Shown here: in pieces, positions 1 through 38,899 of the stretch
Position numbering within the stretch: position 1 is the stretch's first letter
Layout: every line of letters begins with the position of its first letter
From: Spirochaetia bacterium
GTDB taxonomy: Bacteria; Spirochaetota; Spirochaetia; Sphaerochaetales; Sphaerochaetaceae
Direction of reading: 5' to 3'
NCBI GenBank assembly: GCA_009930195.1
Contig: RZYT01000003.1
Span: 1-38,899 of the forward strand
DNA length: 38,899 nt
Translations under genes and position numbers: made by a program
The notes under the pieces: generated by a model
Databases searched by the model: none
Told to the model about the DNA's origin: nothing
The model's input: the letters and a program-made list of their open reading frames with translations, nothing else

Positions 1-12
1 ATGACCCGCTAG
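1..12 (+). CDS. possible 3' end of an upstream gene
   Basis: Only four codons are visible, ending in TAG at 10-12. A strong plus-strand terminator follows 33 bases later, which implies that a transcript enters from the left on this strand. Another frame stops at 2-4, so the exact stop is uncertain. Nothing can be said about the product. Confidence 0.3.
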   Translation: MTR

Positions 13-44
13 GGAAACCAGCGCATTTTTTCTCTTTGATGCAT

Positions 45-79
45 AGGCAGACGCCTCTGATTTGGCGTCTGCCTTTTTT
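45..79 (+). terminator. rho-independent terminator
   Basis: GGCAGACGCC (46-55) pairs perfectly with GGCGTCTGCC (64-73) around an 8-base loop. An extra A45-T74 pair is possible, and six T follow at 74-79. It closes the transcription unit to the left and insulates the EF-G-like gene, whose own promoter starts 20 bases downstream. Confidence 0.92.
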
Positions 80-98
80 GTGCGTCCAAAGAATTCTT

Positions 99-127
99 TT
101 GACATATGGGATTATGGGGCTTACCAT
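99..127 (+). promoter_or_regulatory. sigma-70 type promoter for the EF-G-like gene
   Basis: TTGACA (99-104) is a perfect -35 box, with a 17-base spacer and TACCAT (122-127) as the -10 box (4 of 6 matches). The expected start is near 134, giving a leader of about 48 bases. Confidence 0.65.
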
Positions 128-143
128 TGGTTCATGCGTTCTG

Positions 144-169
144 GATCACCACCGCTTCTCAGGGTGATC
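144..169 (+). promoter_or_regulatory. leader hairpin directly before the ribosome binding site
   Basis: GATCACC (144-150) pairs with GGTGATC (163-169) over a 12-base loop. The stem ends one base before the AAGGAGG ribosome binding site (171-177). It may tune translation of the EF-G-like gene; no known riboswitch class is recognised. Confidence 0.3.
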
Positions 170-181
170 GAAGGAGGAATT

Positions 182-2266
182 ATGAGCGTTGTAAGCACAG
201 ACTTGAGGAATGTCGCCGTCATCGGCCACAACGAAACCGGGAAAACCACACTGGTTGAACAGATGTTGTTCTACGCTAATGTGATTTCCCGGGCAGAAAC
301 AGTAGCTAGCGGAAAAACCACCAGCGACTTTACTGAAGAGGAAATCAACCACAAGATTTCCATCCACGCATCCCTCGCTTCCCTGAACTGGGAAGGAAAG
401 ACACTCAATTTCATAGACACTCCGGGAACCGCAGGGTTCATCGGCGAGACCATTTGCGGATTCCGCTCCTGCGAGACAGCCCTCATGGTCGTAGACGGAC
501 GCGACGGGGCACAGATTGAGACAATCAAACTCTGGCGCTACCTTGATGAGAGAAACAAGCCGCGAGCTGTGTTCATCAACAAGATGGACAGGGACCGCGC
601 TGATTATACCCGTGTTTTGGACAACCTGAAGGAGACCTTCAAGACCGCTTTTGTTCCGGTCGCCATTCCCATCGGAAGCGGCAAGGAGTTCACCGGTGTT
701 GTCAATCTGATTGAGAACAAAGCCTATTTCTTGGACAAGAATGGCAAGGAGACTGTTGGCGAAATCCCTTCCGACCTGGCCGATTTTGTGGAGCAATACC
801 GCAACGACCTGATCGAGAATGCAGCAGAAGGTGCAGACGATCTCATCGAGAAGTACTTTGAGGCAGGTACGCTGGACAGCGACGAGATTCGCAGGGGCCT
901 CAGGGAAGGCATGAACGATAATCGCGTGGTACCGGTGTTCTGCGGAGCCGGTGAGCAGGGTTCGGGCATCACCAGCCTGCTGAATTTCATTCGCAACAAC
1001 TTCCCCAAACCGATCGGAAAGCTTGACTGGGCTGTTGGAGCGGATGGTTCTGCCGTCGAATTCCCCATCACAGCCGAAGGAAGCGCTGCGGCGGTGGTGT
1101 TCAAGACCACCATCGATCAGTTCAGCGGCAAGCTGAGTTTCCTCAAGGTTCTGCGTGGCACCATCAAGGGAGATACCGAACTGTACAATCCCGAACTCAG
1201 CCGCAAGGAACGCCCGGGCAAGGTATATCGCCTGGTAGGAAAGAAGCTCATCGATACGGATGCACTGGTTGCAGGGGACATCGGCGTAATCGCCAAGAGC
1301 AATATTGCCACCACCAATGCCACACTGATCGAAGGTTCCGAGCTGAAACTGCACTTCAAGCCCCTAGCCTTCCCCCAACCCATCTATAGCCTGGCGATCA
1401 GCTCGGATGACAAGAAGAGCGAAGTCAAGATGAACGAAGCGTTGCACAAGGTTACCGAAGAGGACCTTACGTTCCGCATCAAGTTCAACGAGGAGACCAA
1501 GGAAAACGTTGTAGCCGGCATGGGTGAATTGCATCTGAACATGATTCTTGACAAGATCAAGGAGAAGCAGAAGATCAACATCCATACCAAGCTGCCTCGT
1601 GTCGCCTATCGGGAAACGATCAGCAAGAAGAGCGGCATCGCCGAGTACTCACACAAGAAGCAGAGTGGCGGACATGGCCAGTATGCCCGTGTGCTCATCG
1701 AGATCGAGCCGCTTGAGCGGGGATCGTATTACTCCTTCACCAACGCCATCAAGGGTGGTTCGGTGAGCAAAGGCTATATCCCCGGCATCGAGAAAGGTCT
1801 GCATGAACAGATGGAAGAGGGCTTCCTTGCCGGCTATCCGATGATGGATATCGGCATCACCTTGATCGATGGAAAGGAGCACCCCGTCGACTCCAGTGAA
1901 ATGGCCTTCAAGCTTGCCGCCAAGGGAGCAATGAGGATGGCCTTGGAAAAAGCCGGGACCGTGCTACTTGAACCAATCATGAAACTCAGTGTATATATAG
2001 AGAACAGTTATTTGGGCGACATCCTATCCGACCTTTCGGGTAAACGGGGACGGGTGCTCGGTCAGGATGATATGGGGCATTTGCAGCTGGTAAAGGCACA
2101 GGTTCCCCAGGCTGAACTGCTCAACTATGCCATTGACCTCAAGTCGATGACCAGTGGAACAGGAAGCTTTGAAATGGAGTTCGACCATTATGAACCACTG
2201 AGCGGCAAACTTGCCGATGAAGTGATCAAGGCCTACAAAGAATCCTTGAAGGAAGAACAAGAGTAG
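182..2266 (+). CDS. elongation factor G-like GTPase (EF-G paralogue)
   Basis: A 694-residue translation GTPase with the full EF-G layout: G domain, domain II, and domains III-V through the C-terminus. The P-loop is at residues 15-22 (GHNETGKT), DTPG at 79-82 and NKMD at 133-136. The N-terminus, with its LRNVAVIGH start and a TSDFTEEEINHKIS stretch, matches the EF-G-like subfamily that coexists with true FusA in many bacteria rather than FusA itself. The residue after DTPG, a catalytic histidine in canonical EF-G and EF-Tu, is threonine (T83). The ATG at 182 was chosen because AAGGAGG lies 4 bases upstream; an open frame continues to 62 but runs through the promoter and part of the terminator. 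The gene is monocistronic. Its role is unproven; paralogues have been linked to ribosome recycling or specialised translation. Confidence 0.88.
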   Translation: MSVVSTDLRNVAVIGHNETGKTTLVEQMLFYANVISRAETVASGKTTSDFTEEEINHKISIHASLASLNWEGKTLNFIDTPGTAGFIGETICGFRSCETALMVVDGRDGAQIETIKLWRYLDERNKPRAVFINKMDRDRADYTRVLDNLKETFKTAFVPVAIPIGSGKEFTGVVNLIENKAYFLDKNGKETVGEIPSDLADFVEQYRNDLIENAAEGADDLIEKYFEAGTLDSDEIRRGLREGMNDNRVVPVFCGAGEQGSGITSLLNFIRNNFPKPIGKLDWAVGADGSAVEFPITAEGSAAAVVFKTTIDQFSGKLSFLKVLRGTIKGDTELYNPELSRKERPGKVYRLVGKKLIDTDALVAGDIGVIAKSNIATTNATLIEGSELKLHFKPLAFPQPIYSLAISSDDKKSEVKMNEALHKVTEEDLTFRIKFNEETKENVVAGMGELHLNMILDKIKEKQKINIHTKLPRVAYRETISKKSGIAEYSHKKQSGGHGQYARVLIEIEPLERGSYYSFTNAIKGGSVSKGYIPGIEKGLHEQMEEGFLAGYPMMDIGITLIDGKEHPVDSSEMAFKLAAKGAMRMALEKAGTVLLEPIMKLSVYIENSYLGDILSDLSGKRGRVLGQDDMGHLQLVKAQVPQAELLNYAIDLKSMTSGTGSFEMEFDHYEPLSGKLADEVIKAYKESLKEEQE

Positions 2267-2279
2267 GTTTGGTGGTGGA

Positions 2280-2310
2280 CAATCAGAACAAAATGGTGCG
2301 TTTCTGATTG
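2280..2310. other. hairpin downstream of the EF-G-like gene
   Basis: CAATCAGAA (2280-2288) and TTCTGATTG (2302-2310) form a perfect 9-base-pair stem with a 13-base loop. There is no T run, so it is not a terminator by itself. It may protect the mRNA 3' end ahead of the terminator at 2336. Confidence 0.35.
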
Positions 2311-2335
2311 CTTGAGAGTGAATTTGTAGAACTTT

Positions 2336-2374
2336 GGAAGGGAGCTTGCGGCGGCAGGCTCCCTTCCCTCTTTT
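2336..2374. terminator. terminator between convergent genes
   Basis: GGAAGGGAGC (2336-2345) pairs perfectly with GCTCCCTTCC (2358-2367) around a 12-base loop, followed by CTCTTTT on the plus strand. It ends the EF-G-like transcript; its tail touches the stop codon of trmB. On the minus strand the U tract is poor, so action there is less sure. Confidence 0.75.
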
Positions 2375-3111
2375 CAGCGCTTCTCAAACCACACTTCATT
2401 GATGGGGTGGTTCTTATCCAGACCCTTCTGCTCGAACTTGGTCGTATCCCGCCACGTCACTGCAGGACAGAAGCCCTGGTAGGGATTCACCAAACCCTCG
2501 GTGGCCCCAAGGACATCCACCATCTGGTAGGCATACTCCTCCCAATCGGTGACACAGTAGATGTACCCTCCCTTGGTAAGCTTGGAGGCAAGCAAGGAAG
2601 CGAAGGGGCTCTGGATGAGGCGTCGTTTCTGCTGCTTTTTCTTAGGCCAAGGATCAGGGAAAAAGATGTGGAAGCCTGCAACAGATCCATCCTTGACCAT
2701 GTCGGTAAGCACTTGCACTGCATCAAAGCGCATCAACCTGACATTGTCCAGTTGCTGTGACCCCACCTTGTCCAGAAGCTTGGCAAATCCGGAAAGGAAC
2801 ACCTCAAGACAGAGATAGTTGAACTGGTCTCGCTCTTTTGCAATGCGTTCAGTTGCCGTCCCCATCCCAAAGCCGATTTCGATGACAACCGGTTTGTCAT
2901 TGCCGAACACCTGCTTCCAATCCAGCATGCGCTTCTCATAGGGAAGGCCATAGGCAGCATAGTATTTCTTCACCGCCTCAACCTGGTAGGTCCTGAGATA
3001 GGAAGAGCGCAGCACATAGCTTTTCACTTCACGCTCCGTGCCTTCCTCCCTGCTCTCCACCCATTTGAGTTCGGGGATATCCTGATAAATGGTCTCTTGG
3101 TTCTCTTGCAT
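2374..3111 (-). CDS. trmB: tRNA (guanine-N7-)-methyltransferase TrmB
   Basis: A 245-residue class I SAM-dependent methyltransferase that makes m7G46 in the variable loop of tRNAs. The SAM-binding loop EIGFGMG sits near residues 78-84, and the family signature FFPDPWPKKKQQKRR, which gives the TrmB call, lies in the second half. The ATG at 3111 was chosen; a TTG sits one codon upstream. AGGAG lies 5 bases before the ATG and overlaps the TAG stop of mfd, so translation is probably coupled to mfd. The N-terminal ~60 residues are charged and resemble the usual variable N-terminal extension. The gene is the second of a mfd-trmB operon. Confidence 0.93.
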   Translation of the reverse strand: MQENQETIYQDIPELKWVESREEGTEREVKSYVLRSSYLRTYQVEAVKKYYAAYGLPYEKRMLDWKQVFGNDKPVVIEIGFGMGTATERIAKERDQFNYLCLEVFLSGFAKLLDKVGSQQLDNVRLMRFDAVQVLTDMVKDGSVAGFHIFFPDPWPKKKQQKRRLIQSPFASLLASKLTKGGYIYCVTDWEEYAYQMVDVLGATEGLVNPYQGFCPAVTWRDTTKFEQKGLDKNHPINEVWFEKR

Positions 3112-3119
3112 CAAAACTC

Positions 3120-6100
3120 CTACAGCAATCGTTGCAGCTTCTCCATCAGAAAGAGAGCCTTGTCCTTGAGGGAAACCGCATCGGTTTTCATATACATCAC
3201 ATTCATCCGTCTCATATCAAGCCAGACGCTTTTGTTGCTCAGTGCGATGAGGTTCATTATCTTGTTCACATTCAGGTTCGCCACCTTGCCGAATTCGATG
3301 GCCACCACCTGCTTTCGATCGGTCAGATGGATGATCGAGAGCTTGCGGCATATGATCTTGATCTCCGCAATATACAATAAGTTGGCCACCTCTTCGGGAA
3401 GTGGACCGAACCGGTCAGCCAGCTCGCTGGAAAGACCTTGCAACTGCTCCTCATTGGCAATGGAGGATATCTTGCGGTACACATCAAACTTAACGGAAGG
3501 AGCCTTGATGTAGGTGTCGGGAATGAATCCCGTATAGTCGAGCTCGAGGAAAACTTCCTTTTCCTCTTCCTTCAGGCCAGCCTTCTGCAAACTCCTGATG
3601 GCTTCATCGAGGATCCGGATGTACATATCCAACCCAACCGAGGCAAGCTGGCCGCTTTGTTCCCTACCCAGCAGATTTCCTGTTCCGCGAATTTCCATGT
3701 CCTTCATCGCCACCTTGAAGCCTGAACCCAGTTCTGTGTGTTCGCTGATGATTTTCAGACGCTTCACCGCAATTTCGCTGAGCGCGCTTCCCTGGGGATA
3801 GAAGAGGTAGGCGTGCGCCTGTTGGTCGTTTCGGCCCACCCTTCCCCGAAGCTGGTAGAGCTGGCTCAATCCATACAGGTCGGCCCTGTCGATGATGATG
3901 GTGTTGACATTGGGTATGTCAATGCCGTTCTCAATGATGGTGGTGGAAACCAGGACCTGGATTCCCTCATGCACGAATCGGCGCATCGTATCTTCGAGTT
4001 TTGCGCTGTCCATCTGGCCGTGGGCACTCTCGATGATGACATCACCGAGCAGCTTGGAGAGCTGAAAAACCACTTCGTCAAGACTTTCGATCCTGTTGTG
4101 CAGGAAGAAGACCTGTCCTCCCCTGCTCACTTCCTCTCGGATTGCCTTTACGATGGTCTGTTCGTCATACTCACCGATGTGCGTCTCGATCGGGCGTCGG
4201 GCAATGGGTGGTGTCGCCAGCAGGGACATGTCCCTGATCTTGAGCAACGACATGTACAGCGTCCGGGGAATGGGGGTTGCACTGAGGGAGAGCGAGTCGA
4301 TGCTCGCTCTCAGTGTCTTGATCCTCTCCTTGTCCTTCACACCGAAACGCTGTTCCTCGTCAACGACCAACAAGCCGAGGTCACGGTAGAGAATATCCTT
4401 TTGGAGAATGCGATGGGTCCCGAAAAGCACATCAACCTTTCCCTCGGCAACAGCGAGAAGTGTCTGCTTCTGCTCCTTCTTGGGAACAATCCTGGAAAGC
4501 TGTGCGCAACGCACGGGAAAAGTCCCCAGCCGCTTGAGAAAGTTCTGGTAGTGTTGCTCAGCCAGGATGGTGGTTGGTGCAAGAAAGGCAACCTGCTTGC
4601 CGCCCATCACCGCCTTGAAGGCTGCACGGAATGCAATCTCGGTCTTGCCGTAGCCGACATCACCGCAAACAAGGCGGTCCATGACCTTCGGCATCTCCAT
4701 ATCTGCCTTGATGTCCTCAATGCAGGCCAGCTGGTCTGCAGTCTCATCAAACGGAAAGGAAGCCTCGAACTGCAACTGCCAATCGGTGTCCTTCGGGAAA
4801 GCAAAGCCGACGCTGTTCTGACGCTTTGCATAGAGCTCGATCAGATGCTTTGCCAGATCCTCAGCGTTCTTTCTGGCCCTAGCTTTCTTGTTCTCCCAGC
4901 CCTGGCCCCCAAGCTTGTCCTTTTTCGGGGCACCGTTGTCGCTGCCGATATAGCGCTGCACGAGGTTTGCCTGTTCGATGGGGACATAGAGCATCTCATT
5001 GTCAGCAAAGGCAATTTTGATGAAGTCGCGTTCCCGGTCGAAACTGGACACCCGGTCGATCTTCACAAACTGCCCCACCCCGTAGTTCACATGCACCACG
5101 TAATCGCCTTCATTGAGGTCAACAAAAGAGTCCAAAGGCGATGATTGGGTATGCTGCAGGGTTTTGACCACCTGCCTTCGGCGACCGAAGATCTCGTGCT
5201 CGCAAATGGCGATGACTTTCAGGGAGGGGATGGAGAAACCTCCACTGAGCTCACGATTCTCCCAGGTAAGGAAGGGAAAGGCACTGAGCATCTGCATCAG
5301 GCGTTGGCGTTGCACTTGGTTCTCGGTAAAGACCGTAACCTTCCACCCCTGCTTCTCCAGGCTCTTCAGCTCCTCCTTGAGCAAGGTGAAGTTCCCGAAG
5401 TACGAACGGGGTCCCTCGATGTCGAACGTGTAGGCATCCTTTCTCTGGCCTGCGATATCCAAAAAGACTATCGAATGTGCAGCCTCTTTCTGGAAGGAGG
5501 GGAAGTCAAAGAGCAACTCATCCGGCTTCGGTGCCTCCCGGTCGGTGAGAAACGCTTGGCGGTAGAGCGCCTTCGCTTCAAGCTGAAGGCTGTGGTAACT
5601 GGTCGCCAGGCGTTGGTCACCGACAAAGCAGAAGTAGTCATGCTCCGTGAAATAGGAACGGATTGAGGCGGTGGCCAGCCCCGCTTCGGTATCAAACAAC
5701 GAGATAGCGAATTTGGGCAGGGTTGCGATGGTCTCCTGGGTGATGGGGTTGTAGGTGCTGATCTTCCCCACCGTATCCCAGTCTGCATAGACCCGGTAGG
5801 GGTGCTCGCTTTCGAAAGGAAACACGTCCAGCACCTCACCGCGAAGGCTGAACTCCCCCATCGTTGAGGTGGTAACCGTATGCACATACCCTGCGTTGGT
5901 CAGAAGCTGGGCTATCTTGGTACTGTCGAATGCTGAACCTTTGCGAATCTGCAGGCTGGATTGCTGCAAAACCTCGGGAAGAATCACCGGTGCAACAAAG
6001 GGTCTGAGATGGGTGACAATGAGTCCGTTTTTCATTTCCTGGATGGCGCTGAGCCTGGAAAGCTGCTCATACTCCACATTGTCAGCCTGGAAAGGCGTAT

Positions 6101-6416
6101 AGAGTTTCCGTCCATTGCCGGGAAGGTAGAGCGTACGCATCTCCTGCCCACCCAAGGGGGTTTGCATCACGGCAGAGGCAGTACTATCGATACCATTGTC
6201 CTTCAGCAACTGAAGGGCGCTGTCCTCAGTCGGGCAGATGACCCAGACACGCCCTTTCACTTTTCGGGCAACCAGGCGCAGGAACTGGGACAGCGGATAG
6301 CCCTCGAGTCCCTGTACTGCAAGCAAGCGCTCTTCGGCATGGAATGCCTTGTATGCTGGTGAGGTTTTGATATACGATTGAACAAGTTCTGATAATGGGG
6401 TTTGCATAAGCGCCAT
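3120..6416 (-). CDS. mfd: transcription-repair coupling factor Mfd
   Basis: A 1098-residue SF2 translocase that pushes stalled RNA polymerase off DNA and recruits UvrA to lesions. A UvrB-like N-terminal module includes GEFSLRGEVLDVFP at 187-200. The RNA-polymerase-interacting domain begins near 436 (EGDYVVHVNYGVGQF). The RecG-like motor has Walker A GDVGYGKT at 585-592, DEEQR at 686-690 and SATPIPRT after that. The TRCF C-terminal domain follows. The length is slightly below the E. coli protein. The frame is open upstream to 6542, but that would overlap the divergent phosphatase gene; ATG 6416 has a weak GGTAGGG upstream, and ATG 6407 is an alternative. Start-to-start distance to the divergent gene is only 34 bases. 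Confidence 0.96.
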   Translation of the reverse strand: MALMQTPLSELVQSYIKTSPAYKAFHAEERLLAVQGLEGYPLSQFLRLVARKVKGRVWVICPTEDSALQLLKDNGIDSTASAVMQTPLGGQEMRTLYLPGNGRKLYTPFQADNVEYEQLSRLSAIQEMKNGLIVTHLRPFVAPVILPEVLQQSSLQIRKGSAFDSTKIAQLLTNAGYVHTVTTSTMGEFSLRGEVLDVFPFESEHPYRVYADWDTVGKISTYNPITQETIATLPKFAISLFDTEAGLATASIRSYFTEHDYFCFVGDQRLATSYHSLQLEAKALYRQAFLTDREAPKPDELLFDFPSFQKEAAHSIVFLDIAGQRKDAYTFDIEGPRSYFGNFTLLKEELKSLEKQGWKVTVFTENQVQRQRLMQMLSAFPFLTWENRELSGGFSIPSLKVIAICEHEIFGRRRQVVKTLQHTQSSPLDSFVDLNEGDYVVHVNYGVGQFVKIDRVSSFDRERDFIKIAFADNEMLYVPIEQANLVQRYIGSDNGAPKKDKLGGQGWENKKARARKNAEDLAKHLIELYAKRQNSVGFAFPKDTDWQLQFEASFPFDETADQLACIEDIKADMEMPKVMDRLVCGDVGYGKTEIAFRAAFKAVMGGKQVAFLAPTTILAEQHYQNFLKRLGTFPVRCAQLSRIVPKKEQKQTLLAVAEGKVDVLFGTHRILQKDILYRDLGLLVVDEEQRFGVKDKERIKTLRASIDSLSLSATPIPRTLYMSLLKIRDMSLLATPPIARRPIETHIGEYDEQTIVKAIREEVSRGGQVFFLHNRIESLDEVVFQLSKLLGDVIIESAHGQMDSAKLEDTMRRFVHEGIQVLVSTTIIENGIDIPNVNTIIIDRADLYGLSQLYQLRGRVGRNDQQAHAYLFYPQGSALSEIAVKRLKIISEHTELGSGFKVAMKDMEIRGTGNLLGREQSGQLASVGLDMYIRILDEAIRSLQKAGLKEEEKEVFLELDYTGFIPDTYIKAPSVKFDVYRKISSIANEEQLQGLSSELADRFGPLPEEVANLLYIAEIKIICRKLSIIHLTDRKQVVAIEFGKVANLNVNKIMNLIALSNKSVWLDMRRMNVMYMKTDAVSLKDKALFLMEKLQRLL
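6367..6396 (+). promoter_or_regulatory. possible promoter for the phosphatase gene, inside the 5' end of mfd
   Basis: TTGATA (6367-6372), an 18-base spacer and GATAAT (6391-6396) match sigma-70 boxes at 5 of 6 and 5 of 6 positions. It would give a leader of about 45 bases to the ATG at 6451 and overlaps the mfd coding start on the other strand. Confidence 0.45.
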
Positions 6417-6450
6417 TACCCTACCATGAGCAAGAAGGTTATGCAAGAGA

Positions 6451-7257
6451 ATGGAATTATCACTTGACGGAAAGGCATTGGATGAATTGAGCGAAGTGGT
6501 TCGGTCCTGCGGCCGTATGGCCAAGGAAAAGCAGGCTACCATCCACCGCTCCTACAAGAGCGACGGTACGGTACTCACCGAGACGGATCTGGCCATCTCG
6601 AGCAAAATACTTGCAGTGGTTTCACACCTCTTTCCCGAGGCAAACATCATCAGTGAGGAGACCTTGACAGAGTACAAGGAGGATGCACCGTGCACCTTCG
6701 TACTCGATCCCATCGATGGTACTGATGTCTACTCGCAGGGGCTCCCCTCCTGGGCGGTGGCCTTGGGTATCCTGGACCGCGACAGAAAGCCGGTGGGGGC
6801 CATGATCAGCTGCCCACGCTGGGGACTTGGGGAGGATGAGCTCTATGTCCGGCTTGACCCGGGCAAGGAGCTGTTGGTCAATGACAGACCGTTCATCATG
6901 CAGGGTGCGAAGGATTTCCCCCATCAGATTACGATGGGATCAAGCGGACAACGCCTGATGGATTTCTCCCACTTCGAGGGGAAGATCAGGATCTTCGGCT
7001 CTTCCATCCTCCACATGCTCAGTCCGGTGCTCTATGAGCACATCCAGGGATGCGTAAACCAAAGCTGCTATGTGTGGGACATTGCATCCGCCCATGCAGT
7101 GCTGCTGCATTGCGGGATGGACATTGAGTATGTGAATGGCAAAAAATTCATATACGATGATGCATTCATGCTTGAGCGCAAGCCCTTCTCGCCCTCTTTC
7201 TATGCAGGGACGAGTGAGTGCATCAAGGCGCTGGGAAAGGTCTTGCCTCCCAAATGA
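6451..7257 (+). CDS. inositol monophosphatase family protein
   Basis: A 268-residue metal-dependent phosphatase of the IMPase/FBPase/CysQ fold. The metal-binding motifs are present: EE at 69-70, DPIDGTD at 86-92 and WD at 209-210 within WDIASAHA. KSDGT at 36-40 with TETD following is also typical. The substrate cannot be read from motifs; inositol phosphates, fructose-1,6-bisphosphate or 3'-phosphoadenosine phosphates are all possible. The start has no good ribosome binding site (AAGG 12 bases upstream), so it is the least certain part. It is transcribed divergently from mfd and ends head-on with the transporter gene, sharing a palindromic terminator in which its stop codon lies. Confidence 0.85.
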   Translation: MELSLDGKALDELSEVVRSCGRMAKEKQATIHRSYKSDGTVLTETDLAISSKILAVVSHLFPEANIISEETLTEYKEDAPCTFVLDPIDGTDVYSQGLPSWAVALGILDRDRKPVGAMISCPRWGLGEDELYVRLDPGKELLVNDRPFIMQGAKDFPHQITMGSSGQRLMDFSHFEGKIRIFGSSILHMLSPVLYEHIQGCVNQSCYVWDIASAHAVLLHCGMDIEYVNGKKFIYDDAFMLERKPFSPSFYAGTSECIKALGKVLPPK

Positions 7258-7274
7258 TCATTTGGGAAGCTTTT
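7245..7274. terminator. perfect palindrome holding both stop codons of convergent genes, likely bidirectional terminator
   Basis: TCCCAAATGATCATTTGGGA (7248-7267) is a perfect 20-base palindrome centred exactly between the two genes. After one mismatch it extends with two more pairs, and TTTT follows on the plus strand at 7271-7274. The central TGATCA contains TGA of the plus gene and TGA of the minus gene, so both proteins end in the same codons for Pro-Lys-stop. Confidence 0.65.
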
Positions 7275-7944
7275 GCTGCTCGCTCCAGTTCCGCGCAAGA
7301 TACATGAAGGGGGTGTCCAGCATTGCGACCACCCATTTCAAGAGATAGGTGCTGATCATGATCTGAAGCAGTACCGAGCTTGGGTATACGCCATAGAAGG
7401 CGATGAGCGTAAAGACCAACGTATCGATGAACTGGCTGACAAAGGTGCTGAGATTGTTGCGAAGCCACAGGGTATTCCTCCCCGGCTTCTTGCGTTTCCA
7501 GAAGTCAAAGGCCCAGATGTCATGCAGATTGCTGATCACATAGGCGATGAGCGATCCGAGGGCTATGCGCGGCATCAGGCCGAAGACCAGGCTCAGCGAA
7601 GGGTGGGCGATGTCCGAGACAGCCGGCTCAAAAAGCAGGGCAACCTGCATGATGATGGTCATGGAAAGAAGACTGAAAAATCCGATGGCTACAGCCTTGG
7701 CCGACTCACGCTTGCCGTACAGCTCGCTGAGGATGTCGGTGGCCAGAAACCCGGTGGCATACACGATGTTGCCCAGGGTTGCCTCCAGGCCGAAGAGCAT
7801 GACATTCTTGGTTACCTGGATATTTGCCAGGATGACGCTGATCGGAACCCAGATGTAGAGACCCGTCTTCCCCCAAAGGCGGAAAGCGACCATGATCAGA
7901 AGAAAATTCAGGACCAACATCACCAACCAGTACAGTTCATTCAT
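7258..7944 (-). CDS. yhhQ: queuosine precursor transporter, YhhQ family
   Basis: A 228-residue integral membrane protein with about six hydrophobic segments, of the DUF165/YhhQ family that imports queuosine precursors (preQ0/preQ1). Family-typical features are the SDILSELYG-like stretch (here ATDILSELYGKRESAKAVAIGF, around residues 68-89), the LGSLIAYVISNLHDIWAFDFWK segment and the FVSQFIDTLVF motif near the C-terminus. The ATG overlaps the stop of the NTPase gene by ATGA (7941-7944), so it is the last gene of a three-gene operon. No queuosine biosynthesis gene is visible in the window, so salvage from outside is inferred. Confidence 0.9.
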   Translation of the reverse strand: MNELYWLVMLVLNFLLIMVAFRLWGKTGLYIWVPISVILANIQVTKNVMLFGLEATLGNIVYATGFLATDILSELYGKRESAKAVAIGFFSLLSMTIIMQVALLFEPAVSDIAHPSLSLVFGLMPRIALGSLIAYVISNLHDIWAFDFWKRKKPGRNTLWLRNNLSTFVSQFIDTLVFTLIAFYGVYPSSVLLQIMISTYLLKWVVAMLDTPFMYLARNWSEQQKLPK

Positions 7945-8441
7945 GATTCATTCCTTATGGGCTTGGCAACATTCACGACCGAGTAGGGATGCTCTTCCAA
8001 ACAAAACGTATGGATCACCTGGTCCAAAAAGTTGGTACGGACTGCTGCAATGACTGATACGGATTCTGTTGCCAGTGCTGCACGAAATGAGGGAGAAAAC
8101 CCACCTCCCTGCAGTTCCAACCGCCCGATCTCATCAAAGAACACCACGTTGCATCGGCCAAGATCGCTGTGAATCTGAGCATTGGCCCAGACAAAGGCTG
8201 ACTCATCCACAGAAAAACGGCCCAGGCGTACCGAACCCAGGTTGGACTCCGCACTGAAGGCCATACGCGATTCGCCGGTTGCCAAGCTGTTCAGTCTATA
8301 CCAAGTTTTTCCGGGATTTGCAAGAGCAAGAAAGCCCCCGACCGTATGGTTCTGTGCATGGTGGATGGTGAGCATGCGCGTTAGCGTAGTTGTCTTTCCA
8401 CTGTCACGCTCACCCACCACCAAAACGAGCTCAGCTGACAC
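7941..8441 (-). CDS. P-loop NTPase, THEP1/nucleoside-triphosphatase-like
   Basis: A 166-residue single-domain P-loop NTPase. Walker A is GERDSGKT at residues 10-17, and Walker B with the following strand is VVFFDEIGRLEL at 99-110. DEIG-x-x-EL is characteristic of THEP1-like nucleoside triphosphatases. MobB-type adaptor NTPases are a more distant alternative. GTG at 8441 was chosen as start because AGGGG lies 7 bases upstream; an ATG at 8462 has no ribosome binding site. It overlaps the upstream ACT-domain gene by 11 bases and the downstream transporter by 4, so the three are surely co-translated. Its physiological substrate is unknown; the operon suggests a nucleotide- or queuosine-related job. 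Confidence 0.7.
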   Translation of the reverse strand: MSAELVLVVGERDSGKTTTLTRMLTIHHAQNHTVGGFLALANPGKTWYRLNSLATGESRMAFSAESNLGSVRLGRFSVDESAFVWANAQIHSDLGRCNVVFFDEIGRLELQGGGFSPSFRAALATESVSVIAAVRTNFLDQVIHTFCLEEHPYSVVNVAKPIRNES

Positions 8442-9090
8442 CCAGGAACCCCTGCAGGACATCAAAGGCTTTCATCGAATCCTCGCGCTTGATGACAAAG
8501 GTGAGTTCATTCATGGTGGAGACAATCTCGATCACATTGATCTGCTCCCAGGCCAGATGACGCACCGCCTCGTACACGATGCCGGGAGTCTGGAGGAAAT
8601 CGCCGGTGAAGACCAAGGAGAGCGCCACCAGGTCATCCATCTGGTTGAGGACTTCCTCATCCTTGGCAAGTTCACTGACCAGCTGGCGATACTTCTCGCT
8701 GACGGCGAGCGATACCTCGTGGCTGCCGAGGGTGATGTTCAGGAAATCACCTTTCTCAGTCGAAATCTGCCCGTACAAGGAACCAAGTTTGCTGATGAAG
8801 CTGTCGCGCCGAACCAGATTCAGATCAAAGATGTTGGTCTTCATCACAATGCCATATTCGACATTTCCCTTGTCCTGTTTCAAGCTCGCCCGTTTCAGTT
8901 CCTCTGCATAGCGTCGGAGGGCCATGACGATGGCGCTGGCCTTCACTTCCTTGCCATACGCTTTCTGTACCTCGTCCTGGATGGAGGCTGCGTAGTTGCT
9001 GAAACTGAGAATTCCCTTGATGAGCATCTCATGGATGAACGGGGACTTATCCACGATACGTTTAACACAGCTACTTACTGAATCAGCCAT
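8431..9090 (-). CDS. ACT-domain regulatory protein (aspartokinase-ACT-like)
   Basis: A 219-residue soluble protein with no kinase domain. The N-terminal ~60 residues are helical and look like a winged-helix/HTH module (SNYAASIQDEVQKAYG region). The C-terminus carries an ACT domain close to those of aspartate kinases: ALSLVFTGDFLQTPGIVYEA, then NVIEIVSTMNELTFVI and a final DSMKAFDVLQ helix. A second, weaker ACT-like unit (GDFLNITLGSHEVSLAVSEKY) precedes it. The nearest family I can name is the ACT-containing predicted amino-acid-metabolism regulators (COG2150-like). It is the first gene of the operon with the NTPase and YhhQ. GGAGG precedes the ATG by 4 bases. Ligand and target are unknown. 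Confidence 0.7.
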   Translation of the reverse strand: MADSVSSCVKRIVDKSPFIHEMLIKGILSFSNYAASIQDEVQKAYGKEVKASAIVMALRRYAEELKRASLKQDKGNVEYGIVMKTNIFDLNLVRRDSFISKLGSLYGQISTEKGDFLNITLGSHEVSLAVSEKYRQLVSELAKDEEVLNQMDDLVALSLVFTGDFLQTPGIVYEAVRHLAWEQINVIEIVSTMNELTFVIKREDSMKAFDVLQGFLGVS

Positions 9091-9108
9091 ACATCCTCCG
9101 ATATGTTA

Positions 9109-9137
9109 CTATTATCACAATCGGTAATAAATTACAA
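9109..9137 (-). promoter_or_regulatory. promoter of the ACT-NTPase-yhhQ operon
   Basis: Read on the minus strand, TTGTAA (9137-9132) is followed by a 17-base spacer and TAATAG (9114-9109). The start codon at 9090 lies about 12 bases after the expected transcription start, with GGAGG between. The -35 box sits in an inverted repeat (9122-9148). Confidence 0.55.
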
Positions 9138-9148
9138 CAAATTTACCG
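9122..9148. promoter_or_regulatory. inverted repeat over the -35 box, candidate operator
   Basis: CGGTAA (9122-9127) and TTACCG (9143-9148) are perfect inverted half-sites with centre at 9135, exactly on the -35 element. A partly symmetric AT-rich core (AAATT/AAATTT) lies between. The placement is that of a repressor site, possibly autoregulatory for the ACT/HTH protein it precedes. The match to any known consensus is unknown. Confidence 0.4.
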
Positions 9149-9253
9149 TGTATTTTTCGTAGCACACACAAACCAAAGAAAGGGGAAAAGGTACATCAAC
9201 TACTACATATAGCGCTATTTCTTTGAGTTTTTTCAAAAAAACAACACTGGGTC

Positions 9254-9297
9254 ACACTAATTGCTTGTGCTACCAACTCAAGGGATGTACACTAATT
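9254..9297 (+). promoter_or_regulatory. nrdR promoter flanked by a 9-base direct repeat
   Basis: TTGTGC (9265-9270), a 17-base spacer and TACACT (9288-9293) form a sigma-70 type promoter. ACACTAATT occurs at 9254-9262 and again at 9289-9297, 35 bases apart; the second copy covers the -10 box and the first is followed by GCTTGTG. ACAC...GTG resembles half of a NrdR box, but the two copies are not clean 16-base boxes. Confidence 0.5.
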
Positions 9298-9315
9298 ATC
9301 GTAGGAGGAACCTTC

Positions 9316-9780
9316 ATGCGATGCCCACACTGCTCCTCAGATGATGACAAAGTACTGGAATCGAGACAGAACTCGAGTGCCTCGACAATCCGCCGAAGAC
9401 GGGAGTGCAATGCCTGCGGATACCGGTTCACCAGTTATGAACGCATAGAGGACAAGCCTCTGATGGTCATCAAGCGTGATGGTAGGCGTGAGCCTTTTGA
9501 CCTCAACAAGCTGGGGCGGGGTATCCGCTCCTGCACGGAAAAACTGAAGATCAGTGAAAACCAGATAGATTCCCTGCTGCAAAGCATTGAGGATGCCATC
9601 ATGCTCAAAGTCGGGAGCAAACGTGAGATTGCCAGCAGCGACATCGGCGACGAAGCCCTGAAACAGCTGAAAGAAGTGGATCTGGTGGCGTATGTCCGCT
9701 TTGCTGCAGTGTACAAGGCCTTCAACGATTTGGGCCAGTTCATTGCCGAAATCCAGAAACTGGGAAAGGAACTGCTTTAG
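9316..9780 (+). CDS. nrdR: transcriptional repressor NrdR
   Basis: A 154-residue repressor of ribonucleotide reductase genes. The zinc ribbon uses C3, C6, C31 and C34, with the RRRREC-NACGYRFTSYE stretch typical of the family. An ATP-cone domain follows from about residue 48 and senses dATP/ATP. The ATG at 9316 is preceded by AGGAGG with 7 bases between, which decides it over an open frame reaching 9223. The gene ends head-on with the dGTPase-like gene, the stop codons overlapping by four bases (9777-9780). No reductase gene is in the window. Confidence 0.96.
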   Translation: MRCPHCSSDDDKVLESRQNSSASTIRRRRECNACGYRFTSYERIEDKPLMVIKRDGRREPFDLNKLGRGIRSCTEKLKISENQIDSLLQSIEDAIMLKVGSKREIASSDIGDEALKQLKEVDLVAYVRFAAVYKAFNDLGQFIAEIQKLGKELL

Positions 9781-10928
9781 CGGGCGTCGAACCACTTCCC
9801 GGTCAGTGAGTGCTCAATGGTATCGTTCAAGTGCTCGGGCTTGAGTATCTCATTTGCACAATCCAGGCAAAAGTTGTCACTCATTCCGGCAATGTAGTCA
9901 TAGATGAGCCGGTCCAGATTCCCATCATGCTCCTCATAGGCGTTTTTCATATCCATGAGATGATGGTAGAACCCCATGGCAAGCATGTTCTTCTCCTCCA
10001 CATACCGAATTTCCTCAAACCCATAGCTGTCCATCAGCATCTTCAGGTAATCCAGGATGAGGGAGAAGAGACGGGAAAAGTAACGCTCGTACCCCTCAAG
10101 CATCGGACTTTTGTAGATATGCGTGTAGTTGAACCGAATCATCGCCTCCACATAGGGAAACAGCTCATCGCTGAAGCAGATTCCCTCCTTCTCATTGGAG
10201 TGATCGATGACATCAACAACCAGCGTATCGATGATCTGTGCATTGCGCCGGCCCAGATGGCGGGCGACCTCTTCGGGCAACTCTTCCTTGCGGACAAGGC
10301 CCAGCCGGCAGGCATCCTCGAAATCCCGGCCAAGGTAGGCGATGGTATCGCTGAAGCGAACTACAGCAGCCTCATAGGTGGCGGGGAGCAGACCTTTCCT
10401 GCTGGTGATCGAAGAGAGATCCCTCACTGCAAAGGTCGGCTTGATCGCCTTGACCAGATGTTCCCCGTTGTGGCAGACAATCCCGTCGCGAACCGCATAC
10501 GTGAGGTTCAGCCCCTGGCCTTGGTTGCTGAGAAACTCAACAACCCTCAGACTGTTCACCTCGTGCTCGAAGGGAGGGAATTGTGCTTTTTGCATCGCCT
10601 GGGAGAGAATTTTCTCGCCGGTATGCCCGAATGGGGTGTGCCCAAGATCGTGGCCCATGCCGATGGCCCACGCCAGCTCGCTGTCCAACCCCAGCCCCCT
10701 GCAGATGGAAGATGCGATGGACGCAACGTGCAGACAGTGTTCCATCCTGGTGCAGATGTGATCGTTGCTCGGAGCAAAAAAGACCTGGGTCTTGTGCTTG
10801 AGCCTGCGAAACGGCGAGGAGTGAATGATGGCGGTGGTATCGCGGTAGAACGGTCCTCGCACATCTTCGCTCTTTGGTATTCTGCGTGTGGTGAGCTCCT
10901 CAGCTGAGATCATGTTTTGCAATTCCAT
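9777..10928 (-). CDS. dgt: deoxyguanosinetriphosphate triphosphohydrolase-like protein
   Basis: A 383-residue HD-domain enzyme of the dGTPase-like family, expected to cut dNTPs to the deoxynucleoside and triphosphate. The metal ligands are visible as H64 (RMEHCLHV) and H93-D94 in MGHDLGHTPFGHTGE. The SPFRRLKHKTQVF stretch at residues 38-50 is the usual family hallmark. The length fits the shorter subgroup rather than E. coli Dgt (505 residues), so substrate preference may differ. GGGGA lies 6 bases before the ATG. It lies convergent with nrdR, so two dNTP-control genes sit side by side. It is divergent from the membrane-protein/aroK unit. Confidence 0.9.
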   Translation of the reverse strand: MELQNMISAEELTTRRIPKSEDVRGPFYRDTTAIIHSSPFRRLKHKTQVFFAPSNDHICTRMEHCLHVASIASSICRGLGLDSELAWAIGMGHDLGHTPFGHTGEKILSQAMQKAQFPPFEHEVNSLRVVEFLSNQGQGLNLTYAVRDGIVCHNGEHLVKAIKPTFAVRDLSSITSRKGLLPATYEAAVVRFSDTIAYLGRDFEDACRLGLVRKEELPEEVARHLGRRNAQIIDTLVVDVIDHSNEKEGICFSDELFPYVEAMIRFNYTHIYKSPMLEGYERYFSRLFSLILDYLKMLMDSYGFEEIRYVEEKNMLAMGFYHHLMDMKNAYEEHDGNLDRLIYDYIAGMSDNFCLDCANEILKPEHLNDTIEHSLTGKWFDAR

Positions 10929-10952
10929 AGTTATTCCCCAAATAGGTAGCCT

Positions 10953-10962
10953 ATGGTATCAT
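10953..10962. promoter_or_regulatory. overlapping divergent extended -10 promoters
   Basis: On the plus strand TGG-TATCAT (10954-10962) is an extended -10 box for the membrane protein/aroK unit. On the minus strand TGA-TACCAT (10961-10953) is an extended -10 box for the dGTPase-like gene. Leaders of roughly 25 and 18 bases would result, each with a ribosome binding site. Neither has a good -35 box, which fits extended -10 promoters. Confidence 0.4.
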
Positions 10963-10993
10963 GACAGAAGACTCTTTGGATAGCGGAGGTTCC

Positions 10994-11467
10994 ATGATTG
11001 AGATTTATGCACTTCCTTTGGTGTGCCTGCTTCTGAATTTCCTCGCCTTTGCAGCCTGCCTGAGATTTCTCTTCTCCCGCCAAGGCCTGTATTGGATCGT
11101 GCCGCTCTTCCTCACCCTCTTCATTCTCTGGCCGAATGCATTGAACCTCTATACGGTGGCAAGCGACATCACGAAAGTCAGCCTGCCCTATACCTATTTC
11201 GATCTCCAGCCCCTTTTGCTCTCGCTCTTCTGGTATGCCATGATCGTCACCTTCCACTTTGCCCTGAAAAAGACCATCCGCGTCAATCATTATGAGGAGC
11301 AGGTGCGCAAGAATCTCTTTGAAGCACGGTACCAGATGGCGGTGGAGGCCTCAGTGCACAAACGAAAGGAGCAAAGACGAAAGCAATACTATACCAACCA
11401 ACCCGCCGCAGTACCCACCCTCGGAGCCTACAGTCCTGCATGGACTGATCTCTTCGACCAACGCTGA
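10994..11467 (+). CDS. hypothetical small membrane protein upstream of aroK
   Basis: A 157-residue protein that I do not recognise. Three hydrophobic segments are visible, at about residues 5-25, 31-50 and 70-92. A strongly charged, probably cytoplasmic tail follows, with a run of Lys/Arg (HKRKEQRRKQYY) and a Pro-containing end. ATG 10994 was chosen over an upstream in-frame ATG at 10961 because GGAGG lies 4 bases before it and 10961 overlaps the predicted -10 box. It ends 2 bases before aroK and is therefore probably co-transcribed with it and aroC. Confidence 0.7.
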   Translation: MIEIYALPLVCLLLNFLAFAACLRFLFSRQGLYWIVPLFLTLFILWPNALNLYTVASDITKVSLPYTYFDLQPLLLSLFWYAMIVTFHFALKKTIRVNHYEEQVRKNLFEARYQMAVEASVHKRKEQRRKQYYTNQPAAVPTLGAYSPAWTDLFDQR

Positions 11468-11469
11468 GT

Positions 11470-11997
11470 ATGGGCGACCACCTCTTCTTCTGTGGCATCA
11501 AGCACAGCGGCAAATCAACCCTGGGACATCTCTTTGCCCAAGAGCGTGGACTGGCGTGGGCGGATCTTGATGAATTGGTGCTCCAGCAAGTACCCTACCC
11601 CTCCATTCGTTCCTTCTACCATGAACGAGGCAAGGATGCATTCATGCAGGAGGAGGTGAAAGCCCTCACCACCTATCTCAGAAACAGTACAGGCAGGACG
11701 GTTGTCAGTTTGGGCGGAGGAGCCGCGGACAACCAACCACTCATTGATCTTGCCAAGGCCAATGGAAAACTCCTCTACTTGGTCGTCCCCGAAGAAGTTC
11801 TCTACCAGCGCATCATATGTGGTGGCATTCCGCCCTTCCTGGACGGGGACAATCCCCGCACCTCCTTCAGCACCCTCTATGCCAAACGACATGAGCGCTA
11901 TGGAAACATCTGTGATTTCATGATAGAATTGCCCAATTATCCGGATCTCCACGATACGGCAAGATTCCTTGTCGAAACGCTACGGAACGAGGTATGA
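11470..11997 (+). CDS. aroK: shikimate kinase
   Basis: A 175-residue P-loop kinase phosphorylating shikimate at the 3-position. Walker A is GIKHSGKST at residues 9-17, the substrate/metal-binding DLDE is at 32-35 and the glycine-rich SLGGGA is at 80-85. The KRHERY stretch carries the usual C-terminal arginine. The position normally held by a shikimate-binding arginine (the FR of E. coli GFRxRE) reads F-M-Q-E here. The Walker A with KHS instead of MGS is unusual but workable. It follows the membrane protein by 2 bases and is followed by aroC after one base. Confidence 0.88.
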   Translation: MGDHLFFCGIKHSGKSTLGHLFAQERGLAWADLDELVLQQVPYPSIRSFYHERGKDAFMQEEVKALTTYLRNSTGRTVVSLGGGAADNQPLIDLAKANGKLLYLVVPEEVLYQRIICGGIPPFLDGDNPRTSFSTLYAKRHERYGNICDFMIELPNYPDLHDTARFLVETLRNEV

Positions 11998-11998
11998 A

Positions 11999-13048
11999 AT
12001 GGGACACAACAGTTTTGGCACCGCATTCACCATCACTACGTTTGGTGAGTCGCACGGAGAGGCCCTCGGGGTCATCGTCGACGGCGTGGAGCCTGGTTTC
12101 CTGGTCGACCAAGAAGCTTTGCAACGTGAAATGGACAGACGACGCCCCGGTTCAAACCCAACGGGCACCGAGCGCAACGAGATAGACAAGCTCTCCATCC
12201 TCTCCGGCCTGTACGAGGGGTACACCACCGGTACCCCCATCGCCATGATCCTGTACAGCACCAACCAAAGAAGTACCGATTATTCGCACCTGAAGGATGT
12301 CTTCAGGCCCGGGCATGCCGACTGGACCTTTGAACAAAAGTATGGAAGAAGGGATATCCGAGGCGGAGGCCGTTCCTCAGGCAGGGAAACCAGCGCCCGG
12401 GTAGCAGCCGGCGCCCTGGCAAAGCAACTCTTGGCAAAACGAGGCATCCGAATACAGGCAGGGACGGTGCAAGTGGGCTCGATCAAGGCGCAAAAGCGTG
12501 ATTGGGCCGATTGTGATCCGCTTCTGAGTTGTCCAGACCGTGAATCCGCCCAGGCCATGGTCTCTCTCATCGAGGAGGTTCGCCAGCAGAAGGACAGCAT
12601 CGGAGGAGTGATCGAATGCCGTGTACAAGGACTGCCGGTCGGGCTTGGGGAACCGGTCTTCGGCAAGCTCGATGCCCTGCTCTCCCATGCGGTGATGAGC
12701 ATCGGTGCAGTCAAGGGAATCCAGTTCGGTGACGGGTTCGCCTGTGCATCCATGCGCGGCAGCGAATGCAATGACCAGCGAACCAGTGAAGGCTTTCTCT
12801 CCAACCACGCCGGGGGTATCCTCGGAGGTATCTCCAGTGGACAGGAGCTGGTACTGCAGGCGGCGATCAAGCCGACCTCTTCCATAGGCAAGCCCCAGCT
12901 GACGGTGAACAAGGCAAATGAAACGGTAACGTTGGAAGTGCAAGGACGGCATGATCCCTGTATCTGCGGCCGTGCAGTGGTGGTCGTGGAGGCCATGGTT
13001 GCCATCACGCTGCTCGATCTCCTCTACACTGCGTTTGGAAAAGCATGA
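11999..13048 (+). CDS. aroC: chorismate synthase
   Basis: A 349-residue FMN-dependent lyase turning EPSP into chorismate, the last common step of aromatic synthesis. Family signatures are FGESHGEALG near the N-terminus, RPGHADWTF, RGGGRSSGRETSARVAAGA, and SNHAGGILGGISSGQ in the second half. The ATG at 11999 lies one base after the aroK stop, with GAGG 6 bases upstream. Its own stop overlaps the helicase start (ATGA at 13045-13048). Together with aroK and the convergent aroDE, four shikimate-pathway activities lie within 7 kb; aroB, aroA and a DAHP synthase are not in the window. Confidence 0.97.
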   Translation: MGHNSFGTAFTITTFGESHGEALGVIVDGVEPGFLVDQEALQREMDRRRPGSNPTGTERNEIDKLSILSGLYEGYTTGTPIAMILYSTNQRSTDYSHLKDVFRPGHADWTFEQKYGRRDIRGGGRSSGRETSARVAAGALAKQLLAKRGIRIQAGTVQVGSIKAQKRDWADCDPLLSCPDRESAQAMVSLIEEVRQQKDSIGGVIECRVQGLPVGLGEPVFGKLDALLSHAVMSIGAVKGIQFGDGFACASMRGSECNDQRTSEGFLSNHAGGILGGISSGQELVLQAAIKPTSSIGKPQLTVNKANETVTLEVQGRHDPCICGRAVVVVEAMVAITLLDLLYTAFGKA

Positions 13049-14709
13049 TGCAAGACACCCCCCTGATCGTACAAAGTGACAAGACGCTTTTGCTGGACGT
13101 ACACCACCAGCGAACCGAGGAGTGCCGGGCGGATCTGGTCCGTTTCTGCGAACTCATCAAGAGCCCCGAGCATATGCATACCTATACACTCAGCGCCATT
13201 TCGCTGTGGAATGCTGCGGCAAGCGGCATCAAGCTGGAAACCATTCTCGACCGCCTTACCTACTGGAGTAAATTCCCGGTAGCCGAGAGCGTCCTGTTTT
13301 ATGTCAGGGACATGGCTTCCCGGTGGGGAAAGGTCAGGCTTACCGAAAGTGATGATCCGCGGTACTACCGACTTGAGGTGGACAGCGAGCGCATCAAGAG
13401 TGAACTGATGCAGCGCAAAGCCCTCTCCAAGGTGCTTGTGCTCAAGGACAGCAGGACGTTTCTGCTCGAAACCTATGCCAGGGGAGAAGTGAAACTGCAA
13501 CTGATCAAGATCGGCTACCCGGTCGATGACCGGATCCGCCTCAATGCAGGCCCTCCTTTGCCGCTTTCCTTGCGGGAGCAAACCAGAAAAGGCAAGGATT
13601 TTGTCGTCAGGCCGTACCAGAAGATGGCTGCAGACGCACTTTTGGGAGACTTGGGACCGGGTTGCGGCTTCGGCACCATCGTCTTGCCCTGTGGATCGGG
13701 AAAAACCGTGGTGGGCATGGAAATCATGCAAAGACTGGCTACCAAGACACTGGTGGTGACCACCAATGTGGCTGCGGTGCACCAGTGGATGCAGGAAATC
13801 CTGGACAAGACCGATCTGACCGAGGAACAAGTCGGCGAGTACACCGGGGAGCGCAAGGATCCGCGCGACGTCACCGTGTGCACCTACCAGGTCCTTACCT
13901 ATCGTCCGGACAAGGAGGGGCCGTTCCCCCATCTTGACCTTCTGACCAAGGGCAACTGGGGTCTCATCATCTATGATGAGGTGCACATGCTTCCTGCCCC
14001 GGTCTTCAAGATCACCGCAGAGCTCCAGGCAGTCTACCGTGTCGGCCTGACTGCCACGCTGGTCCGTGAGGACGGCAGGGAGGACGAGGTGTTCAGCCTT
14101 GTCGGACCCAAGCGATTCGATGTCCCCTGGAACGAATTGCAGCAGCAAGGCTTCATCGCCGAGGCATACTGCCACGAAATCCGCATTGACCTGCCAAAGG
14201 AGCTGGAAATCCCGTATGCACTCGGAACCAAACGGGAGAAGTACCGGATGGCCAGCGAGAATCCTCTCAAACTGGAGGTGGTGAAAGAGCTGGTCAATCG
14301 GCATCCTGATGACTTCATCCTGATCATCGGCCAGTACCTTGACCAGCTGAAGCATATCGCGGATGCCTTCAAGCTCCCCATCATCACCGGCAGCACACCC
14401 AACGCAAAACGGGAGGAGCTCTACAGCGCCTTCAGGGAAGGGACGACCAGGATCCTGGTCGTGAGCAAGGTAGCCAACTTTGCCATCGATCTTCCTGACG
14501 CCTCGGTGGCAATCCAGGTCTCCGGTACCTTCGGTTCTCGCAGTGAGGAAGCACAGAGACTGGGACGGGTCCTCAGGCCGAAGAACCGTTCGAGTTTCTT
14601 TTACTCGGTAGTCACCCGGTATTCCAACGAGGAAGAGTTCGCCGCAAACAGACAGAAGTTCCTTGCAGAACAGGGATACTCCTATGAGATTGAGGTATGG
14701 GACAATTGA
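13045..14709 (+). CDS. XPB/Ssl2-like SF2 DNA helicase
   Basis: A 554-residue superfamily 2 helicase of the XPB (ERCC3/RAD25) family. An N-terminal damage-recognition-like part covers about residues 1-180. The motor follows: Walker A PCGSGKT at 215-221, DEVH at 311-314, the TAT of GLTATL at 336-338, the XPB-specific RED triplet at 341-343, and motif VI QRLGRVLRP at 504-512. A thumb-like insert lies between the RecA lobes. XPB proteins unwind DNA in repair and transcription; bacterial members are translocases with a proposed repair role. The start overlaps the aroC stop by 4 bases and the end overlaps the next gene by 13 bases, so translation of aroC, this gene and its partner looks coupled. 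Confidence 0.93.
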   Translation: MMQDTPLIVQSDKTLLLDVHHQRTEECRADLVRFCELIKSPEHMHTYTLSAISLWNAAASGIKLETILDRLTYWSKFPVAESVLFYVRDMASRWGKVRLTESDDPRYYRLEVDSERIKSELMQRKALSKVLVLKDSRTFLLETYARGEVKLQLIKIGYPVDDRIRLNAGPPLPLSLREQTRKGKDFVVRPYQKMAADALLGDLGPGCGFGTIVLPCGSGKTVVGMEIMQRLATKTLVVTTNVAAVHQWMQEILDKTDLTEEQVGEYTGERKDPRDVTVCTYQVLTYRPDKEGPFPHLDLLTKGNWGLIIYDEVHMLPAPVFKITAELQAVYRVGLTATLVREDGREDEVFSLVGPKRFDVPWNELQQQGFIAEAYCHEIRIDLPKELEIPYALGTKREKYRMASENPLKLEVVKELVNRHPDDFILIIGQYLDQLKHIADAFKLPIITGSTPNAKREELYSAFREGTTRILVVSKVANFAIDLPDASVAIQVSGTFGSRSEEAQRLGRVLRPKNRSSFFYSVVTRYSNEEEFAANRQKFLAEQGYSYEIEVWDN

Positions 14710-16586
14710 ATGAGCAAGCGCAAGAATCGTTCAAGGCACTGGTAAGCCGGTACAGCGAAGACAACTATTTCTTTCTTGTCCGCAACTATCTGGGCTTGGT
14801 GAGCACCCCGTTCCACAAGCCTCAGCTGACGGGTCGTCTCTGTTCGTTCTTCTGCCAGAAACACATCCAGGAGAGCATGCTCGCCATGCTCGATGAGATG
14901 GACCAGGTGATACTCAGCCTTCTGCAGGTGACAGGACCTGTGCGTTCTGAGGAGATCACCATGCTTCTGAAGCAGCGTTGGAGCTATGGGACACTGCTCA
15001 GGCGTGTCTCCAACCTGCAGCAAAGAATGATATTGCTCAATGACAGCGGCTATCTGGTGTGTAATCCTTTGCTTGAGCAACAGTTGCAGGAATGCACCTC
15101 GCTGCTGCCGCTTTTTGGTGAGCAGGCGCTTGCATGCAGGAACACTCCGTACTGCAGCACGGAATTTCTCCGCGCATTTCTCAGTCTTGTCCGAAAGGAG
15201 GGAAAGCTGGTGTACCGTGAGGAATACCTGCGTACCTTCCCCACCTTTGGTGCTGAGCCGCTGGAGCAACTGTTCAATGCTTTGGGAAAGGCCTTGCTGT
15301 CACTGAGTGTTCTTGAAGGGGAGAAACACATCTCGATCAATGATGAGAAGGCCTCTGCACTGCTTGCACTCAACGACAGGAAGTTGCTTTGCCTGCTTCT
15401 TTGTCATCAGATGGGCACCGAGAACATGCCGTTTGCTTCAGACCTGCTCGAGATGCTGGGCAAGATCGGAAGTCTGGATACAAACTCCCTGAAATTGCTC
15501 ATCGGCGCCCTTTCGGTGAAACACCACCTGCAGGCCGCTCCCAATCTTCTTTCAGAACTCTCCACCTGGGGTGTCATCACCCTCGATGAAGGGTGGCATG
15601 TCTCTGCCCTCGATGCAGGACATGAGCACAGCGGCCTGCTGGTGGACAGCGACCAAACCATCAGTTATGAAGGGACATGCCCTTCTGATGACATCCTCTA
15701 CAGAATTGCGGAGATTGAGGTTCTTGACCATCAGAAACGCTATCGCGTGACCAAGGAGAGTTTTGTCCTTGCCCTCGATTCAGGCCTCTCATTCGATGAG
15801 ATAGCACACTATCTGCACACAAGGAGCAGGGCGTCCTCAGAGCAACCTCTGCTCAAACAGCTTACGCTGCTCCATGAGCGTTATCGCCGCGTCGCCATCC
15901 ATGATGCCCTGGTGCTGAGCTGTGATGAGCGAACCGCCAATCTTCTGACCAATCTGCCTTCCCTCAAGGAGCATGTGCTCTCATCCCTCAGCCCCACCAT
16001 CTTTCTCATGCGTCGGGACTCCGAGGAGGTGTGGAGACAAATCCTGGTCGACTCAGGCCAACTGCTGGGGGCGACAAAACGTCATGAGCAGATTGAGGTC
16101 AAACAAGCAACAGCAAATCCGCTTTTTTCCTTCCTGCTGGAAAACGCCCGAATATGCCGGGAACCCAAGGTTCCCAACCTCATCGGGCCAAAACCGGAGG
16201 CTCAGCTCGACAATCTCCTGCTTGAAGCCATCCGCGCGGCAAAGCTGACCGACGAGCAACGCTCCGACCTCGAGCATCGCTTCCATGCCAAGATGATCCT
16301 GGCAAAGGAACAGATAGTGGCTCAGGTACTGAATACGGTACTGGAGGCAGGTGGTTTTGATTACCAGGGAAAGGTCAGCCTGTGCAGGCAAGCCGCAGGA
16401 AAGACAAACATTGCCCTTGAGTTGCAGCTCACCGACCAGGAACTGGTGGTACATGCCTTGGAGGTTGCCTACACGCCGCAGAAAGAAGCGTTGCTGAAGG
16501 CTGCAGTCATGCCGACCATGGAAGTGAAGATCATCCCTGTCAGCAAGATATTCCTTGTTCGCTTGGTGAGGATTCACCTCGCCTGA
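14697..16586 (+). CDS. helicase-associated protein, partner of the XPB-like helicase
   Basis: A 629-residue protein without helicase motifs. The middle, about residues 318-465, looks like the helicase-associated domain found in XPB/Ssl2-type systems (PF13625-like): a QTISYEGTCPSD start, then YRVTKESFVLALDSGLSFDEIAHYL and a final hydrophobic helix. The N-terminal ~300 residues are helical, possibly with winged-helix units. The C-terminal ~90 residues form an alpha/beta unit (LVVHALEVAYTPQ). No nuclease motif is evident. GAGG lies 2 bases before ATG 14697, which is inside the helicase gene. Strict overlap with the helicase gene argues that the two proteins form a complex. It ends head-on with aroDE without a spacer base. 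Confidence 0.7.
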   Translation: MGQLNEQAQESFKALVSRYSEDNYFFLVRNYLGLVSTPFHKPQLTGRLCSFFCQKHIQESMLAMLDEMDQVILSLLQVTGPVRSEEITMLLKQRWSYGTLLRRVSNLQQRMILLNDSGYLVCNPLLEQQLQECTSLLPLFGEQALACRNTPYCSTEFLRAFLSLVRKEGKLVYREEYLRTFPTFGAEPLEQLFNALGKALLSLSVLEGEKHISINDEKASALLALNDRKLLCLLLCHQMGTENMPFASDLLEMLGKIGSLDTNSLKLLIGALSVKHHLQAAPNLLSELSTWGVITLDEGWHVSALDAGHEHSGLLVDSDQTISYEGTCPSDDILYRIAEIEVLDHQKRYRVTKESFVLALDSGLSFDEIAHYLHTRSRASSEQPLLKQLTLLHERYRRVAIHDALVLSCDERTANLLTNLPSLKEHVLSSLSPTIFLMRRDSEEVWRQILVDSGQLLGATKRHEQIEVKQATANPLFSFLLENARICREPKVPNLIGPKPEAQLDNLLLEAIRAAKLTDEQRSDLEHRFHAKMILAKEQIVAQVLNTVLEAGGFDYQGKVSLCRQAAGKTNIALELQLTDQELVVHALEVAYTPQKEALLKAAVMPTMEVKIIPVSKIFLVRLVRIHLA

Positions 16587-18071
16587 TCAGAGGTCTGCCT
16601 GAATCCAGTGGGGATAGTGGTACCCGGTGAACGCCTCGAACTGGAGTTTTCCCTGTTCCATCAACATCTGCGATCCATTGACGATCTGGCATCCGGCATC
16701 CTTTGCCTTCTTCAGGAAGAGGGTTTCCTTGGGCTCATACACCAGCTCATAGGCGATTTCGGATCCTTTGAAAGCGAAGGAAGGACAGGGATCCATCGAG
16801 CTCAGCTCTCCCATGCCCACACTGGTGGTCTGCACCACCAGGTCGACCGTCCCCTGGTATAGGGATCCATGCTCCAAGGTATCGTAGTTGCTCATCGTCT
16901 CAGCTGCCAGCGAGCGTGCATGTTCTTGGCTGCGGTTGAGGATGGTTACCTTCACCCCATGGTTGTGCAAAGCCCAAACCACCGCCCTGCTCGCCCCACC
17001 TGCTCCGATGACCAGTGCGTGGCGTATCGAACCGGAAGCAATCTGTTCGGAAATCGGGGCAAGGAAACCGTAGTAGTCTGTGTTCATACCCTTCCACATA
17101 TTCTGGATGCGCACCACGGTATTGCACGACCCGATCTGCTTCACCTCACGGGTGATTCGTCCCAGGTATGGCTGTACACTGCGCTTGTGCGGAACGGTGA
17201 CGGAAAAGCCATGAATCTGCAGCATCTCGGCCAACTTGAAAAAGGCACGCACCGAATCCACAAGGAACGGGACATAGACAGCATTGTAGCGAATCGCATC
17301 AAAGCCCGGATTATGGATCTTCGGGCTTGCCGTATGATAGACAGGATTGCCGATGATACCAAAGATGTGGGTCTTGTCATCCAGCTTGTCTGCACGGTAG
17401 AGCGTACTCATTGCCTGGGCTCCCAAGTGGCCGGGAGCTGCTTGGCTGTCCGAGCAGAAGCTCAGCAAGCTGCCGCATTTCTTGTAGAGAATGCGGGTGC
17501 AGATACCGAACTCACCCATTCCGATGACAATCTTTTCCTTGACCTCGGAGAGCTCCTGCTGCACTCGGAAAAGCGTAATGATGTCCATGAGGTTGTTGGG
17601 AGTGACGGCAACCTTGGGAATGTCGCCCTTTGCAGCAAGCTTGCTGATCTTGCCGAAGATATCTGGAGGAACACACTCAAAGTTGTGGTAGGAGCGGATG
17701 ATCTTCACCCCTCGCTGGCGCAACGAGGCTTCCATATCCACCTTCTGTTCAAAAAGAGGATCCTTGAACTTCAGATCGCTTTTCTTCACATCATCCTCGA
17801 TGTCAACATAGGCGAAGTCGCCCTTGCTCGCTTCATACAGCAACTGGAGACGCTGTTTCTCTGCAAGGGTGCACTTGCCGCCATCAGATGCGCGGCGAAG
17901 GGTAAGGATGACCGGAAGATCCACGGTCGAGGGGAAGGATGAGGCGATTTTCTGTTCATCAGGATGCAGATGGTCAAGCCGAAGCTCAGCAAGAGAGATC
18001 CATGTTCGGTTGCGTTCCACCAAAGCCCGGTTCTCCTCCAAGGTGGAGCCGGTAAGAGTAAGGCAAAGCAC
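16587..18071 (-). CDS. aroDE: bifunctional 3-dehydroquinate dehydratase / shikimate dehydrogenase
   Basis: A 494-residue fusion of type I AroD and AroE, doing two consecutive steps of the shikimate pathway. AroD half (1 to about 225): E29 in ELRLDH, the catalytic H129 in SYHNF and the Schiff-base lysine K153 in PKVAVTP. AroE half (about 235-494): GNPVYHTASPKIHN, catalytic K296 in VTVPHK, D332 in MNTDYYG and the NADP loop GAGGAS at 356-361. The start is the GTG at 18071, 5 bases after a strong AGGAGGT; the frame stays open to a weak GTG at 18110. The promoter at 18128-18156 gives it its own transcript, convergent to the aroK-aroC unit. Confidence 0.95.
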   Translation of the reverse strand: MLCLTLTGSTLEENRALVERNRTWISLAELRLDHLHPDEQKIASSFPSTVDLPVILTLRRASDGGKCTLAEKQRLQLLYEASKGDFAYVDIEDDVKKSDLKFKDPLFEQKVDMEASLRQRGVKIIRSYHNFECVPPDIFGKISKLAAKGDIPKVAVTPNNLMDIITLFRVQQELSEVKEKIVIGMGEFGICTRILYKKCGSLLSFCSDSQAAPGHLGAQAMSTLYRADKLDDKTHIFGIIGNPVYHTASPKIHNPGFDAIRYNAVYVPFLVDSVRAFFKLAEMLQIHGFSVTVPHKRSVQPYLGRITREVKQIGSCNTVVRIQNMWKGMNTDYYGFLAPISEQIASGSIRHALVIGAGGASRAVVWALHNHGVKVTILNRSQEHARSLAAETMSNYDTLEHGSLYQGTVDLVVQTTSVGMGELSSMDPCPSFAFKGSEIAYELVYEPKETLFLKKAKDAGCQIVNGSQMLMEQGKLQFEAFTGYHYPHWIQADL

Positions 18072-18127
18072 TATAGACCTCCTGGATTCGGGTGGATTGT
18101 CACCGAACACACGCTTGTGTTAAGGTA

Positions 18128-18156
18128 ATCATAACGTCAATCATCGGGCTTTTCAA
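18128..18156 (-). promoter_or_regulatory. promoter of aroDE
   Basis: On the minus strand TTGAAA (18156-18151), a 17-base spacer and TATGAT (18133-18128) match the sigma-70 consensus at 5 of 6 and 5 of 6 positions. The leader would be about 50 bases and includes AGGAGGT at 18083-18077. Confidence 0.7.
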
Positions 18157-18184
18157 CACCCGTGTAGAGAGAAGGGGAACGAGT

Positions 18185-20134
18185 GTGGCTACCTTGCAGG
18201 TACAGCGAGTGCATTTGGCTTTTGCAGACAGGGATATCCTGGAGGATGTCTCCTTTACCCTGACCGAAAAAAGCCGCAGCGCCCTAGCCGGCGGGAACGG
18301 AAGCGGCAAATCCACCTTGCTGAAGGTCATCAGCCACGTAATGGCGGCTGACCAATTTGACTATTCGGCCACAAAGGGTCTGAGAATCTCCTATCTTCCC
18401 CAGAGTGACATCGTCTTCGAACAGGAAAGCGTATACGGTGAAGTGGAAAAGGCGTATGACCGCCTGGACTCCTTGCTTGCAGAGCAACGCCAATTGGAAA
18501 ACCGCCTTTCCGCAACCGGAGAAGGACAGAAAACAGAAACGATGGTGCTTCGCTTGAGCGAAATACACGAGACGTTGCTGGAAGAAGGCTACTACTCGCG
18601 CAAGGAGATCATCGAACAGGTGCTCTTCGGGTTGGGATTCTCAAAAGCTGACCTGAACAGGCCGACCAGTGAGTTCAGCGGTGGTTGGCAGATGCGCATA
18701 GCATTGGCCAAGATCCTGGTGGAAAACCCTTCGATCATGCTGTTGGACGAACCCACCAACTATCTGGACATTGAGGCCCGCTACTGGTTGAAGAACTACC
18801 TGAAGGTCTACGAAGGCGGCCTGATGATTGTCAGCCATGATCAGGGCTTCCTTGATGAGACGGTAAACGAGGTGTATGAGCTCTTCCAGGGCAAACTCAA
18901 GCGATACAGCGGCAACTACACCCAATACCAGAGACAGAGGGAGATGGAAATCGCCCAGTTGGAGGCTGAGTTCAAGCTCCAGCAGGATCAACTGGAGAAG
19001 AGCGAACAGTTCATCGAGCGCTTCCGGTACAAGGCGACAAAAAGCCGGCAGGTACAGAGCCGCATCAAGATGATGGAAAAGATTGAGTTGGTGGAAGTCC
19101 CTTCGCATCTCAAGCAACTCTCCTTCAGCTTTCCCCCTGCCCCGCACAGCCCCAATGACGTGGTGATCATCGAGCATCTGGACAAGCACTACGGCAGCCA
19201 GGTGATTTTTGATGACTTTTCCCTCATGGTGAACAAGGGCGACCGCCTTGCTGTCACCGGCAAGAATGGGGCGGGAAAATCGACGCTGCTGCGCATGCTC
19301 AGCGGCGAGGACAGCCAGTATGGGGGGGTGGTGCGCCTCGGCCCCAATGTCACAGTCGGCTACTTCGCCCAGGATACGGAGAAAACCCTCGATCCTTCGA
19401 ATTCCGTGCTCGAGGAAGTCTCATCGGTGGCCGACACCGCAGACCTTCCCAAGCTGCGGGGCTACCTAGGCTCCTTCCTCTTCAGTGGAGATGATGTCTT
19501 CAAGCCTGTACAGGTTCTCAGCGGAGGTGAACGAAGCCGGCTTGCACTGCTGAAAATCCTCCTGCATCCGGTAAATCTGCTCATCCTCGACGAGCCGACC
19601 AATCACCTCGACATCAACGCCAAGGAGATGTTGCTCAAGGCACTGAAGGCCTATGACGGCACCATGGTCTTCGTCAGCCACGACTCCTACTTCATCGAGC
19701 ATCTTGCTACCAAGATACTCTATCTCACCGAAGACAATCAGCCTGAGCTGTTCAGCGGTGACTACTCCTACTTCTCCTACAAGCTTGAGCAGAAGGAGAA
19801 GGTGGAAAAGCGTGAGAGAGGGGGTGCAAAAGCCTCAGAGGAGACAAGAAAAGTCGAAAGCTCACGTTCCTACAAGGAAACGAACCGGATGAAAAACAGG
19901 TTGGCAAACCTGAAAAAACAGAGTGATGAAATGCTAGCCGGCCACCAAAGGCTCGAAATGCTGATCAACCAAGTTGAGAAAGAGATGGGAAAGGCTGAGA
20001 ATTACAGTGATGCTGTCAAAATCAAGGCTTTGGTAGATAAGAAGCAGAAGCTCGAAGACGAAATGGCTGAAGAAGAAGAAGCCTGGTTTGTCCTGACAGC
20101 AGAATTGGAAACATTGGAGGCGGAACTTGCCTGA
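18185..20134 (+). CDS. ABC-F family ATP-binding protein
   Basis: A 649-residue soluble protein with two ABC cassettes and no membrane segment, i.e. an ABC-F (Uup/EttA-like) ribosome-associated ATPase. Cassette 1: GGNGSGKST, signature EFSGGWQMR, then LLDEPTNYLD. A charged linker (KLKRYSGNYTQYQRQREME) follows. Cassette 2: GKNGAGKST, VLSGGERSR, LILDEPTNHLD. The last ~110 residues are a predicted coiled coil, as in Uup-type members. GTG 18185 was chosen because AAGGGG lies 7 bases upstream; the frame is open to 18092 without a site. Its stop overlaps maf by 8 bases. ABC-F proteins resolve stalled ribosomes; whether it gives antibiotic resistance cannot be told. Confidence 0.92.
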   Translation: MATLQVQRVHLAFADRDILEDVSFTLTEKSRSALAGGNGSGKSTLLKVISHVMAADQFDYSATKGLRISYLPQSDIVFEQESVYGEVEKAYDRLDSLLAEQRQLENRLSATGEGQKTETMVLRLSEIHETLLEEGYYSRKEIIEQVLFGLGFSKADLNRPTSEFSGGWQMRIALAKILVENPSIMLLDEPTNYLDIEARYWLKNYLKVYEGGLMIVSHDQGFLDETVNEVYELFQGKLKRYSGNYTQYQRQREMEIAQLEAEFKLQQDQLEKSEQFIERFRYKATKSRQVQSRIKMMEKIELVEVPSHLKQLSFSFPPAPHSPNDVVIIEHLDKHYGSQVIFDDFSLMVNKGDRLAVTGKNGAGKSTLLRMLSGEDSQYGGVVRLGPNVTVGYFAQDTEKTLDPSNSVLEEVSSVADTADLPKLRGYLGSFLFSGDDVFKPVQVLSGGERSRLALLKILLHPVNLLILDEPTNHLDINAKEMLLKALKAYDGTMVFVSHDSYFIEHLATKILYLTEDNQPELFSGDYSYFSYKLEQKEKVEKRERGGAKASEETRKVESSRSYKETNRMKNRLANLKKQSDEMLAGHQRLEMLINQVEKEMGKAENYSDAVKIKALVDKKQKLEDEMAEEEEAWFVLTAELETLEAELA

Positions 20135-20714
20135 ACTTGCAAATCTTTTACCGAAAATCACACTGGCCAGCCAATCGGTTGCCAGGAAAGCGCTCCTGCT
20201 CTCACTGGGTATCGAGGTGACCACCTACGCAACCCACTGTGATGAGTCACACCAGGAGGCGGATCCTGCAAGGGCAGTTGCACTCTTGAGCGAGCGAAAA
20301 CTTGATGCATTTCTCGCTGTACATCCGGATACTTCTGATCCTGTGCTCTGTTGCGACACCCTCATTGCCTTCGGAGGAGAACTCATCGGAAAACCTTCTG
20401 ACTGCAATGAAGCAAGAAATCAGCTCGCCTCCTTCAGCGGCAAGGCACAAGAGGTCCATTCCGGATGGGCTCTCTGGTACCAGGGAAGAAAGTATGGAGG
20501 TTCGGACAAGGCTCTTGTCTGGTTCAAATCCCTTGACGCTCATCTGATCGAAAAGTACCTGGAGACAGGAGAATGGAAAGGGGCTGCAGGCTCCTATCGC
20601 ATCCAAGGCGAAGGAAGAACGCTCATCGATCACATAGAGGGCGATGAAGCAACCGTAATAGGCTTGCCATTACTGCAAATTTCTGAAATACTGACTTCAC
20701 CTTTGTCCGAATAG
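20127..20714 (+). CDS. maf: Maf family nucleotide pyrophosphatase
   Basis: A 195-residue house-cleaning NTP pyrophosphatase that hydrolyses odd or modified nucleotides. The family motifs are present but altered: LASQSVARKALL where LASxSPRRxELL is usual, CCDTLIAFGGELIGKP for the ADT...GKP motif, AGSYRIQG, and VIGLPL near the C-terminus. The start is a TTG at 20127 with GGAGG 6 bases upstream, inside the end of the ABC-F gene; no better start lies near. The 3' end holds the predicted promoter of the rpsB operon. Confidence 0.82.
   Translation: MPELANLLPKITLASQSVARKALLLSLGIEVTTYATHCDESHQEADPARAVALLSERKLDAFLAVHPDTSDPVLCCDTLIAFGGELIGKPSDCNEARNQLASFSGKAQEVHSGWALWYQGRKYGGSDKALVWFKSLDAHLIEKYLETGEWKGAAGSYRIQGEGRTLIDHIEGDEATVIGLPLLQISEILTSPLSE
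20664..20692 (+). promoter_or_regulatory. promoter of the rpsB operon inside maf
   Basis: TTGCCA (20664-20669), a 17-base spacer and AATACT (20687-20692) match sigma-70 boxes at 5 of 6 and 4 of 6. It would start a leader of about 115 bases for rpsB. Confidence 0.5.
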
Positions 20715-20725
20715 TGGCAAAGGAA

Positions 20726-20814
20726 TCTCCACCCTATGGGTGAGTAACAGTTGAAGGGTGACGCACAGCAAACACTGTCCCGTTGGGATGGTTGTGTCGT
20801 CAGACAGGAGGATT
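20726..20814 (+). promoter_or_regulatory. structured rpsB leader with alternative hairpins
   Basis: CACCC (20730-20734) can pair with GGGTG (20738-20742), or, as CACCCT, with AGGGTG (20755-20760). The two hairpins exclude each other. A third small stem, TCCC-GTT-GGGA, lies further on before the AGGAGG site. The position suits ribosomal protein autoregulation, but I do not recognise a catalogued rpsB leader motif. Confidence 0.3.
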
Positions 20815-21708
20815 ATGTCCGTAGTTACCATGAAGAGCCTGCTCGAATCAGGCGTGCATTTCGGCCACCAGACCAAGAGGTGGAACCCCAAGATGGCCCG
20901 TTTCATTTTCAGCCAGAGAAACGGAATTCACATCATTGACCTGCAGAAAACATCTGTTTGCATCGTTGAGGCATATGACGCAGTTCGCGCTGTGGTAAAA
21001 CAGGGAAAAACTGTTCTGTTCGTCGGAACCAAGAAGCAGGCCCAGCAGGCTATTGAAGCTGAAGCAAAGCGCTGTGGCATGCCCTACATCAACAATCGTT
21101 GGCTCGGCGGTATGCTGACCAATTTCAGTACCATCAAGAAGTCCATCGCAACCCTCAAGAAGATTGAGAAGATGGAGATTGACGGCACATTCGATTCCCT
21201 TACCAAGAAAGAAGTCTCCCTGCTCACCAAGCAGAAGATCAAACTCGAAAAGAACCTTGGCGGTATCAAGGACATGAAGGACCTTCCCGGTGCAATCTTC
21301 ATCATTGACACCAAGAAGGAAGCCATTGCAGTCACTGAGGCCAAGCGCCTTGGCATTCCTGTCATCGCTGTCGTCGACACCAACTGCGACCCCACTGACA
21401 TCACCTACCCCATTCCCGGCAACGATGATGCAATCCGTGCCATCAGCCTCTTTGTTGAGATTATTGCCAATGCAGTTGTCGATGCAGACAACGAAGCTGG
21501 CATCCAGATCATCGAGACCCTCGGCAACGAGGAAGAGGAAAGCGCTGACAGCGACAAGAAGGATGAGGAAGAGGAAGCAATCGTATTCTCCACTGACGAG
21601 GGTGCGGATTTCTCCAAGTTCGAAGAGAAGGCCGTAGAGGAGAAGGAAGAGGAGGAAGGTGAGGACACCAACCTGCTCGTCGACGAAGAGACCCTGTACA
21701 AAGACTAA
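20815..21708 (+). CDS. rpsB: 30S ribosomal protein S2
   Basis: A 297-residue S2. The core is typical: [31 protein letters not shown], and [22 protein letters not shown] in the second half. The last ~61 residues (237-297) form a Glu/Asp-rich low-complexity tail that ordinary S2 proteins of about 235-260 residues lack. ATG 20815 is preceded by CAGGAGG 4 bases upstream. It is the first gene of the rpsB-tsf-frr-uppS-cdsA-dxr-rseP operon. Confidence 0.97.
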
Positions 21709-21719
21709 GGAGCACAAGC

Positions 21720-22571
21720 ATGGCAATTACCGCTGATGTAGTAAAGAAACTGCGCGACATTACCGGCGCAGGTATGATGGATTGCAAGAAAGCATTGACC
21801 CAGGCAAACGGCGATTTCGCCGCTGCCGAGAAGATCCTCAAGGAAATGGGTCTTGCTGCCATTGCAAAGCGCCAGGATCGCGCTACCGACAACGGTCGTG
21901 TCTTCCTCAAGGTCCAGGACAACAAGGCTGTCATGGCTGAGCTTTCTTGTGAGACTGACTTCGTTGCCAGCAACGAGCAGTTCCAGGAACTGGGCAATGC
22001 AATCTGTGCAGTTGCACTTGAGAAGGGCTACACTGAGATCAACGACGAGTTGGTCGGTATGGTGAACGACCTGATCGCAATCATCAAGGAAAACATGGCT
22101 CTGAAGACCCTGTGCGTCTATGACCTTGGTCAGAACGAGTTTGCATCCAGTTATGTGCATGGCGATGGCGCTCTGGCTGTCCTGGTCATGTTCAGAGCAG
22201 ACAAGGCTGAGCTCTTTGCCCAGGATTCGGTCAAGGAATTCACCAATGACTGCGCTCTGCATGTTGCTGCATTCACTCCCTCCTACCTGAATACCGAGGC
22301 TGTGGATGAGGCTTACATCAAGGAACAGACCGACATCTTCACCGTTCAGGCTGCCAATCTCGGCAAGCCGGCAAAGGTGCTTGAGGGAATCGTCAAAGGC
22401 AAGCTGAACAAGCACCTTTCCGAGATTTGCTTCCTTCAGCAACCGTTCGTCAAGGACGATTCGATGAGTGTTGAGAAGAAGGCTGCTGAGATCGGCAAGG
22501 CTGCCGGCGGCAAGCTGGAAATCTTCAACTACGCATTCCTTCGCGCTGGCGCGGCTTCCTGCAGTAATTGA
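21720..22571 (+). CDS. tsf: translation elongation factor Ts
   Basis: A 283-residue GDP/GTP exchange factor for EF-Tu. The N-terminal UBA-like part has LRDITGAGMMDCKKAL, and the EF-Tu-contacting loop is CETDFVASNEQF. The C-terminal dimer-like core follows, with the end rich in Ala/Gly. AAGGAG precedes the ATG by 8 bases, 11 bases after rpsB. Sixty bases with a long palindrome separate it from frr; pyrH, which often lies here in other bacteria, is absent. Confidence 0.97.
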   Translation: MAITADVVKKLRDITGAGMMDCKKALTQANGDFAAAEKILKEMGLAAIAKRQDRATDNGRVFLKVQDNKAVMAELSCETDFVASNEQFQELGNAICAVALEKGYTEINDELVGMVNDLIAIIKENMALKTLCVYDLGQNEFASSYVHGDGALAVLVMFRADKAELFAQDSVKEFTNDCALHVAAFTPSYLNTEAVDEAYIKEQTDIFTVQAANLGKPAKVLEGIVKGKLNKHLSEICFLQQPFVKDDSMSVEKKAAEIGKAAGGKLEIFNYAFLRAGAASCSN

Positions 22572-22590
22572 CGATAATCGATTCATACCC

Positions 22591-22618
22591 ACCGCTCACA
22601 GCTGTGAGCGGTAGTTTT
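22591..22618 (+). terminator. 22-base perfect palindrome with T run between tsf and frr
   Basis: ACCGCTCACAG (22591-22601) and CTGTGAGCGGT (22602-22612) are perfect inverted arms with no loop bases between them; four central bases would form the loop. AG then TTTT follows. It looks like a weak terminator or attenuator that would lower expression of frr and the lipid genes relative to rpsB-tsf, or an mRNA processing site. Confidence 0.6.
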
Positions 22619-22631
22619 ATTGGAGATGTGT

Positions 22632-23186
22632 ATGCAACAAGTACTTGATACGTGCGAAAGCAAGATGCAGAAAAGTCTTGAGAGTCTTTCCAAGGATTTT
22701 GCCTCCCTGCGCACCGGCAGGGCATCGGCTTCACTTTTGGACAAGATCCGCGTCGATTACTATGGTGCGGAGACCCCGATCAACCAGGTCGCCACGGTAA
22801 GTGTCCCGGAAGCCCGGATGATCGTAATCCAACCTTGGGACAAGAGCGTATTGAGCGCAATCGAGAAGGCCATTCTCAAGAGTGACCTTGGGCTTCCCCC
22901 GAACAATGACGGAAAACTTATTCGGCTGAACTTCCCCCCATTGAATGAGGAGAGACGCAAGCAGCTGGTGAAGGGTGCAAAGGCCAATGCCGAACAGAGC
23001 AGGGTCGCCATGCGCAACATCCGCCGCGAAGCGATGGACGAGCTGAAGAAGATGCAGAAGAACGGGGATATCAGTGAGGACGAACTGAAGGATGCCGAGA
23101 CAAGGATCCAGAAGATGACCGACTCCTACATCACCCAGGTCAACTCCCTCTCCGATGAGAAGGAGAAGGAAATCATGGAGATCTAG
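22632..23186 (+). CDS. frr: ribosome recycling factor
   Basis: A 184-residue RRF, the normal family length, which with EF-G splits the ribosome after termination. Typical stretches are FASLRTGRASASLLDKI, VDYYGAETPINQVA, RMIVIQPWDKS and the C-terminal charged helices. ATG 22632 was chosen because GGAG lies 6 bases upstream; ATG 22626 and TTG 22620 are in frame but overlap or precede that site. uppS begins one base after its stop. Confidence 0.97.
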   Translation: MQQVLDTCESKMQKSLESLSKDFASLRTGRASASLLDKIRVDYYGAETPINQVATVSVPEARMIVIQPWDKSVLSAIEKAILKSDLGLPPNNDGKLIRLNFPPLNEERRKQLVKGAKANAEQSRVAMRNIRREAMDELKKMQKNGDISEDELKDAETRIQKMTDSYITQVNSLSDEKEKEIMEI

Positions 23187-23187
23187 G

Positions 23188-23886
23188 ATGGAAGAGAAAC
23201 CCGTTGTCCCTGTCCACTTGGGCATCATCATGGATGGAAACGGCCGGTGGGCGAAGAAGCGTTCGCTTCCTCGCACTGCCGGGCATCTTGAAGGCTTGAA
23301 AGCACTCAAGCGCGTGATATGTGAAGCGGCATCTCAGGGCATCGGGTTTGTCACCTTCTATACCTTCTCCACTGAGAATTGGAAACGAAGTGAGCAGGAA
23401 GTTGCTTACCTCATGAAGCTCTTCGTGACCAAGATCCATGGAGAGCTTGCATTCTACAACAAGCATGGCATCCGCATCCTTGCAAGAGGGGATCTGTCGG
23501 CTCTTCCTGAGGAAGTCCGAACTGCCATCGAAAAAACCATACACGAGACACGAAACAACAAGACCATCACTGCCATCGTAGCGATCAATTATGGTGGTCG
23601 CGATGAGATTTGTCGTGCGGTGAACCAGTATATGCAGGAATGTCCCGGACAATCCATCACCGAGGAAGCACTGGCTGCCCATTTGGACTTGCCATCCGTG
23701 CCTCCGGTGGATATGATTGTGAGAAGCGCGAATGAAAAACGGCTGAGCAACTTTCTCTTGTGGGACAGTGCATACGCGGAACTCGCCTTCTACGAAAAAC
23801 TGTGGCCCGATTGGAACGAAGAGGATATTCGCCAGGTCTGCTGTGATTATAGTGAGAGGGAGAGAAAGTTCGGGGGGGTACAATGA
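23188..23886 (+). CDS. uppS: undecaprenyl diphosphate synthase
   Basis: A 232-residue cis-prenyltransferase making the C55 lipid carrier for the cell wall. D16 lies in IMDGNGRWAKKR, FSTENWKRSEQEV follows, and the C-terminal diphosphate-binding motif reads RSANEKRLSNFLLW then AYAEL. The usual RTGGE is RSANE, but the arginines, serine and glutamates that bind substrate are all kept. GGAG lies 7 bases before the ATG. The stop overlaps cdsA by ATGA. A run of seven G (23872-23878) lies just before the end. Confidence 0.95.
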   Translation: MEEKPVVPVHLGIIMDGNGRWAKKRSLPRTAGHLEGLKALKRVICEAASQGIGFVTFYTFSTENWKRSEQEVAYLMKLFVTKIHGELAFYNKHGIRILARGDLSALPEEVRTAIEKTIHETRNNKTITAIVAINYGGRDEICRAVNQYMQECPGQSITEEALAAHLDLPSVPPVDMIVRSANEKRLSNFLLWDSAYAELAFYEKLWPDWNEEDIRQVCCDYSERERKFGGVQ

Positions 23887-24722
23887 CATCCATGACCAAA
23901 CGGGTCCTTACTACAGTCGTCACATTGCCTGTTCTGTTTTGTGTTATCTTTTTTCTTCCGCACAATTCGTATCTTGCGCTCTCCCTGTTGGCGGTAGCAA
24001 CTGCCATCTACGGCGCAAAAGAGATGCAGGCTTTGTACCAGAAAGCAGAAGGGTCGAAACCTCACCTCCCCTGCTATTTTGTAGGTATCCTTCCCTTCGC
24101 ACAGTGGCTCCAGATCGCATACTATCCCCAACTCCCTCTGGTGGACTTGGCTTTCGTCCTGCTTGCATTGGGTTTCTTCTCCACTGAGCTTTTCATGGGT
24201 GAGAAGGATGCTTTTGCAAAATCACTCTCCCGTATCGGCGGTGAAAGCCTTATCCTGCTCTACCCCGGTCTGTTGATCACCTTCATCCAGCGCCTTACCG
24301 CCGTTGCCTATCCCACACAAGCACTCTTGCTGTTTTTCCTTCTGGTCTTCGGCAATGATGTGTTTGCATTTTTGTTCGGCATGTCACTTGGAAGGAAGAA
24401 CAAGGGAATCCTGAAGGTCAGTCCCAACAAGAGCCTTGCCGGTTTCCTTGGCGGAACGCTGAGCACCATTGCCCTTTCACTGCTTTTCTGCGTGTTCGTT
24501 CCTGGAATCAAGGAAAGCATAGCTCCTTGGCAGGCAGCTTTGCTTGGTCTTGTCACCTCAACATCAGCAAACATCGGGGATCTCATCGAGAGCGCCTTCA
24601 AGCGATCGGCCTCCGTCAAGGACAGCGGTACGCTCATCCCGGGCCGTGGTGGTTTGCTCGATTCCATCGATTCCCTGCTGGCCAGTGCGCCCATCTTCTG
24701 GGTACTGCTCTCCCTCTTCTAG
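23883..24722 (+). CDS. cdsA: phosphatidate cytidylyltransferase
   Basis: A 279-residue membrane enzyme with about eight hydrophobic segments that makes CDP-diacylglycerol. The CDS signature near the C-terminus is recognisable (ESAFKR, VKDSGTLIPGRGGLLDSIDSL). However, the usual PGHGG-x-x-DR reads PGRGG-x-x-DS, and the earlier SPKKxxEG motif reads SPNKSLAG. Position and remaining motifs make the call firm. The start overlaps the uppS stop, with a G-rich stretch just upstream as ribosome binding site. dxr starts 6 bases after its stop. Confidence 0.92.
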   Translation: MTSMTKRVLTTVVTLPVLFCVIFFLPHNSYLALSLLAVATAIYGAKEMQALYQKAEGSKPHLPCYFVGILPFAQWLQIAYYPQLPLVDLAFVLLALGFFSTELFMGEKDAFAKSLSRIGGESLILLYPGLLITFIQRLTAVAYPTQALLLFFLLVFGNDVFAFLFGMSLGRKNKGILKVSPNKSLAGFLGGTLSTIALSLLFCVFVPGIKESIAPWQAALLGLVTSTSANIGDLIESAFKRSASVKDSGTLIPGRGGLLDSIDSLLASAPIFWVLLSLF

Positions 24723-24728
24723 GCCTGT

Positions 24729-25844
24729 ATGAAACGAGTCATCATCCTGGGATGCACGGGGAGCATCGGAAGCACCGCCCTCAAGGCAATCCGGGAGAAC
24801 CTTGCTTCCCTGCAGGTGGTAGGCCTTTGTGCACACTCCAATGGTGCACAGCTTGCATCCTTGGCAAAAGAGTTCGGAGCCGAGGCAATCTGTCTCACCA
24901 GCGGGGAACACTGCAATGGTGAGCCTGCAAGGATGTATCGGGGGTTCTCCGGCCTGGAGCAGATGCTCAAGGACCTGGATGCCGACATCGTACTCAATGC
25001 GATCGCTGGATTCGAAGGGCTCCGCGCTTCTCTGATGAGTCTTCGCAATGGCTTTGATCTCGCCTTGGCAAACAAGGAGAGTGTGGTCTGTGCCGGCTCC
25101 TACCTGTTTGCGGTGGCACAGGAGCACAAGCGACGCATCATGCCGGTGGACAGTGAACATTCGGCGATCCTTGAGCTTCTGAAAGGAAGGGATCGTTCGT
25201 CGGTGGAAAGCTTGATCCTCACTGCCAGCGGCGGTCCTTTCCGAACGCTGGAAAGAGAACGATTCGATTCCATCACTGTTGAACAGGCACTTGCCCACCC
25301 AACCTGGAAGATGGGCAAAAAGATTTCCATAGACAGTGCCACCCTGGCCAACAAGGCCCTCGAAGTCATTGAGGCTGCACATCTCTTCGGATTTGACGGA
25401 GAGCACATCGAGGTGGTGATCCATCCCCAGTCCATCGTTCATTCCATGATCCGTACCACTGATGGGGCGGTTTATGCCCAACTGGGGAACCCGGACATGA
25501 CCTTACCCATCATCAACGCACTTACCGACGGGAGCAAAAACCTGGTGAGAAGACTGGACTTCAGCCATCTGTCGCTTCATTTCGAAACACCAGATTACCA
25601 GCGTTTCCCCTTGCTGGGCCTTGCCTTCTCCATCCTGGAGAGAAAAGGATCGGCAGCCCTTGCATTCAATGCTGCAGATGAGGTTGCGGTCGGCGCCTTC
25701 CTGGAGGGACGCATCTCTTATCCACGTCTTATCGAGGTGGTGCAGAAAACCGTTGAACATGACTGGGATGCAGAAATCCAAGACTTTCAACACATCCTTG
25801 CCCTTGATGCACAAGCAAGAGACCTGGCAAGAAGGTTCATATGA
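24729..25844 (+). CDS. dxr: 1-deoxy-D-xylulose 5-phosphate reductoisomerase
   Basis: A 371-residue NADPH enzyme of the MEP isoprenoid pathway, feeding uppS upstream in the same operon. The N-terminal nucleotide site is LGCTGSIGSTAL, NKES follows near residue 115, the metal/substrate site is DSEHSA, and SGGPF and HPTWKMGKKISIDSATLANK complete the pattern. Glycine of the usual NKGLE is alanine here (NKALE). The ribosome binding site is weak (TAGG), which suggests coupling to cdsA. The stop overlaps rseP by ATGA. Confidence 0.96.
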   Translation: MKRVIILGCTGSIGSTALKAIRENLASLQVVGLCAHSNGAQLASLAKEFGAEAICLTSGEHCNGEPARMYRGFSGLEQMLKDLDADIVLNAIAGFEGLRASLMSLRNGFDLALANKESVVCAGSYLFAVAQEHKRRIMPVDSEHSAILELLKGRDRSSVESLILTASGGPFRTLERERFDSITVEQALAHPTWKMGKKISIDSATLANKALEVIEAAHLFGFDGEHIEVVIHPQSIVHSMIRTTDGAVYAQLGNPDMTLPIINALTDGSKNLVRRLDFSHLSLHFETPDYQRFPLLGLAFSILERKGSAALAFNAADEVAVGAFLEGRISYPRLIEVVQKTVEHDWDAEIQDFQHILALDAQARDLARRFI

Positions 25845-27232
25845 TCGGCTTTGCTGCCATCCTGATGAAGTACCTCATTGGCTTGGTTGGCATAACGGTG
25901 GTGGTGGTCATCCATGAGATAGGTCACCTGCTTGCAGCCAGGGCAAACGGCATAGATGTGGAAGTCTTCTCGTTCGGGCTCGGACCGAAGCTCTGGGGAA
26001 AGCGGGTGAAGGGCACAGAGTTCCGGATCAGTCTGTTTCCCCTCGGTGGCTATTGCCGCCTGAAAGGCTCCGATGATCTCAGCCAAGCCCTGATCCATGG
26101 AAAGCGAACATTCACCCACACCGAGGAAGGTTCACTGTTCGGAGTGCATCCCCTCAAACGGGCACTGACCTATCTGTCCGGCCCTGTTGCAAACATCCTG
26201 TTCTCGCTGTTCATTTTCGCTCTGCTTGCATCCCTGCCCCACCAACTTATCTCAACCGAGGCAAGGATAGCCACCACCAACGACTATCCGCTTCTGTTTC
26301 CCAATGCTCTGAGCCCAGCCTACGAGGCAGGGCTCAGAAGCGGTGATCTGGTCACCAGATTGGGCAGTACACCCATTGAGGACTGGGAGCAACTGGAGGC
26401 ACTCCTGCTTGCTTCTGACGACGGCAAGGAGAGCTTTACGGTGCTTCGTGATGGGAAGCCTCTGGTCATTGATGTACAGGGAGTGCACGTCGAGGGAGCA
26501 ACCTTCCGCTTCGGTCTGTCACCCCTTCAGGATACGGTGGTCGGCAGTGTCAGACCAGCCACAGCGGAAGCAGGGGCGGGATTGCGCCCGAACGACCATA
26601 TCCTTCGTGTGGATGGACAGGAGGTTGCGAACCATCTGGATCTGCATTCTCATTTGGCAGGCAAAACAGGCGAAATCTCACTGACAGTCCTTCGTGATGG
26701 ACAAGAACACATCGTATCGTTCACCCCCGCACGGGATGAGACAGGCAATCCGGTTTTCGGATTCTCGCTGCAAGCCAGGATACAAGACGTACCACGTCAG
26801 TCCTTCCGCTTATCGGAAGGCTGGAAGACCACCACCCGCATCACTGCTCAGATACTCTCTGCCCTGAAGTCTCTTTTTCAGCGAGACCAAGCCAAAGAAA
26901 GTACCCCCGAATTCACCGGGATGGCTCGTTCGGCCCTCTTGATCGGGGATATCACCAGCCTGGGGTTCGAGCAGAACACGCAAAGCGGGTTGCACGCCCT
27001 CCTCTATCTGATGGGAATCGTCTCCATATCACTAGCTTTGGCCAACAGCATACCGCTGCCCGCTTTTGATGGGGGACAGATCATCATCGCACTTGCGGAA
27101 TGGATGACAAAACGTCAGATCAGGCCAAAGACCTACTACGTATTGCAGCTGATCGGCATAGCATGTGTTTTACTGATATTCTTGCTTTTGACGCTGACGG
27201 ATATCCGCCACTTCCTGTTGATCAGGCGTTAG
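25841..27232 (+). CDS. rseP: RIP metalloprotease RseP (site-2 protease)
   Basis: A 463-residue intramembrane zinc protease. HEIGH at residues 25-29 lies in the first membrane segment. Two PDZ-like regions follow (about 130-215 and 220-300), then the third zinc ligand motif LPAFDGG in a C-terminal membrane segment, and a last hydrophobic segment. It cuts anti-sigma factors and other membrane proteins. It is the last gene of the rpsB operon and overlaps the 3' end of the convergent dnaB by 11 bases, with no terminator visible. Confidence 0.93.
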   Translation: MIGFAAILMKYLIGLVGITVVVVIHEIGHLLAARANGIDVEVFSFGLGPKLWGKRVKGTEFRISLFPLGGYCRLKGSDDLSQALIHGKRTFTHTEEGSLFGVHPLKRALTYLSGPVANILFSLFIFALLASLPHQLISTEARIATTNDYPLLFPNALSPAYEAGLRSGDLVTRLGSTPIEDWEQLEALLLASDDGKESFTVLRDGKPLVIDVQGVHVEGATFRFGLSPLQDTVVGSVRPATAEAGAGLRPNDHILRVDGQEVANHLDLHSHLAGKTGEISLTVLRDGQEHIVSFTPARDETGNPVFGFSLQARIQDVPRQSFRLSEGWKTTTRITAQILSALKSLFQRDQAKESTPEFTGMARSALLIGDITSLGFEQNTQSGLHALLYLMGIVSISLALANSIPLPAFDGGQIIIALAEWMTKRQIRPKTYYVLQLIGIACVLLIFLLLTLTDIRHFLLIRR

Positions 27233-28607
27233 GATTGTTGCTTGCCACATACTTGTGGCTGAACTCCATCTCCTCAAAACGAACAATATTGCTGACAAAA
27301 GCCAAGGAGAAGACACCTGTCTCTCCGTTTCGGTTCTTCGCCATGATGATCTTCGTTTCCTGGATGTTGTTCTTCTCACGCTCAGATTCATCATCGGTCC
27401 GGTTCTTGCCTACATCACGGTGCAGGAGAATGACTACGTCTGCGTCCTGCTCGATGGAGCCTGAATCCCTGAGGTCACTGAGCTTTGGTTCCACACCATC
27501 TGCCTGTCGACCTACCTGGGAGAGGCAGACCACAGGGACATCAAGTTCACGAGCGAGTTGCTTCAGGGAACGGCTGATGATGGATATCTGCTCATGTCGG
27601 GGGATACGGGCATCGGCTTCCGCATCGATCAGACCGATGTAGTCGATGAAGATTACCTGGATATCGTGTTCAATCTTCATTCTGCGTGCCTGTGCACGAA
27701 GCTCCATCAGCTTCATGTTCGGAGTATCCTGGATATAGAGCTCTGCATCGTAGAGACTGGATGAGGCATCGATGATTGCACTCATCTCACTGTTCTTCAG
27801 CGTAGCCTTCCTGATATGGGAGAAGTCAACACGGCTGTGACCGGTGAGCAGGCGTTCCATCAAGCTGGCTGCACTCATTTCCAGGGAGAAAAAGGCAACA
27901 CGATACTTCTTCTTGACAATCATATTGAGAGTCAAGGAGAGAGCGAAGGCCGTCTTACCGATGGAAGGTCGGGCACCGACAATGATGAATTCCTGCTTTT
28001 TCAATCCGCCGGTGATGGAATCGAGGGGGGCATACCCCGTCTCAAACCCATTCTTGACACCACTGGTCGAGCGCATCTCGATATCATTGATGGTCGTGGT
28101 GATGAGATCCTTGATACTGTAGTAGTTGTCACTACCGGCAGTCTCATTGCTCAGTTTGGAGAGCGATTGCTCCCCTTCATCTATCACCTTCTGGATATCA
28201 TGCGACTCATCAAAGGCATTGTCTTTCAGCTTGGAAGCAAACAAGAGCAGTTTGCGTCTCTGGCTGAGAGCCTTGAGGATTTTTGCATAATACGCGGCAT
28301 TCGTCGTTGTGGGAACATCGCTGGTGAGGGTGGAGATATAGGAGAGCCCGCCACATTGATCAACCAAACCCTTGCGTTTGAGAAACGCACTGAGGGTAAT
28401 CAGATCAAGTGTTTCCGAGCTCTCCTGGCGAAAGGTGACGATGGCGCCGAACAGCTGCTGGTGTGCTACCTTGTAGAAGTCATCCTTACCCAAGAAGTCA
28501 GTCACTTCAACAAGGACTTTCTCGTTGAGCAGAATCGCTCCCAGCACCGCGCGCTCCGCTTCCTCGTTCTGAGGAGGGACACGCCCCAGCATACTGTCAT
28601 TCGCCAT
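27222..28607 (-). CDS. dnaB: replicative DNA helicase DnaB
   Basis: A 461-residue hexameric helicase. The N-terminal domain (PPQNEEAERAVLGAIL) is followed by the RecA-like motor with Walker A GARPSIGKT at 211-219, the FFSLEMS strand, FIDYIGLI as Walker B and QVGRQADG-x-PKLSDLRDSGSIEQDAD near the C-terminus. No intein is present at the usual P-loop position. It starts 4 bases after the rplI stop, so translation is probably coupled. rplI-dnaB adjacency is common in many bacteria. It is last in the rpsF operon. Confidence 0.96.
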   Translation of the reverse strand: MANDSMLGRVPPQNEEAERAVLGAILLNEKVLVEVTDFLGKDDFYKVAHQQLFGAIVTFRQESSETLDLITLSAFLKRKGLVDQCGGLSYISTLTSDVPTTTNAAYYAKILKALSQRRKLLLFASKLKDNAFDESHDIQKVIDEGEQSLSKLSNETAGSDNYYSIKDLITTTINDIEMRSTSGVKNGFETGYAPLDSITGGLKKQEFIIVGARPSIGKTAFALSLTLNMIVKKKYRVAFFSLEMSAASLMERLLTGHSRVDFSHIRKATLKNSEMSAIIDASSSLYDAELYIQDTPNMKLMELRAQARRMKIEHDIQVIFIDYIGLIDAEADARIPRHEQISIISRSLKQLARELDVPVVCLSQVGRQADGVEPKLSDLRDSGSIEQDADVVILLHRDVGKNRTDDESEREKNNIQETKIIMAKNRNGETGVFSLAFVSNIVRFEEMEFSHKYVASNNPNA

Positions 28608-28611
28608 ACGC

Positions 28612-29190
28612 TTACTCAGTCACTTCTGTAGTTGCAGCAGCCTCGGCAGCAGCGGCCTTTGCAGCTTCCGCTTCAGCCTTGGCAGCGGCTTTTGCAGCCT
28701 CTGCGGCAGCCTTGGCTTCTGCAGCCTGGCGAGCCTTCACGGTTGCTTCACTTTCGACCACAAGCTTCACCTCGGCACTCTCGTCCTCATAGAGGCGAAC
28801 ACGCACCGAATAGGTACCAACCATCTTGATGGCATGGGTGGCAACTTCGATCTTCTTGCGTTCAACTTCGATACCCTGCTTGGCCAAAGCTTCCTGAACC
28901 ATGGAGGAAGTGACCGAACCGAAGAGCTTGCCGCTCTCACCGGCGGAAACGACCATGGTCAGGGCAACCTTGTCCAGCTTCTCCTTCATGCTTGCACTTG
29001 CAGAACGCTTCTCGATCTTGCGTTTTTCGATTGCTGCGGTGCGGGAGGCAAAAATGGACTGGTTGGTCTTGTTGAACATGACTGCCATATTGTTGGGCAG
29101 CAGGAAATTACGGGCATACCCGTCCTTGACATCTACCACGTCTCCCTCTTCTCCGAGATTGACGACATCCTGATTGAGAATGATTTTCAT
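28612..29190 (-). CDS. rplI: 50S ribosomal protein L9 with alanine-rich tail
   Basis: A 192-residue L9. The N-terminal RNA-binding domain (MKIILNQDVVNLGEEGDVVDV, GYARNFLLPNNMA), the long connecting helix and the C-terminal domain up to about 147 are normal. Residues 148-192 add a low-complexity tail almost only of Ala, Lys and Glu, probably one long helix. Usual L9 ends near 148. AAGGAG lies 8 bases before the ATG. Confidence 0.95.
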   Translation of the reverse strand: MKIILNQDVVNLGEEGDVVDVKDGYARNFLLPNNMAVMFNKTNQSIFASRTAAIEKRKIEKRSASASMKEKLDKVALTMVVSAGESGKLFGSVTSSMVQEALAKQGIEVERKKIEVATHAIKMVGTYSVRVRLYEDESAEVKLVVESEATVKARQAAEAKAAAEAAKAAAKAEAEAAKAAAAEAAATTEVTE

Positions 29191-29202
29191 AGGGATAACT
29201 CC

Positions 29203-30171
29203 TTACTCATTGCTTCTATACGCTATCCATGTCTCCGTAACCCCTAACAAGGGAAGTACAAAGACAACCACCACGTTCACCCCAGGTATGAGAAACGCCA
29301 ACAAGAACACCGAGGAAAACAATCTGGCGGTATTGACAACCAAGCCCTTCCGCAACGCGAAATGCGTTGTGATGGCCATACCTTGCACAGCATACAGTAC
29401 GCTACTTCCCAACGCAACCTGCAGTGCCAAAGCACGGCTGAGGTAGTTCGCCTTGAGAAGAATCAGTGCCAGCACCAAGGTCCAGGACCCGAGAAATACC
29501 CAAAGTGTTGCTTCAGGAACCCTCCAGCCTGCAATCCGTTTGCTGAAACTGCTGTCGTACCGGTATTGGTAGCTCATCGCCATAAAGGAGGTGAAACCCA
29601 CCAACGCCATACACAGGGGAGCCAACATGGCTCCTATCGCCAAAACCGACATCCGATAAAGACTCCTCAACTCGCTGTCCGCAAGCAAAGCAGTCGGATC
29701 GGTGTCACCCGATGCCTGTCCGAGAATCATGCGAAAGGTCTCATACATTGCTGAATTGACCCACTCAAGCGCCTCGTTAGGCTTTGAAAACCCAATGACC
29801 ACCACAACCGAAGCAACCACGCCAAACAGGCAGGATGCCAGGTATCGGTACAGTGTCCGCCGCTCAGCAAGTGCAATCCATACCGCACTAGCGACCAACA
29901 ACACAGTCGGGATGAACAATCCGATCAGAAGCAGAATTCGGCCTTCCGGGCTGCCCAGGGCATCCCTGGAACGGATAAGCTCGGTTGCTGCCAACAGCAA
30001 GGCAACCAAGGCAACCGGAAGCAAAGCCACTTTCCGATCAGAAAACTTCGGGGCAAGAACCATCAAGGGGATGGTGAAGACCAGATTGCCGATCATCAGC
30101 CGGGAGAGCACGAAGCTCACACCCACCAAGATCAACATCTCTCTGATCGACTTGGAATCCAGACGGTTCAT
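29203..30171 (-). CDS. DUF2232/YybS-like membrane protein
   Basis: A 322-residue integral membrane protein with about eight hydrophobic segments. I call the family from general topology and from position: between rpsR and rplI, the spot occupied by YybS (DUF2232) proteins in several phyla. No catalytic motif is seen and the function is unknown. ATG 30171 has GGGAG only 2 bases upstream; a GTG at 30183, three bases after the rpsR stop, is an alternative start adding four residues. Confidence 0.7.
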   Translation of the reverse strand: MNRLDSKSIREMLILVGVSFVLSRLMIGNLVFTIPLMVLAPKFSDRKVALLPVALVALLLAATELIRSRDALGSPEGRILLLIGLFIPTVLLVASAVWIALAERRTLYRYLASCLFGVVASVVVVIGFSKPNEALEWVNSAMYETFRMILGQASGDTDPTALLADSELRSLYRMSVLAIGAMLAPLCMALVGFTSFMAMSYQYRYDSSFSKRIAGWRVPEATLWVFLGSWTLVLALILLKANYLSRALALQVALGSSVLYAVQGMAITTHFALRKGLVVNTARLFSSVFLLAFLIPGVNVVVVFVLPLLGVTETWIAYRSNE

Positions 30172-30186
30172 AGCTCCCAACACAGG

Positions 30187-30480
30187 TTACTTCTTCTCGA
30201 ACGGGAGGTACGCGAGAACGCGTGCCTTCTTGATCTCGTTGGTAACAGCCCTCTGGTGCTTTGCACAGCAACCAGTGATGCGGGCGGGAAGAATCTTTCC
30301 ACGTTCGGTGATATAGCGCCGAAGCATTTCGGGGTTCTTGTAATCAGGCGTCAGGTTCTGGGTACAAAACTTGCAAACCTTCTTGCGGAAGCTGGGCTTG
30401 CGTCCACCCATCCTTCTGTCGCCTCTTCCACTCTTTCCATCCATATCGTTCATCATGGAATCATTATCGTCATCGCGCAT
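30187..30480 (-). CDS. rpsR: 30S ribosomal protein S18
   Basis: A 97-residue S18 with the zinc-type cysteine pattern: C-x-x-C in KVCKFC and then [29 protein letters not shown] is the conserved core. About 30 extra N-terminal residues are acidic then basic, Met- and Gly-rich. ATG 30480 was chosen because AAGGAG lies 8 bases before it; an in-frame ATG at 30498 precedes that site. Confidence 0.95.
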
Positions 30481-30525
30481 GCATGTATCTCCTTGCATTA
30501 CTGTCAGCTGCCATACAGCAGCTTG

Positions 30526-31017
30526 TTAGAATGGGATCTGATCGTCGTCGAACTGCTCAGGGCCACCGATGTCCATCATGGGCACCGATTCCTTGGGAGC
30601 TGGACGAGAACCGTACGATCCTTGGCTTCTGGCCGCAGGCTGTTCGCTGCGACCTCTCTCACTCCTGCCACCTTCGGCGGAAGCGGATGAGCTTGAAAGG
30701 AGCTGCAAAGAATTGACGGCAATTTCGACCCGGCTTCGGCTCTGACCGTCCTGTTCCCAGCGACTCTGCCTCAGCTCTCCAAGTATGGAAACCTGCCTTC
30801 CCTTCTCCAGATACTGGTTGATGGATTCGGCGCTCTTCCCAAACATTGTGCAGTCAAAAAAGTTGGCCTCATCTTCCCAGCGATTGTCAGCCGTCCTCTT
30901 TCTACGGTTGACTGCGATGGAAAAACGACAGATAGCCATGCCTCCATTGGAATAACGAAGCTCGCTCTCCCTCGTAAGCCGGCCTACCAACGCGACCACA
31001 TTCAAGTCATTTGCCAT
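30526..31017 (-). CDS. ssb: single-stranded DNA-binding protein
   Basis: A 163-residue SSB with an OB-fold in residues 1-110 (VALVGRLTRESELRY, FDCTMFGKSAE, GELRQSRWEQDG). A Gly/Ser/Arg-rich linker leads to the acidic tip DDDQIPF that recruits repair and replication proteins. AGGGAG lies 8 bases before the ATG. rpsF-ssb-rpsR is the standard order in bacteria. Confidence 0.97.
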   Translation of the reverse strand: MANDLNVVALVGRLTRESELRYSNGGMAICRFSIAVNRRKRTADNRWEDEANFFDCTMFGKSAESINQYLEKGRQVSILGELRQSRWEQDGQSRSRVEIAVNSLQLLSSSSASAEGGRSERGRSEQPAARSQGSYGSRPAPKESVPMMDIGGPEQFDDDQIPF

Positions 31018-31040
31018 TCGTGTGCTCCCTTCTTTGCAGA

Positions 31041-31322
31041 TTATTTTTCGTTGTTTACAAACAAATACTTCAGGATGTTGGCGTGCAACAGAAAAGCCTT
31101 CTCAAAGCCAAGGATGGTACTCGGATCAGCCTTCAGCTCGAAGTAGACATAGTGTCCCTTTTCCTGTTTCTTGATGTCATAGGCGAGATACTTGACGCCC
31201 ATGTCTTCCTGCTTGGTAATCTCTACCCCGGCAGCAGCAAAGGTGCTGGTCACAAATTCCAGGCCAGCGGTTGTGTTCTCTTCGTTTGCATTGAAGATAA
31301 CGGTGAACTCATAATTTCTCAT
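31041..31322 (-). CDS. rpsF: 30S ribosomal protein S6
   Basis: A 93-residue S6, normal length, that pairs with S18 in the platform of the 30S subunit. Visible family features are the MRNYEFTVIF start and the VKYLAYDIKKQEKGHYVYFEL strand pair in the middle. AAGGAGG lies 4 bases before the ATG. It is the first gene of the rpsF-ssb-rpsR-DUF2232-rplI-dnaB operon. Confidence 0.96.
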   Translation of the reverse strand: MRNYEFTVIFNANEENTTAGLEFVTSTFAAAGVEITKQEDMGVKYLAYDIKKQEKGHYVYFELKADPSTILGFEKAFLLHANILKYLFVNNEK

Positions 31323-31345
31323 GGTTCCTCCTTACGGACTAAATG

Positions 31346-31365
31346 ATCCGCCCTCAAGAGCGGAT
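31346..31365 (-). promoter_or_regulatory. hairpin in the rpsF leader
   Basis: ATCCG (31346-31350) and CGGAT (31361-31365) form the outer stem, with an inner CTC/GAG stem and a two-base bulge. It lies 23 bases before the rpsF start. The place fits S6:S18 feedback, but the CCG bulge of the known S6:S18 leader motif is not clear here. Confidence 0.3.
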
Positions 31366-31381
31366 AAAGAGGTGTCTCGAC

Positions 31382-31411
31382 AGACTACCATACTTTCACG
31401 GACTAGGTCAA
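31382..31411 (-). promoter_or_regulatory. promoter of the rpsF operon
   Basis: On the minus strand TTGACC (31411-31406), an 18-base spacer and TAGTCT (31387-31382) give a sigma-70 type promoter. An overlapping alternative is TTGTTG with TATGGT at 16 bases. The leader would be about 55 bases. Confidence 0.5.
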
Positions 31412-31457
31412 CAAAAGCGGTGCATATCCCACAATGCCACAACAGCTTGGGACATGA

Positions 31458-31484
31458 AAAACCGCCGGAGCGACCGGCGGTTTT
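31458..31484. terminator. terminator after the small basic-protein gene
   Basis: AAAACCGCCGG-type arms (31458-31468 with 31474-31484) form a perfect 11-pair stem over a 5-base loop. Because the arms end in A and T runs it can act in both directions. On the minus strand it ends the small transcript 37 bases after its stop codon and separates it from the rpsF promoter. Confidence 0.85.
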
Positions 31485-31520
31485 CGCTTTGGTACCAAGC
31501 TTAAAGATTACCAGAAAAAA

Positions 31521-31610
31521 CTACTTGTTCTTGTGTCTATTCTTTCTGAGCTTTTTCTTTCTCTTATGAGTAGCAATCTTATGCTTTTTTCTTTTTCTTC
31601 CACAAGGCAC
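31521..31610 (-). CDS. 29-residue very basic AURKAIP1/COX24-like (bS22/mS38-type) ribosomal protein
   Basis: The frame starts with GTG at 31610, 7 bases after an AAGGAG site (31623-31618), and stops at TAG 31523-31521. The product is 29 residues, more than half Lys, Arg or His, with the core KHKIATHKRKKKLRKNRHKNK. The pattern KxKIATHKRKKxxRKNRHKxK is what I recall from bacterial AURKAIP1/COX24-domain proteins, which relate to mitochondrial mS38 and to the tiny ribosomal protein bS22. It is flanked by its own promoter (31683-31711), a leader hairpin and a terminator, so the whole unit is only about 215 bases. Family assignment is from memory of the motif; existence of the gene is well supported by its signals. 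Confidence 0.85.
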   Translation of the reverse strand: MPCGRKRKKHKIATHKRKKKLRKNRHKNK

Positions 31611-31623
31611 TGTAGAGCTCCTT

Positions 31624-31665
31624 ACCAGCCGGTTCTTTTTTTCAGCGATGCTGAAGCCGGGTGGT
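31624..31665 (-). promoter_or_regulatory. compound leader hairpin upstream of the small basic-protein gene
   Basis: Outer arms ACCAGCCGG (31624-31632) and CCGGGTGGT (31657-31665) pair with a single mismatch. Inside, TTCAGC-GAT-GCTGAA (31641-31655) is a perfect hairpin, with an eight-base asymmetric internal loop rich in A on the transcript. On the minus strand the structure ends directly at the ribosome binding site. Feedback control by the encoded RNA-binding protein is a natural guess. Confidence 0.5.
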
Positions 31666-31682
31666 TTTGTAATTACCGTACC

Positions 31683-31711
31683 ATTATGCGAGTATGCCAA
31701 AGGCTGGTCAA
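31683..31711 (-). promoter_or_regulatory. promoter of the small basic-protein gene
   Basis: On the minus strand TTGACC (31711-31706), a 17-base spacer and CATAAT (31688-31683) match the sigma-70 consensus at 5 of 6 positions each. The expected start is near 31676, just before the leader hairpin. Confidence 0.75.
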
Positions 31712-31766
31712 GAGGACCGAGAAACTTTATTCTTATTTCTGTCCATGAATTTACCCGCTAATCGTC

Positions 31767-31795
31767 TTGCTCAGTTCTCACTTTCTTTCTACTAT
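31767..31795 (+). promoter_or_regulatory. possible murD promoter
   Basis: TTGCTC (31767-31772), a 17-base spacer and TACTAT (31790-31795) are a moderate match (4 of 6 each). The leader to the ATG at 31819 would be about 17 bases with GGGGGAG in it. Confidence 0.45.
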
Positions 31796-31818
31796 AGAGG
31801 TAGGCAGGGGGAGCATGT

Positions 31819-33144
31819 ATGAAGGTTCTGATCTTCGGCTTGGGAATGCATGGGGGTGGCTTTGCTGCTGCATCCTATTTCCTTGATCATGGAGATGAAG
31901 TGCGCATTACGGACTTGAAGGGTGCCTGCGATCTGGGCTCTGAGATGGAAGCACTGGCACTTCGAGGTGCTGTGTGCATTTCAGGAACCCATCGATCGGA
32001 GGATTTCCTCTGGGCCGACATTGTCGTCAAGAATCCCGCCATCCCCCCCAACCACCCGATGCTCAGCCATGCTCGCATGATCGTGAATGACTTTGCTTGG
32101 CTCTTCTCCAGTCCTTGGTGCGAACAGGTGAAGATCATTGCAATAACAGGAACCAAGGGAAAGACCACCACCAGTGCAGCAGTCGCCCATGTATTGCAAG
32201 AACTTGGGTATGAGGCGATGCAGTGCGGCAATATGGGTATCAGTGCATTCTCGGTGCTTCGCGAGTGGGAGCGCAGGCATGATAGCGGAAGAGCCCTTCC
32301 CGACTACCTGGTCTGTGAATTCTCCTCCTGGCAGATCCGCGACACGGTGCAGGCAATGCATGGCCAGCTCCCTCCGATGGAAATCTGTGCTTTGACCAAT
32401 TTCTATCCGGATCACCTCAATTCATATGAGTCCATTGAACGGTATCTGGAAGATAAGCTGGAGCTGTTCACCGAACAGGTACGGATGGCCGTCATCCCTG
32501 ATGTCATGGCCAAGAGAATCAGAAAACAGACCAAGCTTGACCGCCGTCACATCCGGGGCATCGACCGCTCCTGCCCGAAGGAACTGGAGCAACAACCCCA
32601 TCTCAAGAGTGCCTACACCATCCTCCTTGCCCTGGGACTCAAATACAAGTCCATCCTCAAGGCGCTGGAGAGCTTTCAGGGGGTTCCCCATCGCATTGAG
32701 CAGGTGGGAACACTTGGAAACATCTTGTTCGTAAACGACAGTGCAGCCACTATTCCCGAGGCTGTGCACTTCTCCTATGCCAAATTCAGGACGATGGCAG
32801 TCCACCTCATCTGCGGGGGGACGGACAAGAACCTGAAAAGCGATGCAATGCTTGAGGAAGTCCTCCATGCAAGCAGTGTCTCGTTGCTTGACGGAAGCTT
32901 TACCCAGAACAAGCTGATTCCTCTCCTGAAGGAACACCATATTGCCTACCTTGGACCATTCAAGGCCATGGGAGATGCGCTTCAGGCAAGTCTGGACGCT
33001 GCCCTGGAGAAGCAGAAAGACCTTCCAGACCTACCCCAGGCAATCCTGCTCAGCCCGGGCAGCGCCTCCTTTGAGCTCTTTGCAAATGAGTTTGACCGGG
33101 GCAACCAGTTCAAGAATTTGGTTGGACTCCTTCTTGAGGCCTGA
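31819..33144 (+). CDS. murD: UDP-N-acetylmuramoylalanine--D-glutamate ligase
   Basis: A 441-residue Mur ligase adding D-glutamate to the peptidoglycan precursor. The N-terminal nucleotide-like domain has FGLGMHGGGFAAASYF, a variant known from a MurD subgroup. The ATP loop is GTKGKTT at 111-117, followed by CEFSSWQ, TNFYPDHLNSYESIERYLEDK and, in the C-terminal domain, CGGTDKNL and LSPGSASFELF. The GGGGGAG site lies 5-8 bases before the ATG. The last 35 bases overlap the convergent FemAB-family gene. No other mur genes are adjacent. Confidence 0.94.
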   Translation: MKVLIFGLGMHGGGFAAASYFLDHGDEVRITDLKGACDLGSEMEALALRGAVCISGTHRSEDFLWADIVVKNPAIPPNHPMLSHARMIVNDFAWLFSSPWCEQVKIIAITGTKGKTTTSAAVAHVLQELGYEAMQCGNMGISAFSVLREWERRHDSGRALPDYLVCEFSSWQIRDTVQAMHGQLPPMEICALTNFYPDHLNSYESIERYLEDKLELFTEQVRMAVIPDVMAKRIRKQTKLDRRHIRGIDRSCPKELEQQPHLKSAYTILLALGLKYKSILKALESFQGVPHRIEQVGTLGNILFVNDSAATIPEAVHFSYAKFRTMAVHLICGGTDKNLKSDAMLEEVLHASSVSLLDGSFTQNKLIPLLKEHHIAYLGPFKAMGDALQASLDAALEKQKDLPDLPQAILLSPGSASFELFANEFDRGNQFKNLVGLLLEA

Positions 33145-34156
33145 CTTTCCGTTTCAGGCGATACCGGATCCGCTCAGAAATCGTGTAGACTTTCCAGAGA
33201 AGAAATCGATAGACATAGTCTGTTGAGGGTGTCCGATAACAGCTCTGTCCGCCAAAAGAGAGCTTGAAAATTTCCAAACCGGCAAGATGACTACCCCTGC
33301 CCTTCGGCCCCGATATCCCGTACAGATCGTAGAAAGAGCAACCACGTTCACAGGCCATCCTGATTGCATAGTCCTGCAAGGGATGTGAGCAGGTAACCCC
33401 ATCCAAGCGAAGCGAAGCACCATAGAGATAGGTCGCTTCGACAGGGGAAAACACTACGATGATGCCCCCGACAATCTTTCGGTTCTGCGTGGCCAGCAAC
33501 AGCTTTGAGGAAATATCCCCCCGTACTTTGCCATCAAGGGTAAGCAATGCTTTGAGATATTTTGACGACCGGGGGCTGAACCCATCGCGTCTTGAGGTCT
33601 CAAGATAGATATCATACCACCTCCTGAAGGTGGCATCATCACCTGCCCAGAGACCTACCTCCACACTCTGGCTTGCCTTGCGCAGTGCACGCTTGGCCCG
33701 GTCACGATACCCAAGCTTCACCGCCTGATACCCCCATTTCAGGTTGATCCTAACCGTTGCCTCGGGTTGCACACTCTCAGAGAGGGTGCGCAAGCGAGGG
33801 CCAGCCAGATGAAGAACATTCTCATCATTGACTTCATCAAAGGGAAGATCGAAGCGCAATGCGAACACGAAGGGAGGCAGGAGCGGCTTGAGTTGCTTCG
33901 ACAGCTGGCGGATGCATTCATTTGCCTGTGTCACCCCAAGTGCCTGCAAGTCCGGGCCGAAGGGAATGTAGGCAAGATTCCAGAGAAGAAACACTTGCTT
34001 CACCAGCACAAGCACGCTTTGCGTCCGCCCTTCCCATTCCACTTCAAAGGCATGGGGCTTCCAGAGCGAACCATGTTTGAGGGCAGCCCAAAAACTGCTC
34101 TGCATGGCAGGCCCGGTGCATACGAATTTCTTGTAATCTATCGGCCGAACTACCAT
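33110..34156 (-). CDS. FemAB-family peptidoglycan bridge aminoacyltransferase-like protein
   Basis: A 348-residue protein of the FemA/FemB/FemX (GNAT-like) family, which adds amino acids to lipid II or cell-wall stem peptides using aminoacyl-tRNA. Typical features are INLKWGYQAVKLGYRDRAKRALRKA in the middle, YDIYLETSRRDGF, KLLLATQNRKIVGGIIVVFS, YLYGASL and the late YDLYGISGP stretch. A Lys/Arg-rich C-terminus follows. ATG 34156 was chosen because AAGGA lies about 7 bases before it; a TTG at 34174 is an upstream alternative. It lies only 24 bases after the metG terminator and has no promoter that I can see. The amino acid added is unknown. Confidence 0.82.
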   Translation of the reverse strand: MVVRPIDYKKFVCTGPAMQSSFWAALKHGSLWKPHAFEVEWEGRTQSVLVLVKQVFLLWNLAYIPFGPDLQALGVTQANECIRQLSKQLKPLLPPFVFALRFDLPFDEVNDENVLHLAGPRLRTLSESVQPEATVRINLKWGYQAVKLGYRDRAKRALRKASQSVEVGLWAGDDATFRRWYDIYLETSRRDGFSPRSSKYLKALLTLDGKVRGDISSKLLLATQNRKIVGGIIVVFSPVEATYLYGASLRLDGVTCSHPLQDYAIRMACERGCSFYDLYGISGPKGRGSHLAGLEIFKLSFGGQSCYRTPSTDYVYRFLLWKVYTISERIRYRLKRKVRPQEGVQPNS

Positions 34157-34180
34157 CCTCTCTTCCTTTCCCAAAGATGC

Positions 34181-34202
34181 AAAAAGGGGCCATTCAGGCC
34201 CC
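34181..34202 (-). terminator. terminator of metG
   Basis: Read on the minus strand, GGGGCC (34202-34197), a five-base loop and GGCCCC (34191-34186) are followed by five T (34185-34181). Its stem is strong. It lies between metG and the FemAB-family gene on the same strand. Confidence 0.88.
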
Positions 34203-34228
34203 CTTGCAGTTACTGCCAGACCGATGCA

Positions 34229-36451
34229 TCAACCTACAGGGCCGTTCAGATACTTCTTGGAGGTCACATACACCCCATTCTTGCCAAGAGGCTTGCCATC
34301 GATCTTCACCACACCGTCCTCAGCTACGATGGGCATGGAGAAGAAGTGGTCTGCCTTCACATACGGCAGGGCATCCTGGGGACCTTCATGCCCTTCAGGA
34401 AGCAGAACTGTGCCGACCTCGAACTGGGGAACAAACAGCACTTCACAAGTGGTATGTTCCTCGGCGGCAGGATCGCTGGCAGCAAGCAGCATGCCATAGC
34501 TCTTCACCCCGCGGAAATTGGCGGGCTTGAGGTTGCTGACCAGCACAATCTGCTGGGATTGCAACTCTTCTGCAGTATAGTAAGGAACGATTGAGCTGAC
34601 GATGGTGCGCGGCTCCTCTTCCTTCACATCAAGGGTGAGAATGTAAAGCTTGTCTCCCTGGGGATGCTTCTCGACATTGACTATTTTGGCCACCTTCAGG
34701 ATGACACGCTTCGCGAACTGCTCGGCCAGGCTCACCTGATCCATTTCTTGTTCCATGGTTTTCTGTACTTCCTTGGTATTGGTTTGCTCTTTTTGCTTGC
34801 GCTCTTCCTGTGATCCACTGAATCGGGTGCGCAATTCTTCGATCAAGACGTCTTCCAGCTTGGTGAAGAGCAGCTCAGGCTCGGCAAAGCCGGTGATCCC
34901 GGTTGTGGTTCCCACCGCGTTCCACCGAACATCCTTGCAGCCCAGGAATGAGAGCATCCGCACACTGGTGGTAGGCATGAACGGCTCGACCATGACCGCC
35001 AGGTCCCTGATGAGGTAGACCAGGGTCTTGAGCAGGCTCATTGCCTTCCCGGGATCCTGCGTGCGCATTTTCCACGGCTCCCCATCCTGGAAAGCCTTGT
35101 TCCCGATTGAGGAGAGTGCGAGAATCTGCCTGAGGCCCTCCCGCTCTTCCGAGCGCTCCATCAAAGCATCGATCTCAGCTTCCTTTGTCCTGATCTGCTC
35201 GTGCAACTGCTCGTCGATGGGAGCCGAAAGCAGCGCATTGTCGGGATAGAATCTCCTGACGAAGGTCAGGGTCCGGTTGACCAGATTCGAAAGATTGCCG
35301 ATCAGCTCCCCATTCACCTTCTCCTGGAAGTCTGCCCAGGTGAAGGTGACGTCACTCTTCTCAGGACGGTTGTAGAACATGTAGAACCGCCACACGTCGG
35401 CGGGAATGCCGGTATCCTGCACATCATTTCCGAAAATGCCGATGCCAAGGCTCTTGCTGAACTTTCCCCCCTCATAATTGAGGTACTCGGTACTGCTCAT
35501 ATGATGCAACATCGTCCACTTTTCTCCGCTTGCAAGCTGGCAGGAGGGGAAAATGACCGTATGGAACGGGATATTGTCTTTCCCGATGAACTGGAAAAGC
35601 TCAACGTCATCCGGATTCTGCCACCATGTTTTCCAATCCTTGGTGGCATTTGCACTGATGGAGACGTACCCGATGGGTGCGTCAAACCAGACGTAGAAAA
35701 CCTTGTCCTCGTAGCCGGGTTTCGGCACGGGGATACCCCACTTGAGATCACGGGTGATGCAACGCTCTTTCAGCCCGTCACGAATCCAGGATTTCGTAAC
35801 CTGAACCGCATTGTTGGCCCAGAAGCCCTCCTTGCTGGCCTTCTCCATCCATGTCTCCAGAAGAGGAAGTGCCTTGGGAAGATCTATATAGAGGTGTTTG
35901 GTCTTTTTGGGAATCGGGGTTGTGCCGCATACTCCGCAACGGGGATTGATGAGCTCCACCGGATCGAGCAGGGTCTGGCAACTGTCACATTGGTCTCCCC
36001 TGGCTCCCTCACTGTGGCAATGGGGGCAAGTCCCTTCGACGAAACGATCTGCCAGGAATCGATCGCAACTTGGGCAGTAGAGCTGCTCCAGTTCGTGCTC
36101 ACTGACATACCCTGCAGCATCGACCTTCCTGAAAATGTCCTGCACAATGGAGGTCTGCTCATCGGTGCTGGTACGACCGAAGTAATCAAAGCTGATGTTG
36201 AACCAGGCATAGATGTCGCGGTGGATCGCATGATATCGGTCGCACAGCTCGCGGGGGGTTACCCCCTCCTTCAAGGCCCTGGTCTCGGTGGCGGTACCGT
36301 ATTCATCGGTACCGCAGATATACAGCGTCTCATACCCCTTCGAACGGCAGAAACGGGCAAAGACATCAGCAGAAAGCACTTGGGTAAGGTTACCCAGATG
36401 CGGAATATTGTTCACATAGGGAAGTGCACTGGTAACAAGTCTCTTTTTCAT
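34229..36451 (-). CDS. metG: methionyl-tRNA synthetase
   Basis: A 740-residue class I synthetase charging initiator and elongator tRNA-Met. The HIGH-like HLGN is at 18-21 and KFSKS at 330-334. Four CxxC pairs (C126/129, C142/145, C155/158, C172/175) form the zinc knuckles of the connective peptide. The anticodon-binding helical domain follows, then a charged linker and, from about 625, a C-terminal OB-fold tRNA-binding domain (NLKPANFRGVKSYGMLLAA). The start is taken as ATG 36451, giving the family-typical MKKRLVTSALPYVNN; ATG 36460 lies in the -10 box. No ribosome binding site exists, and the start coincides with the predicted transcription start. Confidence 0.95.
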   Translation of the reverse strand: MKKRLVTSALPYVNNIPHLGNLTQVLSADVFARFCRSKGYETLYICGTDEYGTATETRALKEGVTPRELCDRYHAIHRDIYAWFNISFDYFGRTSTDEQTSIVQDIFRKVDAAGYVSEHELEQLYCPSCDRFLADRFVEGTCPHCHSEGARGDQCDSCQTLLDPVELINPRCGVCGTTPIPKKTKHLYIDLPKALPLLETWMEKASKEGFWANNAVQVTKSWIRDGLKERCITRDLKWGIPVPKPGYEDKVFYVWFDAPIGYVSISANATKDWKTWWQNPDDVELFQFIGKDNIPFHTVIFPSCQLASGEKWTMLHHMSSTEYLNYEGGKFSKSLGIGIFGNDVQDTGIPADVWRFYMFYNRPEKSDVTFTWADFQEKVNGELIGNLSNLVNRTLTFVRRFYPDNALLSAPIDEQLHEQIRTKEAEIDALMERSEEREGLRQILALSSIGNKAFQDGEPWKMRTQDPGKAMSLLKTLVYLIRDLAVMVEPFMPTTSVRMLSFLGCKDVRWNAVGTTTGITGFAEPELLFTKLEDVLIEELRTRFSGSQEERKQKEQTNTKEVQKTMEQEMDQVSLAEQFAKRVILKVAKIVNVEKHPQGDKLYILTLDVKEEEPRTIVSSIVPYYTAEELQSQQIVLVSNLKPANFRGVKSYGMLLAASDPAAEEHTTCEVLFVPQFEVGTVLLPEGHEGPQDALPYVKADHFFSMPIVAEDGVVKIDGKPLGKNGVYVTSKKYLNGPVG

Positions 36452-36458
36452 AGGGGAC

Positions 36459-36487
36459 ATAATAGACCGCTGGGACGTTTATTTCAA
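36459..36487 (-). promoter_or_regulatory. metG promoter giving a leaderless mRNA
   Basis: On the minus strand TTGAAA (36487-36482), exactly 17 bases and TATTAT (36464-36459) match the consensus at 5 of 6 positions each. Seven bases separate the -10 box from the A of ATG 36451, the usual distance to the transcription start. Confidence 0.7.
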
Positions 36488-36521
36488 TGGCAAAGCGATG
36501 ATTGTATCCAAGATTGCATCC

Positions 36522-36550
36522 TTGACTCTAGGCTTCAGCGTAAGTACATT
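36522..36550 (+). promoter_or_regulatory. promoter of hflK-hflC
   Basis: TTGACT (36522-36527), a 17-base spacer and TACATT (36545-36550) form a sigma-70 type promoter (5 of 6 and 4 of 6). The start would be near 36557, with AAGGAG in a leader of about 26 bases. It is back to back with the metG promoter, 34 bases apart. Confidence 0.65.
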
Positions 36551-36582
36551 GAAAAGGTGCCACGGCACACCAAGGAGATACC

Positions 36583-37566
36583 ATGGATACCATGCAGCAA
36601 CCACCGAGACCTGCGCGAAAGGTACGGAACATCAGCCCGAAGCTGGTGATCTGGATCATCGTCGCCGTAGTGCTCGTCATGTTGGTTCTCAGCAGTTTCT
36701 TCGTCGTAGACCAGACCGAACAGGCTGTTGTGCTCCGCCTCGGCAAGTACAACCGCACCGTCGGCCCGGGCTTGCAGACAAAGATTCCCCTGGGAATCGA
36801 GGCCAGCTACAATGTACCGACCCAGGTCGTCCAGACGATGACCTTCGGCTACAGGAGCAACAGCAGCACCTCACCACTTTTCGGCAATACCGACTACACC
36901 AATGAGTCTTTGATGCTTACCGGCGATCTGAACATCATTGATGTCCAGTGGATCGTCCAGTACAAGATTGAGGATCCGGTGAAATGGATGTTCAATGTGG
37001 AATCGAGGGAAACCACGCTGCGCGACATCAGCCAGAGCGTCATGAACAAGTTGGTGGGAGACCTTCCCATCCTTTCGGTCATGACCAGTGAAAGAACAAG
37101 GATTGAGGTTGAAGCACAGGACAACATGCAGAAGGTCTTTGACAACTATGGCCTTGGCGTGAAGATTGTCACGGTCAAACTGCAGAACATCGTTCCGCCG
37201 ATCGGAGAGGTGCAGGATGCATTCGAGGATGTCAACAAGGCAATCCAAGACATGAACCGCCTCATCAACGAAGGCAAGCAGAACTACAACAAGATCATTC
37301 CCTCGGCCCGTGGTGAGGCGAACAAGCTCATCCAGCAGGCACAGGGCTATGCCTCCGAGCGCGTCAACCAGGCAACCGGTGATGTGGCTCGCTTCAACAG
37401 CGTCCGCGAAGTGTATGAACAAAGCAAGGATATCACCCGCACACGATTGTACATCGAGGCAATGGAATCGATCATCAATCCGAGCAGTGAGGGTTCTGTC
37501 ACCCTGATAGACAAGAGCCTGGCCAACTTCCTGCCGATCCAGATGCTCGAAGGGGGTGCCAAATGA
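36583..37566 (+). CDS. hflK: HflK, SPFH-domain membrane protease modulator
   Basis: A 327-residue band-7/SPFH protein that with HflC forms a membrane cage around the FtsH protease. A short N-terminal tail with Pro/Arg precedes a single membrane segment at about 20-42. The SPFH domain begins at VVDQTEQAVVLRLGKYNRTVGPGLQTKIPLG and continues with NIIDVQWIVQYKI. A helical C-terminal part contains the GEANKLIQQAQGYASERVN stretch typical of HflK. AAGGAG lies 5 bases before the ATG. The stop overlaps hflC by ATGA. Confidence 0.95.
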   Translation: MDTMQQPPRPARKVRNISPKLVIWIIVAVVLVMLVLSSFFVVDQTEQAVVLRLGKYNRTVGPGLQTKIPLGIEASYNVPTQVVQTMTFGYRSNSSTSPLFGNTDYTNESLMLTGDLNIIDVQWIVQYKIEDPVKWMFNVESRETTLRDISQSVMNKLVGDLPILSVMTSERTRIEVEAQDNMQKVFDNYGLGVKIVTVKLQNIVPPIGEVQDAFEDVNKAIQDMNRLINEGKQNYNKIIPSARGEANKLIQQAQGYASERVNQATGDVARFNSVREVYEQSKDITRTRLYIEAMESIINPSSEGSVTLIDKSLANFLPIQMLEGGAK

Positions 37567-38564
37567 GTACTGCAACCAATAAGAAACTGATAACCACGTT
37601 GATTGTGGTCGTAGTCTTTCTCGTCATCTTCGTCCTCTTGGGCCCCTTCTACATCCTGTATGAAGGCCAGCAGTCGGTGATCACCCGCTTCGGCAAAATC
37701 GTGAATTCCGAACAGGATTCCGGCCTGAAGTTCAAGATGCCCCTGATCGATACCGTAGTCATCTATCCCAAGAAGATCCTCTCCTGGGATGGGGCTGCCC
37801 AGCGCATCCCGACCAAGGAAAACCAGTTCATCTGGGTTGACACCACCGCCCGCTGGAGAATCGCCGATCCTGCCAAGTACTATGAGACAGTCAATACCGT
37901 AAACAATGGTATCTTCCGCCTCAATGACGTGCTTGACTCCTCCATCCGCACCATCATCAGTGAGAACTTTCTCAATGAGGCTGTGCGAAACACCAACCAG
38001 ATCAACGACATAAAGGTTGAGGAGCAGGTGCAGAGTGTGGAGAGCAATGAGGATGCCGAGACGCTGAGAAACCTCACGGTGACCCAGGCAAGGCAGGAAA
38101 CCATCACCATCGGCCGTGACGGACTGAGCAACATGATGTTTGACCAAGCCAAGCAGTTCACCTCCGGATTCGGCATCGAACTGATCGACATCGTCATCCG
38201 CCAGATCCGCTACAGCGATGACCTGACCGAGAGCGTGTACCAGAGGATGATCAAGGAAAGAAACCAGATCGCCGAAGCATATCGCTCCTACGGCCGTGGT
38301 CAGCTTGCCCAGTGGCAAGGAAAGACCGAGGGTGAAGAGAAGCAGATCCTCAGTGCCGCCTACTCCGAAAGTGAGAAGATCAAGGGTGTTGCCGACGCGA
38401 CTGCAGCAGAAATATATGCTGAATCGTACTCTGCCGATCCTGAATTCTTCGAGCTGTGGAGAACCTTGGAGTCGTACAGGAAGACAATTCCCGGGCTGAA
38501 CAAGGTCCTCAGTACCGACATGGAGTACTTCGACATGATCTACGGGAAAACCGTGGAAGACTGA
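37563..38564 (+). CDS. hflC: HflC, SPFH-domain membrane protease modulator
   Basis: A 333-residue partner of HflK. One membrane segment at about 8-30 is followed by an SPFH domain (YEGQQSVITRFGKIVN, FIWVDTTARWRIADPAKYY) and a coiled-coil region (YRSYGRGQLAQWQGKTEGEE) near the C-terminus with the family-typical YADPEFFEFWRTLESY-like end, here SADPEFFELWRTLESYRK. The last residues DMEYFDMIYG are normal for the family. GAAGGGGG lies before the overlapping ATG. It is the last gene of the operon and is followed by a strong terminator. Confidence 0.95.
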   Translation: MSTATNKKLITTLIVVVVFLVIFVLLGPFYILYEGQQSVITRFGKIVNSEQDSGLKFKMPLIDTVVIYPKKILSWDGAAQRIPTKENQFIWVDTTARWRIADPAKYYETVNTVNNGIFRLNDVLDSSIRTIISENFLNEAVRNTNQINDIKVEEQVQSVESNEDAETLRNLTVTQARQETITIGRDGLSNMMFDQAKQFTSGFGIELIDIVIRQIRYSDDLTESVYQRMIKERNQIAEAYRSYGRGQLAQWQGKTEGEEKQILSAAYSESEKIKGVADATAAEIYAESYSADPEFFELWRTLESYRKTIPGLNKVLSTDMEYFDMIYGKTVED

Positions 38565-38581
38565 CACGTTTGTGACTGATC

Positions 38582-38613
38582 GAGGAAGGGCGGATCGCCC
38601 TTCCTCTTTTTTT
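38582..38613 (+). terminator. terminator of hflK-hflC
   Basis: GAGGAAGGGCG (38582-38592) and CGCCCTTCCTC (38596-38606) form a perfect 11-pair stem with loop GAT, followed by seven T (38607-38613). It starts 18 bases after the hflC stop. Confidence 0.95.
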
Positions 38614-38620
38614 GTCTGCC

Positions 38621-38629
38621 TGCTACACT
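38621..38629 (+). promoter_or_regulatory. extended -10 element directly before the HAD gene
   Basis: TGC-TACACT (38621-38629) is an extended -10 box (TGn plus TACACT). Six bases separate it from ATG 38636, so transcription would start at or next to the start codon. There is no -35 box, since the terminator stem fills that place. Confidence 0.45.
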
Positions 38630-38635
38630 CTGCCC

Positions 38636-38899
38636 ATGGACAAGGATGCTCTGGTTATCTTCGACTTTGATGGAACCCTCTACCCCATCGACCCCTATGA
38701 CAGCGAACAGGCACTGTTGCTTGCCCTGGCACAGGGCAGCAACCTCTGGTTTCGCCTGCGCGCCCACCGCCTGGTACGACAGGATCAGAAGGGGCAATTG
38801 GCAGGCAGGGCTTTTCATCAGCGCTATGCAGAGCTGACAAGGCATGCCGACAAGCGCTTGGTGGAACACATCGGTCGCAACCTGGCCAAGCATCTGGGC
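38636..38899 (+). CDS. HAD-family hydrolase, 5' part only
   Basis: The first 88 codons of a gene that runs out of the window. The N-terminal motif I of haloacid dehalogenase-like phosphatases is clear: VIFDFDGTLYPID at residues 7-19, with the two catalytic aspartates at D10 and D12. The following ~65 residues are helical, as in a cap insertion of the C1 type. The substrate cannot be told. ATG 38636 has no ribosome binding site and lies six bases after an extended -10 box, so a leaderless mRNA is possible. Confidence 0.8.
   Translation, partial: MDKDALVIFDFDGTLYPIDPYDSEQALLLALAQGSNLWFRLRAHRLVRQDQKGQLAGRAFHQRYAELTRHADKRLVEHIGRNLAKHLG

Follow-up and report, generated by a model that had tools for sequence, protein, structure and literature searches.

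A conserved, gene-specific element at the predicted start of the bS22 messenger in a family of spirochaetes

The window, as we call the whole 38,899-nucleotide stretch of DNA analysed here, carries on its minus strand a gene for the small-subunit ribosomal protein bS22. The spirochaete bS22 protein is already known; what is new is a conserved, gene-specific element, GTAATTAC, at the predicted start of the bS22 messenger in the family to which the window belongs. Read from 31711 to 31458 on the minus strand, the locus comprises TTGACC, 17 nt, CATAAT, GGTACG, GTAATTACAAA, a compound hairpin, AAGGAG, CTCTACA and a GTG start codon, followed by 28 more codons, TAG, and a GC-rich hairpin with a T run. 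Its features are as follows.

31706–31711, minus strand: −35 hexamer TTGACC, with a spacer of 17 to the −10 hexamer; TTGAC recurs in family leaders.
31683–31688, minus strand: −10 hexamer CATAAT, from the promoter scan and the family leader alignment.
31669–31676, minus strand: GTAATTAC, a palindrome of 8 bases specific to bS22, where the transcript is predicted to begin (+1 at 31676).
31624–31665, minus strand: compound leader hairpin, ACCA-C-CCGG-C-TTCAGC / GCTGAA-(A-rich 8 nt)-CCGG-C-TGGT, from folding and covariation.
31618–31623, minus strand: Shine-Dalgarno sequence AAGGAG, 7 nt before the start codon and predicted to be unpaired.
31521–31610, minus strand: bS22 coding sequence (GTG start, 29 codons and TAG), from homology, conservation and synonymous bias.
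31458–31484, minus strand: intrinsic terminator AAAACCGCCGGTCGCTCCGGCGGTTTT, a strong stem-loop.

Results

Identity and conservation of bS22

With GTG read as Met, the coding sequence gives the peptide VPCGRKRKKHKIATHKRKKKLRKNRHKNK, in which 16 of the 29 residues are Lys or Arg, within the size and composition that characterise bS22 (about 28–33 residues, more than half of them Lys/Arg). When the peptide was searched with phmmer against all PDB sequences (E ≤ 10), it matched only three chains, all from ribosomes, with alignments spanning residues 1–27 or 1–29. The best match was 8fmw_V, the bS22 of Borrelia burgdorferi (E 4.4e-8, residues 1–27 aligned), followed by 7jil_5 (E 7.8e-8) and 9i5v_10, an AURKAIP1/COX24 domain-containing protein (E 1.3e-7). 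The same three chains were recovered by a profile built from spirochaete and Bacteroidota bS22. Chain 5 of 7jil, the bS22 of Flavobacterium johnsoniae, and chain 10 of 9i5v are peptides of 29–30 residues that share with the window peptide the pattern MP.GKKRKRHK..THKRKK..NRHKKK at E about 1e-7. These matches bear out the proposal, made in the preliminary description of this locus, that the peptide is the spirochaete counterpart of bS22, and on sequence grounds we regard it as almost certain that the window gene encodes bS22, a basic small-subunit peptide of 29 residues.

The Borrelia (Borreliella) burgdorferi protein (bb0822, 8fmw chain V) comes from the same phylum, is of the same peptide type and is likewise translated from a GUG start; a 2023 study reported it as an unannotated protein (PMC10618245), and the window protein is thus a further member of a known family and not the discovery of a spirochaete counterpart. 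Borrelia bS22 occupies a 30S pocket formed by h2, h27, h44 and h45, beside the initiation site (PMC10618245), and actinobacterial bS22 and mitochondrial mS38 have been described as structural counterparts in the same pocket (PMC10618245, PMC10085706). Neither of the latter was reached in the PDB sequences by the spirochaete and Bacteroidota profile at E ≤ 10. The AURKAIP1/COX24 Pfam model, which the preliminary description had put forward as a check on the peptide, failed to detect it: COX24_C (PF08213) matched neither the peptide nor anything in its own genome at E ≤ 10, in a search whose control, Corynebacterium glutamicum, was matched, and no other model of Pfam-A or NCBIfam matched the peptide either. 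The link to mS38 therefore rests on published structures and not on sequence. The suggestion that such a gene is easily missed by gene finders is plausible, given that Borrelia bS22 had gone unannotated (PMC10618245) and that the Pfam and NCBIfam models are silent here.

The peptide is conserved in related genomes. A homologue was found in 123 of 139 family genomes (E ≤ 0.001). In the wider class, 54 of 60 relatives from 25 families gave a hit at E ≤ 1, marginal in at least one case, and a sample of 198 genomes from across the phylum yielded 171 with a homologue. Comparison of 109 distinct coding sequences with the window copy yielded 874 synonymous and 276 non-synonymous codon differences, against a synonymous share of 17% expected for random single changes, and most of the variation falls at third codon positions. 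This pattern indicates that the peptide is under purifying selection.

The gene is normally present in a single copy; a few genomes gave two hits, and the majority of these are fragmented assemblies. Two hits in one assembly occurred in G094 (contigs C89 and C133), G066, G104 and G155, probably as a result of fragmentation or mixed bins; the upstream sequences of the two G094 copies differ, and both contain GTAATTAC. No bS22 was found in the family genomes G029 (97% complete, 1.2 Mb) and G095 (95% complete), which possibly represents real loss or an assembly gap, and a search for plasmid-borne copies found none.

Transcription of bS22 as a separate unit

The promoter TTGACC-17-CATAAT, the compound hairpin, AAGGAG, the GTG-started frame of 29 codons and the terminator were all listed in the preliminary description, and all are present on the minus strand and find support in comparison with relatives. 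The length of 215 bases given there for the unit was close; the computed value is ~219 nt (31676–31458).

Taken singly, the signals in the window are weak. A 2-kb scan of the window found one promoter match where 1.4 were expected, which is the chance level, and weak hairpins and terminator matches were likewise no better than chance per 2 kb. The fold z-score was −1.7 for the leader, mildly better than shuffled sequences, and −4.0 for the whole unit. Consequently, the case for a unit rests on the comparison with relatives, among which the promoter spacing, the Shine-Dalgarno sequence and the start recur. In 71 family leaders, the spacer that follows TTGAC measures 17 nt in 53 and 18 nt in 15; the CATAAT-type −10 hexamer is also present in many other families of the class. 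Terminator-like hairpins lie 3′ of bS22 in 85 of 101 family genes, compared with 9 of 101 shuffled controls. The comparison supports the prediction that the bS22 gene is transcribed alone, from its own sigma-70-type promoter to its own terminator. That the locus is a chance open frame accompanied by promoter-like and terminator-like matches, as the chance-level scans taken one by one would allow, has negligible probability and is refuted by the homology to ribosome-bound chains, the conservation and the synonymous bias.

bS22 has no fixed neighbour. In the window's genus and several others, rpsF lies 3′ of it in the same direction, and in other genera rpsF is divergent and upstream.

31041–31322, minus strand: rpsF (bS6), a separate downstream unit, identified from its translation.

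A bicistronic bS22-rpsF arrangement was rejected, as a terminator separates the two genes and other genera carry rpsF on the opposite side and strand. The rpsF leader in the window (31411–31323, minus strand) contains TTGACC at 31411, a hairpin ATCCGCTCTTGAGGGCGGAT (31365–31346) and AAGGAGG before an ATG; it matched none of the Rfam leaders. Downstream of bS22, positions 28612–31322 (minus strand) encode bS6, a single-strand-binding protein, bS18, a membrane protein and bL9, named from the translations of the open reading frames only.

A promoter-locked element at the predicted transcript start

The most conserved element of the leader, GTAATTAC at 31676–31669, was absent from the preliminary description. 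It is exact in 71 of the 89 distinct family leaders, and in 69 of these 71 it begins 6 (47 leaders), 7 (13) or 8 (9) nt after the −10 hexamer, where transcription is expected to start. Its conservation exceeds that of both the −10 and the −35 hexamers, and its position is tied to its distance from the promoter; the distance from GTAATTAC to the start codon ranges from 25 to 87 nt. In the aligned leaders, the majority of sites that lie beyond the promoter hexamers and the immediate flanks of the motif carry 0.0–0.4 bits, and the A-rich positions directly after the motif are partly conserved. From this arrangement, we infer that the family messenger begins with GUAAUUACA, after which come an A-rich segment, a hairpin that some members lack, an accessible AAGGAG and GUG.

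The specificity of the element was assessed by searching 138 family genomes for a pattern consisting of TTGA, a spacer, a −10 hexamer, 6–8 nt and GTAATTAC, with the reversed pattern as a control. The pattern occurred at 105 sites in 103 of the 138 genomes, and comparison of coordinates placed 104 of the 105 sites at bS22; the control gave none. The sole site away from bS22 is G018:C1:3081325-3081367 and may be due to chance. The genome from which the window comes has a single exact copy of GGTAATTACAAA, at this locus. A looser pattern search in the genus returned extra hits at the control rate only, and matches to CGGTAATTACAAA with one mismatch in single genomes were few and scattered, with somewhat more in G016. 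We accordingly rejected the idea that GTAATTAC is common to other promoters, as the genus extras stand at the control level and the family search found one non-bS22 site, that of G018. The placement of 104 of 105 sites at bS22, together with the fixed promoter distance, shows that the element is gene-specific and promoter-locked, and it remains at bS22 even where the gene has other neighbours.

About a fifth of the distinct family leaders lack the exact motif; several genera are included, and all retain bS22. Altered copies, or none, are found for example in the genera of L012, L039, L054, L056 and L073. In two variants, GTAAATTTAC (L076/L077) and GTAATATTAC (L042), the inverted repeat is kept and the centre is 2 bp longer; apart from the latter, the motif was not seen in the other families read. 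The bases flanking the palindrome are not symmetric. Leaders of genus g41 (L056, L058 and L061), which have no GTAATTAC, contain a different conserved hairpin, CCGG..TCACGTTGTGA..CCGG, upstream of the Shine-Dalgarno sequence. Overall, it is highly probable that the 5′ element is real and under selection.

The leader hairpin and the GTG start

RNAalifold analysis of the window's genus and one neighbouring genus predicted a hairpin of 12 pairs, 6 of them with compensatory changes, and an A-rich bulge on the 3′ side. In this alignment, 94% of cells were paired and the covariation score was 0.372, compared with 0.206 after shuffling and at most 0.149 after sliding. The covariation indicates that the hairpin is a real RNA structure at the genus level. 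Elsewhere in the family it is a simple stem of varying length, with no family-wide conservation, and L103, L114 and L116 have no stable hairpin, yet keep GTAATTAC. No Rfam 15 family matched the bS22 leader at the gathering score; sroD, ROSE_3 and HOTAIR_3 (E 0.08–9) were dismissed as chance matches. Sequestration of the Shine-Dalgarno sequence by the hairpin was likewise rejected: because this sequence is predicted to be open in most leaders, the hairpin does not appear to be a classical sequestering switch. It may instead have a spacing or stabilising function or contribute to a binding site.

A GTG start codon was found in 112 of 125 spirochaete loci (93 of 102 in the family and 19 of 23 outside it), whereas nearly all of the Bacteroidota and Neomarinimicrobiota bS22 genes that were fetched start with ATG and have no evident Shine-Dalgarno sequence, which makes GTG a spirochaete trait; the Bacteroidota genes thus differ from the window gene in both respects. 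The exception is L223 (positions 941–1003), a metagenome record labelled Bacteroidetes whose bS22 has AAGGAG and GTG; it is perhaps a mislabelled spirochaete or a case of transfer. The GTG start may simply be inherited.

Discussion

Control private to a single gene is the best explanation for a conserved sequence that is linked both to a promoter and to one ribosomal-protein gene. We tentatively favour the reading that bS22 is controlled through its own leader, most likely by autogenous feedback, although we hold this with less than even confidence. That the leader may be autoregulatory was suggested in the preliminary description; the conserved 5′-terminal GTAATTAC makes gene-specific control more likely and is a better candidate for its site than the hairpin; that it acts at the RNA level in autogenous control is a somewhat doubtful possibility. 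In such a scheme, bS22 molecules that outnumber the free 30S subunits would attach to the 5′-proximal part of their own leader, by themselves or together with a partner, and the leader-bound protein would retard the loading of 30S subunits at a start site whose strength GUG holds at a modest level. Autogenous feedback is favoured by the gene-specific motif, the genus-level covariation of the hairpin, the retention of GTG in spirochaetes and the precedent of a weak start in rpsT. Against it stand the palindrome, which equally suits a DNA operator, the predicted openness of the Shine-Dalgarno sequence, the absence of the hairpin in L103, L114 and L116, the fifth of distinct leaders without the exact motif and the possible inheritance of GTG. 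Mimicry of the ribosomal target by the leader was also considered. In primary sequence, neither the leader nor the motif resembles the 16S 3′ end contacted by bS22 (p 0.1–0.9), which was taken for this comparison from close relatives, as the genome's own 16S was not found in the assembly. Imitation of the h44/h45 end is not supported at the level of primary sequence: short words are shared (CGGCUGG and GUAA..CAA), but shuffled leaders score equally.

Alternatively, GTAATTAC could work at the promoter, where as the initially transcribed sequence it would tune start-site choice or promoter escape and so provide very strong or growth-rate-linked expression with no bS22 feedback. Its locking 6–8 nt from the −10 hexamer at the predicted first base, and its presence in leaders that have no hairpin, fit this proposal, as does the abundance of Borrelia bS22 transcripts in fed nymphs (PMC10618245); the Borrelia-like locus read here, however, has no motif. 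This locus, L051, probably belongs to Borreliaceae and encodes a peptide near-identical to Borrelia bS22, and unlike the window gene it has neither GTAATTAC nor a family-type leader. A general promoter grammar should recur at other strong promoters, but bS22 is almost the sole place where the promoter-linked motif occurs. We hold this alternative to be rather unlikely.

The perfect 8-bp palindrome, and the inverted repeat preserved in both longer variants, could also mark a DNA operator that spans the start site and is bound by a dedicated transcription factor responsive to some feature of growth or ribosome assembly. We consider this unlikely, since 8 bp is short for the site of a dimeric factor that has a single target in each genome, the flanks are asymmetric and the changes in centre length would disturb a dimer.

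A third possibility is that 30S subunits devoid of bS22 initiate better on this leader, through its 5′ element and GUG, in the way that bS21-less Flavobacterium johnsoniae ribosomes act on rpsU mRNA. The precedent comes from a phylum with the same bS22 type (PMC9976891), and the position of bS22 at h2, h27, h44 and h45 places it next to the initiation site (PMC10618245). Like bS22, the product of F. johnsoniae rpsU is a small-subunit protein near the 16S 3′ end whose own mRNA has a distinctive initiation site (PMC9976891). The bS21-less ribosomes, however, use an extended Shine-Dalgarno sequence, whereas in the bS22 leader the Shine-Dalgarno sequence is a plain AAGGAG and the conserved element is another one, with no primary-sequence resemblance to the 16S 3′ end. 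We regard feedback of this kind as improbable.

Less convincing still is the view that bS22 is an ordinary gene whose leader is a 5′ stabiliser and spacer, with the motif kept by short evolutionary distance. The motif is limited essentially to one family and the hairpin is dispensable in some members, but over the same genomes hardly any conservation survives at most sites beyond the promoter hexamers, while the motif remains exact in most leaders, and we regard this view as very improbable.

For autogenous feedback, the reading that we prefer, a parallel in gene organisation is Escherichia coli rpsT, which encodes bS20 and is, like bS22, a monocistronic gene for a small-subunit protein with a weak start; the two proteins are unrelated. 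A role of the rpsT UUG start in autoregulation has been claimed but is disputed, and the mRNA has no conserved secondary structure of the kind typical of such leaders (PMC10931766). The window's bS22 leader differs in having a conserved 5′ motif. What the locus may represent, and we put this forward tentatively, is an undescribed form of ribosomal-protein control, in which an 8-nt promoter-locked element of the mRNA 5′ terminus (or of the DNA at the start site), GUAAUUAC, present at about one gene per genome, would act without Shine-Dalgarno sequestration and in company with a conserved GUG.

As Pfam and NCBIfam are blind to spirochaete bS22, the protein is probably under-recorded in spirochaetes, and the combined pattern of promoter and motif is itself usable as a finder of unannotated bS22 genes in the family. 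The gene-specific 5′ element also offers a sharp and inexpensive test of how the dose of the bacterium's smallest ribosomal protein is set.
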